Of a DNA stretch of 64,000 bases, positions 1 to 64,000 are shown one piece after another. How positions within the stretch are numbered: position 1 is the first letter of the stretch; every line of letters begins with the position of its first letter. The notes under the pieces were generated by a model. The model saw only the letters and a list, made by a program, of their open reading frames with translations, had not been told where the DNA came from and did no database searches. The stretch is from Ceratodon purpureus (lineage: Eukaryota; Streptophyta; Bryopsida; Pseudoditrichales; Ditrichaceae): NCBI GenBank assembly GCA_014871385.1, contig CM026431.1:4628604-4692603 (forward strand), given 5' to 3'. A program made the translations under genes and the position numbers.

Positions 1-2400
1 CCTTTCAAAGCACAAATCACTCATACAAATTGTGAATTGAATTGTAAAATTTCATTTTGAGAATGCACAATGCGAAGGTGATTAGAATGATATAAAAAAA
101 TAAGTGAAAAGTTGAGTTCAGTAAGAGCTACAGAGAAGATTCTCTGGAAACCCAGCCCCTCGGGTCATGAAAAACGTTTAAGGATTAAAGATAATCTTCT
201 CTTTCTTATGATTATTTGAGTATTCCAGTAACCAAACCATTTCTGTCTTTGTACTCACTATCTTAGTACCCTCTGTACCTAGGGCCTGTTCTAAGGTCGA
301 GACACCCATAGCCGACCGGGTCCCCAAAACCGATCATTAGACTTCTCCAATTCCGACAAGTTTTCAGATTTAAAATCTTGGGAGATCTAGAAGAATCTTG
401 GGAGAAAGTATGAAGCATGATTGGTAGAAAAGGAATCATATGGGAATATTTTGGTGGTAGTAGAGTGATCAAGTTTTGGTGTCATGGTGATCGGTTTCAT
501 GTGAGCCTACTGGTTGGTTTCTAGTTTTTGAACACTTTTTGGTTCAAAAATTCACAGTTATTTGCACACTCGATAAAAAAATTTGAAAAAATTTCCAAAC
601 CTCAAGAACCCTATTTCTCTGCGGAGGAAAAATTACTTTGCAACAATCCAGCTCCATATTGCATGCATAATCTCTTAAATGATTGGTTTTAGGTGTCTTG
701 ACCATATGTGAGGCAAACTGTAAGCTCATCATGTGTTCCCTGCTCCTAACCATCCAAGTACTGAGCCCACTCCCCTCACTTCAGAATTTTTTCACTCGTT
801 CACAATACAATTTTCTGCCACATACAATTGCTTCATAAAATAGTCACATACAGGCTAATAAAATTTTAATACCTATCCAAATTTAGGTTCAGACGGTTCA
901 AAATCTATTAAAAATAACCTCAAATGACTTAAATCGGGGTTCTAATATATAAAGTGAGGACGCACTCTCCTCCATTTATAACTCTAGTATGTGAGGACTC
1001 TCCAGTTCTGTCGGAGCTCTCCGCAAATCAAAGTACTAGTCAAGTTTTGTTGACCTCCAAATTAAAAAACACCCAAGTAACCCCGATGTTGAGCACAAAT
1101 GGGCTCAAAAAATTCTCATTTAAATATAACCAAGTATCACTAAAAATTAATTTCTCCGATTTTTTTATTTTTTATTTTTCCCAATAACAACAATGAACTA
1201 CAAAGATGCTGCTTTGGAGGGGAGGGAAGGCGGGCCACGGGGTCCCTCAACTATCCAGCGAAGATGGCTTTAGAGGGGTGTGGCGCCCTAGATTTATGCG
1301 TTGGCGGGGTCCATTTGTGGCTGGGTGGGGAGCTTGAACGCCAACGACCGCTGGGATTTGAGGTTGGCGGGGCAAAAAGAGCTTGCGGTGCAGATGCTCT
1401 AAGTTACATTTCACAGTGTTCCTGCACGTAAGTTACTGATAGCCTCGTAGTGCTCTATCCATCAAGCAAATCGTCACAAGTTCCGTGTCGTTAGAAATTT
1501 AACCATTTTTTATTTTATAATTATTTATAAAGTGTCAGATTATCCTACTATGGCAACAAGACGTCTAGATTGCAACTTCTAACTAAGGGCCAGTTTATAC
1601 TTGAGGCTAGATCAAGGGCCACACCAAACATTTCAAATTTTAATAATAAGATTACTCGATTTTCCAAATCCGGCCTAATGACTTTACATAGGGCTGGACA
1701 AAAACTTAAATTTATCCTCTATAATATCCTACACGGCATTGCCTTAATACCAAAATATTTGATGCAATTGAAACAAGGTTTCCTTTTACCCAAACTTTCA
1801 TCTTGAGCCCAAACTTGAGGCCACATTGTAGGCCCACTTCCGGCCAGCCCCAGACCATGCATAAAGTGGGCCTAAAACCAATTAACAAACAACACCACTG
1901 CACGAACAAATCCAAACAAATGAACTACTCCCGGACGCAAACTACCAACCCTCGAACGCAACCGAACGACATCCGCACTTGAACGAACGAATATTAGCAG
2001 CAACGGAAGACATCCAAAGTTAAACGAACGACATCCGAACTTGAACGAATGAGAAGAGGCGCTCGTAGACAAGGCACCAGCCTCGGGACACAACATTCTC
2101 TTTCCAAGTAGAGGATACCGTAATCCCATTCTCCAGAGTCCACCGAATTCAAATTCCGAATCCCATCCCCCACATCATCACCGACATCAATTCACACATC
2201 AGCACAGTGACCACTTGTACACATCCTCAACAGCTTCCCCAATACTTGCTGTCAACTCAAGGGTTTCACTTTACTCTCACAATTGACTCCCACCATCATC
2301 ATGGCCCATCAACCAGTGCTTGCATTCTAACACCACTTTTGTACGAATTCAGAGCCACCAACGCATCCAATGTGTCACCTCAGGTGAATCCCAATCTCTT
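1..2400. other. Intergenic region upstream of transporter gene
   Basis: I see no convincing coding sequence here. A GC-rich, G-skewed island at about 1200-1401 stands out from AT-rich surroundings and ends in a GATGCTCTAAG-like string that resembles the ends of some plant MITEs, but I could not pair its two ends convincingly. A 27-28 bp sequence beginning CGAACGACATCCG occurs twice, near 1962 and 2022. The stretch from about 2150 to 2407 is C-rich and pyrimidine-rich and probably holds the promoter and first untranslated exon of the downstream gene. Confidence 0.5.
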
Positions 2401-2407
2401 CTCTTTG

Positions 2408-3431
2408 GTATGTTTGATGTGAGATTCGTGAAATTTGGACCAAATTGCCACTTTGGTTTAGTGTTGATTTTGTAGATTTGTTGCCAGTTTGAGGTTTAGT
2501 GCAGTTGGGATTGATTTTTTTCGTTTGGTTTGGGATGGGGTGGTTTTGTAGTTTTGTTGTGAGTTTGAGGTTTGTGTTGAGTTGGGTTCAGCGTTTCCAC
2601 TTTGGATTGGTCTGAGATTTTTGAGTTTTGGATTCAGGTGATTTGGGTTTTGGTTGATTGGGGTCCGGTTTTTGTGTTTGTGTTTTTGTTGCTGGTTTTA
2701 GGGTTTCCTGGTCGTTTTGGCGCAGGTGGGTTTTGCCTGGTTTGTTTGGTTTTGTGTGGAGCAGGAGGGATTTCATGTGATTGGGGTCGACTGGAGAGTA
2801 TGTTTGTTCTGAAGTGTTTGAGAAGCATTTGCAATTTTGAATCTCATTGCTTGTTGAGTGAGACTAACGAAGATCGTTATTGACATGCCTGCAATTTGAT
2901 TCTCTTTTTAGTGCTAGGTGCTTGTAGGGGAACCCTTCGTGGCTGTAAATGTACATTTTAGGGTTGAGATTCCAGTTATTGTTCAGTTTGTAGCCTTTCT
3001 GGACATCGTTTTGATGAGCATTTCAGCGGCCGGTTAATTCCAGTTACAAAGCTCAATGAGTTACTAGAACATGTGAGCCAAATGTTTGCGAGGGATTTCT
3101 CAGCTATTGCTATTGACATACACTTTGTAGTTTTGAGAAGCCATATTTAGTGTCTGAAGATCAATAAGATTCGTTATGATCCTACCATATATTGAGAGTT
3201 AAAGTCGAAATAGGAATTATGGATCTTCTTCGAGGATGCGTGCGCTAATGTTGTTACGAGAGCAATGTCTGTTGCCTGCATTCCGTTTTGAGAAGACTAA
3301 GTTTCAACAGTTTCTTGTAATCACAACTGGTTGTGAAACACGTATCAGTGATTAATTCGAGAGTTGGGAAACTTTGAGTAGTAGGGATGGAGACACTATG
3401 TAACCGGATTTAGGATGGCTCTGTTTTGCAG
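2408..3431 (+). other. Probable 5' UTR intron of the transporter gene
   Basis: A GTATGT donor at 2408 and a pyrimidine-rich TTTTGCAG acceptor ending at 3431 bracket T- and G-rich sequence without a useful reading frame. The acceptor lies 25 bases before the ATG at 3457. A leader intron of about 1 kb fits the compositional change, but without transcript data the donor could be elsewhere. Confidence 0.45.
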
Positions 3432-3456
3432 ACTGATTGGAAAGTAGCTGTCAACC

Positions 3457-5616
3457 ATGGGACTTGAAGGCGGGACGTCCAGGTACAAGGACATCGAAAG
3501 CGATAGAGTGGAAGAACCATTACTGGACAAATCAGAGTTTGTAGGAAGAGGCTACCAAATCCAGCCAGACTCCGTTTTATCAGTCCCTTCTTCTCAAGAT
3601 GGATCGACCGTATTTGGCTATAATGTGGGTGTCAGGCCATTCCAGGACCTCATTTTTACTATCATCTTTCTACTACTTGTGCTTGTAGTGGGAGCCTTTG
3701 GCATCTATGGAGTGATAAACTCAAACCCTGAATTTAACCGACAGTATGACCCTCAGTTTGATCCTAGTCAAGGTTGCGCTATTTCACAAAGTGTGCAATT
3801 GGAGCCTATGTCAGCTACTGGTGCGAGATGGGAGATTATGCACATCGTTACACCTCAGATATTGAGAAGAGTGATAAAAAACAGGACGTCTTCTGCATCC
3901 CAATGGTGGATGACTGGTACACTGTGGTTAACACTTGCCCTAAGCGGCCCACTGGCTTTGGGGGTCTTGTCCCTGCTTCGAACATATACGAAGGAACTTG
4001 TATATGCTACTTTACCTTTCATAGTACTGTTCCCGATAGCTCTGAATCTGACGTGGTTTATCGTCTGTCAGCTACACATAGAATGTCGCACGGAGTTTGA
4101 AACCTCAGGACAGTATGCTTTGTTTGGTATGATTTTTCTCGTGTGTGCACTCATGGCCTATCTTATTTACTCAAACTGGGACCGTATTGAGCTTACCATA
4201 CGGGTAGTCAAGACTTCTTCTGAGGCTTTATACCAAAACCTGGCACTTCTATTCGTCCTTCCAAGTTTATCACTTGGACTAGTTGCATTCTGTGTTCCAT
4301 TTGGCATCTTTATGAATTATGCATACGCAAATGGAAGGCTTGTGCCAAACCCGGAATCGATAGATCAGCAAGACAGGGGCACATACATGCCATGTGTTTG
4401 GGAACCTGCTCCGTGGGTGCCTTATTACATGTACCTCTCAGGGTTTACCATCCTGTGGTCTTCGATGATTATGGCCCAAATTCAGGTTCTCACAATTAGC
4501 GGTACAATTTCTCAGTGGTACTTTGCCCAAGCAGGTTCTTCAACTTTGAATGCTATGAAACGAGCGTTGAGGTACGTAAAATGATTCAGCTTTTCAATCA
4601 ATGTCCTTTCTGATTTTGGTAGCTCTGAAGTATTGTCATCGTCATCATATTCTAAGTGGTGGAGTATCGTTGAGGTAGTTAAGTAAAGTTATCACTGCTG
4701 CTGTTGCAAGAGGTTTAGATTTTTTTTGAGATTCTATGTAAAATAGTAAGCACTTTACTTCTGCGAAATTTGTTTTAGGTGGCTGTCAATCAGAGCTGCT
4801 CAACCTTACAATCTCTCGTTTGTGGTGTAGTGTCGCATTTGGGCCATCGTTTGGAACAGCCTGCCTATCTGGTCTTGTCGTAGCGATCTTGCGAGTGATT
4901 CGAGGCGCATTGAACAAGGCAGACAATGATCGAGCCCAAGGGGGTGCTTTTGCTGTCTTTGTGCGGGCTTGTCTGCAGTGGGTGCTTGAGGCTGTAGAAT
5001 TCTTCACGAGATTCACTTCAAACTTCGCAGCCATCACTGGAGAGAGCTTCTATACATCAGCTGTCATGACATACAATCTCTTGAAGAGGAACTTGCTATC
5101 AACAGTGCTCGTGGAAGTTATTTCAGATCGACTTCTGATCATGGTGACATTTGTCCTCTCTGTGGTATATGCATTGCTGGTGAGTTATTTTGTTCTTGTA
5201 ACTTGGCTAGTTAACCATATTATGCTTCCATTATATACTACATCAAACATATTTTATTGGAGGATTAGGCATCCTAACTTCAAGATACATCCGTGCATTC
5301 CAAATGAGGGTATTGCTTCCGTTATCTCATCAGTGTTTTGGTGTTTTGTTGGCAGGTGTATGTAGTCTTATCACTTTTGACAGACTTGGCAAGGGACGAG
5401 AAGCTGGTCGCATTCATTCTGAGTTGGCTGATTGTATTTTTTGTGCTTGTGCTGTTTGTACGAGTGCTGAGCAATGTTGTAGATACAGTGTACATTTGCT
5501 ACGCTATGGACAAAGATCAAGGAGTATCGTCCAAGCCTGAGGTTCATGACGTGCTTGTTCTGCTACCAGCCTCCCGAGACGAGAATCCTTCGCTCGCGGT
5601 GCGACGTGAAAATTGA
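3457..5616 (+). CDS. Choline transporter-like (CTL/PNS1-type) membrane protein
   Basis: Three exons, 3457-4571, 4831-5179 and 5356-5616, join in phase (2 then 0) to give 574 residues. The boundaries read GAG|GTACGT, TAG|TGTC, CTG|GTGAGT and GGCAG|GTG. The product has a hydrophilic N-tail, a first membrane span near residues 68-90, a long loop, and about nine further hydrophobic segments. The signature block AFGPSFGTACLSGL, followed by a stretch of basic and hydrophobic residues, is characteristic of the CTL/PNS1 (DUF580) family, and its first residues are only recovered by splicing exon 1 to 4831. Family members move choline or related solutes and sit in plasma or endomembranes; the substrate here is inferred. 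The length matches plant PNS1-like members better than the longer CTL1/CHER1 type. Its last codons and 3' UTR are copied near 53.7 kb. The ATG at 3457 follows the likely leader intron. Confidence 0.92.
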
Positions 5617-8440
5617 TCACGTTCTGAGAGCTGCTGCTCTAGTCAAGTGTTCGTACGAGGTAGTCTGTTTTGCAGTATAGATTTGGGATTTGTAACCATA
5701 TCACGAGGAATGTATAACAGGATCTGAATCGGCTTTTATCTTTGTTTGACAAAAGACCATCCCTGATTCTGAGAGGCTTACAGGCCTTTGTTTGATCACT
5801 GGCATACTTGTGTTGAATGGTTAGTTCTTGTCTTGGCCAGTTAAAACATTTTCATTCACAATGCTTTATAGTGAGAATGTTCTTTGGGAAGGAACCACTA
5901 CCAATTCAGAAGTGCTAATCGTGCTAAATCACAATTATCATTCTTCTCAATAGGTATACTATATGCAGCACCCTTTGTAATCCATTACAAAAGCAAGGAT
6001 TTTTTGAACAGCGCTCCACAATGGAATGTGCTTGATTGTCATCCATTGCAATTTTAAAAATTTAAGAGATGCTTACATCATTATATAACTAGAGCTAGTG
6101 AAATCTATTGGTATTTTGTTGTTCCTCTTCAATAAAGTATTCACATCATCCCATATTCTCAAAACATTTTAAAATCAAATAACAAGTTGGAGTAAAAAGT
6201 TCAAGGATTGGAAGAAGCTTGTATTGATTTCAATTTGTATTAACAACAATGCATTATGAAACCCAGAGTTTGGAATCAAGAAAGAATAGGCTTACAACTA
6301 TTGCAATAATATAACCCTAGAATTTATGCACAAATGATTTGGGCACCTTGTAATCAAGAACATTTAATCATGACTTTGAAATTTCAATAGGCTACCACCT
6401 AAAAAATTTAGCAAAACTAATCATCAAATTACGGTCCAAATTTTTTACTAAAAAAGAATGCCTCCTAAAATTTTTACCATACTTCTCTATCAAATAACGT
6501 TCCAAACATCCTACCAAAAAAGAATTAGCAACAAGTACATACAAAATTTCATCAACTGTCGGTCTAACTGTAGGCTCACATTCCCAACACCAATTCAAAA
6601 GTACCTTTGCCCAATCTTCAACATACTCTGGTACATCTGGGCGGAGGTGTTCATTGACCACTTTATCTGTCAATTTCTTACGATGGTGTTGTAAAGGATG
6701 GCCTTCAAATGGAAGCTTCCCTGTCAAGATCTCATAACAAACCATCCCATAACTATACACATCTGCTGCTCTTGAAAACACTTCCGGTCTTTGGCTTATT
6801 TTCCCATCTTCACATGCTTGTAGAATCTCCGGTGCCCTAAAGAAACCCGTTCCCACAACTCCAATAGAACATTCATAATCAGCTACATAGCAACTCCGTT
6901 TTGGCCAAGTACCTTGAAATTCTCTCACAAGCACATTTGACGCCTTCAAGTCTCTATGAACGATGTTGCGACTGTGAAGCCAATCCAGCCCAAGTGCAAC
7001 ATCATACATCATAAGTTCCCACTCCTCCTTCGGAAACGGCCCACCATTTAAACCGCTCCTCAATTCCATACTATGCTCAATCAAATTGCGGAGATCCATG
7101 TGTTCTTTTTGCATCAAGAATGCAAACCGCCCATCCTCCAACAACACCCCACATTGGACACTACAACAATACAGTGGAAAAATCTCAGGTGTAGCAGAAT
7201 TATAATTGTTCAGAACCTCCATACTATGCTGAAGCAATCCTTCCGGCAATTTGGATTTCAAGTGTTTCAAGAAAGTCCCCTTCCTGAAAACCTTGAGCAC
7301 CCACTCAAGCCCTTTAGAATCATCCTTTGGATTATTCCATGTGATTTGCACATCATAGATCTCAGCTTGGCCACCCTCCGCAAACTTCTTCCCCATCACC
7401 AACTCACCTACCCTTACAAACCTTCCATTGTCAAATTCGTACCCAAATGTGTGGAAGAATCCACCCCAGATGGGATGCATCTGCAAAGCTCTGAACTCTT
7501 GCACATTGCTCACTTCGGCCACTTCCCCGTCTTCGTCGCTGGAGTAATCCGTGAGCAGGCTCCAGTGCGACTTCGACTTCTCGATCTGCTCTTCGACGCT
7601 CATACTTGGGCCGCTCTTCTCCGAGTCTGCGATGCTCTTACCCTCTGCAGATACAAAGGACGATGCCATTGTGGCATGATTTACTTGGCTTGCAGATGCT
7701 GTCACATACTCCGACTCGTCTGATGCACCCATCGCACATGAAGAACCGTCTGACAGTTTCAATCTTTTCAGCTGACGGGAGCATCCACTTGTGCCTGCCA
7801 TCGGTGCTCTGTGCGCTTGTGTTCCGACTCAGTCGCTTAGTCAGTTGACTCAGTTCCTCTGCAAAGCAAGGATGAGGTGCAAGGGTGAGTCGATGGCTTG
7901 CTCCTAGCATTCGATACAAACTAAGTGAGGAAATCTGCCAGTAAGTATGTGACCAGGGACACACCTATATGCCTTATGTAAGACTACCACTTGCACATGG
8001 AAAACAGCTTCACAACTTAGGTAGTTGCACAACCGACAATCAGAGGCGTTCGAAACACTCAACGTTGAAGGGTGAGAGAAGAGAAGCTGAGACGCAGAGA
8101 AGACCAAGAGCATGTTTGACGAGATAACAACACGAAGAAGAAGCGCCGGACCTTACCCTTCAACAAAGACCGAGCGATGCCGAGAGCTTGATAGTGTCAA
8201 CGGCAACGGCGGTGATAGTCCGACACAGCTTGCAAGTGCAGACTCCAATACTGAGCGATGTAAAGCGATGCTGAGAGCTTGAAAGTGTCAACTGAAATAC
8301 TGGAGGTACTCCGTCACACCTCCGACATACCTCGCCAATGCAGACTCTAGAAGCGTAGTGCGGACTGCAAACCCAAGTGGAGCAGGTACATGTCTGAGTG
8401 TTGGATTTTGGGGAAGATGAACAGTGAAAGGTGTACAGTG
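5585..8440. repeat. Segmental duplication, copy A
   Basis: Two blocks here have diverged counterparts in the same orientation about 48 kb away. Block 1 (about 5585-5800, the last transporter codons and 3' UTR) matches about 53690-53940, sharing strings such as CTTGTAACCAT and similar spacing. Block 2 (about 7881-8440, upstream of kinase A) matches about 56843-57335, sharing GCTTGCTCCTAGCATTCG, AGCGCCGGACCTTACCC and GACACAGCTTGCAAGTGCAG. Kinase A lies between the blocks. The intervening 5800-6390 stretch is AT-rich with no further gene. Confidence 0.85.
6392..7801 (-). CDS. Atypical protein kinase A
   Basis: A single uninterrupted 469-residue frame starts at ATG 7801. The first 130 residues are Ser-rich with an acidic patch (YSSDEDGE near residue 86). 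A degenerate glycine loop, EGGQAEIY, occupies 142-149; the likely ATP-binding lysine is K170 (WVLK). The catalytic loop is intact as VHRDLKASN (281-289). The usual DFG is DYE (308-310), so the metal-binding Asp is kept and Gly is lost. GTGFFRAPE (318-325) is the activation-segment end, and an ADVYSYGM block follows. The overall look is of the tyrosine-kinase-like group of plant Ser/Thr kinases. The DYE change makes activity uncertain; it could be a weak kinase or a signalling scaffold. A paralogue (kinase B, 54589-55869) and two broken relatives share the window. The gene is intronless in its coding part. Confidence 0.88.
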   Translation of the reverse strand: MAGTSGCSRQLKRLKLSDGSSCAMGASDESEYVTASASQVNHATMASSFVSAEGKSIADSEKSGPSMSVEEQIEKSKSHWSLLTDYSSDEDGEVAEVSNVQEFRALQMHPIWGGFFHTFGYEFDNGRFVRVGELVMGKKFAEGGQAEIYDVQITWNNPKDDSKGLEWVLKVFRKGTFLKHLKSKLPEGLLQHSMEVLNNYNSATPEIFPLYCCSVQCGVLLEDGRFAFLMQKEHMDLRNLIEHSMELRSGLNGGPFPKEEWELMMYDVALGLDWLHSRNIVHRDLKASNVLVREFQGTWPKRSCYVADYECSIGVVGTGFFRAPEILQACEDGKISQRPEVFSRAADVYSYGMVCYEILTGKLPFEGHPLQHHRKKLTDKVVNEHLRPDVPEYVEDWAKVLLNWCWECEPTVRPTVDEILYVLVANSFLVGCLERYLIEKYGKNFRRHSFLVKNLDRNLMISFAKFFRW

Positions 8441-9642
8441 AAGTCTTCATAGTCCATGCCGTGCCAGAGAAGGGGAACTGACATGGAGTAATGGAGTTGG
8501 TGAGGATGGCACAGCCACGGATGATGCAGTGAATGGGCGAGTTCTCGAGGCAGGTCAGAGAAAGTTCCGCATGTGGACTCAACAAAGAATTCATCACGCA
8601 TGTCATTAATTAGTATTTGGAAGTAGTCGATGGACATGGAAATCGAAATGGAATTACGTCTGTAACATCTGCTTTCAGGGGTTTAAAGTTCTTTGTTCTT
8701 TTGGTTCCTGAGTGATGGGTGTGCTCTAGGTTTCAGTGTAACATCTTGCTTGCAGGAATGATTATTGTGTTCACCGTGTTATTTTTATGCTGGCCTCTAT
8801 CATGGGATGTGAAAATTTTTAGTCATGTAGATGGCGACTCGTGAAATACATATCTAGCGTACTGAAACATGACATTAATTGTGATTTCTGGTTTTAAACC
8901 AAGTGAGATGTACATTGTTACAAAGCTGGATAGAGATCAGGCAGAACTTGAGCAAGCCTCCTGGTAGAAGGTGCAGCATGATTTTGCAAGTGTCAAATAG
9001 CAATATACATACACTGACAAGCAAGACAGGATGGCTCGTGAAAGGAATATACGGTGCAAGGGCAAATGCTTCTGAACGCAAACCCGCAACTCAATTTGCA
9101 CTGCAAATGCTTTCACCTTTCAACAAAGAAACAGATTCTTTTAGCGTTCGTAAGAACCGATTACACACACGAGCAACGTATACAAGATCATCCTTGTATC
9201 AAGTCATCTCACTTAAATAGATTCTCTCCTAGGGATGTGTCAAAGACACCTGCTCTATCAATTTAACAAGATATGGGGTTTGAATCATTCTGTCTCATGC
9301 ACATACTGGCAAGCAAGACAGAATGGCTCAACCCTCAATCTTCAAAACTAGCTACCCAGCATCATTTCGACTTATGACTGAGCGTCTCCAAAACCTCGAC
9401 ATCAATTGGAGTCGGTAGGAGGAGAAACTCAGTCCTGTCAATCCACGGGATCATTCCAAAACCTATGCCTACCAGGAAAATAAAAATGATTACAAATGAT
9501 CAACAGAATTGGATTGAATGGAGATCATCTCAAACCTAACAATGGCATTGAAAAAAATATAGCTCTTGCAGGAAGACTTCAACCTCTGAATGTGTCTTGC
9601 TGTGAAGCTTACTTTGCAGATCGATTCTCTTGGCTTGAAAAG
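7802..9642. other. Region between kinase A and the Ser-rich gene
   Basis: About 7802-8640 is the upstream region of kinase A; most of it is duplicated at 56.8-57.3 kb. It contains short internal repeats such as GCGATGCCGAGAGCTTGA-like strings at about 8173 and 8263. No coding frame here looks real. From about 8900 to 9640 lies the presumed 3' UTR and downstream region of the minus-strand gene at 9643. A 30-odd bp sequence containing GGCAAGCAAGACAG occurs near 9010 and again near 9300 in direct orientation. Confidence 0.45.
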
Positions 9643-10194
9643 CTATCTTTCACGAGAAGCTTCTTCTGCAACACGGCCTAGAGAACGACGGCCAACGCCA
9701 GGAGAAGGAGAAATGTACTTGATGCCCCTGTTGCCTGCTGCAGGAGTCACGGGAGCCACCATGGAATTGTTGGGATACAGATCGCTGAGATGCATGTTGG
9801 AGTCCTCAGCAGACTGCATAATCTTCTTGTATGAGTCCATGATGCCGGTTAAGAAGTTCTTAATGCCGAACTTAGACTTCTTCTTCTGCGCTTGGGTATG
9901 GTTAGATTCGGCTGCTGCTTTCGATGAAGATGTTGTCGATGGATGAGGTTCAGTATCCAATTCCCCAAGTCCCTCTATGTCGAAGTGTTTCTTAGAAGAC
10001 CTCCTGCTCCAGGAGAAGCTCGACCTCCGAGCTATGGATGGCTTCGCAACTCGTTCGTATCCAAAATTTACGGACTTCACTTCTGTTTCGTGAAGCTCGC
10101 TTATGCTGTAGAGATCCTTCGTGGGATTGATCCTTCCGTAGCTCCCATCCATAGAGCTCGATCGCATGCCCCCAAACCCTTTTCCTTTCGCCAT
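9643..10194 (-). CDS. Uncharacterised Ser/Arg-rich protein, 183 residues
   Basis: The uninterrupted frame from ATG 10194 encodes a basic, low-complexity protein. The N-terminal third has a glycine- and serine-rich start (MAKGKGFGGMRSSS), then a run of serines and arginines (RRSSFSWSRRSSKKH, about residues 56-70) that could be a phosphorylation or nuclear-targeting region. The middle is Ser/Ala-rich with a KKKSK cluster followed by a possible short helix (FGIKNFLTGIMDSYKKIM). No membrane segment or signal peptide is visible. I do not recognise the family. Codon use and uninterrupted length support a real gene. A candidate acceptor (CTTGTAG) lies just before the ATG, so a leader intron is likely. 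Confidence 0.6.
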   Translation of the reverse strand: MAKGKGFGGMRSSSMDGSYGRINPTKDLYSISELHETEVKSVNFGYERVAKPSIARRSSFSWSRRSSKKHFDIEGLGELDTEPHPSTTSSSKAAAESNHTQAQKKKSKFGIKNFLTGIMDSYKKIMQSAEDSNMHLSDLYPNNSMVAPVTPAAGNRGIKYISPSPGVGRRSLGRVAEEASRER

Positions 10195-11761
10195 GTTGTG
10201 AAAACTACAAGCAGCGGAGATTAGGGTTCAGAGAACCTCTTTGGCTAACACGAATGCGACGACGCCATTCCCTGCTTCACCGCAGCACGGTATCGCTCAC
10301 CTGGAGCAGCATCCGAAATCCCCAATCACCATTCCATCTTACGAGCAACCTGCGCTCCCCAGAAAATAGACGACAACCACCCAGAGATCACCAACTCAGC
10401 AACTCAACATAATCAACTAATCCCTCCGCGCTATCTACACTCCCTTCAACGCCACCAACCTCTACCATCAAAGCTCAGAATGCAGACCTCCAGCACCCAC
10501 ATTCCTACAACCAAATCCGTCTACCAATACAACGAAGAATCTCAAAGCTCCAAAAATCCTCGAAACTTAGCAACCCATCCTCTAGCCTGCAATCACGCTA
10601 CATTCAACAACGCCCTAAACCTCACATCCAACTTCACACAAGAAAAAGAACCAGAAACACCCACATGCCTTCGACATAACCTTCATGCCTCCCCTCCAAA
10701 AACCTTAACATTCTTCCACAACCGAAAACGTAGAACAAACGACGCAACATTGTGCCTCAAGTGATCCATAACCACAACACAGTCGGATCAAAGCTTTAGC
10801 AAATGGAACTAAGATCAGAAGAGACATAAAATGGAGACTAGGAGATGGGATTCAAACCTCTGAAAACGTTCTGATGAGAGCACAACCTCCGAGAGCTGCA
10901 AATCTAGGCAGGTGCTCATGAGACACAGAACATTGAGAGCATGGTGAATGGTCTCTGGACCTGATCCAATGTACGCAGCGGCCCGGGAGAAAGCAGATTG
11001 TAACGTCAACAGCCCACTGACAGCAAGGAGAGCAATTGAAGTGCAAGAGACAAAGCGTTATGGCTTGCACACAGTGCGGCATCGGCGTCTTGTGGCTATT
11101 TCCTTTCACCATCTTCAGCTTGGCATTGCTGTAAATAAGTTTAAACCTCCTCAAATTCTGTGCGGTCAGGTTTGATGATAAGGCAGTGAGTGGAGTCCGC
11201 GTTTCGTCAATGCTGAGCTTGGTAAGTAGTGCGGGATCGTAATAACTGGCATTGAATGACAATAATGTCGCGGTTACAATGATTGGTGAGAGTTGGAGTC
11301 AAGAGTAGCCAGGATGCTGACTTGATTAATTGCAGCTTGACTGCTTTGGTTTGGAAATTATCATGGATGTGAGCGTTGTGTACACGTTGTGAGTTCATGG
11401 AGAGGTTTATGGCACATTCAAGGGAAGATTTACACGCCCTGTGGTAGTTCAACGCTAGCTGAACAAGCTGAGTTATTGGATTTCAAGGGAGTGTAGATTT
11501 CAGGGCAGTGCTAGGACACGTTTCAAAGTGGGCGCAACTTGTTTCCACTGCTCAAGGATGGAGAATGACAACAGTGGGTAAGTTACTCGACAGTGGTTTC
11601 ATCAATCGTGTATTGAGCACTTCTGTAAGCCTTCATTGGCTACTTGCCTCCTGTACAAAGTTTCAGTATACTATTATAATAGGGATCGTCATATCCACCG
11701 GGACGTTTTGTTTATGTAGAGATCACTGACTAGGGTCGAAGATTTGAGGCTTATCGATGAT
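10195..11761. other. Upstream region of Ser-rich gene and 3' region of PDI gene
   Basis: About 10195-10900 is C-rich on the plus strand and lies immediately upstream of the minus-strand gene ending at 10194, so it is the likely leader and promoter. About 11000-11761 follows the PDI-like stop codon and is the likely 3' UTR and spacer. Several open frames occur but none has a recognisable product or good start. Confidence 0.4.
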
Positions 11762-14580
11762 TCAATCTCGCTTAACGTCGCCTCCCGGAGCAGAGTATCT
11801 GGGAGCCCTACCCTCAGCCCATCTACCTGTGGTCGGACCTTTGTACTCTTCCTGATCCTCTCGGAAGGCACTGTAATCTAGACCCCTCAATAACATAACT
11901 AAAACGGCTATAATCAAGAATAAATAGGCTGCTGTTAGAGGTAAGTTGGCAGTGGCTCGTTCGTATAACGATGGAGTTCGCATTTTCTGTCGCTTGAGGG
12001 TGTTGTCTTTGAATCCGTGCAACAGTTTCGAGAGCTCTGACTCCACCGAGTTGCCAACAAACGAATCTGTATTGTTGCTCTGTTCCATGTACACACATTT
12101 CTTAGAATCAGTTTCTTACAAAAATAGACTGTCCTCACCAACCCAATGTCAGACAATATCACCTACAACTACTCTGAGATCACTTAGCAATTAAGTGGGC
12201 TTTCAATATACTTCATTTAACAGAGATGAATACCATTTGAAAGGCTTAACATACTATGATTTGCGTAACAAAGTAAATAATATTTTCCAACGTTTTCAAC
12301 GACAAGGCAGAATTATATCTAAATGTAACAATGTACAATCTATGAGAGCTGACGGCATGTAAACCCTTGCATGTCACCACTAAAGAGATTGGACACAGAA
12401 GTATGAAAACGGAAAAAGAAAAAAAATGAGAAAATGGAAAGAAATTGAAGATTCAAATATAACTGCACAAATCAAAATTGTCAATTGCAAACTCACCGTC
12501 ACAAAAGTATCGTCCTCCCAGACAAACACGGTGGGAAGCTTAGTATCTTTCTTGATGTAGAAGGGACGCAAAAAGTCTGGCCACTCAGGGCCAACCACAT
12601 AAGTAAATACAAACTTGCGATATGCAGGAGCAGCCATTTTCAATTTCTTGATGAACTGCTTGGCTTCAGGAGTACCATCAGAATCCAGAACAGCTACCAC
12701 CACTGGACGCCCGTCCTCCTTCACGGGCCTCAGTGTCTCCCCAGTTATAGGAGTAACAAGTGGAAGCAGATTTTGTGCAACAAATTCCGCTACATCCTCC
12801 GCTGCCACAAGCACCAAATTTCAAATCAGCTTAACATCCTCCAAAGACGAAGCCATTTGCCCCCAAAGCGTCCTACTAGCAAGTCAACAACTAGCAAGGG
12901 TTTACGTCCCAACCTTCAAAAGGACCATAAAACGTCGCTTTTTCTCCGTATTCACCACGCATCACGACAAGGGCAGGGCCCTTATCAAAGTCGAAGTCCT
13001 CCATGACGTTGTCGGAAAACATTTCCATCACAGCAAACCATGCCTTGGTCCGGTACTTCTTGGCGAGCTCTTCTAAGTCGATGGCTTTGAGGCCAAACCC
13101 AACGAAGAGAGGAATCTCAGGCCCAATGGATTTTACAAACTTTCGTAAGTCTGCTTCGGAGCTCAACTGTTCAATCGAAGGAGCCGACAAACGCCTCAAG
13201 TAAGATACAATACCATCAGCTTTTCGAGGACCCGCATAATCTGTAGGGAACCCATTGATGAAAAACTTCAGCGTCGGAAAGGCACTGGCAAACACAAGAG
13301 TGCGTCAAAAATAATGCCACCTGAAATTGGTTTCCGGTGCAATTTAAATACAGTTGCTAATACAAAGAAAACCCCTGATTGTTGCCTCCATATTTACTTA
13401 GAGGCCAATAGTTTTACTTCGGTCATAGTAAAAACGAAATCCATCACGCATTTCCTTTATCAACACCACGACTCTTCAGTCCACGGAAAAGGCCTAGTAT
13501 TGCTGCTTACAATCTATGATATTTATGGCAAAGTGATATGAGTCATCATTACAACAAGATCGAGGACCGCAGCACCGATAGACATAAACCTAGGTGGCGA
13601 CAATCATCCCCCGCACATACAGAAATGAAATTCACGTCAGCTTTCATGAAGTGATCATGAAAGGTGATCACCGTCCCAGAACTTTTTAATCGTTCCATTT
13701 CCATAAAGAGCGTTCAACACTTCCCTAGCCAGGACATGGAGTCTTATGCTACTGAACCACATGCAAGATTAAAATCCAAGGGCCAGAAAAGTAAGCATAA
13801 GACAATACCTTATTTTGTATTTCGAGGCAACTCTTGAGTGTTTCTCAGCATCAATTTTAGCCAAAACGATTGGCCTCGAATCCTGGGCAAGCACAGGGGC
13901 TGCGATGTCCAGCTGCAAACAAAATCACTCGTCGCAAAAACCAATTAGAAACCGATTGTTTACTGCAATGAGCATAATCCATGAACCAATACCCAGACAC
14001 AATTTCCTCCTACACAGTGAAATAAATCCGCAATCCCTTTTCCCCGATTCTCACAACTAACCAAACAACTAAACTCTAAAACTCTCCTAAACCTAAGAAA
14101 AACCAGGACAAACGCGAAAAAATGAGCTAGTTCGCCTCTGATAATCAAATATTCAAAGAGAAAACCCCAACCCTAAATGCCTCCACAAAACAGATTCTGC
14201 CTCTACAGCTGAAGACTATGCCCAAACATCCAACCAAGCGAAAAGAAGAGCGACTACTCAAGGCCCCCATCTGACATCAGTCCGAGGTCATCACAACATG
14301 AGCGCAGCAACGGGGAGACATGCAAGGATAAGCCCACCTGAGGCGCGAGACGCTTGCAGTGCCCACACCAGGGCGCGTAGAAGTCCACCAGGATGTGATC
14401 ATGCTTGGCAATTGCAGCGTCGAAGCTATCATCCGTGAGCTCCACAACACGCCCATAGAACCCACTCGCCGGCACCGCCTCTCCAACCACAGCCTCCTCC
14501 TCTAAACCTCCAGCTGATGAAATCACACAAATCACACATACCCAGTAACAGAAAACCCTCACTGATGACAACACCGCCAT
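11762..14580 (-). CDS. PDIL5-2: Protein disulfide isomerase-like, PDIL5-2 type
   Basis: Five exons on the minus strand (14580-14338, 13912-13809, 13284-12914, 12801-12497, 12079-11762) join in phase to 446 residues, close to the roughly 440 residues I recall for Arabidopsis PDIL5-2. A signal peptide covers about residues 1-24. A single thioredoxin domain carries the redox motif WCGHCK (CGHC at 72-75). Typical blocks follow: [28 protein letters not shown] and, further on, YGPFE. The last exon supplies a membrane span (about 388-405, [19 protein letters not shown]) and a charged tail, so the enzyme is predicted to be a type I ER membrane oxidoreductase acting on nascent secretory proteins. The start of the last exon is the least certain boundary: the CAG acceptor at 12080 keeps frame, but an AAG a few codons upstream would too. 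It shares a divergent upstream region with the coiled-coil gene. Confidence 0.92.
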
Positions 14581-15624
14581 GGCAAACACACCATCACTCC
14601 ACAAACCGGCTGAAAACAGAAACGAAGCCCCCCCCAAATCGCACCCACAAGGGGTACAAGACGACGGTTCCATGTGAAAACCTGACCCCCTCCCGGACAT
14701 AGGCATCAAACTATTCCCACAATAGCACATCCGAAATGCCGCAAATATGATTTCAAACTCCATATTCAACGGCTCTATCACAGACCCAAATGAAGCTCCC
14801 CTCAGTTGCATGGGTTTCCCACATCTTCTCCCAATGATCTCGTGCGAAAACTCTAGTTTCGCTTCAGCGATCTGTAACCTGGGATGTGAATGTGTATCAT
14901 TCCCGAGAGCTTTGATGAGTGTTTGATGTGTGTAGAGGATGTGGAGCTCGTGAGGTTTGGGAGTTTGGGTTAAGTGGGAACTGGGAAGTGTTTCATGTTG
15001 GTTGTTGATGTCGTCGGCTGGTTGTGGCATCTGAGAGAGATGTGTTGGATGGCGGATTATCTCTCTGGGATGGGTTGCGAGCGTTTTGTGACGGTGTTGT
15101 GATGGATATGCATGAGCTGGGGGTGATGGACGGGGAACGTGTGGCGCCCTGCGTGGAGTTGAGCGCGTCGTGCAACTCGCAGGTATTTGCACTTCTTCTC
15201 GGAGTTTCGTGTTTCCTGCTCGATGTGTTGATCGGTTAGTGACTTGGGGATGTTGTTGTTTTGAATGTGGTGCGAGTGTTCCGGGGGTTAGGGTTGTGTT
15301 GGGAATGAGTTATGTTGTGAGGATGTTGATCCTGTCTCTGCGCTCGTTTTGGCGTTGTTTTGTTATGGAGTGAGCTGTTTTTACCGATTGGCGCTGCTTT
15401 TGCGAAAGTTTCAATTGGCAGGAGAGTACACGTAATTATGTTAAGGAAGGTGGCCAGTCTCGTAAAGCCTCGCCATGCTGCGAGTTACACCTGCCGTCCA
15501 CTTCCCAGGTCCCTTCCATGTCCATTACACCTGAACATGGAAGAGTTTGTGGATGGATTGTGTTTTCCTTGGATTAGCTTCTATGTATGATGGGATCGTG
15601 GTTTGTGTATTGGCAGCTTGAGTC
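14581..15624. promoter_or_regulatory. Shared divergent upstream region, PDI-like and coiled-coil genes
   Basis: The two start codons (14580 minus, 15625 plus) are about 1 kb apart and point away from each other, so this interval must hold both 5' UTRs and promoters. It contains G/T-rich stretches around 14900-15380 and no clear TATA box. Open frames here overlap on both strands and none is convincing as a protein. Confidence 0.5.
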
Positions 15625-18600
15625 ATGCGTGAGCTTCCTGTGTCACAGAAAGGCGTGGAGAGGGCTGCAAGAGAGATTGCGGTGTTGGGGGACGATGTGG
15701 TAGACTTCGAGGAGCAGAAGTTGTGGCAAATTCAGAAAGAGGAGCTCGAGAAAGAACTTTACCATGTGAGTGTCAATGTTCTCTTGAGTATTTGTGCTAC
15801 CCTCTTGCGCAGTGTTTTTCGAGGTTCGCTCTCGGCTGTGTTTCTATGCATGATCCATGGCACTGGTTAGATCATTTGTGAGCGGCATACTTCAAAGACC
15901 AGCATGGCACTACCGTTCGAGCACAACCTATGGGGTACCCCGTGATCATGTGTAGGAGAACCATTTATTAGAGTTTTTTAGAACGGGCCTATGAGAAATC
16001 CACAGCATTAGGCGTCGTAGACACTCGCACCGTTCTAGTACCAACCTGTCTTCTCTACTCTCTTCGTCCAGATCTTCACTACTTAACAAGTACCTCCTGT
16101 AAATGTTGGCCCGCTGATTTTAGGATCGTGAAGTCACCATTTGTGCTAGTACTTAACATTTTGGACTTGTTTTAGAGTCTGAAGGGCCAACCATTAGCTC
16201 AATCAGCGCACATCGCTCTTGAGAGTTCTCAATCGTATAAGTCAAGGTTGTAATTCTTAATGTGGAGTTGCGAGGATTCAGTGTCTCGTTACTGGGTTTT
16301 AGCTGCTGATAGTTTTATTCACACGTACGTTGTGATGGTTTACGAAGTCCTCGTTCTGCAGCTGCTAATCTTATGGCTGGAAGACTGACATGGCCCTGTT
16401 GACGTGCAGTGCACGAAAGCTCACAAAATGAGCATTCTCCAGAGTGCATATGAGATGTCAAAGCTCCAGGTGTCTTTCGTTTTGGTGAAACGACAGGAAT
16501 CTCTCGCGAAAGAACAACTAGGTGAGCAGAGATTATCTAATTTGGTTATCTGTCTCATACTTTCTGAAGGTGTTACAAATCTCTGTAGCAAAATTGTGTG
16601 GGATAACTGAACTGTAGTGCTTCGAAAACTTACTTAATTACACCTTATTGCCAATAGGGGCTTCTCGTTTATCTGTATGTGTAAGACAAAGTTCAGGACT
16701 GCGCTCTTTGAGGTTCTCTTACTTCAATCTAGTATTTACAAACTTCTGCTTGTGCAGAGGATGCGCTTGGTGTTGTGAAGAAACTACAAGCGAAGGTGGA
16801 AAGGTTGAATGGCCAGGTTCGGCATACTGAAACTGAGAATCGGAGATTAAATACAGCATTGTCTACCCTAAGCTCTGAACTTGACAATCGAACTGCCGAG
16901 AAAGAGAATCTACAGAGGGCCCTTGAAGAAGCCAAGAAAGCCACCACCAATAACAGTATCAAGTCTGTGGATATCGTGGAGATGTGGACTGAAGAGACTA
17001 CACCATTGATTGCCCAACATGAGTTGGAAATTAAGCAGCTACAAAAGATTGAGAGCAATATGGCAATAGGGAAGGGTCTAGTGACAGATCGAAATGTTCT
17101 GGAGAAATGGACTCTAGAGAGTGAAGCCCTGCACTCTGCCACCATACAGTTGCAGGAACTGAAACGAAAGTTAGCAGTCAGTGAACGGCTTGAATCGGAC
17201 TTGGCTGCGAGCAAGTTAGGCTTGGAGAGAGTGACTACAGAGAAGAAGGAGCTTTTGATACAGCTTGAGGCAACTACCAAAGAGCTACTAGAATGTAAGA
17301 AAAAGATAGCAGATACCGAGTTGCATGACGCAGAGCTGGGAAGATATGCCCAGGTGCTGAATGTAGAGAAGATCACATTGATGGGCCAGCTTGAGCTACT
17401 AAGAGGGGAGCTAGATAAGCAAAAGGAGGCAGCTAGAATAGCTCAAATTGAAGCAAACAAGGTTAGTACATCTGTTCTGGAACTGAAACTGTCACCCTTC
17501 GGGAGATATTTCTTAAGTAGAGACGTGCAGTTGGTTTGGACTGGAAGGTAATTAGTTTACGGTATTCATCTTTGAATTCAGTGTCCCAAGGTTTTACCCC
17601 AAAAATCCTTTTGTTGTCGACCTATGGAATCTGACAGTGAATGTTGTTGTAGGCGATGGAAGCTGAAAGAGAGTGTGCGAAGGCTAAGAAGCTTGTGGAA
17701 GAGAAAGAGGAGGAGATGGAGTATTATATAAAACAGCTTGAGAGTCTGCGTGAGAAAAATAGTATGTTGCGTACTCAACTTGACATGGAACAACAGTGCA
17801 AAGAAGCAGAGGTGGGTGAATACAGCATGCTTTTACCTGAATGTCAACTATGCAAGAAATTTGGATCACATTTTAATGAAAAGATTACCATGAATGTGCT
17901 GTATCGGACAATGATGTCGGTTTTGTATATAAATTATGAAAGAATTCACTGTAGAATTTTATAGAAAATCAGTCCAAAATGTCCAGAGAAAGGTAAAATT
18001 ATCACGACGACAATTTTGTAACTTTTACACTAATAATCTACGACTTCAGGAAATTTTCTGTAATTTAGAAGTTTAAAATGTACTTAGAATTGAAAATCCT
18101 CCAGAACGTAATTACTTCGGCACTATCCTGTAAATCTGCCACTACCTTACGGCATCTAATAAGATCTTTCTGCGAGAGTTAACAGTCTATGTATCTACCT
18201 CTTTTCAGATGACTGCAATGCCGAAATTGCACGAACAGAGTATGAATCTGCTCAGTCGTAATCTCAATACGTCGATGGAGCTGGTGGCTAGCAACAGTGT
18301 TCAAAATCCTCAAAAGATACCTCCCGAACCGACTACGTTGGATGTAAGTAGTACGATGAAACAACTTTCTATTTAGTTCTTAACTCAGCGTGAGCTGTAG
18401 AAATAGTAACAAAATACCACCATTCCTGCTTTTTGGCTGATAGTTTGTTGTCCTGTATGCACCCTCTTCACTGGTGCTCGTGAGTGATCAAAAAGTGTAC
18501 TGATGCAGGTTTCGGAAGCAATTCCAGAAGCAGTGGAAAAGAAGAAATCATCTAAAGACAATTCCAGACGCGAGGTACCTACTAAGAAATAATCTACTTG

Positions 18601-19850
18601 GACTGACATAACCTTTAGGCTTTCATGCATGTGGGGACTCAAATTATTCATCCTTCAAAGATTATCGTTTTTTGTTTGTATCTGCAGGTATGCAAGAATG
18701 TAACAAGTTATGTTGTGATTACCAACGATGTATTCATTAGATTTGAACGTGTAGCTCCTACTTTGCTTTGAGCCTCTCTACTTTTCAAATCGCCTTCTGA
18801 TGCTCAGGAAGGCTAACTCCAGTTTATTCTGCTCAGCCCTTGCAAGAGATATCCGGCAAAGGAAAAGGCAGGTCAACAACTGAGGGTCTAGATAAAATGC
18901 CAAACCCTGAGCCAGATGCCGTAGAAGCACCTACAAGTCGTCCGTTAAAAAGGAGCTCCAGATTGAGGAATCGAGTGAGCACGCAACATTCGACGGTGAA
19001 CACTACAACTCCATTGAACTTAAATCGTACTTTTTGATAATGATTCTCTTCAACAACAGCAGCTATGCTAACTGATTCTCTTCCAGTTTGTTTTTAAACC
19101 CGCGGTTAGTGCTTTTAAAGTTAAGTTCAATCCCTTTGGAATTTAATGGACACTGTCAAATTGATAATTGACGTGTGTCCTATTTCACAATTTCACTAAG
19201 CCAAGTTATGTGCAAAATCAAAACAGGACTCTGCCTCTGCTACAACTGGTGGCCACAAACATGTCATCGACCTGGTGGAGGACGAAAACGATGAGAATGA
19301 CGGAGTCATAGAGGATGTCACACAAACAAACAGAAGGAGCGTTTCGAGACTGGTAAATGTCAACCGTTCAACTCATTTAACCTTCCTGATTCTAAAATGC
19401 CCGCACCAACGTAATCTATTGGAAAAACTTCAATTTCTATTCGTACATCAGACTCCGAAATGTCATGACACGTATTTTGAGATGGTCGATAAACAAGACT
19501 TCTTTGGTATATGAAATTTGCACAATGCACATTCCCTACGTATCTCCTTAGGATCATCAGCAATAATCAACACACAGCCACTGACTTGGAATTGGGGATA
19601 CTTGCTGCAGAAGAGACCTCCGGCACTTGTGCCCGCCGAAACTGAGACCGGCAAGAAGAAAGGACGGAAGAAATATTTGAACGCCAGAAGCACTGATGTC
19701 GAGCTTGGTCCAGCACATCTTCTTGTGGGAAGAAGCGACCGTGACGAGAGAGTCAAGAACCTCTCGAGTGCAGCCGGCATGTCAGATCTTCGCCCTACAC
19801 CACTGAGGTCAAGTGCTACACCCAGGACTGTTTCCAGGCTCCCTAGATGA
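15625..19850 (+). CDS. Long coiled-coil protein, 612 residues
   Basis: Ten exons join in phase: 15625-15765, 16410-16521, 16758-17461, 17653-17811, 18209-18343, 18509-18574, 18837-18974, 19087-19104, 19227-19352, 19611-19850. Residues from about 30 to 380 are dominated by heptad-like Leu/Glu/Lys/Gln patterns typical of an extended coiled coil. The C-terminal 230 residues are disordered-looking, with basic patches (KKKGRKK, RPLKRSSRLRNR), an acidic stretch (VEDENDENDG) and many Ser/Pro/Thr. The eighth exon is only 18 bases and encodes six residues. No membrane segment is seen. The mix of coiled coil plus basic tail suggests a structural, cytoskeletal or nuclear scaffold, but I do not recognise the family and assign no function. 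The ATG is the first in exon 1; a leader intron upstream is possible. Confidence 0.82.
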
Positions 19851-20879
19851 CACCGTGCTCTGATGAGCATACCGTTGCCCTGACGACTCCTGTACAGTAC
19901 AGCTTCCAAGCTCACTTGTCCAACTCTTGAACCATAGAATACACCTAATATACTAACGTCAGTGACTCAGTGACATTCTCTCAACTTCCAGAACTCTAGC
20001 CGTTGCCGGTCTTCTTCCTTGGGAGATGATATGGTAATGTACCATAATATTGTACTCTTTTTAGTTCCTGCTTGTTCTGGACACAATTATCTGCATCTGA
20101 ATCAATTTCCGGAAGTTCGCCTTACTAGTGACACCGAATCGACCAAATATTTTCACTAAGATACTCGTTGTTACTAGTAATTCTCCATAACCATTAGTTG
20201 AAAATAGCCCAAAAACATCATGATGATATTGAATAAATATCAGATATGAGATTTATGGTGATGATAAATGAAAACGAATTGGTGGTAATTGGTGAAAAAT
20301 AATGCTACTGATTGTGTTCACAATTCACTCGAAAATCGACATTGCCATAGTCGTCATGCATTGGCAATGATCGATAATTCATAGATTGCACGCATGAAAT
20401 GATGCTGCACTCCATGGCGTCTGTCTCCCTCTCACAGTTGATAAACTACTGCAAGTATCGTAATTAGGACATGTAAACTGCATGTAAATAAAGCTTCAAA
20501 CGCCTCTTGGTATGATTGAACGTGATTGCTATGATACAACAGGACTTTCTGCTACTGGTACATCTCAAAGACTCATTAAAGCATCATTGAAAATTGCACC
20601 GAGCATTGCAAGATTTCATAACTTATACAACAGGCCTATGGCTTCCAGCGTGTTCACTTCTTGCAACGGTGACATAAGCGGATTGGCGTAAACCTCAAGG
20701 CAATGCACCACGAGTACTTCGGAACGCATCTCACCTTGTGTGTGCATTTACCTAGAGTCAGTGTGTTCTGAAGTTGAATATGTCGTGCTTACCTATGAGT
20801 TTCTGAAAGGTGGAATGTGCTGTCCGAAAGGAGTGCATCCATACGTGCTCCTGGCAAGGTGATCGGAACGTTCACGGCG
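19851..20879. other. 3' region of coiled-coil gene and spacer
   Basis: This follows the stop codon at 19850. An AATAAA-type signal lies at about 20487-20492 but is over 600 bases from the stop, so the real poly(A) site may be nearer. AT-rich sequence runs to about 20640, after which GC content rises toward the acyltransferase relic. No other gene is seen. Confidence 0.4.
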
Positions 20880-21372
20880 CCAGGGCCGCGGGGTGGGGGA
20901 GGAGGGTTGCGCAGGAGGTGAGAGCGTTGGAGAAGATGCGAGTGAAATAGCCGGGGCGGCCCCGCCACAGTCGATCTCGTTTGCTTTGAAGCCCTACCAA
21001 ACGCCCACGACCAATTTTAATATCGTCACTGAGCTTCGGGCTACGAGCGCCGGAGACTTTTGTGCGACCAGCAGTCCTACCGCCGTCAGCAGGTACTCGT
21101 CTGTGTACCGGCGCGTGGCGCTCCGGATCAGGTCGGCAGTCAGGTACGGGCGCGCCGGATCAGGTCGGTAGTCAGGTCCCAAGTACGGATGCTCGATCAG
21201 GTCTCCCACGCGCGCCTCCGTGTGCCCATACAATACTACATTCCCGAAGTAGTTCGCTGGAAGCGGCGGGTCAAACCGGTTACGCCCGTCCACTGGCCAC
21301 GCCCTGGACGGCGCCGGCTCGCCGGCAGCTGTAGCAGCGCCACCAGTAGCAAGAGCAGCAGCTTTGGGTAAT
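20880..21372 (-). pseudogene. BAHD acyltransferase gene relic
   Basis: Reading the minus strand from about 21372, one frame gives an Ala/Gly-rich lead, then AWPVDGRNRFDPPLPANYFGN. This is the DGR...PPLP..YFGN block of BAHD acyl-CoA-dependent acyltransferases, followed by VVLYGHTEARVGDL and a helix-like stretch ending SSVTILKLVVGVW. A stop codon comes next, and the same frame continues GFKANEIDCGGAAPAI, which sits where the family has its DFGWG motif, here degraded to DCGGA. The N-terminal half with the catalytic HxxxD is absent. It is therefore a partial, inactive copy. It is markedly richer in G and C than both neighbours, which could reflect a different origin. Functional family members make phenolic and other acyl esters or amides. 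Confidence 0.75.
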
Positions 21373-21441
21373 GTGTACTCTTCCTACGTGTGTTTCAAAT
21401 GCATCACAGCTTTGAAGAAGAAGAAGAAAAATTATGCATGC

Positions 21442-21447
21442 TTTATT
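21442..21447 (-). other. Candidate poly(A) signal of the Cys-rich gene
   Basis: TTTATT on the plus strand is AATAAA on the minus strand, about 220 bases after the stop at 21667. The distance is reasonable for a plant 3' UTR. It is a short motif and could be chance. Confidence 0.35.
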
Positions 21448-21666
21448 ACTTGCATGGTCCAGACAGCTTACAGAGCAAATTCGAAAGAGGCATCAAGCCA
21501 CTCACTAAGTGCTTTGCACTGCACAATCAACCGACAGATAGCAGAACTGTATAATCCAAATAAAACACGCATGAATTTACTTTTATCGATCCTCCCAATC
21601 ACTACACGACCTATCACAAGGGAGCTAATGATCGGCTCCTCTGTTTGATGAGGACGCAACTCTGCT

Positions 21667-23150
21667 TTAGACTATAATGCAAGTGCCGTTAACGCAACTC
21701 TTATCCGACTCGCATATAGCATAACAGCCGCCACAGTTTTGGTCATCAGTTTGATTATAAACCTCGCAGCCGTCGGCATCCATGCGGTCAGTGTTGCAGT
21801 TGTTAAACCCGGGCTGGCACTCATTAGAAAGTTCGCACACGCCGGCATTGCACCCAAAAATCTTGGCATTAGGATACTGCGGGCACACATTGCCACAGCC
21901 GCCACAGTTACCAGCATCCTCGTTGGTCTCTGTCTCGCAGCCGTTTGTCCAGTCATTGTCGCAGTTGGCCCACCCGGCCTTGCACACGGGCTCAGCGCAC
22001 ACGCCGTTCACACAAGAAGGTGCAACTGTATTCGCCGGTGAAGGGCATTGTTGATAACAGCCGCCACAGTTATTAACATCACTCTGATTTGGAGTCTCAC
22101 AGCCGTCGGCATCCATGCGGTCAGCGTTGCAGTTGTTAAACCCGGGCTGGCACTCATTAGAAAGTTGGCACGTGCCGAACAAGCACCCAAAAATCTTGGC
22201 ATTGGGATATTGCGGGCACACATTGCCACAGAAGCCACAGTTAGCAGCATCAAAGCCGGTCTGTGTCTCGCAGCCGTTTGACCAGTCATTGTCGCAGTTG
22301 TACCATCCGGGCTTGCACACGGGCTCGGAGCACACGCCGTTCACGCAAGAAGGTGCAACTGTATTCGCCAATTGCTTGCAAACATTGCCACAGGCGCCAC
22401 AGTTCTTCGAGTCCTTGCTGGTGTCCGTCTCGCACCCATTGCGATGGATGTTCTTGTCGCAGTTGGCCCACCCGGCCTTGCACACTGGCTCCGTGCACTT
22501 GCCGTTCAGACACTTCGTCTCGGCGTGAGGCACTTGCTTGCAAACCTTCCTGCAGCCCCCACAGTTCTTCACGTCCTTGCTGCTGTCCGTCTCGCACCCA
22601 TTGCGATGGATGTTGTTGTCGCAGTTACATCGCCCGGCCTTGCAAGTGTATTTGCACTGGCCGCCCACGCACGAAGCCACGGTGTAAGGCAGATTAGTCT
22701 TACACTTGTAGCCACAGGCACCACAGTTGTTAACATCCTTCGCCACATGTGTCTCGCACCCGGGTTTACGCTTATTGCAGTCCTTAAACCCCGATGGACA
22801 CTTGTAATTCGCAGCCTCGGCGCTAGCTGCACCGTACACAAAACATAATTCTCACGGTGAGCACAAGAACCTTGTAAGCATAGCATTAGCAGTATCCTTA
22901 GTTTACGCACGTACTGTAAGTTCAAATTGCATGCAAGTGCATTCCACTCATTTCTGATAAGCTGGAACGGAGTGACAGCATGATCAGTGACTCGACTGGA
23001 ATCAGGAAATACATGCATGTAGGCTCAATCGGAACGACGCTGAGACAGATTTCAATGAACGGAGGGAGGTGCTGAGACGTAACCAATGAAGAGGACCGCG
23101 AGTGCCAGCATGAGCAGGCACGCATGGCGCCACTGCTGCGAGGTTGCCAT
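21667..23150 (-). CDS. Secreted Cys-rich protein with seven GCET/NCGxC repeats
   Basis: Two exons, 23150-23084 and 22826-21667, join in phase 1 (ATTG|GTTACG ... GTGCAG|CT) and give 408 residues. The first exon encodes a signal peptide (ACLLMLALAVLFI) that runs into ASAEAANYKC after splicing. The mature chain is seven tandem Cys-rich modules built as C-x-GW/F-x-NC-N... GCET...D..NCG.CG..C, each with about eight cysteines, and no other domain. The pattern resembles plant STIG1-like cysteine-rich secreted proteins and also a repeat common in myxobacterial surface proteins. A role in the wall or extracellular space is inferred only from the signal peptide and cysteine density. Two neighbouring pairs of modules are nearly identical at DNA level, showing recent internal duplication. 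The alternative start further upstream lacks support. Confidence 0.85.
21769..22400 (-). repeat. 333-bp internal duplication in the Cys-rich gene
   Basis: The block beginning GCCGTCGGCATCCATGCGG at 21769 recurs at 22102, an offset of 333 bases or 111 codons, and the match continues to about 22066 and 22400 with scattered differences. It covers two Cys-rich modules. Being a multiple of three, the duplication keeps the frame. Confidence 0.85.
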
Positions 23151-24639
23151 CGTTGAGCTGAATGCAGGATCCGGAAGGAAGATCGGAAGCTGCTGGATTG
23201 CAGATGCAATGGCTACACTAAACTGGAGGCAGTCCGGCGTTTTTAAGTAGTAGGTAGATGTGGTCCTCAAGGCCTCCCATTGGTTCAGATGGTTTTACCA
23301 CGTGACTGTAAAGCGGCCCTTAGCACACTATGCGAAACGTTAGATGAAACTCAGGTAGAGCTTTTGCAGCTCAATAAATACAATCATATCATATTTAGTT
23401 CGAGCAGCCAATCGTAGCTTACTTTGAAGTGGAATGACCATAAGCTTGGCGATGCAGAAGACAAATTACACGTAGCGGTGATGAACACAAACTATGTAAC
23501 TGTATTGTGATGTTATTGGGCATGGGATCTCAAGGTCTATCGCACCCCAAATGCACCGTACATGTGGATTTAATTTTGGGCGGCTATTTTTCACAGTCAC
23601 GCATCCAGTAAACTCTTGCGTTTGCATCCTCCTGAATCGTTAAAACCACCTGGAACTTTGGCGCGACTGGGTCGTCGACTTTTCGAGAGTCCACTATCCC
23701 TGGCACGTCAGGGATCTTGCCCCCTCCGTCCCCCACGCCTCTGGACATTTAATGAATACCGTTTCCGAGGCAATGTAGTTACCAGATCAAGCTATGTTAT
23801 TCCATAGCTACCCCAGTTCTTTCGCTGTGAATGGGATTGTAGTGCTGGAAACTATACCCGAAACGAGATTTACCCGTAGTGCTGGAAACGATTCCGGCAA
23901 CCTTGTAACTATTCAGATTCGCGAGAACTCGGACAGGGACTTATCACCAGCACAGCAGACCGCCGGACAACCCAGTGGAGATGAACTCCTGCGAAATTTC
24001 AGGAGGCACACTTGGGTGTTGGGTTACGAGGCGACGTGGAGGCGCGGGGTGATAAGTTTCATGGGCCACAAACTCAGCGATTTCGATCCTTCCCACGAAA
24101 TCGCTTATGATAACTATTAGCGGCAAGCACGTGAAAATTCGAAGCACCTGCTTGGACCACGAGAGAAGTGCTGTGTATCAGGAATGGTTTACGTGTTAGA
24201 TGGCAACCCATGCCTAGTGGTTTCATCATGTGGGAACCCCCTGCCCTGGGCCCTGCCCGATAAGGGCATGTAAACTTTCTCTTGCAAAATTTGAATTCTC
24301 TTTTGCGGCAAAAACAAAAAATAAAAAATTAGAAGCACGTGTCCATGTGCAGGGGATAAAAGTCAACGATTATGCCCCCCCCCACTGAGGCATTGCGCAG
24401 CTGGAATGGCTGTACTGCGAGACAAATTTTCACTAAACTTAGAGTCATGCTTTGAACAGTACCATGCGGTGTTAAAGTATCGTACTTTTAACAGCGGCAT
24501 CACGGTGAACAGTGGATTCAGGTAGTTGAACTGAATATTCGAGAACTGTCAATCGAAAGCGCCATTCCGCTCTGTATGCATGCACTGGAGTCTGGACTAG
24601 TGGAGTAGGTACCAGTAATTTATTCTCTTTGCGCGCTGT
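23151..24639. other. Promoter of Cys-rich gene, then non-coding spacer
   Basis: The first 200 bases upstream of 23150 should hold the promoter of the Cys-rich gene. From about 23350 to 24640 I see no gene. A 108-residue open frame (23794-24120) has no ATG-linked context or recognisable product; within it GTAGTGCTGGAAAC occurs twice about 40 bases apart. A run of nine or more C bases sits near 24376. Confidence 0.4.
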
Positions 24640-24858
24640 GAAGATACTCATAGCTCCCTCGTGCTTTTGATAAGCTCGTCCTGTTTCCATTGAGGACAAA
24701 ATCATAGTCTCCGGAAGAATGTCCGTGTGCGTCCAGTTAGAAGCTCATAACTTCATAAGACATCATGCCATAGCTGTACACATCACTCATACATGTGAAC
24801 AAGTTATTTCAGAGCTCGGAATTCTGTTCTTAAACTGCTCAAGAATCTCAAGAATCTC
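24640..24858 (-). pseudogene. Atypical kinase fragment (third locus)
   Basis: On the minus strand one frame reads EILEQFKNRIPSSEITCSHV; after a one-base shift the next reads SDVYSYGMMSYEVMSF, a stop, then HGHSSGDYDFVLNGNRTSL. These line up with kinase B: APEVLRQLKDGRSSAQVEFT, ASDVYSFGMVGYELVTG and GYSLNDYDVVLTGQRPEL. Only the region just after the activation segment remains; the ATP-binding and catalytic parts are missing. The upstream side of the fragment (higher coordinates) is cut exactly where a CACTA-type terminus begins, so transposon insertion may have removed or displaced the rest. Confidence 0.8.
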
Positions 24859-24861
24859 AGA

Positions 24862-24950
24862 CACTACTAGAAAAAGGTGCTCGTAGCAACGTCCCGAAGC
24901 AATGTTTTCATGCCGAAGCAACGGTTTCTGTTGAATCTGATGCTTCGGGT
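24862..24950 (+). mobile_element. CACTA-type transposon terminus
   Basis: CACTACTAGAAAAAGG at 24862-24877 is a close match to the consensus terminus of plant CACTA (En/Spm) elements. It is followed by short related strings (CGTAGCAACG, CCGAAGCAATG, CCGAAGCAACGG) as expected for subterminal repeats. The element would extend to higher coordinates. I could not find a matching opposite end, so it may be truncated or its far end may lie outside or be diverged. Confidence 0.55.
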
Positions 24951-25159
24951 CTTGAACTTGCTCAGGAAACATGGACGAAAGTAACAGTTTCTGATCCAAA
25001 GCACGTTTAGTTTTAAGAACTTCGTTCCCCGCTGTCGACCTCTCCTAGTTCTCAAAGCGACGACAGAGTTCCCAAAAAACTCCTAGCGTACCATCTTCAA
25101 CCGAATATTGATGTCCGCTCTATGAACATTCTCATACCTAGACATATACCGAGTGAGAA

Positions 25160-25330
25160 CCACAGTGGTTAAACCGGTAGTCCCCCCTCACCCCCGAGGT
25201 TAGGCCAGGGAGAATTGACCCTCACACTGGTACCTTACCGGATGAAAGTCGTGGATGATCCCTTCGGTATCTCATCCATCATGATCCAAGTAGGTAACCC
25301 ATGGTTCGAACCCATGGTTACCTTGACATG
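25160..25330 (+). repeat. Repeat related to an inverted copy at 38.1-38.2 kb
   Basis: The stretch around 25185-25260 (CCCCGAGGTTAGGCCAGGG, then TTGACCCTCACACTGGTACC) resembles the reverse complement of about 38120-38230 (CCTCGGGCCTGGGGAGG, then TTGACCCCCACACTGGTACC). Next to it, 25292-25323 is an imperfect palindrome with AGGTAACC / GGTTACCT arms around GGTTCGAACC. The pair could be the degenerate ends of one large element spanning 25.1-38.3 kb or two copies of a dispersed repeat. There is no tRNA-like spacing between the possible A-box near 25168 and the GGTTCGA string. Confidence 0.5.
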
Positions 25331-25734
25331 TGGATGAATGGGGCCTTTTCGGCCTTATTGTGCACTCATCCTTGTGAACCCACATCCATTTAAAGGAATA
25401 ATTGCAACTTGAAAGTGCCTTCCAATGAAATGAGAGGACTTAAACATTTTTGTGCACATAAGTAGGAGTGGATATCACTTGTGGTTTCATAGGAGATTTG
25501 TAAGTCAAGCACCTTTGAAGTTTTGAATGGGGTATGTTTCAAACCTTATACTTATTAGTTTTATTTGTTTTTTTTTTTTAAAATTGCATGCATTAAAAAT
25601 ATATGCACATTTGTATGGTTTATATTTTAAGAGCATGTTTTTGTAACAATTTAATAATTCTTTATTTCCTAGTTTTACAGGTGTTTTTGAGTAATTACAC
25701 AAAGCAGAGATATAATTTTTTTGTAGAAATGCCA

Positions 25735-26360
25735 TCATGATGGGTATGGCTTAAAGAGTTGTGATATATTCTAAAGTTTCTCTATGATGGGTATTTCCTC
25801 CATGAGACTGTGATTTATCTCATATGTAGTCCATGATGGGTATTTCTTAGAGACCAAGATGCATTTCAAAATCTCTATGATGGGTATTTCCTAGAGATCG
25901 TGATACGTTTTAAAATTGCTCTATGATGGGTAATACCAAGATGAGTAAACCCTAAAGATGGCGATGGATTTAAAATTATGTTGATGATGGGTATTGTCTA
26001 TGGACTTAGGAGGGATGTCCAAGTGTGCTTATTTTGATGATTGTTTCAAAGTTTTGTGATAAAATTCCATTGTGGCAATGATGGGTATTGCCCCAATGTT
26101 CTAGTGTGCCATTAAGGCAACCAGAGATAAATCTTTTTCCTAAAAAACTTGTGTATGATGGGTATTGTTTGGAGGGTTGTGATATAATACAAAGTAGATT
26201 TATGATGGGTATTTTCCCTACGTTGTGATATAATTCAGAAAGTCTTCATGATGGGTATTGTGAAGAGAGTTATGAGAGTTGTTTATGTATGCTTGCTTTG
26301 AAGATAATTTCAAGTTCTCGTGATAAATCTTACTTGGGCTTCATGATGGGTATTGCTCAA
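25735..26360 (+). repeat. Left array of ATGATGGGTATT motif
   Basis: About eleven copies of ATGATGGGTATT or a one- or two-base variant occur, near 25737, 25783, 25831, 25876, 25922, 25984, 26079, 26155, 26201, 26247 and 26341. The spacing is irregular, mostly 45-95 bases. The intervening sequence is also partly repeated (GTGATA, AGAG). Fixed motif with variable spacing suggests a protein-binding array rather than a simple satellite. Confidence 0.9.
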
Positions 26361-26526
26361 TTATGAAGGTGCATCCTTTTGTGTAGGCATGATTGTTCTT
26401 GTGTGCATACATTTTATTTTTTTTCATTTTGCAAATTAATACTTTATTAACTTAGACTTATTTGATTATACTTTTGATATTAATTATTTGATGTGCTATG
26501 TATTATTTCCATGTATAGAATATAAA

Positions 26527-29039
26527 ATGCCTCGGCGAAAAGAAGATCCCATTGTACCTCAAAGTCCTCCCTTGGGACCAATTTCCTTTGAAGACCTTGT
26601 ATGGAAACAAGGAGCACGAAAAGGCTATGGAAACAAGACTACCATCATGCGTGCATACATTCCCTTCGACAGAGTGGGAGATTTTTTAAGGGGACAAACA
26701 TGTGAAGGTGGAATAGAAGTGGGATGGAACGTTGCCGAGAGGATTCAGGGAACACATGTGTTAAGGCCTCAGGTAGACTCTTACATTGAGCATGTTTATT
26801 ATGAGTGTCCTTTTGGTCCTAAAGATCTTAGAGGGGACCCTCCTCATCCCCATTCCAAAAAACGGGGATGTTTAGCTAGATTCTCTATCAAGCAACTCTT
26901 GCTTAGGCCAGATGTGGCTGAGGTTGCTTATTACCAGGTTGACCACAATAGGGAAGACGGGACACCTGCACATGGATTAGAAGACAAAGATTCTATAGGG
27001 AGAAAGTCAGCTTATCAACCAAGAATGTCCCTTGAGTTGAAAAAATGGATCAAAACACGTTTAAGTGAAGGATTCACTGCTAAACAAGTTTATGAGGAGC
27101 ATAGACGGAATTGGATTGAGAGGAGGAAGATGAAATGTCCTGAGATCCGTGATGACTTTGTAGAGTTACGGGACATTGCTTATTATGAGAGCAGACTCAA
27201 GATGGGAGTATGGCGTCGACATCCTAATGATTTCGAGAGCGTGAAGATGTGGATCAAGGAACATCCTGAGAATGTCTTTATGTGGCATGAGAAGGATGAT
27301 GTGACCGATTTGCCCTTCATACTTGGAATTCAAACTCCTTGGCAAAAGGAGATGATGCTAAAATATGGACATAACGGGGCCATTGCAATGGATGCAACTT
27401 TTGGTACAAATGTCCCCAAGTACCCTCTTTATTCTTTGCTTGTTTTTGATCACTGGAGAAATGGCATTCATGTTGCTTGGGTGTTAAGTAGTCGATCATC
27501 AGAGGAGGATTTAGTAATGTGGTTAGAACCTCTTCGAAGACACTTGGAAGGTACAAGACTTGATTTTTTACCATCATGCTTTATTGTTGATGATGCTGTA
27601 GAACAGAGGAATGCTTTGAAACGGGCTTGGCCTGAATCAGAGGTTCCTATTTATTTATGTGCTTTCCATGTTCTAAAGAACTGGAAGAACCACATTTGGA
27701 CCAAAGTACCCAACCTAGGTTCTTTAAGAGAGCTTGTTTATCGGCAATTGCATTCTCTTTTGTACATGCCCATTGAGTACCAAGAAACAGAGGAGGATTT
27801 CTTGAAGCGTGCTCGTGTTAGGAGCAAAAACATGTTCAACTTTCTGTATATCAAAAGCATGGAAGAGTACATTGAGGTTTATTATGATCATCAAGGTGAG
27901 TTTCTCTTTGTACCATTTCGAAAAGTACTTGATATTTCCATTTCCAATTCTTATAATTGTTTTTGGTTTATAGAGTGAAAGCATTATTCATGGAAGTCTG
28001 TCATTTTATGTACAAACCTCAATACCAAAATAATATTATGTATTTTATTCTTTTCATAGAGATGTATCTTATTGGTCATCGAAGGAACCCCCACTCCAAT
28101 CAAGACACACAAGCTAGCATTGAGTCATACCATGCTGCTCTTAAGAGGTGGATGAAGATTGACAATCACCAGCTTCGAGGGAGGAGGATGGATTCTCTAG
28201 TATGACGGTTGACTAATCCAATAGAGACACATTACATGTACAACGATGGGAGGAAGCTAAACGGCTTTGTATTGAATAAGCACGTTGAGAAGATTGTGGC
28301 AAGCGGAATTGCCAAGGCTAAGGGTATACCTATCGAACATGTTCGAAGACATCATGCAATTGAAGGACTCTGGCAGGTGCATTCTCAAAGTGCCCTTGGG
28401 CGATGGTATGACATTATCGATCCTTATATCAAGTATGCCTCATGTTCTTGTGAATGGGCCATACGTGGGAACATGTGCAAACATCAACTTGTTATTATCA
28501 AGTGTTCCACCGATATCTCTTGGAATGACATGTTAGAGTTCCTTGGTACTTACTATGGCTCGGTCCGTGGAGGGCTTCAGGCTATGTTTGAGCATAGTGT
28601 TCCAATAGACCCATTTGAAGACATCGAAGGAGATGAAGATGAAGAGGATATTGAGGATGTTACTAACATACATGACAACTTCGCTCCACAAGACTTTGAT
28701 GGAGCAAGTACGTCTAGAGATTTTGATGGTGTTAGGCAAACTCAACCTTCCATAGAAGGATCTTTACAAGTAATTGATAAACTTGTAGAAGAGTCTAGAG
28801 AATTAGCACTTGAAGGTGGTTTAGAATTGGTCCAACACCTCCAAGCCATGATGACGAAAGTCGTCACAAGCGTCAGACGAATTCGGGCACAACAAAGTGT
28901 TGAGAGTTTGCATCCTCAAACCGTATTCGAGGTAGTCGATGATGGCTTGGGCTCTTCAATTGTTCGAAGAAAGGATTACCGAGAAATAGCTATGTCAAGA
29001 ATGTCCACTCAGAAGAAAAGGAAAAGTACAGCGTTGTAG
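26527..29039 (+). pseudogene. MULE transposase (one in-frame stop)
   Basis: Two exons, 26527-27895 and 28060-29039, join in phase 1 (CATCAAG|GTGAGT ... TTTTCATAG|AG). The frame is 782 residues, starting MPRRKEDPIVPQ just after a likely leader-intron acceptor (ATGTATAG). The central block has the MULE DDE-type pattern: AMDATFGTNVPKYPL, YSLLVFDHW, FIVDDAVEQRNALKRAW and LCAFHVLKNW. The C-terminal part has a SWIM zinc finger (CSCEWAIRGNMCKH, CxC-x8-CxH) followed by an acidic stretch. One codon at 28203-28205 is TGA, between DSLV and RLTN, where family members usually have Trp; otherwise the frame is open. FAR1/FHY3-like domesticated genes share these domains, but the flanking arrays point to a transposon. 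With the stop it is probably not making full-length protein. Confidence 0.88.
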
Positions 29040-29364
29040 TAATTTATTGAAGACTTATTTTGGTTGTAAAAGTTTTATTTTTTAAAATATTAAAGGTTAC
29101 TGTGAAGAAGTACTATTGCACATTAATAAATGTTTTTTTAATGATTGCATAAAATTCAAAAAGTTTAGGTGGTGTGTCTTGTATAATTTTAAAGGAAACC
29201 ATCAAAATAATAATTTTAATGATTTTTGAACTCTTATTATAACTTCGTGTCTATACTCATCACAATTTTTATTTTAAAAAGAAATTCCATCATTCTCTTG
29301 TAATTGGTTGGAATGATGAGCTTTGTAAAATTCACCTTCACCCTAAAAAAATTTTACAAGAGCC

Positions 29365-29940
29365 TCAAGAGAATACCCATCACGAATTAGTTTTAGGCGC
29401 AATAATTATATCTCTGGTTTTAAACTTCAAGGTCCTTGACTCCGCAATATCCATCTCAATGAGTCTTTGAATATATCATGAGCTTAGAGCAATACCCATG
29501 TCGTAGTTATTTTCAAGTATCACATGACCCAAGTGCGATACCCATCACGAATTTGTTTTCAACTATCACATAACTTGAGTGAAATACCCATCACGAATCA
29601 ATTTTTGGCTCAATAATTATATCTCTGGTTTTTAGAGTCAAGGTGCTTGACTCCGCAATACCCATCTCAAGGAGTCTTTGAATATATCATGAGCTTAGAG
29701 CAATACCCATCTCGAAGTTATTTTCAAGTATCACATGACCCAAGTGCAATACCCATCACGAAGCAAATTTCAACTATCACATGAGTTAAGTATAATACCC
29801 ATCATGAAATAGTTTTGAGCTCAATAATTATATCTCTGATTTTTAAGCCCTAAGGCTCATAATCTCTCCAATACCCATTTCGAAAAACTTTGATATATCA
29901 CAAAAGCTTAGGGGCAAAGGAAATACCCATCACGAAACAA
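29365..29940 (-). repeat. Right array of AATACCCATCACGAA motif (inverted)
   Basis: About eleven copies of AATACCCATC[AT]CGAA-like sequence, the reverse complement of the left-array motif, lie near 29371, 29445, 29491, 29537, 29583, 29656, 29701, 29748, 29794, 29869 and 29921. A longer unit of about 210 bases (containing CAATAATTATATCTCTGGTTT and CTTGACTCCGCAATA) occurs at about 29400 and again at 29610. The count and orientation mirror the left array around the transposase gene. Nothing else is seen in 29040-29364 or 29941-30246. Confidence 0.9.
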
Positions 29941-31226
29941 TTTTGTGGGAAATAATTAAATCTCTAAAGTGCAAAACCTTGGCAACCTTGAACCTGGAAA
30001 TACATATATTTAGATGGTTTATAATGAACTCACAAATTCGTTTGCAAATTTCTTTTCTATAAGATGATGGAAAAGATTTATGAAATAAAGATGTTTCAAG
30101 TAATTCACAAAATTGACATTCCAAGTAAAACAATGATATGCAAAATTGGATACTTCATATTCCACAATATTGTTTCAACCATCACAATGAGGTTGAAAAC
30201 AAGTCAATCTAGAAGAAAGGCTACAAAACCAAAAGCACTAATGTAATTAGAAATCGTAAACATCCTCTCCGTTTCCTTGGTCTTCTCTTACTTCACTTCC
30301 TTCTCCTTGAATTCCACCATTTCCTCCAACTCCACCATCTCTTGCATTATCTTCTCTTTCTTCATCTTCTTCTCCATTAGCTCCACCATCCTCTTCATGT
30401 TCTTCTTCATCATCATGATTGTCTCCATCGTCATCATCATCGGTTTGTGAAACTATCTCTTTATAAGTATCTTCTTCAACCTCATCTTCTCCACTTCCCT
30501 CTTCTCCACTATTGAAGATATCATCACCTAAGCCATGTTTTGCACGGTAGGAATCACATGCAACTTCCACACGCTCCATTCTTGACACATTCTCCATCTC
30601 ATAAAACTTGGTCTTCAAAAATAAGTATCTTGCAATCCACTTATCCTCCCCCGTGATGAGACTATACAGAAAAAAATTAAAGTAATACACAAGTATATGA
30701 AAATGTAAAACTCTTAACATAAACATAAACAATGACAATCTTTAGAAGAAGAGAAGAAATTTAAACTCACATGTTTTTCATACTCTTTGCACGGTGCCAC
30801 TTCACAATTGAAGCCACCAAACCCTTTCTCTCCTTCTCATTCCTCTCCCACTTGGAATAATAAAAGAGTTCTTGAAAATCCTTGGTCACTTTCTTGTTGT
30901 TTTGAGGGTTTGATCTCACCAAATCTGCAAGGGCCTCCAAGTTGTGCAATTTCTCAATCTTGGAGAAATTGAGATTACCTTTGCCCAAAGACTCAACTCC
31001 AAGAAACTCTTCCAACTTCCCACCATTCTTGATGACACTAAGAAGGAGTGGGCATTGCCCTGGAGGTGGCTCCTTCCTAGCTCTCTACTCCAATTTCTTC
31101 CAAGACATTTGAGCCCTAATGCTCCAAGCTTCCTTCTTCTTCTCAAACTCGTTCTTCTCTCTCAAGTAAGATGTGGTCATAATCTTCAAATTCGGATTCT
31201 TGGTAGTCTTCTTCTTCTTCTTCTTG

Positions 31227-34200
31227 GTCTTGTCCAGAGTTGGGCGGGTATACGGGAGAGAACCCGTGTATCATCTCGGATAATGGTATCAATAGTAGGT
31301 ACCCTACCTGCCATGGTATAAGGGTTTTGAAATACCCGTGTCCAACCCTACCTAGGGGGTCTTAGGGTTTAGGGATACCATGCAAAATACCCGACTGCGC
31401 GGGTGCCGTTTCAAGCTGTAGGTGCGAGAGACCAGTATTGAAGAGTTTCGGTGAATTAAACCGGGGTAATCATTGACAGTATTGAAGGTTTAGTGTCGTG
31501 GGTTGTGGAAGTGTTGTGCACATTGAATTTGTTAGGGTGTGGTTGAGGGATGGCATTGTAGTTGGGATTTGTTTGAGGGACTGTATGTACAAAATTCACG
31601 AACGTTGATTGAAGGCCGCCGCTTTGTGCTTCACCGAACAGTACACCATTAATGGAAACACTCATACCTTAGGTATTACCCCGGTTCCAAATCGCTTCAG
31701 CCAGGCTTAATCTCGGCATGTTGCATGATTCTGTTTAGGGTTTGTAAGATTGCATGCTACTGTTGCTGTGTGTCTCTTTTGTTGCAGTTTTTTTATTGCT
31801 TGCAGTGTCGTCGTTGCAAGTGCGCTTCAGATTGGGCTTAGGTGGTTGCCATGGATACATGTATGGATGTCAATGAGTTTGATGACGTCTGTGAAGTAGA
31901 TCACGAAGGAACTGCATCAGGTTTTGGGGGAGCTGACTTGCTGCCAGATATTTCAGCATCGGAGTTGCTTAGAGAGGAGGACTCTGCGGCACAACGAGTT
32001 GCTGCGTGCTTGGCGGAAGAGGCGGCAGCGGAGTGGCAATTGCATTTCAGCATTTTCCAGTCAAATCAGAAATCGTGGATTCCTTACCACCGCAATTCTC
32101 CAGTTTGGGCGTTTTTCCAATTACTTGATGGAAGCGGAGGAGGCCGTGTCGATGCAAGCATTGTCCAGACAATGAGGTGTGTAATCTGTCACCCAACATC
32201 TGTGAGCAGCCCAAGTTCGAGTAGAACAACAAGAAGTAGAAAAGGTGTTGTAAACTACAACCACAATCACGGGTCAACAAGTTTGAAGAAACACGTTGAC
32301 AGTGCACACTCCGAGCTTTACGAGCGATATGTGAAGGAGATGGCAGAAAAGCAAGCCCTAGAAACCCCAACTAGCGCAAGAACGAAGAACAAGAAAAGGA
32401 AGTCCATCCAAGCTTCTCAGATTGTAGATTTCTTCGGGAGCAAGGAGGCCTACAGGAAGTTAGATCTGCCGCAGGTGAATTCCTGGTTCAATCTGATTTT
32501 ATTCACTGAGTTCGCTGATCAGTCAGATTAGTTGTGCATGCTACAGTGTAGATGGCTGCTCTCAGCCATTTTCATTCAAAACAGACGTCTCTTGGTCCAG
32601 TGTGTTCCGTCTTGATGCATACATCGTGTCGATTGTTGTTGGCGGCGTACATCATGCAGATTTTAATGTTTTTCGGAACAGAGCTCGTTAGATACCTGCT
32701 TTAGATCATTTTAATGATTTTTTTTAATCCTCTTCCGCTCCTTTTAATTTCCAAGAGTTTCTGAGACTCGTATTCACAAGTAAGATCCGGTCTGTTATGT
32801 TACTCCTTCGAGGGTTTCCTTGTGGCCCTATTATATGTTTCTGTCACGGTCTGTATGCAGCAGGATGATATCAAGTAAGTTCGGTTTTAAGGCTGCGGCA
32901 TGCGGAACATCTGAATTACTCTCGCGGGTTATTCTGGGTCAATGATCGTTCCGTATCTGGGCATTTTAAGATTTTCGGGTTGTCTCAAATTATAGCATAT
33001 ATCAATGAGACATCTGCAGTCTTTTGAAAGGTCATCGTAGCCACTTCGACCTCAGTTACAGCATGTGAGCATCGATCGTCTTCATTTCGGCCGAGAATTC
33101 TGTCGCTCTAAGTATCTTGGAATTTTTGCTTGTTGCATGTGCTGCTCATTTTAAAGGACACTATGCAAGTGACAGGTAATACAGAACTGGTTTGTCTTCG
33201 TGTACTTTTGTCTCTTGGTAACCGTAACCTCTAGCTCAGGAGTCGATGTCTGTTTCCTCTTCGTGGACCATGAGAAACTCGGTATGACGTGGGTGTTTGA
33301 TGAATTCCGATGGATTTAGAGACTCCTGGAATAATCTGATCACTAGGATTCAAGTGCAGTCAATTCTACTCTGGAGTCGTGGTACAGAGAATGATTTTGA
33401 GTTATAGTATGTAGACGTTCTTTATTTGTGGTCATTGTAATCTGAAGGAAACATATTCGTTGGATCTGCCGCAGGTGAATTTCCTTCAAAACCTGGTGCT
33501 GCTCATTGCCAAGGGATGCATTCCACTGTCCCTGGTAGAAAGTCAATGGGTCCGCCGTCTTGTCCTCATGTGCGATTCAAGGATAAACTTCCCATCCAGG
33601 AAACAACTTGTCAGGGAGCATATTCCGATGATGTTCACAAAAACTATGGAGCAGTATGTGTTGCCATTGGTGGGAAAGTCCGCCACTGTCAGTGTCACCT
33701 TTGATTTATGGATGAGCCGTGGTACTCAAGACACCTTCTGCATGGTCGTTAACTTCCTAGACACAGATTGGGTGCCACGCCATGTCACTGTGGGAGTATT
33801 TCGAGCACAAAGCACAACTGGAGCTGCACTTGCGACAATCGTCGAGCCTCTGCTCAAAGAATTCAACTTGCTAGACAAGGTGCGCATTCACTTCCTCATC
33901 AGTGGTTGTATGCATCGGATTTTTTGTACACCAAGTTGTGTTTCTTTTTGATTTCAAGTTCTGCATGCTACAGTGCCGCATTGTGCATGCTACAGTGTAG
34001 CACATTTTTGGAAATAGGCAGTACAACCACTTGTTAGATGTAGTATATTTTGAACAGGCAGGGTTTGCGGATGATTCATATCACCGCACCTTATTCACAA
34101 GCCCGTTGCTGCATTGTCTCTGGCTCTCAGCTCATACTCAGTAAACCTTGTATATGTTGTTCTGCATGCAGTAATGGTTGTGCTCGGCAGAATCGAAGTC

Positions 34201-36646
34201 TGGATTCAGGCAATTTTCGATAGAATTGTGCAGTGTTCAGTATCGTAGAGTCTGTTAGATTATTCCGATGACCATTGGGTAGTGATTGTGCACCTGGTTT
34301 ACTCGTTTACTCCCAGACTGAGGAGCCATTGCCGTGGCTGCGTAAGAGAACAGAAGAGGGACACCGTTTCTTGAGTCTGTCTGTATGTTTCGGTCTACAG
34401 TCTGTCTGTTTCTTTTGCATTTTAATTTCCAAAAACTGAAATCCTACTGTGGATGCTTTGCCAGGTTATTGCATATGTGAAAGATGAAGGAACAAATCTG
34501 ATCACTTTAGCCAACGCTTTGTCCTTTGTGGTGAGCTGCGATGTGCTTGGCTTAAAGGCACCATACAGTGGAACGTGTTTTGGGCATGTCATGAGTAAAG
34601 TGTGTCAGTATGGCACAAATTCAGATACGATTTGTGCCTCAATGAAGCATGTATCCTTGAAGAACGCTCAAAGTACCTTGCAGAAAACAATAACTTGGAC
34701 CAAGAAGAGCGGCAAGGGTCGGCAGGAGTGGGAGAAAGCATGCATTGAAGCTGGTTTACCAAGCCGTAGGTTGAAGACTCCTGTAAAGACTCGATTTGCT
34801 TCTAAAGTGACTCTGTTTCAGGAGACCTTGGAGTATGCATCGGCTATCAACATTTGTTATCAGCGGCAGACACTCCAACTACAAGCTCGTGTTCCATCTG
34901 GTTTGACGTGGGCAATAGCTAGAGCGGTTTGTGATATACTCAACCCTGTGGTTGAGGCTTGCATTCTGAACCAAACGCGTGGTTTTTGGTTGCTATCTGA
35001 TGCTCTTGTCTCAGCCATGACAATCTCTGTGAAGCTACGAATCGAGAGTAACCGGCGGGAGCTTGCAGTGCCGTCGCTGGAAGTCGGCAGTTTTGACAGT
35101 GAGCTGGAGATTATGCATGGACGAATAGCCAAAGCGGGTTGTGGAGTCTTAGAGCCATTCCTGGATTTTGCTTTCAAGTTCAGCAAGGAAAAGGCTCACA
35201 ACATGGTTGCCATCATGCTAGACCCTCGACACAAGAGCTTGCAGTCCATATCTAAATTTGTGGGTCCTCAGACTGCGAAGCTTGTAGTCATGGAGTACGA
35301 TCGCTTGGTTCTCCTTCCCCTTCTCATGCAGGTGCACATGCACTTGAATCCAAGAACTCAGACGACGTTGGTTCAGGCTGATATGTGTGATTCCGTTGAA
35401 GTGGACCAGTTCGCTCTCTTCGGTGCAGGAGCTTCGGAGGATGAAGCTGCAGAGGGGCTGTTACAGAAGGAACTCTCACTATTTCGTCGTCTGGTGATAA
35501 AGTCATGTGATCTGGAGGAAGGGCCTTTGGAGTGGTGGAGGGTGAATGAAGCATTATTCCCATGTGTGGGCTTCCTTGCTCGACAGTATCTTGGAATTCC
35601 TGGTTCTCAAATTGAAACTGAGAGGATCTTCTCAGTTGCTGGCATTCTCACCAACTTGCGACGGAGTAGGTTAGGCCTAGACAACTTAAATAATCTCATC
35701 ATGATCTATAAAAATTGGCCAAGTGATTCGCGAACTGATTGCAAGCTATATGAGCACCTTGCAGATTTCTACTCTGCTGAAGCTGCAATTCTTGAAGAAA
35801 ACGAGGATGAATTGGCTCAAGAAGGCTTGTTTGAAGAAGTCAGTGATGAGTGATTTTCTGCGTCACTGTAGAATTGCGCACTGTTCATCACAGCACCGCA
35901 GGACAGGATGAAGAAGCTCTCTAGACTTCAACCCATAGCTTCGGTATGTGGAATTTTGTGTTGATGCAGACTGAGTTTGTAAGCTCTCTGTTTACTGCTC
36001 TGTGTTTTGAAACAAGTGAGCTGCTTTATAATTTTTGCATATCACAGTTCGGGAGCTCAGTTTCTGCAGATATCTTGATACTTGTTGAACAGGACCTGTG
36101 TCTCATAAGTTCCGGTGGGCAGAGGAATTCCTTTTGTGAGACCTTATTCCTGCCTTCCAGCAGTGGGATTAAATGTGTGTGCAGGTGGAGATGGTTTTTG
36201 TTTCTGGAGTACAACAGTATGTGGATTCTATGTTATGATGGCACATTGAGTCTGTTTTTTTTGCACAATTTCAGAGAGTGAGAGCTGTCTGTGTTAATGA
36301 GTTGATTGTTTTATTTGAGATGCACCGTGTTGTGAAGTTTACATGAATAGGCTTAGATGTGGCTGCAGGAAATCACTTTAGAGAAGCTCATATTGATGCA
36401 ACTTGGATTCATGGTAATACCCGACCAGTATATAGGGTTGCACTGGTATTAAAATTCTACTACCATGGTATTGCTACCCGGATATAAAAAAAAAAATAGA
36501 ACTGTAATTGATACAAGGCGGATATATAAATTTCAAAAAAACCAATTTATATGTATACCCTTATTTCCATGATTTTATATTCATCCATTATACCCACACC
36601 CGTGAGCATGAGAAAAAACCAATACCCGCCCAACTCTGGTCTTGTC
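31227..36646 (+). mobile_element. Complete hAT DNA transposon with target-site duplications
   Basis: The element runs from 31235 to 36638 (5404 bp). Its ends are a perfect 17-bp terminal inverted repeat, CAGAGTTGGGCGGGTAT, and it is bordered by identical 8-bp target duplications GTCTTGTC at 31227-31234 and 36639-36646. Subterminal regions contain several ACCCG/CGGGT strings in both orientations. It carries one transposase gene with all exons open. The 8-bp duplication, the CAGAG terminus and the hATC domain all agree with the hAT superfamily. Perfect ends and an open gene suggest a fairly recent insertion. Confidence 0.96.
31851..35853 (+). CDS. hAT transposase
   Basis: Three exons, 31851-32474, 33475-33879 and 34465-35853, join in phase 0 at both junctions and encode 805 residues without a stop. 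The N-terminal third holds a BED-type zinc finger (SPVWAFFQLL, CVICHP, then the SLKKHVDSAH end) and a basic linker (RTKNKKRKS). The catalytic core begins with SVTFDLWMSRGTQDTF, containing the first acidic residue, then VIAYVKDEGTNL with the second. The C-terminus is a canonical hATC dimerisation domain (WWRVNEALFPCVGFLARQYL, then IETERIFSVAG). All parts expected of an active enzyme are visible. Intron 1 is exactly 1000 bases and is bordered by a 19-bp direct repeat; intron 2 is 585 bases. The ATG at 31851 is preferred to upstream non-ATG codons. The remaining internal non-coding DNA, 35854-36620, shows nothing else. Confidence 0.95.
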
Positions 36647-36799
36647 ATTCTCATCTTCTTTAGGCTCGGGCTTCAATTTCTCTAACTCCAACTTATGAGC
36701 TTTCTTCATGTGTTCATTGAAGTGATACTTGTGTTTGAAAGGTCCATATGGACACTTCCGATTGTTCACACTTACAAGGCACAAGTAGGGGTCATCTTT

Positions 36800-37215
36800 A
36801 CCCTTACCTTTGGACCAATGCTCTCCTTCAATTGCATCACCCATCTTTTCCACCACTGTAGGTATCTCATCCCCATTCCTATTCTTCTTCACAATGGCTA
36901 TAAAAAATCACAATTAAAAATCATTTAGTTCCAAATAGCATTAGAATTTCTAGACTCAAAATTCCATAATTCTAAATCCAAAAGAATTGCAAACATTTCA
37001 AAAAACACTTAGCTTTACCTTTAGGCAAATGCTCTCCTTGAATTGCATGGTCCAAGTTGTCCACCACTCTAAGTCTCTCACCTCCATTCTTACTCCTCTT
37101 CCTCTTCACCATGGCTACAAAAAATCACAATTGAAATTCAATTAGTTCCAAATAACATTATAACTTCTAAACTCAAAACTCTATAATTCTAAATCCAAAA
37201 GATTTGCAAACATTT
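36800..37215 (-). repeat. Tandem duplication of an exon and its intron
   Basis: About 36800-36995 and 37011-37215 are two diverged copies in direct orientation. Each includes an exon end resembling EGEHWSKGK / QGEHLPKGK, the codons for IVKKNRNG / MVKRKRSKNG, and the upstream intron with TAGTTCCAAATA and TCTAAATCCAAAAG. The duplication places two similar exons in series in the split zinc-finger gene. Confidence 0.85.
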
Positions 37216-38400
37216 AAAAAATAAACTCCAAGATTGAATGTAATTACAAAAGAGCATATAATTGGACATTTAGTACTTTGTAATACAAAACTAGAAGCCT
37301 ACAATCAACATTCAACTAAACCTCATATATGTTACACTTTAAGAAGTTCATACAATGAGAAAAGTAGCTACAATACTAAACCCTAATTCTCCAAAAAAAA
37401 TAGAAACTTAGAAAATGAAAATACAATCCATACACACTTCTTCAACACAATTCATACATACAAGAATTGAATGATTCTAAACCAATGCACAATCAAACAT
37501 CAAGACAAATGTAGAAAATAGCTTGCATCAACATACATTAGAAATCATTTGTTATAAGTTTGAGGCTTGTATTTACCCTAATACCTAATACTAATTCTAA
37601 CTCTTTTCTTTCTTCTTAAACCTACACTTCAAAGTACAAAAAGATAACAAATAATTATCAATAAAATATGAAAGACATGCAACTTAACAACCTAAAATAT
37701 ATCTAACTAGAACTTCTCATTCCAAGGTAAAAGCCACAAAAACAACCAAAACTAGACACCAAACAAGCAATAAGAAGCAATGAAGCAATCATAACAAGGA
37801 ATAATAACAAGCAATGAATAAATTAAAATACAACGACTGTACCTGAGGGCGGTTGCTGCAGGGCGAGACGGACAGGGCTCCTGGGGAAGGCGAGGTGGCG
37901 AGGGCGAGGTGGAGACGGCGATGGCGACAGGCGACAGGCGAGCGAGGGAGAGCGGACTGACAGAGTCGACGGGGGGGAGGGTCGACAGGGTTGCTGCGAG
38001 GCGGGAAACGGAAAGGGGGCGGGGGCAGTGGGAGCGGGGGGAACCGGGAGCGCGGGTGGGGAACGGCAGGGGGAACGGCGAGGGGGAACGGCAGGGGGGG
38101 AACTGGGCAACCTGCGGTTACGTGGATGGGAGGGGGATGACGCCCCACACTCCGTCCCGCGAGGGTACCAGTGTGGGGGTCAATCCTCCCCAGGCCCGAG
38201 GTTACAGGTTACCTCCCCCTTTCTAACTTCGGAGTCAAAATATCTTGAACTACTCCTCTGATTCCTTGAGAGTTCCGAGAGAGGTGGAGAGACCTTACAG
38301 GAATAGGGTTCCAAATGGTGCAGAGTCTGTCCCCGCCTTATACACCCAGACATCCGGTTTAAGCATTTCAATAATCTTTGAATTCACCTAGGTTTTTGTC
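37113..38400 (-). other. Upstream region of the split gene; GC-rich leader and repeat
   Basis: From 37216 to 37840 the sequence is AT-rich and looks intronic. At 37843 it switches abruptly to a very GC-rich, purine-skewed stretch up to about 38150. On the minus strand that stretch is C/T-rich and ends in CCCTCAG|GTACAG, a plausible leader exon and donor. About 38120-38240 resembles, in inverted form, the repeat at 25.17-25.26 kb. Open frames in the GC-rich part are low complexity (Pro/Arg/Ser) and not convincing proteins. Confidence 0.45.
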
Positions 38401-40464
38401 AAAACCTTTTTACTTTACACTTCCATGCTTATAGTCATGTAATTCTTGTAATGTACGATTCGTAGTTTTTCTAAAAACAATTTGAGTTGTACTCTATTTA
38501 CAAATCTGCCTCTGGTACAATGTATAAGCTTGCTTATCTAGAAAAATTCTCTTCATTTTTCAATTAAATTAGTCTATCTGTGGAAAAATGGAAAATAAAT
38601 ATTCATGTCGGAGCAATTCTGATGTAAATGTAATTCTTCCTCTATATTGAATAATATGGATAAACATCCAAATTATTGATGTCCGGTTTATATATTCTAC
38701 ATCAATAACATAAATCAACATTACTCTGAAAAATCTAAAATTTTGTAGCGAAAATTATATCTTGATTATTTAAATATTTAATTTCAAAGAAATTAACAAC
38801 TAGGCTACTAGCATTTCTTCAAGATGTGATTACTCTTTACGGTTTTTTGAACAGGCTATAGCCTATACTATCAAAAACCCATAGTGAGAACTTAGATACT
38901 TTTGAGATAATAGGTCAGAATGTTTTATTTTTATTTTCCTTAATAGAAGTAGTGCTTTTAAAAACAAAACAAAAAAATCAAATATAAAGTAAATTAAAAA
39001 TAAAAATAGTAAAATTATAACTTAGATTGGTACCATTCAGTTTATACCTTGTTGTTATTCTAATTAATTTGAAATACTGAAAATTTTAAGGACAGTTTCT
39101 ACAAAAGTGATTCACAAGAGCATGGATGTATTCTTGATGAGAAGCATAACCATACATAACATATATTCTGTCTATGCTCTGAGAAATGTTACAGTGCTAA
39201 ATTTTGACAGTATTGGATGGATTATATGACGAACATGTTGCAATTCACTTCGGTACTGTAGACATACGACAGTGGCAGGAAGTGTCTCTTTTTTCAAAAT
39301 TACTCAATCACAACATCACAACAAGGTATGGAAAGGGTTCAGTTCTTCAGTCTCAAAATATTTTGCCGCCTTAACTTTCAACTCTCAGTATACAAGTAAT
39401 ATCAATGAGTAAACTATATCAATATTGTTTCAGGGTAAGAGAGTAGGAAAAAGAACCTAACCACATAGCCTAGGTATAGTTCTGAATACAGGGCCTCTGT
39501 TCGATACAAATTTCAACGACATTAGAAAGGTTAGTGTAATTAACTAGCTACATTAGATAAGATCAGTAGTCACGGTGAGTAGATCAATCCCTATCCGCGG
39601 TAGCTATAAGCATTCTCCATCAGCGCAGCTATCCTCTCCGACGCGTTGCTGGCAATTTCCCAATGATTTTTAAGAGGTGAAAAATAAGTGGAAATTTTGA
39701 ATTTATTTTTGAAGGATGTATTGTTTATAGAAATACTTTTAAAATGAATTGTTTCAAAAATAGATCAATACAATCAAACTTTAATTATAAAAAAATTCAA
39801 AAATAATTTACATTTTTGTAGTATATGAAAACTTGATATTTCAAAAAGAAATTGGTGTTCTAAACATTATGTTGCATATTTCTCTTTTTATAATTATAAA
39901 TGCAACTTATAATAATTTCAACTAATCGCACAGAAATTCTAATATAAAATATAATTTTTCAAATAAATATTACTTGAAAAAAATTTAATGAAGATTGAAT
40001 ATGATTTTGGACTTTCACCTCACAAATAATCTCTAATTATCATAATTCACATATTCTTTTTGAAAATGATTTTCATCAAAGTTGTAACAATTGTATATTA
40101 TAACACATTTGATTTTGATCAAACACCCTTGATACCTTAGGGATTTAGGTATGCTTATATTTATATAGATAAATTTTATAAATGATATCACCTATTTCAA
40201 TAGCAAGATTTTTAAGAAAAATTATCCAAAAAAATGTGGTTTCTCTGGAACCACTTTGGTCACGAAAAGTTTAAAGCACTTTAAAAGTGTACCTCCATCC
40301 AAACTCTTGCCTCAATGTAGCCTTTACCCTGATCTTTTTATTTGCATTATTTACATTAATGTAGCTAATATTTGCTTAATGGGTAGGATGGACTGGGAGT
40401 GAATGTTATCCGTGTTCTTTATGTCTTCTAGTCTGTCATGTTGTTGTTTCACTCAAAATGCTCT

Positions 40465-40856
40465 AAGGTATACACACCTATGACCGATAACTTAAGTATT
40501 TCAGCATAGTAAATCTTGGGTTTTCAATAAGGAGTTATTTTTTGTGCGTAGTATCATAAGGTTCATGAAGAATGAGCATTTTTTCAAAATTAATTCAGTA
40601 AAATTCAAATTACTACAAAACTTTTTGTTCAAAAGTGGCACTGACCCATGACTGACATATAGGTGTACCAATAACCGACAACAACAAGAGTAGTGAACAA
40701 CGACATGTCCATAACACTCAGAGTGGCATTCTATTGGAAGATGCATCCTAGATCTACTGTTCATCAATTCTCGGTTACTGGTTTTCCATTGCTCTGCAAT
40801 GGAGAAGCCTACATATCAGTCATAGGTTCATTATCCGTCATGGGTGTGTATACCTT
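40465..40856. repeat. 392-bp segment bounded by a 27-bp inverted repeat
   Basis: AAGGTATACACACC at 40465 opens a 27-base block that matches the reverse complement of 40830-40856 at 24 of 27 positions. A further diverged inverted pair (ATGACTGACATATAGG near 40650 and its complement near 40810) lies inside. It could be a small non-autonomous transposon, though no clear target duplication flanks it. Confidence 0.55.
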
Positions 40857-43293
40857 ATTGATCATGGTACAAGTTTTATTTATGTTATATGAAATTGCTC
40901 TCACCACATCAAATGCACATGAATTCTTTGTTTAAACCTTTTGTGCTATGAAACATTATTTGGTCACTGCTTGCATGATTTTTGCAATACCTTTAAATCT
41001 GAAGAGAATTTAATCCTAAAGGCCCTTGAGACCCGATTCGGGTCGCAGCACTTCTGGGCAGGCTATTCTAAGGTATTAGAATTTAATTAATTTCTGAATT
41101 TTTTACTACATGTAGCTCTCAATGATAGCTTTCAAATGGCGCAAATTTCAAAGCATTTGGAGTCACGATGCAAATGTTATAAATTTTAAAAGAATTTGCT
41201 CTAAATTTGGGCAGCCAATAACCAAAAGAAATCTCCCATTTTCTGCCCAAGTTGCTTATCATTCAATAGGGCAGAAAGTAACAAGACAAATTGTCAAAGG
41301 GTGGGCATTTGCAAAATAACGGGCTTAATATTTTTTCATCCATACACATTCATGATGGTTATCATCTAATTGAAATTTTTCATCTAATTAACCATTTCCA
41401 TCTAAAAAGATTGCTAATTTTTTCATCCCGATGGCATCCAAAATTAGTTTTTCATCCATATAAAATATTTCATCCCATCTTTATTTTTCACCTAAACTTG
41501 ATAAATTTCATGCAATATCTATGACATGGCAGAGGGTCCATCCACAGGACCCCTTTTTACCAAAACTACCCTTTGAAATAAAAGGGAAAAATACAATTTA
41601 CACTTCAAAAAATTCTCTAAATTTGAGATCTACTCCGATTGCATTGAAATCTTTTATGCCATCTTTTGCCCATTAACTTCAACATATTTACCGTTCGCAT
41701 TTTCAATTGGACATTTTTAGACTATCCTTTAAGTAGTTTTAATTTTGGATAATGTAAGGCAATTTCAGCACGCCCTTTCACAAAATCAAGGATTTTTTTG
41801 CCTTCTCAAGCCCGTGCGAGGCTCAAACTTTGTGAGCTTATACCTAACTTCCATACCAAAAGGAATCGATGATACTTCATAGATCAAATGTGTTTGCAAA
41901 GTATAGTTTTTGGGCATCAAAAGTTTGGTGTACTCACGGGGTAGTGTCAAGAAAAACTTTTGAAGTGACTTCAAACATTATAATCTTGCAATCTGTACAG
42001 TGGATTGTCCTCAAAATTGGTATACACCTATTTTGATAAGATAATTACAAGATCCTATGGTCAAATATTCAATTTGATTTCTAAATTTAGAAATCGGTAG
42101 ATTTTTTTTAGTAGGGGTAGGTTTTTGGCAGTTTTGGCTCAAGGGCCTTTAGGGTTTAACTTTTATTAGAACCATTCAGAGTTGCACTATGGAAATATGA
42201 AATTGGTGCAACAATTCATATCACAAATTATGGAATCCCCTGTCTTGTAAAACACACAAATATACACTGCAATTCAGTATGCAATGACATGATTTGTGAG
42301 AGAAGATGAATGCAACTGAGCAAAAGAGTTATTTCCAGATGGATGAACAAATAGACAAAATATTCTACTCCAAACATATAGGGTAGTTTTTGCACTATCT
42401 TTCATAAACAATACAACATAATTTCTTTTTTTTTTGAAATTACCATAATTCTATGTACTTCTAATGGTTTCGAGTAAATTTTCTATCTTGTACATATGTA
42501 GTAGAATCAATGCTTTTGTATACCAAAGAAACCCAAACTAACGATTTGTTGAATTAGATTTTCCATTAGGACTTCAAATTTCATGCGTCTTGTAAAGAGC
42601 TCAAATAAATTCTTCTTTGACAAGAAGTTGGTCTAACATGTAACATTTCTTCTTACCAAGTAAAGAAAAGTTGTAACATGATGTTATGTTTTATAATTGG
42701 TTGTAATTTTTTTCTTAAATTAACTTTTATTGTAACTGGATTTATAAATTCTACCATCTTTAGACAAGGTAATCTTGTGGACCAATATGATTCTTAGATA
42801 TGAGTATTTTACTACTCAAACTACGTCGTCCTCTTAGTGAATGTTTATTTCGATGAAGGTCTAATAGTTTACTCTACACCCAAAAGCAATTTTTTGGTTT
42901 ATATATATAAATCACATATGTATCATAAGGTCATGATACCTTAAAGCCACCAATCAAAGAAAACTTATCAATAGATTAGCCATTCCTTAAATCCTATCAA
43001 ATCTGATTCTCTAAAGAAATATTATGCACTAAAAAGTAACACCTTAATGAAATCAAGCGTTGAGAAATCTTGAGTAAATTTTAGTATTAGATTTAGAACA
43101 TTTAGAACATTATCCTCAGCAAGAATTAATACCACACGTGTTTCAATATGAACAAATTTATTGATTAAGATGGACTCCAAAAATTCTTTTCACTTTCAAA
43201 ACTTGTATAAGTTTCAATGTTGGAAAATAAATCATGCAGAAATTTGCATTCCCCTGAAAACAAACTTCCCATCCAAGAAAATTATCATCTTAT

Positions 43294-43433
43294 CAATGGT
43301 TGATCCACAAATATTGCAAATAGCTTAACTCCTAAAGGACAAAGGGGTATTTCCACAGTTTTTCAATGGTTGATCCACAAATATTGCAAATAGCTTAACT
43401 CCTAAAGGACAAAGGGGTATTTCCACAGTTTTT
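43294..43433. repeat. Perfect 70-bp tandem duplication
   Basis: The unit starting CAATGGTTGATCCACAAATA occupies 43294-43363 and is repeated without change at 43364-43433. Identity implies a recent event. It lies in non-coding AT-rich DNA. Confidence 0.95.
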
Positions 43434-45050
43434 CAGTACCTACAGTGCCATTCTGAGATCTTCCAAAGTGAGACAAATTTGAAAATCACCATAAGTAATT
43501 TAACTGTAAGATCTTTGAAAGTAGTGGGCTACCAAATTTTTAACCAAATTTTGGATTTGGAGAAGCAACGGATTGGAAGATAATAACATGTGAACTTTGG
43601 AAGATTAGTGAATTTATGAAATACTAACAATGAGTTTCCGAGTTTGAGTGAAAATTGCTACTTCAGAAATTTATAAGAATTGGCAACTAAAGCTAATTCT
43701 CTTCTCCGGTATTTTAGAAACATGCACAATTTTTTAAATATTTTTTTGAGTTACCAATTTGGAGAAAATGAGTTTTACCTAAGTGTTGCTCTGAATTTTG
43801 TTTTTTTCAACAAGGCACTTTTTGGCAAATTCAAAAGGGTTTTTGATAAATCCAAAACGGTGAAGCCATAAAGTAGTGGTCCTACAAGCATTCCCAAAAA
43901 AAAAACCCACAAGCAGAGATCTTCATTTCAATGCACAATGTGCTCAAAGTACAGTTCAAACATTTTCTTAATACAAACACTAACTTCACTATAGAAACAC
44001 CTCACCGACCCATGTTTTTTTTTTTTTCTAAAATCAGGGTTTCACTTTTTCAATAAAATTTTAGCGTCTCCTTATTACCAACTTGATTCTAAAGAGGTTA
44101 GGAACAAAAAACACTCAAATCCGACCCTTCTAAGGCATTTTATTGGATTTTCTATTTCTAGCGCAACCCAAAAATGATTGCTTCGTCCTTTAGGGGTTAA
44201 GTTATTAGAATTAGGTATCTTTACCTTGATTGAAAAATCTACAAGTCCCATTAAAGTAAACCATCCTAAAATCACTACAATAAAGAATGCTTCCTTTTGG
44301 AAATATTGTGTGAAATATCAATATTCATAAATGAAAAATAATATGATTTTTGACCACCACTAGACTAGCCCATTACCACTTAATCAATAGTCACTCAATA
44401 TTATTTAATGAATGCAAAAGCAATTGAATTTCATTCACATACCACCATCTACAAAACCTATTAACACTGCATGATTTCAATAAAAGAAAATGTATCACCA
44501 TATCTCATATATCAATTGGTCTTACCATACCACCTATGTTCCATGATACCAATTGAACCAGATTTCAGCCTATAATCACCATTCTTGCATTCATTGTCGC
44601 CAATGACTTGAGTTTAGAGGCTAATGAATGTATTCTTAATAGTTGTTGGACATTTTTACATGTGGCAATTGGTAGTCATAAGATAAAGCACTTTTGTATT
44701 CTTTTCGGGCTCCAACATAGGTTCCTCAGTTACCCTCATAATTTCCATTTAGTAACATTCTACTTTTAAAACCTACCCTATCGTCCACACCAACACCAAT
44801 AAATAAAAATCTCATGAACTTACCTAAAAAGTGACAAAATCACTCAAGACTTTTTTCCATGTGGAGATTGGTTGAGTGGAGGGCACTAAAAGAGAAGAAT
44901 TGAAGGCTCTAAAACTACTCATGCTCCAACCCATTTCGATACAAATGAAATTATACTCTTAATTTCTCCTATTTCCACCCATTTCTGTAGAGCTTCCTTC
45001 GTTTGAGCATTAGGGGAAAAATCAGGTCACAAAGAGGCTTTACAAACTGG

Positions 45051-45929
45051 CACGTGAGAAGAAAAAAAGAGGGTGCCCGTGCACTTTTGACGGTTGCACC
45101 AATGGTGCCACCGTGGTGCTAGTCCTACTAGTGAGAGGGGTCGAACTAATAGCCTCAAACTTCGACAGCGTGTGTCTAGCGTTGCTACAGTGGCAACGCT
45201 GACAGCATGCGGAGCTGTTGGGTACAGATCCCAAGCCAGCCAGCTCGTGTCAACAATCTTTCTGCCAACGCATTCAATGAGGGATTTACGAGTGAGCCCA
45301 CCTACCTCCTCCACCGACGACTTGTGCTGCTTCATCTCTGCCGAAGTTGTTGCCACCGGTTAGGGAAATTGGGTGCAGCCAGCAGAGGTTAGTCGCCTAT
45401 ACAATGTGCTTGTGACATCATGTTTGGTTTAGTATATGTTTTATCCTCCTTAGTCTACCGCTCTGCAACCTTCTCCCTTGATGAATGCAAGTCTACTTCT
45501 AGAACATCTTGCTGCCAGCAAAGTTTTGGGTTCAGGACAATGGCGACTTTCACAAATTAGTACAACAAGGTGGCACCCACATGTACAAAATGCAAATACA
45601 ATAGGATGACATTCATCATAAGTGTCCAAAAAAAGGAGGTTTGAATTCCACAAGGTCTAAGCCTCACTATCAGAACTACTTACATACTGTTGAGCCCTGA
45701 CAACAACTACTCGCTACCACCGTAGTTGAGAATATAGAGTCGGAAATCAAGGCAGCACATGAAAATAAAACGTGGAACAACGTCTATGCCGCTAATACTA
45801 ATCCACTATGGCACTATCTACAACAAAAACAAAAATCTATGGCACTGCTGAGGTTTCGATGGCGTCAATAAGCTGGTCAAGGGCATCTGGATCCGGGCCT
45901 CCCGATGTCTCCTCGGACTATGTGACACT
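45051..45929. other. Non-coding spacer with a CACTAGTAG-like string and a hairpin
   Basis: I see no supported gene. CCTACTAGTG at 45124-45133 reads CACTAGTAGG on the minus strand and recalls a CACTA end, but it is not paired with the terminus at 24862. AGCGTTGC and GCAACGCT form a perfect 8-bp hairpin arm pair at about 45178-45200. Open frames here overlap on both strands and have no known motifs. Confidence 0.4.
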
Positions 45930-47590
45930 GCCGCTATGTGCACCTCTATCTCTGCGTGTGTCCTTGGTGTTCAGACGTGGAGGGGCTTGTGTCACATAGA
46001 GGAAACTCAGGTCGTCTGACCTCTGGGTGTTGGCAATACCATCGGCATCCCCTACGGCTGCTGGCAGCAACTCCGAGGATACCACGGACTCAGTGGAGGT
46101 GCCTTCAATCATTTGTATGCAGGAAGGTGCCACTCCACATAGTTTTCACCAATTTGGGGGACTTCTAGTCTTTGGCCATTTGATTGTGCTACAATCACAG
46201 CTGGTAAGTTCGATTTTTTAAATATCCATAACAGAACATTGTAAGACTCCTTCTCGACTTGGAACGTGGCAACTGGCCAAATTTCTTGCTCGGATTGTAC
46301 TGAGAAGTACCTTTCGTGGTCCATCTGAATGTCAGCGTCCAATGCCCTGTTCATCAACGTGATGCTTACACGTTCAAATTTTTTTCCATTCACAATCTCC
46401 GCCTCGTCGAGTTTGAGGACAAAGATTAGCGGAGCCCCTTCCAACTTTGCAAATTTTTTGAAAGTGAGAATGACTGTCTAATGTAATAAAAAATAGCTTT
46501 ATTTGTTGTCCACGCTAAATGCGGCTGTTGACACCAAACAGACAATCAGTGAGGGACTAACATGATTGGAAGAGGATCCATACCACATTCCGTGATGCCA
46601 TAAAAGATGACCATGCTTTGTTGGACCATCTCAAGGTCAGTGAATAATGAATTCATTTTATCCAAGACTACATCTTTTCGCAGCTCCTCCAATTTCTTGG
46701 TATTCTTTGACATTGTTGGCAGCTCCATTCTTCCTTAAGCGTGGTAGTACTCGCCAATAAACTGTGGCAAGTTCGCATTCAACTTCTGCGAAAGTAATTT
46801 CACGTGGTAGGGGCTTAGTAGTATGTTGGCTTTTATATCCTTGGTCAAAACAAGAACATGATCCTTCATGGCTTGGTAAATAGCACCATAGCCTCGACGG
46901 GACACCCCTACTTCATTGCAGGCAGCAAGAATTTTTCCCGGTCCTATACTTTTTCCCATTGATTTGAGGAAGTTGCTGGCAATCTTTGTCTTAACATGCT
47001 CTATAGATGGTTGAGTTGCGAGGATTAGACCTTCATACTTAGATACTATCTTTGCTAACGCTACAACAGTTCTTGTTTGGGAGGCTTTATCCCAATGAAG
47101 TCGTTGGGTTCCGTGCTCGACCCAATTGTTCTCGTTGACAGCATCCACAAGATGTGGTTGCAACACTCTTCTAATGAGCTTCACTCTGCGTTTTGCACCC
47201 CCCGTACAAGGATTCAACTCATGAATCCATCTAAGCTAGGGAGCCCTACGTCGCATCCCCATGGACGTGTCTTTCTCAAAGTTGGGCCTCTGCTGTAGGC
47301 GCTCATTCTCTTCGTGTAGACGCTCACTTTCTTGCTACCAACGACGCACCTCGGTCTGCAAGCGCTGCACCATCATGCCATAATTTCTCTCTTTGCTGCT
47401 CATTTCACCACGAGTAGTCTTCAATTCAATCCGCAACTGCATGCATGCATCCTCAATGTCCCTGTAATGATCAAACCTCACTCTGTTACTAGTCAGGTTG
47501 TCTCTCACCTTCCACAGTTCTTCTTCAAGTTGTTTGCATTGCATTTCCAACTCACGCCGTGTAGGAGGACCTTCATGACCGACCTTCAAT
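45930..47590 (-). mobile_element. Decayed mobile-element-like coding sequence, class unknown
   Basis: The minus strand carries protein-like blocks in order. First is a coiled-coil region (47.6-47.3 kb, ending MMVQRLQTEVRRW). Next is a block with KILAACNEVGVSRRGYGAIY (about 46.9 kb), then a short block with MVQQSMVIFYGITECGMD, and last a block with LIFVLKLDEAEIV and YFSVQSEQEIW (46.44-46.1 kb). They have the feel of large unclassified proteins that occur in many copies in some animal and protist genomes and look mobile-element derived. I cannot name the family. The sequence is broken in several places and is best treated as a fossil; no terminal repeats were recognised around it. Confidence 0.5.
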
Positions 47591-49184
47591 CAGCGTGTAT
47601 ATCCGTACAAACCTCACTTTCCATGGCGTATGAATTCTAGGTAATCCTTAAGAGTTCTGAATGGAGGTGGCTTCAATGTTTCTCGATCAACCGGGTAAAT
47701 GCTGCCATCGGTCCACAAGTCAATGTTTGTATCTCCGGCTGCCCTCCGCATTGGAAAAGCTGATGGACATGGTCGCTCAGATCGCAACGCACTTTGCGTA
47801 ATAAGTGGTGCATAATGTGCATCAAGCGAAACTTGGGGAACGCTCCGCCTCTCTTGCTGCCATCAAGAGTCCAGAAATCCAAAGTAGTGCTTGAAGCTCT
47901 CAATGGCTCTAACGGACTGCAAGTATGTAGAAACACCTTCTTATGATTGCCAAGTACCCAAAACTCCAGAGTTGTCAACAACCAAACCCTATACAATAGC
48001 CACTCAAGGAAATTGCAAAATGAAATAAAGAACATCATCTACCCTAGTACTGTGGAACACGACCAAGACTTATCATAGAGAAAACATCACTTACAATATA
48101 TTTTCAGTCCACCCCAGTACAAGTTACAAGAACACCCCTGCATCTGTTTCCTACTCAAATTCGTAATTGCTGCCAGTGGACATCTGTAAAGAAATCGCTC
48201 ATAATTTTGGTTGTCACTCTCAACCTCATGCGCCCTTGTGTTGACCCTAAACCCTTGAATTCCACCTTACAATGGTGTCTTCCATTCTGCAACACTCAAA
48301 TTCTAAGCATCCAAATATGTGACTGCTTTTTGTAGGTGGAGACCAACCTAGGCACGGCCAAGCTCCTCTGTTCTTACCGTTGTGCCATCAAACTTCGAAA
48401 CGCCGGCTCTCAAAACCATTGGCATCAATCACCCCAGATTAGATGACGGAGTGATTGCTTTCCATTACTGCTCTCTTTCGAACCCTGCTACAGAGCAGTA
48501 AATGCTGGGAGTCGATGGTTTGCCAAACACCCCAGCGGCCCAGCCACTCCGGCGCCACTAGGCACTCCCCTACGCCACGCAACCCCATTTTGACACTATA
48601 AAGAGGGCGTCTTAACTCTGCGGGCAGCAATTCTGGCAGCTGCTGCCACTAGTAGAGGGGCCTTTGGGCAGCCGGTATACCTAACCCGGGCTGCCTTAGA
48701 GGGCCCTTTTGTGAGGTCAAATTTCCCTTAATGGACCAGCCACCCACACACTGATCCCCACGTGGAAACCCGCCTACATTCAGCTCGAAAGGAGGTAATA
48801 TTAAGGACCCAAATAGCAGACTAGCATTGGTAATTCAAGAGACACATCCAAATCAAATTCCAACACAACACAACACATCTAAGGATCTATCTAAATTCCC
48901 CAATCAAGGGTAGCATTGGAGGCCAGGTTCGGCCGGGGGGTGGGTGGTGGGAGGGGTGGAGGCAAATCTTGAGCCCTATTATTTGCTTGAGTGGGGGTCC
49001 TATTGATCTCAAGAGGACCTCCAAGAAGTAAATTGAGGCCTATGGCGCCAAATTTATTAAAAAAAACCAAAAAAAGACCCCAAGACCCCAAAACAAGGAG
49101 GGGCAGCAAAATAGAACCCACCGAGCCTGACAACCGAACCACCAGTTGCAACATTCCTTGGAAAGAAATAAAGACACCCCACAT
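47591..49184. other. Spacer with a palindromic CACTA-like segment
   Basis: No gene is supported. At 48647 the string CACTAGTAGAGGGGCC begins a segment of about 70 bases that is roughly self-complementary (GGGCAGCCGG near 48665 against CCCGGGCTGCC near 48690). This could be a CACTA-type terminus or a small foldback element. G-rich sequence lies at about 48925-48965. Confidence 0.4.
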
Positions 49185-49462
49185 ATGTCCTTAAACCAAC
49201 CAAATAATGATTTTGGTATAGTTGTGGCACTGCTATGTATTTTTTGTAATTTTTCATCGAAGGCAGAACAAGAATGATGCCGAAGGCAGTTTTTTCCGAA
49301 ATTAAATAGCAAAAAACCAATTTATTATGAATTTTTCAAGTGAAAAGTCTCCCAGACCTAAAACCGATCAGATGCTATAATGTACAAACAAGGTACATCT
49401 AATTTTTCAAAATTTGGAAATCAGGCCTGATCGATTTTGGGTCGTGGTTGGTTTAAGGACAT
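49185..49462. mobile_element. MITE-like element with perfect 17-bp terminal inverted repeats
   Basis: ATGTCCTTAAACCAACC at 49185-49201 is perfectly complementary to GGTTGGTTTAAGGACAT at 49446-49462. The 278-bp segment has no coding capacity, and the arrangement is that of a short non-autonomous DNA transposon. No target duplication longer than AT is evident, so the superfamily cannot be assigned. Confidence 0.65.
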
Positions 49463-50350
49463 TCTACCTTAAATACACCTTATCTATGCAATCCTGACAC
49501 AACACAACACAACCTAACAAAATATTACACAATCATTCTGTGCTTCCTGAAACCACATGCCTTGTTTTTCAAGTGCAGCAAGACCTAGCTTACTAGCATG
49601 CCAATAACTTGGCAACCAGCTTGACGTGCTGGCTGCTGACTGGATAGAAACCGGAAACTGATATCTTAATTCAGTTTATCGATCACGGCAGCCGCATCGA
49701 TACTAGAAAGTGTTTACTAGAAATGGAGTTGGCTGTCGACGGAGATATTCGTGATGCATGTGCATGGCGAGGTAGTCTTCACGAGTGCTACCCACGTGGT
49801 GCGCCTTGGATATTTCGCAGCCTGCGCCTCTGGATCAGCGTTCTGGTGGCGGTGGACCGGCGGATTTCGGATTTTTGGGCCGCTGATGTCTAGTTTCCAT
49901 GTCTACTCAGATTTCATTTCTGTTTCGATTCTCAGGTGGATCGCGCTTGTTGATCGATAGTGCGGTGATGGCAGCTTTTGTGGATTGAGATCGATCGGTG
50001 AATGAGGTGAATTGCTGCGAAGTTTGATGTGTTTGATTCGGTTGTGTTTTTGAAGATCGTTGAACAAATGTGAGGAGCGTGGTTTTGTTGAAGACTGGGA
50101 TTGATCTCTGTTGGTTGTTGCAGCACTTGAGTCTGTTATTTTTAATAGCGCTTGCACTGTGGATCGTTGCAGGAGTTGCCAGGAATATTATTCGTCGAGC
50201 TAGGTCTGGAGTCGTAGAATTGGCTCCGTTTCCGAGGGTGATGCAGAGGTGGGATCCGGGGGATTGATCGAGCTATTGAAGTTTGTGTTCTGTCAGAGCC
50301 TTGTGTAGACTTAGGAGGGTCAATTAGACCAGATAAAATTTACTGAGGGG
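49463..50350 (+). promoter_or_regulatory. Upstream region of mitochondrial carrier gene
   Basis: This interval precedes the ATG at 50351. From about 49740 it becomes G/T-rich, like the leaders of other genes in the window, and probably contains the promoter and 5' UTR. No TATA box stands out. ORFs in the interval lack recognisable products. Confidence 0.4.
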
Positions 50351-52128
50351 ATGGCTGGGGTCGGAGATTCCAGCCATGAGCACCTTGCGGCCAAGCAGAT
50401 GCTGGCAGGGGGAATAGGTGGCGCACTTGCAGATGGCACAATGTATCCGATGATGACCGTGAAATCCAGACTTCAGGTTGTTCTCAGTTTTTTACCCTAA
50501 TTCCATGGTTCTGAAGATTGTTTCAGAAGAGTGTTTCGAAGAATGTCTAGTAGAGTATGTTTTTGCGGCATGAAGTGTGACAAAGTGGTTTGCTTTTGTT
50601 TTAGCTCAGGTTCAAGGAGGGAGCGGGGGCGGAGCGTCTGCGTTGTACATGTACAGAGGACCTGTGCAAGCCATTCAGACTATCGTTGCCAAGGAAGGAT
50701 GGAGAACCTTCTACAAGGGCTATGCTACTGTCACACAAGTAGCTCCTGCACAGGCCTTGTACTTTGGCACTTACCAAGCAATCAAAAGGTATCTTCCTGG
50801 TACGAATCTTGATCTGCTTGGCCGCTCTCAGAAAACTGAATGCCTGATGTTTTTATTCACATGCTACTCATTTTTCAGGGTTTCATGTACGGTCTCTCTG
50901 TGACTATTATTTGAAATTCACGGTGTTATCTGTAGACAAGCAATTAGGTTTCAATTTCAGATAGGTGCCTGTTTAGGATCTTCTTCCGGTGTGACAAGGG
51001 CTTGTGGGTGGCGCTGGGCTTATGCAGGTGGACATGACAGCCCAGTGGTGCAGTTCGCAGGTGGTATACTAGCCTCGTTGGTGCAGTCAACAGTGACGGT
51101 ACCAGTGGAAGTAATTAGGCAAAGGCAGATGGTACAAACCGCCGGTGAAGGCTCTTACACGGTAAAGCCCTTGTTTTCAGGTTCCCGATTCTCCAAAATT
51201 ACAGCATCAGAAGCGTCTATTTATCTGTTGATGGAATAAGCACGTACAGCTGATCAATGTCTTGTAATATCCTGTGCACCGTGAGCGACTTGTGTCAGAT
51301 ACCCTAAACCTATATGCCCTAAGTGGAACTTGACACTCTGAGATATCACTTTGTGTAACTTTGGATACATTTGATATCCTAGAGGACCTTAGAATTAGCT
51401 CCGTTCATACCAGTCAAGCAATAATTTTATCTGCTTTTCAATCGATCCTTGTGCAGGGTTCACTACACACAGCCAGAAGCATCTATCAATACGAAGGGGT
51501 TGGTGCATTTTACAGAGGATTTCTTTTGAATCAGATGGTTTGGGTCCCGTTCAATGCTGTTTACTTGCCACTCTGGGAAGCCAGTAAGCGCGCGTGTGCT
51601 CGGTTCTCAGGGGCTGGTTCGGTTGAGAAGCTTGACGTTCGGTACGAACTTGGGAGTGCATTCTTGTGTTCTGCTTTTGCTGCTGGTCTGACGAATCCCA
51701 TGGTGAGTGCCTTTCTTCAAATTGTAGGGAATGTCTTCATACTTTTCACATTTAATTCTCCTAATGGCAAGATCAGCAGAAGCACTTCTATATCTACTTT
51801 AACGCTTGTTTACATAATCGCCTGGACATGTTAATGGTTTAATTTGGAGCTTGAACCAGAAACGTTGCCTGAGAAAAAGCAAAAAACTCGAACTTGTGTG
51901 CAGGACGTAATTAAGACAAGATTACAAGTACAAGGGAAAAGTAATGTGCATAGCACAACTGAGTATTCTGGAGCGTGGGATGCAGCCAGAACCATATATA
52001 AGCATGAAGGAATGGGTGGCTTCGCACGAGGCATGACATCGCGCATGCTGTGGGTTGCACCTTCAGCAATGATCATGTTTACAACTTATGATCAGATGAT
52101 GAAATGGCTCGCTCATGATGCAACTTGA
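50351..52128 (+). CDS. Mitochondrial carrier family protein (SLC25)
   Basis: Five exons, 50351-50476, 50610-50799, 50965-51161, 51457-51702 and 51904-52128, join in phase to 327 residues, the usual size for the family. Three tandem repeats, each of two membrane spans, are visible with their signatures. Repeat 1 is PMMTVKSRLQVQGG, repeat 2 PVEVIRQRQ, repeat 3 PMDVIKTRLQVQG; each is followed by an EGW/EGV/EGM block and a GY/GF/GMTSR motif. In repeat 1 the acidic residue of the PxD/ExxK motif is Met, as in some members with unusual salt-bridge networks. The protein should exchange a solute across the inner mitochondrial membrane; I cannot assign the substrate. Exon 3 is taken to begin after ATAG at 50964, which keeps the frame, rather than after the CAG four bases earlier. 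Confidence 0.92.
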
Positions 52129-53035
52129 TGTCATTCTTTTCCAGTGTAGGGTAGTTGGACGTCACATCCCACTATCCTGTATTACCTACAGGTGTTAGTT
52201 TGATAGAGAATTAGTTTACTTTGACACAGTTTTGAAGGTCGAAACAAGGTGAAAGAACTTGAGAAAACTGCAGAAGAAGGATGATTGGTTTTATAGGGGT
52301 CCCCAACGTAGGTAGCATGTGCTATCTTTGTCCGCAACGTAGATATCTCCTTCCACTATCCTCTAGACTTGAATTCTTCTTCCTCAATGATAGTTACGAA
52401 ACCAAGTAGTAGAAATGTGCATCAGAAACCGTCACGTACGTTAGTTCGGATCAAATAGGACTTCAGGAGGTTGGATGTTGAGAATTTTGGATTTATTTAC
52501 TTCAGCAGAGTAACAAAAAGCTGCTTTCTTTACAACGTTCTCCTTCTAGCACAGTGAACAAAGGTTCTGTAGTTTGGAGCCCTGTGTACGTAAGCAGCTT
52601 CTGGTCATTATTAACACGCTTAACTCGGGAAGAACTCAATTTTGACCTTGCACATGAAATTTGTAGTGAACATTGCATTGAACTGTGTCAACATGCTTTT
52701 GGGTATATGTCACTTCCACTTCCATTAAATAGCGAACTGCATTTCAGTAGAGTTACAAATCCTCGTCACGAAACGGTTGGAGCAGGGCATCGAATCTCTG
52801 ATCCAAGCAGTTATATGCAGCTTATCAATCCCAAGAAAACAGGATTGACAATCGAGTACCTGCAAAGTGATCATCGGCCAGTGAATGTGCGGTTGAGTTT
52901 GTACGTGCACGCGTGAGGCGAGGAGGCAAGGGACTGCAGGAGAGGGAACAGCTTCGCCACTTTCTGGATGGCTGCCTCCTTGGCTTGCATCTCCGGATTG
53001 TCGTCTGCATTGCATTGCTCGGATTGCATTGTACA
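52129..53035. other. 3' region of carrier gene and spacer
   Basis: This follows the stop at 52128. No AATAAA is close to the stop. An ORF from 52554 has no recognisable product. Nothing else is supported. Confidence 0.4.
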
Positions 53036-53175
53036 GTAAGAGTCCCCGCCTCGAGGGCCTCACGGGATGTGAGGGCCATGACAAGGGCCATGACAAGGAG
53101 GGGTAGGGCGTTAGCCCGACCCGACGAGGAAGGGACCTCACATCCCGTGAGGCCCAACGAGGCGGTACCTCTTAC
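53036..53175. mobile_element. 140-bp foldback/MITE-like hairpin
   Basis: GTAAGAGTCCCCGCCTCGAG at 53036 opens an arm of about 39 bases that matches, with a few changes, the reverse complement of 53136-53175 (ending GCGGTACCTCTTAC). The loop of about 60 bases holds a doubled GGCCATGACAA. Downstream, at about 53235-53310, a TTCGTGAGTCCC-containing unit occurs twice. GC-rich arms in AT-rich surroundings make a small transposon likely. Confidence 0.65.
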
Positions 53176-53689
53176 GGCGTAAATCCCGTGGATCAGGGTT
53201 TGGGTATTTGGATCTGACGGTCAGGCTATCAGGACTTCGTGAGTCCCTTCTGCGGCACACCTTTTGCTGTGAGATTTCGTGAGTCCCTCCTGCGACACCC
53301 CTCACGCGATGGGACGTCGCAGGCTACAGAAATTAAATCCAAAGGGATTTACGCTCTTGACTCCGCCATGCTCAGTACTCCGCAATGGTGCACTCACACT
53401 ATTCCCCACTTGTGCTATCCTTCCAGCACAATTATCATATAATACAGGTTTTCCCTTTGTAGCAGATATTGTTATGCTAAAGCTGAAATGAAAGTTGTGA
53501 ACGAGTCATACCATAGTGAGTAAGTCACGATGCTGAAATCCCTAGATGTCCAACAAGGGGTACTATTTTCCAAAGTTATGTAACAAAATGTAGTGTACTT
53601 ACCATGAGGAAGTACAATATGTTGGAAATGACATACTGCAGGGCCTTCACACACATTTGGCTTGTCTAACATTCAACCAATTGTAAATA
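53176..53689. other. Spacer
   Basis: GC-rich to about 53330, then AT-rich. No gene is supported. The doubled TTCGTGAGTCCC unit at 53235-53310 is the only structure seen. Confidence 0.4.
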
Positions 53690-54289
53690 AATCTTTGGTT
53701 TGCAGTGCGATGTAAAACACATCACGTCTTGAGAGCTTCTCTAGTGAAGTGTCCATTCGACGCAGTCTGCTTTGCAATACAGAATTGAGACTTGTAACCA
53801 TGTGACGCAAAAATGTTTATCAGAGTTTGAATCGACTTTCATCTTGGTTTTACTACATACAATCTTTTTGTTCTACATCACACAATCTTTGATTCAGACA
53901 GGCTTATAGCTCACGCATTGGTCACTTGCACACGTCAGTGGATAGGACTTCTTTCGTTTCGACCACCAAGAAGAGTGGAGTACCAGAAGACTACCGTAGA
54001 GGGAAATTTGTAGAGGTTACTGGTTTTTCTTTGGATTTTCAAGCACATGAAACCAATGGAGTGCAAAGCCAACTTGAGATGTGTTTCCCTCATAAAAGTC
54101 AGAAATGCACCAACTGACAGACTTTGACTGGGCTTTTATTGCACTCAATTTGAGACGACAACACAATATAACGTCAATAGCTAAGAAACGGTTAAAAAGG
54201 AGGTTTAAAAATCTATTACAAAAGCAGAAACTTGCAGTCTCTATACAAAGCATTTAAACTCTTCACAAGTACAAAATTCAGTTATGAAT

Positions 54290-54540
54290 CTGAAACCTCT
54301 GCCTCTAGCCTTCTCCTATAGTTATCGCCATATCCTTGTTTCAAAAAACTTTCACATCTTCTTACTGCAACTGAATTAGCTTAAAGTACATTAAAAATCT
54401 CATCAGCTGTGGGTCTAGCTATGGGATTACATTCCCAATACCTATGTATTAAATTCTTTGCCCAATCTTTGCCCAATCTTTGCCCAATCTACACCTTAAC
54501 TGCGCAGATATGGGCGATTTAACCCTCAATTGAAGAAACC
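54290..54540 (-). pseudogene. C-terminal remnant of a kinase A-like gene
   Basis: The minus strand reads DWAK then RYWECNP, ARPTADEIFNVL and, further on, YGDNYRRR. Kinase A has WAKVLLNWCWECEPTVRPTV, DEILYVLVANSF and YGKNFRRHSF at the same places. Stops interrupt the frame. An 11-base unit CTTTGCCCAAT is present three times in tandem at about 54456-54488 where kinase A has one. The remnant lies 49 bases beyond the stop codon of kinase B and resembles kinase A more than B, so it is not simply the tail of B. Confidence 0.75.
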
Positions 54541-54588
54541 AGGATCATCACGAAGTATACCATAAAGAAGTGTAGCACGAGTAGAAAT

Positions 54589-55869
54589 TTAAACTGAGTC
54601 ATCGGTTTCTAGAGGAGGGTGCCCGGTAATATGTCCTTTCTTACCCATATCATATGTCCAACGTTGATAATAAATGCAGTCTTCATCGAAAAGAGGGTGG
54701 TCTGTCGGCATTAACTGCTCTGCTCTCACGATGGGGTCATTGAGAAGCATGCCAAGCTCTTGTGTCAGCTCTCCAAAAGTGGGCCTCATCGAAGGCTCTG
54801 GATGCCAGCAATCGGTTATAATATGTCGAATCGCATAATGAAGATCCTCAGGCAATTCTGGTCTTTGTCCGGTGAGCACAACATCATAATCATTCAGAGA
54901 ATACCCCTCGAATGGAAGAAGACCTGTCACAAGCTCATAGCCCACCATGCCAAAACTATACACATCGCTGGCCCTTGTGAACTCCACTTGAGCACTGCTT
55001 CTGCCATCCTTTAACTGGCGCAGTACCTCAGGTGCCCTCCAGAACCCAGTGCCCACCACACTCATTGAGCATTCAAAATCAGCCACACTCAAACCCGCGA
55101 ATCGATCAGCAAGCATTTTCATGGGATTGACGCAGAAGAGCACATTGGAGGCTTTGAGATCCTTGTGAATGATGCCATATTCGTCATGCAAGCATTCCAT
55201 GTCTTTTGCAATCTTGTGCATGAACCTCGTGATGACGCCGATGGTGAATGGAGGGCCGTCAGGGTTCTGGCGCAGCTTTCGGTCATCGATGAACTTCCGG
55301 AGATCACAGATTAGCATCTCAAACACAAGTGCAAATCTGTTCTTCAACTTCTCGTCATTCAACATCGTTGCACCTAAGATGTTTTCCAAAGGGCTTCCAT
55401 CCTTATCCTTCGCAGACAACACGGAGGATGGTATTTGCTGTAGTAAAGAGCGCAAAGGATAGCCTTCCTTCAACACTTTCACCACCACAGGCCGATAGGG
55501 ATAGCCACGCCTTTGAGCGTAATAGATCGCTCCTTGACCTCCCTCCGTCATTTTGTGATGCACCTCAAGGTTCGGAAAATCCCTGAAGAAATGTTTCCAT
55601 TCCGGATGCTTCTTCAGCACTTCGTCAAAGTACACACGGTCGGACTCGGGGTCATATTCCTCGTCGGAGTCGGCGGCACGATCCACTTCGCTCCAGTGGA
55701 CTTTGGATTGTTCTGTAATCTCAGATGAAGTCCTCTCGGTGAAGTCACTCCCATTTTCCCGCATGCTCTCGATGCGTGGAGAAATGTAGGGCGATGGTGT
55801 TGACGAATGCGGTGCTGGATCTATGGAAGTTGATTTCTCCATCCTCTTTATGCATGAAACATTCCCCAT
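54589..55869 (-). CDS. Atypical protein kinase B, probably N-acylated
   Basis: A single frame from ATG 55869 gives 426 residues. The start MGNVSC fits an N-myristoylation plus palmitoylation signal, so the protein may attach to membranes; an upstream TTG start would lose this. A Ser/Pro-rich stretch follows, then an acidic patch. The glycine loop is EGGQGAIY (109-116), the ATP lysine K131 (VVVKVLK). The catalytic loop is HKDLKASN (HKD at 235-237, Arg replaced by Lys) and DFG is DFE (264-266). GTGFWRAPE (273-281) and SDVYSFGM follow. The family is the same as kinase A, with which it shares the missing DFG glycine, suggesting a shared departure from normal catalysis. The gene is intronless in its coding region. 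Confidence 0.86.
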   Translation of the reverse strand: MGNVSCIKRMEKSTSIDPAPHSSTPSPYISPRIESMRENGSDFTERTSSEITEQSKVHWSEVDRAADSDEEYDPESDRVYFDEVLKKHPEWKHFFRDFPNLEVHHKMTEGGQGAIYYAQRRGYPYRPVVVKVLKEGYPLRSLLQQIPSSVLSAKDKDGSPLENILGATMLNDEKLKNRFALVFEMLICDLRKFIDDRKLRQNPDGPPFTIGVITRFMHKIAKDMECLHDEYGIIHKDLKASNVLFCVNPMKMLADRFAGLSVADFECSMSVVGTGFWRAPEVLRQLKDGRSSAQVEFTRASDVYSFGMVGYELVTGLLPFEGYSLNDYDVVLTGQRPELPEDLHYAIRHIITDCWHPEPSMRPTFGELTQELGMLLNDPIVRAEQLMPTDHPLFDEDCIYYQRWTYDMGKKGHITGHPPLETDDSV

Positions 55870-56842
55870 AGCCTCGATCTCCAAATCTCATAACCCTGCA
55901 TTCAATTACGAAGGACAGCAGAATCATGGTAAGAAACCTCATTACGAACTCAAATCAGGGGGCTGAAGAAGTTAATCGAACATTTTTTTCTTTTGGACAG
56001 ACGTCGAGGTGTGGACATGAATAACTAGCCACTATATGATGTTCCGACTGATCATCCATGGCGCGCTTTCGAAGTGCCATTGAAGCTCAGGTTGCAGACC
56101 ATGGAGAAAGGTGCATGGATCAATCTAGCACTTGAAGCGGAAACATGGGCGACTTAAAAGGATCCTACCCACTTTAATCACGCTCCTTTGAATACACTAA
56201 TCAGATCAAAAGAGTAAGATTAAGTATATACATGCATGCAAATGTTTTGATCCGGCCACATCAAATATAGCAGAGAGAGTAGTCATGTTCCAGAAAGGTA
56301 ACTACGACCAGATGAAGCACTAGATTTAGTGGAACGAGATATGAAATTGCTCTCTCAGTTGGATGATCCTGCTTTAACAATCTGAAATTTCTCCAATACC
56401 GACTATATCAACCCACAGTCGAAACAAATCATCTCATTACTGTAGATGATGTGGGAGGCTTACCTTAAGTTCCTCGTGCATAAGAGTCCACCTGCATTTG
56501 CAAAAAGATCTAGTACCACATTAGAGGATCCTCACTTTCGCAAGGATGTCTATTTGCCAGCAAGGTGCGGCCCTGCCTTCACTGGTCTCGAGTCATCAGT
56601 AATTGCAAATATAAGTGAGGCAGGGCAATCATCATGTAAGGGAAAATACAGCTTGCCTGTATCAACGCCGCAATCAACACTCGTGTCAATGGTCTGCAAC
56701 ACCCACAACCAAAATCGTTTGTATGTCTTCGTCGAGCTTTGACCTCGCTACCGACATTTCTGTCGGTATGGTCATGTAGAGTTCACGCTGCAAGAAGAAT
56801 TACAAATCGCCATTGTCAAACTGGAGCTTGAAGTGGCTGTGT
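55870..56842. other. Upstream region of kinase B with no counterpart in copy A
   Basis: About 970 bases separate kinase B from the duplicated upstream block at 56843; in copy A the same distance is under 100 bases. I found no transposon termini or coding sequence in it. It may be the native promoter of kinase B. Confidence 0.4.
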
Positions 56843-57340
56843 ATGCTTGCTCCTAGCATTCGTTACAAACTAAGCGTGCAAATCCACCACTAATTAGGAG
56901 ACACACTGCATGGTTGACATGAGACTAGCACTTGCACATTGTAGATACCGACAATCAATGGCGTGCGAAACACCTCACATTGAAGGGCGAGGAAAGATAA
57001 GAGATCATGCAGCGAAGGCCAGGATCACGTTTGACGAGATGAAAACAGGAAGAAGTAGCGCCGGACCTTACCCCTCAAGAAAGACCGGGTGACGCCGAGA
57101 GCTTGGAAGTGTCAACGGCAACGGTGGCGATATTCCGACACAGCTTGCAAGTGCAGACTTCAGAATAAGTACTAAGCGACACGCGAGCAATGCCGAGAGC
57201 TTTAAATGGTGTGGAGCTACTCCGACTTACCTCGCAATTGGAGACTTCAGAAGCGTTTCGCGGATCGCAAACCCTAGTGAAGCAGGTGCATACATGAGTG
57301 CTGGGATGTGGAAACCTTTGGGAAAGTTGAACAGCAACAG

Positions 57341-58173
57341 AACATTCTTCCGAAACAGTGATATCTTCATGTCGTGCGAGAAATTGGGTAATAATTTTGA
57401 AAATGTCAAAGTGGTGCATTTGGTGAGGCCATCAGTCATAAATGATTCAGTGAAAGAGCGACTTCTCGGGGCAGTCTAAAGAAATTTCCTAGTCTTTGGC
57501 TAATCAAGGATTTGCCGAAGAATACATATAGCACATGTCGTCATTAGGTTATGTATCGTCATTAGGTACTGTATCGTCATTAGGTACTTGGGGGAGTGGA
57601 TAGGCAGTGGAGCTGTAAATGGCACCTGCGGAGTGCAAGGATTGCAACGAGTATGGTTGCTTCTCTAAGTTACGTCCACAGGCAATGATGTAACTGGGGG
57701 ATCCAACCTCGATCATAGTAGTCTCCATTCCCAGATCAAGGTTGCAAATGAATTTTGAAGCTACAATTTTACACGAATAGGATAAGCACATATCCAAGTG
57801 ACATGCAGCATACTTCACGAGTTACTGATGCAAAGTTGCGATACCCAACCAATGATTCCTCCTTGGGAAATGCACATCGTTGCAAAATCTCCCTAAAGTT
57901 GCTTTTCATTTATATGGATACAGATCAATGTGCTTACATAACTTTAAAAAAAGTTGTATCTAATTAAATCAGGGGAAAAAAGGTTTCGCTAAAATTTGGT
58001 GATACAATACATGTTGCCTTGCTGGCAGTCTCTCCCGGATTCTTGCACAACTAGGAGTCCGAAACAGTTTGTATTTGATGAGAACTCCTAAGCCAAGAGA
58101 CTCTCCCTTTCGCAAGAAAGGGTCAATAATCCTAAGCTGGGGTTGATGACTAACTAATGGATGGAGTTATTGA
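57341..58173. other. Spacer and 3' region of the RING gene
   Basis: No gene is seen. ATCGTCATTAGGT-like units occur about three times in tandem at about 57535-57585. The end near 58173 is the 3' UTR side of the minus-strand RING gene. Confidence 0.4.
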
Positions 58174-61100
58174 CTAGCTACTGGAAGGAGCTTGCCCAGC
58201 CAACAAACGCTCACCAGATGTGGAAAGTAGATACCCAGGTGATTGCTGAGATGGCTCCCCACCCGGGTCCTGCAAAGCCACCCGACACAAAGGACAACTG
58301 CCGTCTGTTCGAAACCATTCCTCAAGGCATCTTATATGGAAGATATGCCCACACCGTGGCAACCTGCACACAATCTCACCTATGTCGTAGTTGTTGAGAC
58401 ATATCGAGCACCTGCAACCACATTCACAATCAGTATGTGGAGAATCAGAGTCACCAACCCCACCTCTGACTAAGAGACTATGAATAGCTGTCCAACAATC
58501 ACAAGGCAAACAAAGCCAGAGGATAGAACGTACCCAGCATCCTCCTTGGGAACCATTCCTTTCTGGTATGCTAGCAACGGTAACGAGCTGATCATCACTG
58601 TAGCTTGACTACGATTTTGCACCATTTCCTGTTTCGTTGACAGTTACAAAAGTCAGTCCTAACACAGGAAGTATTGGAGCTGTTAGCCCCCGGGGCTAAA
58701 CTGGAAAGGGGGCTAATCCTTGGCACTTTAACCCGGGCTAAACGTGCCCTTTCTTATAGCCATGAAAGATTAGCCCGGTCAAGGTGTGCAAAACGTGCCC
58801 TTTCTTATAGCCATGAAAGATTAGCCCGGTCAAGGTGTGCAATTTTGGGGGCTAAAACAAGTGTACAAAGAAATCTGAGATTTCCTGAATCCTTTGTAAA
58901 CGGGGGCTAAAATGGGGACTAACTCCACACAGAGTAGCCCCGGCTAATGCTACCAAAACTTCCAGTGTAAGTGCAAGATGAACAAAGGCAGCGACATCAT
59001 ATCTTAATGCTTGAACATTCAAAACTAGCTTTCGAACAAGGTGCAATGACCTGGAGATAGAAAGAATCATGGTTTCACACGATCGATCACAAGTAGAGAT
59101 AGCTTACCAGGTCTTGGGGTGTAGCCTCGAAATCCATTCCTCCAGTTGCAGGATCAGTTTGACCTCTCTTCTGGATCATAAGTCTGATGGTCAATATCCC
59201 TGACAGTAAAACCACGGAACTTCCAAGAGCCACAAGGATGATAATCCATATAGCCAGCTCTTTCCGCACACCTGAGAAAGCACACGGTAATCCCAATTAG
59301 CAACCGGTCAGCAAAATCAAAATCCAATCGTAAGCATTTCATCCATTGCCTTGTAATCAGTTACACATCTCCTACACTTCCAATACATTAATCAGCATAC
59401 ACGACTGGGAACCATGCTACTCAAGTAACAAACTGATGAGTCACAAGAAACAAAGATTTTGTTACTTGGCATTACCTCGCCACATGTGTCAGCAAGCAAA
59501 ATATGCGCATGGATATATAAGAAACATACCAAAACCCCTGACCAACTATAGTAACAAAAATTGATACTTGCGTCGAGTCATGGACCATACTCACCTATTA
59601 CCGATATTTCAAAATTAGATACTCCCCGGTCCATATAGTCGACGTTGAAGACTCCGAGGATCAGAGAATTGCCATTGATACGATATACATCCGAAGGCGT
59701 CGCGCCCAAAGTAGAATTCGAGAACTTCAGATGATAGTCCTTGAGCGTCGGAAAGCGATTTTGCTGAGCGAGAAGAATAGGATGTCCGCTGTCGGACCTG
59801 AAGGATATCGAGACATCGATATCTTCTGACATCTGATCAATTGACATGTTGATGTAGGCCCATCCTCCAGGTGCAAGTTTACCACTGTATTTATTAACCG
59901 CAGAAGCTGGAGACAGTGCTGCAATTCAAGTCATGGACGCCACATCAGCGAAGGCTTGACACACAAAATCAGAATAAAAAGAGAGATCCACGACCTAACC
60001 ATGTAAAGGAGTAGCATGGCTCACAAATATCGCATGATAACTAGAATCCCCTCGGAAGGAGTCCCTCAAAAATTTAAAAATGAGTTTGGGCACTCACATC
60101 CTGCACAGTATTGTCCCCCATAGCCAGGTTCACAACTGCACACATTGTCTGACACGCACTGCCCCTGAGGATATGAACAGTTCAAGGGGCACAGGTTCAT
60201 TGGATCCTGTGGAGTGGCAGTAGTGACAGTCAGGTTGAACATTGAGTCTTCTTGCAGACATGTGTCTGCGTTGTAAATTCCGATATAGTAATTCCCAGAG
60301 CCGTTCACAAAAACGGAGTGGTGGCTTAGTCGGTTCTGAAAACTCAGGAGATCAGCATACTTGATATCCTGCTCTGTTGGAACCGAGTCAGTTGAGAAGT
60401 CACCATCGTCACCATCGTCATCGTCTTCTGGTTTGACGTACAAAATCAAATCACCATACGCTCTTTCTAGCTCGACCAGTGTGCGACTAGCATTGTCAAA
60501 AGCCTGCACATGAAAATCACGTTGCCACATCAGGAACATAGAAATACTGATGTGCAAGCAACATACAAAGGTAGGCCTGTAAGCAAAATAGGTACCGAAC
60601 AATTTCAACAGCTTTACTGGGCAAAAGCTGTAGGAAATGAGAGTTGCTTCAGGAAGCCTTCTACAGTGAAATAGTATATTTCGTTAGAACTATCGTAAAA
60701 CAGCCTTAATTCAACGCCGTGTTAATTCTCCACCTCAATTGAACGCAACAATGTAGACCTTTTCACATTAAATTTCCGGTTCCCTTTTTCAATTATTATA
60801 GCGATTTTCCAAGTTGTAAAATAAATTTGTGGCGCTAGCACAGAAGGCCGACTTTGCCTGGAACAGAGAGAGAGGGACCAGACGTATAGATCTGTAACAA
60901 ATTTGACCAACACCAAACGGTCATTTCCTCCAACAGTCAGAAAACTTTTTTAAAGTGTATCAAACCAAGTTAGAAATGACAGTCCTACCTCAAAACGAAA
61001 GTATTTCCATGCCCCGAACTTCAAGGTATCGCCATTGTGGGTAAATCCATGTCTTGATACATCGTCCTCCTCGTCTGGCAAAATTTCTACATCTGGAATA

Positions 61101-62784
61101 AAACAGCCAGATATGCTTAGGCGGAGGATACATCAACAAGTTAGATATGTGCTCTGACAAGCACCTTGTCATCAATTATGGCTTGTGAAAACGGCATAGC
61201 TTAAACGGCGGTCATAGCCTTCGCGCTTAGAAAGAAAAATAGACAAACATTGAAATGACCAAGAAAGGAAACATGTCCGAAGAGGTTTATGAACACTAAG
61301 TTTGGAATAGATTCCAAACAAGGCTCGATTGTGAATACGCAGCGACTGTAGTCCGTCCACAAATGTCCGACTCAAGAGGATACGATGACTGACCTACTGT
61401 ACAAGTTGAGTCGCTCTCGGTTCTAGTGCATCGACACTTCTCAACGCTTACACAAGGTCCGCTATCAGGATCACCGCAGCTCAAGTTGCAACCTTTGCTC
61501 ACTGCATCCAAAATTCAACAGCTAAATCAACTTCAAATCGCCTGCATTCATCATGTAACAACACTAATCTGCTGCAAAGTTATGCCTCACAATTCATCAG
61601 ATCAAACCCACGAAATCAACTGTCGACTCAGGATACAAATCCAAGTCTGTACCTGCAATCTAAATATTAATCACAATCTACACTCGAAAATGTGCTTAAA
61701 ATGAACAGTGGTCGCACCTGAGCACCAAGACTTCATGGTGAATTGCACAGGACCACAGCTGCTGTAAATACCAACAACCCATGGTTGCGAAGAATTTCCA
61801 AGAGGTATATCCAAATGTCCAATTAATCGATCCGTTCCCTCACCTGAAATGCAAAAGGTATAATCAGGTAAGAGATTTATCACACAGCTCCAGCACATTA
61901 ACCTCTCAAATGAATTACATAATGTCCACACTCCAAAAAAAACGACATGCTCATAATAGTAAACGTGGCCATACCTATAAGATCAACAAAGGTCCCTGGC
62001 GCCTTGGAAGATTTTGCGTCATCTATCGAAAGCTCCTCGTCTTGAGTATTCACAACCACAAACCACTCCTGATCGTCCGAACAGTGCTGAAATACTCGTG
62101 CTTCAACCTCCAAGTACTGAAAACCAAGGGCAGGATCCTCAAAACAATCCGAAGTGTCAAGGTTGTACCAAATTAACGTCTCTTCCTGTACAAGGCTCTT
62201 CAAGCAAATGTTGGATGCTGGCAAAGTCACATTCTCCTTGTCATGAACATCTTGCAATGACCTCAAGGGTTGGACGGCATCACAACGTCCTGCCACCATC
62301 AAAACACCATATTAAATAATATACCCTCACACCGCCAGTGACGTAAAATGTGCCATAAATTCAGCAGAAAAAGCACATCAAGGTTTAACAGTGACACAAA
62401 CCCCAGACACTAAATTCGAACACCTACCACTCTACAAGGTCCCCCACATTACCAATTGAAGAAAGCCTAACAACATGATCAAGCCTCCAGCAACCCACTA
62501 GCATAAACCTGATTCACAAAAGCCCCTCCTCTACACCCGGATCTCAGAGTAAACGAACTTTCTCATTCACCCCGTCAGTCAATCCTCTAGTCCAAAGCCC
62601 ACACAACCACTCCCAAACCAAGATCGCGCTTGTCCAAAATCCTAGCAAAACCCTGCTGAAGGTGATTCAAATCCATACCAAACGATACTAGCACCAGGAT
62701 CACGACCAGCCAGGCACATCCAGCAGTGCCATCCGGACGACACCCAGCTGCGGCAGCGTGCTGCGTCGGAGCGGCCCGTTTCAT
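58174..62784 (-). CDS. Membrane RING-H2 protein with EGF-like module
   Basis: Ten exons on the minus strand join in phase to 661 residues: 62784-62679, 62289-61975, 61843-61718, 61501-61394, 61092-60989, 60503-60098, 59918-59595, 59271-59108, 58628-58534, 58411-58174. A hydrophobic signal segment lies near residues 22-36. A long extracellular or lumenal part follows, with many NxS/T sites, an EGF-like module (CPLNCSYPQGQC, VCSCEPGYGG, about 358-386) and a second Cys cluster (SCGDPDSGPC). One membrane span is at about 502-526. The short cytosolic part ends in a RING-H2 finger: C584, C587, C598-or-C603, H605, H608, C611, C622, C625. The design is that of a transmembrane E3 ubiquitin ligase whose outer domain could sense ligand or cargo. 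I do not know a gene symbol. The Ser-rich tail follows the finger. Confidence 0.9.
58660..58970. mobile_element. Tourist-like MITE in an intron of the RING gene
   Basis: The element spans 58663-58967 (305 bp), flanked by TAA at 58660-58662 and 58968-58970, the 3-bp target type of PIF/Harbinger elements. The ends CACAGGAAGTATTGGAGC and (inverted) CACTGGAAGTTTTGGTAGC match well, and the interior has palindromic GGGGCTAA/TTAGCCCC strings typical of Tourist MITEs. It contains a perfect 51-bp tandem duplication (58741-58791, 58792-58842). Its left end is 34 bases from the 3' splice site of the intron. Confidence 0.85.
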
Positions 62785-64000
62785 AACCCCCGTCGCCCTA
62801 TCCTTACCACTCACCTAAACTCAATCCACCCCGCCCAACCCACTCCACAAACACTCCACATAAAACTCTCCTGAGCTTCTCCTCACTTCTCCTCTCACCT
62901 CAACCCAGGCTCTCCTCTCTGTCTCTCTCACAACCTCTCCTCCGCTTCATCACTCTAACTCAGCCGCTCCTCCAACGCCCCTGTAAGTAGTAGCCTCGCG
63001 CCTCCTGAATGGGGCGTAGCTGGTGGTGTCTCCTGTCGTCGGGTGCACACGGTCCAGTTGTGCCCCACCCCACGGTCCCTCCCGGGAAACACAATCCCCG
63101 TGTCGATCTGAACCACATGACGAACCAGGTACCACAACAACTACAACAACAACCACCACAACAACACCTCCAAAACTCAGACACACTAGATGCGTCCCAA
63201 AGTTGAGATTTCGGCTCGTCCAGGCACAGCCTTGAGGCATGTGCAAGCGCCGTGGACATGATGGAGGTGGCTAGATGATGGTGGGCTATGAGGGAGGAAG
63301 AAGATGAGTTCGTGGTCGCCGAGTCTACCTCCCTCGCATGCTTACTTCCCTTCATTCTAGTCTCATTCCCCTGAAAGTTGTTCGGTTCAGGCTCCCTCTG
63401 TTGCGCAGCCTCGTCGTGTTGAGGTTCTACTGAGGGGACAGTAGTACCTGGATAAGCCTTAGTTGTCACCGGAACTCGCTTCGTCGCCTTTCAGTCCACC
63501 CCGCAGGGAGTGTCGTCTCGTGAATCCTGAATCCGAGTGTCTCCCTTCTCCCGCGCGCATGCTCAACGCTGCTCTGGCTGTCCCGAGTTCTTCACCGGCG
63601 ACAGAAAATCCAGAAAACAACCGTAACAGTAAACATCAGGAAAATCCGCGAAATAAAATTAAAAAATGGTCCTCCTCATTGAGTACTTTCGGAGTGATAC
63701 GGCAGGAACCTGTCGTCCGTAGCAATGAAATGATTATCATCATGATGGTTTTTTTCTGTTTTTTCCACGGACATGGATCTGCAACATGAGTCTTGTTGGT
63801 GTCCTAGGAAATGCTCTGCAAAACCTTGAAAAACTGCAGTCTTCTTTACTGTTGATGTTGATTATAACTTTTGTTTTTTTTTTTACTGCGTTTGTAATAA
63901 ACTTGTATCCTCTTTATTGAAATATTCAAACAGTGAAATCTTTTTAAAATTCAAGTTAGTTTCCCATTCGCTTCGAAAAATAAATAAATATTTTCCAAGT
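62785..64000. other. Promoter of RING gene and right window edge
   Basis: The first part, C- and T-rich on the plus strand to about 62980, is the likely promoter and 5' UTR of the RING gene. A CAA/CCA trinucleotide tract runs at about 63125-63170. Longish frames exist on both strands between 62950 and 63790 but start with non-ATG codons and show only low-complexity composition, so I call no gene. AATAAA at about 63894 could end a plus-strand transcript. Confidence 0.4.

Follow-up and report, generated by a model that had tools for sequence, protein, structure and literature searches.

Mutator superfamily elements (MULEs) generate target duplications of 8-11 bp, mostly of 9 bp, and MuDR of maize produces a 9-bp duplication. 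VANDALs are MULEs that are not known to have clear terminal inverted repeats (TIRs), and VANA is their transposase. Arrays read by the transposon's own anti-silencing protein have been described from the VANDALs of Arabidopsis: in the excerpts of the published accounts that are used here and below, VANC21 binds the 9-base motif YAGTATTAY, which is found in tandem repeats in noncoding VANDAL parts, and VANC6 binds a region rich in the 8-base motif AGTTGTMC, likewise located in VANDAL noncoding tandem repeats (PMC5735166, PMC10398659). Muta1 of Aedes aegypti possesses nine copies of a 12-bp repeat within its TIR (PMC5225508).

We describe here a MULE of the moss Ceratodon purpureus in which a 12-base motif, ATGATGGGTATT, forms two arrays. 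The preliminary description of this DNA had suggested that the motif-array form may set a lineage apart among MULEs; since VANDAL21 and Muta1 have such arrays too, as far as the excerpts go, it is not unique. Within the excerpts of the literature retrieved, a search for ATGATGGGTATT itself gave nothing except a mitochondrial-DNA context, and the matches listed for this MULE family held no mention of Ceratodon.

Extent and gene content of the element

The window (the whole stretch of 64,000 nucleotides that was analysed) carries the element at positions 25203-38195, an extent larger than first noted. It contains a transposase gene on the plus strand, a second gene (gene 2) on the minus strand, convergent with the first, and a hAT element nested inside gene 2. 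The features are the following:

25194-25202, no strand: target-site duplication, left copy, 9 bp, CCGAGGTTA, identical to 38196-38204
25203-25234, plus: terminal inverted repeat, left, GGCCAGGGAGAATTGACCCTCACACTGGTACC (copy alignment and genome-wide termini)
25737-26354, plus: array on the left, ATGATGGGTATT present 11 times, spacing 44-95 bp (motif scan)
26527-29039, plus: MULE transposase gene (ATG at 26527; ORFs; PF10551, PF21056)
29372-29933, minus: right motif array, 11 degenerate copies of ATGATGGGTATT, reversed (motif scan, repeat analysis)
30247-30668 (upper limit approximate, by eye), minus: 3' exon of gene 2, encoding a very acidic C-terminus (ORF)
30770-31234, minus: main exon of gene 2, portion 3' of the hAT (genome C11:4659373-4659840)
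31227-31234, no strand: hAT target duplication, left copy, 8 bp, GTCTTGTC, duplicated either side of the hAT
31235-36638, plus: nested hAT element with TIR CAGAGTTGGGCGGGTAT, splitting gene 2 (TIRs, 8-bp duplication, PF05699)
36639-36646, no strand: hAT target duplication, right copy, 8 bp, GTCTTGTC
36639-36895, minus: main exon of gene 2, portion 5' of the hAT (genome C11:4665238-4665498)
36804-37221, minus: 217-bp tandem duplication, gene 2 start present twice (repeat analysis; second small ORF copy)
38164-38195, minus: terminal inverted repeat, right (inverted match to the left end)
38196-38204, no strand: target-site duplication, right copy, 9 bp, CCGAGGTTA, identical to the left copy

The ends first proposed, 25735 and 29940, are ruled out by the termini at 25203 and 38195. 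The match starts at 25197-25203 in 27 of 29 other copies, 81 left termini of the family are present genome-wide, and right termini were found in 20 sequence pieces read. The TIRs are about 32 bp long (inverted match of 27 bp, 92.6% identity, E 1.9e-5). The 9-bp target duplication is perfect in 14 of 23 copies and has at most one mismatch in 18 of 23, against 0 of 506 wrong end pairings used as a control. The pair L011/L069 was left out of this count because of an insertion near the left end of L011; its flanks match 9/9 nonetheless.

The transposase matches PF10551 (E 3.7e-11, 43.8 bits against a cut-off of 27.6) and PF21056 (E 9e-10), and for a SWIM zinc finger (PF04434) after the DDE domain the match stays below cut-off (E 0.029, 14.4 bits against 19.6). 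Comparison of the transposase exon with solved structures gave no match at E 1. The gene has a probable intron at about 27898-28059 (limits set by eye), and an in-frame stop at 28203-28205 interrupts it in the window's copy. By its transposase domain, TIRs and 9-bp duplications, the element belongs to the Mutator superfamily, as had been recognised at the outset from the letters alone. The nested element is a hAT, identified by its 8-bp duplication and its dimerisation domain (PF05699, E 1.6e-12). Other copies of the MULE stop matching near 31235; an end of the MULE at this place is ruled out, the site being that of the hAT insertion.

Of the 12 copies that bear the transposase, 11 also have gene 2. 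Relatives 37-39% identical to gene 2 exist elsewhere in the genome; gene 2 relatives lie at C4:180783 and C6:97988652. Divergence by codon position is 0.026/0.018/0.044 in its main exon and 0.043/0.054/0.057, with no clear codon constraint, in its acidic exon; this 3' exon is also open in L089 and L090. The main exon had no match in Pfam or NCBIfam, the acidic exon none above the Pfam cut-off, and the single-sequence fold prediction of the main exon was poor (mean pLDDT 43). Among solved structures, a likeness of gene 2 to histone acetyltransferases (two chains, E 0.085 and 0.094) was taken as chance.

The element is thus a two-gene MULE with short TIRs and a MuDR-like layout, its genes pointing at each other as do the transposase and helper genes of MuDR (PMC3310237, PMC9168764, PMC6446971, in the excerpts used). 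In barley, the MULE Hvu_Abermu likewise carries an additional, oppositely oriented ORF, which has no identity to mudrB; the words 'tandem' and 'subterminal' are absent from the main text of that account, as excerpted, so that no such array is described there (PMC9168764).

The motif arrays in the window and across the genome

About eleven motif copies on the left and about eleven reversed copies on the right had been noticed initially, and the scan bears out this count. The left array is composed of nine exact copies and two with one mismatch; the right array is degenerate, with one exact copy, four with one mismatch, three with two and three with three. Three three-mismatch matches just outside the arrays (26389, 29252, 29282) are omitted from these counts. 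At up to two mismatches, the motif occurs at 24 places in the window, while 100 shuffles gave a mean of 7.0 and a maximum of 13; at this threshold there was no match in 26531-29039, in 30247-31234, in 36640-38195 or in the nested hAT. The spacing does vary, as claimed (44-95 bp on the left), and beneath this variation lies a tandem repeat, now decayed, whose unit is about 44-47 bp; the right array is made of 2.3 copies of a 211-bp repeat composed of 46-bp units.

Because the MULE runs from 25203 to 38195, both arrays are internal to it and are not its flanks: the left one lies upstream of the transposase gene and the right one between the convergent genes. From the left end to the first motif of the left array, which lies outside the TIR, the distance is 534 bp, and about 2.85 kb, the hAT discounted, separate the right array from the right TIR, the final 1.5 kb at this end being motif-free (scan at up to two mismatches). 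Long continuous TIRs built by both arrays are ruled out, since the arrays sit between short TIRs. The last left motif ends about 172 bp 5' of the transposase ATG. A likely splice acceptor, seen by eye, lies directly 5' of this ATG, and the left array could therefore be in a leader intron.

Genome-wide, there are 530 exact matches to ATGATGGGTATT, against 13 for the reversed pattern used as a control, and 150 close pairs against none. Among the matches listed, 94 of 100 pairs and 79 of 100 exact motifs are located at most 8 kb inside a left terminus; on C1-C3 and on C4 below 6.6 Mb, where matches are fully listed, the exact motif lies 541-1599 bp inside 13 of 14 left termini. The motif therefore marks the MULE family throughout the genome, and its confinement to the family rules out a genome-wide satellite unrelated to MULEs. 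Of the other 21 listed exact motifs, four belong to L051 and L052, two copies whose ends are altered, five are clustered at C4:1674803-1675241, and 12 are single. Two of the 12 single motifs, L001 and L008, were read and have no MULE sequence around them, so that some single motifs outside MULE copies may be host sites. Two satellites built partly from the MULE interior or from gene 2 relatives also exist.

Retention and variation of the arrays among copies

The deletions that formed short copies do not reach into the left array. Twenty non-autonomous loci were traced piecewise; their left parts end at 26356-26580, beyond the last motif, and about ten different junctions can be told apart. One copy, L007, has lost 26035-26113, including one left-array motif. 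As to the right array, 25 of 40 left-array copies have no match to it (right-array candidates being the best 40 of 49), and it is absent from 14 short copies that are continuous from the left part into the right-end part, six of them with a perfect 9-bp duplication. This absence argues against a symmetric transposase-binding pair and, along with the short TIRs outside both arrays, against the mirror-image terminal arrays first envisaged. L013 and L014, which have no transposase and have both arrays and gene 2, moved recently, since their identity is 99.93% across 2708 bases and their target duplications differ.

Variants were compared in 30 aligned left arrays, that of the window itself (L009) being left out. 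Singletons fall alike on motifs and spacers (0.242 and 0.280 per site), whereas motifs have about a fourth as many variants common to at least three of the 30 copies as spacers do (0.038 against 0.163 per site, Fisher P 0.0046). At A/T sites there are 0 shared variants in motifs against 30 in spacers (P 0.0015), and, among 5000 random placements of eleven 12-mers on the array, a fraction of 0.0002 reached the observed 5. When two copies suffice for a variant to count as shared, Fisher P is 0.09. By parsimony the contrast is milder, with 66 changes across the 132 sites in motifs and 378 across the 490 in spacers, and simply comparing variable sites, motif against spacer, gives no significant difference (P 0.17). 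The signal is strongest among the 15 copies that are gene-bearing or transposase-deleted (0 against 33 shared variants, Fisher P 0.007), and the 15 short copies alone give Fisher P 0.32 and 0.105. For the right array, partial and diverged arrays excluded (for instance L043, L046, L047), variants common to at least three copies show a non-significant trend (0.061 against 0.102 per site, Fisher P 0.08), A/T sites give P 0.71, and 135 of 538 mask shifts were as low as observed. Hence, the left array looks selected, because singletons fall alike and shared variants are rarer in its motifs; the selection first attributed to both arrays is upheld on the left, with no significant constraint on the right. 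This pattern suggests that at least one motif cluster is kept because the MULE needs it to spread.

A proposed reader for the left array

Our preferred reading, to which we give a probability of about 0.42, is that the left array is a cis-acting platform, read by a helper that the element itself encodes. Close to the transposase gene, on its upstream side, the array would offer about eleven candidate binding sites. By analogy with VANC on VANDALs, the gene 2 product would be the most likely reader, gathering on the array and keeping the copy active or unsilenced. Copies with damaged motifs would leave few descendants, as the depletion of shared variants suggests, and the right array would be a secondary copy in intergenic space, carried along with gene-bearing copies. 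For this reading speak the confinement of the motif to the family, the depletion of shared variants, the left array kept by non-autonomous copies, the codon-position pattern of the gene 2 main exon, the company of gene 2 with the transposase, and the recent movement of L013 and L014. Against it stand the searches and the fold prediction of gene 2, which brought up no DNA-binding domain, the acidic exon with no clear codon constraint, and those forms of the left-array test that are milder or not significant, the one on the short copies alone included. As far as the sequences go, helper, transposase and host factor would fit alike as readers of the motif.

The motif could instead be the transposase's own binding site, many sites raising the local transposase concentration and being needed at the left only. 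We consider this rather unlikely: short copies do retain the left array together with the left end, Aedes Muta1 carries its nine 12-bp subterminal repeats in the TIR (PMC5225508, excerpts), and the right array trends the same way as the left (P 0.08), but the left array begins 534 bp inside the end and outside the TIR, the rightmost 1.5 kb is motif-free, and the right array is missing from the 14 short copies and unmatched in the 25 of 40 left-array copies counted above. Were the left array to serve the transposase gene as enhancer, promoter or part of a leader intron, bound by a host transcription factor, its upkeep would reflect transposase expression only. Its distance from the ATG, its possible place in a leader intron and a signal that is stronger in the gene-bearing and transposase-deleted set than in the short copies (P 0.007 against 0.105, 15 copies each) agree with this; however, the array persists in short copies that have neither transposase nor gene 2, with about ten junctions told apart, and no wide host use is seen, 79 of the 100 exact motifs among the matches listed lying near left termini, which makes such a role unlikely. 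It seems more improbable still that both arrays are a passive, decaying minisatellite, whose 12-mer seems conserved only through shared unit ancestry. The 44-47-bp unit, the 211-bp higher repeat, the lack of significant contrast on the right and the non-significant forms of the left-array test speak for it, yet left-array singletons are even while variants in at least three copies avoid the motifs, and the short-copy deletions stop before this array.

A wider form of the reading by gene 2, which we regard as doubtful, would be that the moss MULE evolved its own sequence-specific activation or anti-silencing independently of VANDALs, gene 2, a protein outside the known families, reading the selected 12-bp array and its relatives reading other motifs. 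If it is true that the same logic arose in moss, this would suggest that self-recognition is a recurring route for DNA transposons past silencing. The contrast between singletons and shared variants also provides a simple one-genome test for noncoding transposon parts needed for spread.

Among the known systems, again as excerpted, Muta1 and its relatives are, like the moss element, MULEs with 8-9-bp duplications (PMC5225508); their repeats lie within long TIRs with 3-4-bp spacers, whereas the moss repeats sit in the interior at intervals of 44-95 bp, close to just one end. The maize Mutator TIRs are long and contain a MURA-bound motif of about 32 bp and promoters, while the moss TIRs are about 32 bp and the array is outside them. 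The moss MULE differs from VANDALs by its clear TIRs, by the two genes found, by a gene 2 without a Pfam match above cut-off, and by its motif, ATGATGGGTATT being different from YAGTATTAY and AGTTGTMC. On the other hand, VANDAL21 and VANDAL6 are, like it, elements with more than one gene and a family-specific short motif in noncoding tandem repeats, and in VANDAL21 the motif repeats also lie upstream of VANA21, as the moss left array lies upstream of the transposase.

Structure and genes of the element

The MULE and its parts lie in the window as follows.

25203-38195: whole element, TIRs of about 32 bp, 9-bp target duplication CCGAGGTTA
25737-26354, + strand: left array, eleven copies of the motif ATGATGGGTATT (9 exact, 2 with one mismatch)
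26527 (ATG): start of the transposase gene, MULE domain PF10551, in-frame stop at 28203-28205 in the window copy
29372-29933, - strand: right array, eleven copies of ATGATGGGTATT (1 exact, 4 with one, 3 with two and 3 with three mismatches)
about 37113 (by eye) to 30247, - strand: gene 2, split by a hAT
31235-36638: nested hAT inserted in gene 2, 8-bp duplication, 475-aa ORF with a hAT dimerisation domain

The left array lies on the upstream side of the transposase, and the right array occupies the space between that gene and gene 2. The preliminary description of about eleven motif copies per side, reversed on the right, is borne out by eleven copies on each strand, three extra three-mismatch matches (26389, 29252 and 29282) being excluded from these counts. 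With at most two mismatches, the motif occurs at 24 places in the window, against a mean of 7.0 and a maximum of 13 in 100 shuffles. The spacing is variable, as described, but the motif copies rest on a tandem repeat, now decayed, with a unit of about 44-47 bp, and a 211-bp repeat of 46-bp units makes up the right array.

Aligning the copies, the route suggested earlier for defining ends and target duplications, gave 25203-38195 and the 9-bp duplication. Indeed, the match begins at 25197-25203 in 27 of the 29 other loci with a left part (exceptions: L011, onset 25214, and L037, onset 25225), and an inverted match at the right end (38164-38190) recurs in 20 small pieces from other genomic places. 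The duplication is perfect in 14/23 copies and has at most one mismatch in 18/23, compared with 0/506 wrong pairings; the remaining five show 2 to 6 mismatches, L016/L075 and L036 looking shifted by one base. The copy L011/L069, excluded from this comparison for an insertion near its left end, also has matching flanks. Without the hAT and one duplication, the element is 7581 bp long, as against 7602 bp for the copy at C1:26082059-26089660.

Divergence at codon positions 1, 2 and 3 of transposase exon 1 is 0.030, 0.022 and 0.044 (ten sequences), and 0.089, 0.065 and 0.090 for the window and three diverged copies. The main exon of gene 2, open for 238 codons in the natural copy L090 and without a match in Pfam or NCBIfam, gives 0.026, 0.018 and 0.044 (six sequences, two nearly identical). 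Its acidic 3' exon, with Pfam matches only far below the cut-off, gives 0.043, 0.054 and 0.057 (eight sequences) and thus shows no clear constraint. The beginning of gene 2 is duplicated in tandem (217 bp, 36804-37221), and a second small start exon lies upstream. Gene 2 relatives with 39% identity and no stops are found at C4:180783-181442 and C6:97988652-97989311, the nearest exact motif to the former being about 1.5 Mb away among the C4 matches listed; they may belong to a sister family that has a different motif or lacks one. Two loci are satellites. L093 (C11:14131000-14134500; matches over C11:14075492-14136784) derives from internal sequence of this MULE: its units of about 1.145 kb (99.6-99.7% identical in the piece read) hold a piece of the right array and a broken part of gene 2. 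L094 (C2:24130000-24133000; matches over C2:24117012-24143622) consists of 964-bp units, each encoding a distant gene 2 relative (about 33%); their identity in the piece read reflects either recent homogenisation or an assembly effect.

The motif across the genome

The motif belongs to this MULE family genome-wide. In the 362 Mb searched (151 contigs), the exact motif has 530 matches, against 13 for the reversed pattern, and close pairs number 150, against 0 for the control. A left-terminus pattern gave 83 matches (control 0); 81 remain once the right ends of two known copies are set aside. Where the exact-motif list is complete (C1-C3 and C4 below 6.6 Mb), 13 of 14 left termini are followed, 541-1599 bp further in, by an exact motif of like orientation; for the exception, C4:1690418, there is no such motif within 2.5 kb. 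This search, foreseen in the preliminary description, links the motif to the family. An exact close pair, a stricter test that overlooks real array copies such as L023, is present for 33/54 left termini (C1-C5 and C6 below 101.6 Mb). Conversely, among the matches listed, 79/100 exact motifs and 94/100 pairs lie at most 8 kb inside a left terminus. The other 21 motifs comprise four in altered-end copies (L051, L052), five clustered at C4:1674803-1675241 and twelve single ones; the surroundings of the single motifs L001 and L008 hold no element sequence. Motifs with at most two mismatches also lie upstream in 15 of the 19 diverged or broken transposase loci (L050-L068, some overlapping); L057 and L062 stop short of that region, and L054 and L066, where similarity starts inside the transposase, have no motif in that orientation.

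C6 (110.5 Mb, 30% of the genome) carries 39/81 left termini, in line with expectation for a sex chromosome rich in repeats; the U and V sex chromosomes of the moss Ceratodon purpureus are reported to measure 110.5 and 112.2 Mb (PMC9273592).

Retention and shared variants of the left array

Among the best 40 of 121 candidate left-array copies, 12 match the transposase, all 12 with a right array, and three lack the transposase but have the right array and gene 2; the other 25 match none of the three among the matches listed (for the right array, the best 40). We traced 20 non-autonomous loci piecewise. In 20/20 the left part stops at 26356-26580, beyond the last motif. Fourteen resume at 37094-37323, the right array being missing between; L013-L015 resume at 29273 and retain it, and L021, L037 and L038 show the left part alone. 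About ten junctions can be distinguished, some perhaps split by alignment slack. In L007, 26035-26113 is deleted and one motif gone. The 9-bp duplication is perfect in 6/14 short copies (L022, L026, L028, L029, L030, L035). L013 and L014 share 99.93% identity over 2708 bases, and their target duplications differ; copies lacking the transposase have thus moved recently.

We aligned the left array of the window with those of L010-L038 (30 in all) and compared each base with the commonest one. Motif columns diverge by 0.020 and spacers by 0.051 (A/T sites: 0.012 versus 0.034); 1/598 circular mask shifts gives a value as low. We sorted variants by the number of copies carrying them. Singletons per site are alike (motif 0.242, spacer 0.280). 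Of the variants in at least three copies, the 132 motif sites hold 5 and the 490 spacer sites 80 (Fisher P 0.0046); at A/T sites the numbers are 0 and 30 (P 0.0015), these left-array P values being guides because the copies share ancestry. The five shared variants in motifs are without exception G to A, and the contrast at G sites is not significant (P 0.42). Eleven 12-mers placed randomly (5000 draws) hold 17.8 shared variants on average, and five or fewer in 0.0002 of draws. Such a pattern would be expected if mutations arose evenly but copies with damaged motifs left few descendants. Other results run against it: Fisher P is 0.09 with a cut at two copies, and 0.32 and 0.105 when the sample is restricted to the 15 short non-autonomous copies. 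A test on variable sites alone has P 0.17, and the contrast softens under a parsimony count, with 66 changes on 132 motif sites versus 378 on 490 spacer sites. The right array trends in the same direction without significance: its 132 motif sites hold 8 variants shared by at least three copies and its 430 spacer sites 44, with 20 and 46 singletons (11 sequences; Fisher P 0.08, A/T sites P 0.71), and 135/538 mask shifts as low as observed (10 sequences).

Putative readers of the array and known systems

The shared-variant test and the retention of the left array support its action in cis. What would read it can be viewed in several ways. The transposase may bind it, on one side only, or a host factor may read it, either at the promoter or within a leader intron. 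The most likely reader by analogy would be a helper encoded by the element, given the likeness to VANDAL elements set out below.

Motif arrays as such are already known in MULEs. Indeed, the TIR of Muta1 of Aedes aegypti is described as holding a 12-bp repeat nine times, and short subterminal repeats are reported in 10/12 long-TIR families of this mosquito (PMC5225508). Among the papers listed, our search of one open-literature library found no description of this MULE family or its motif, and what is new is the place of the arrays, their left/right asymmetry and the shared-variant signal. As reported for MuDR, transposase and second gene are convergent (PMC3310237). The closest parallel to the proposed helper is found in VANDALs, whose VANC proteins are reported to recognise YAGTATTAY and AGTTGTMC motifs and to remove silencing; both the layout of these elements and their tandem short motif in noncoding DNA, as described there, match the moss element (PMC5735166, PMC10398659).
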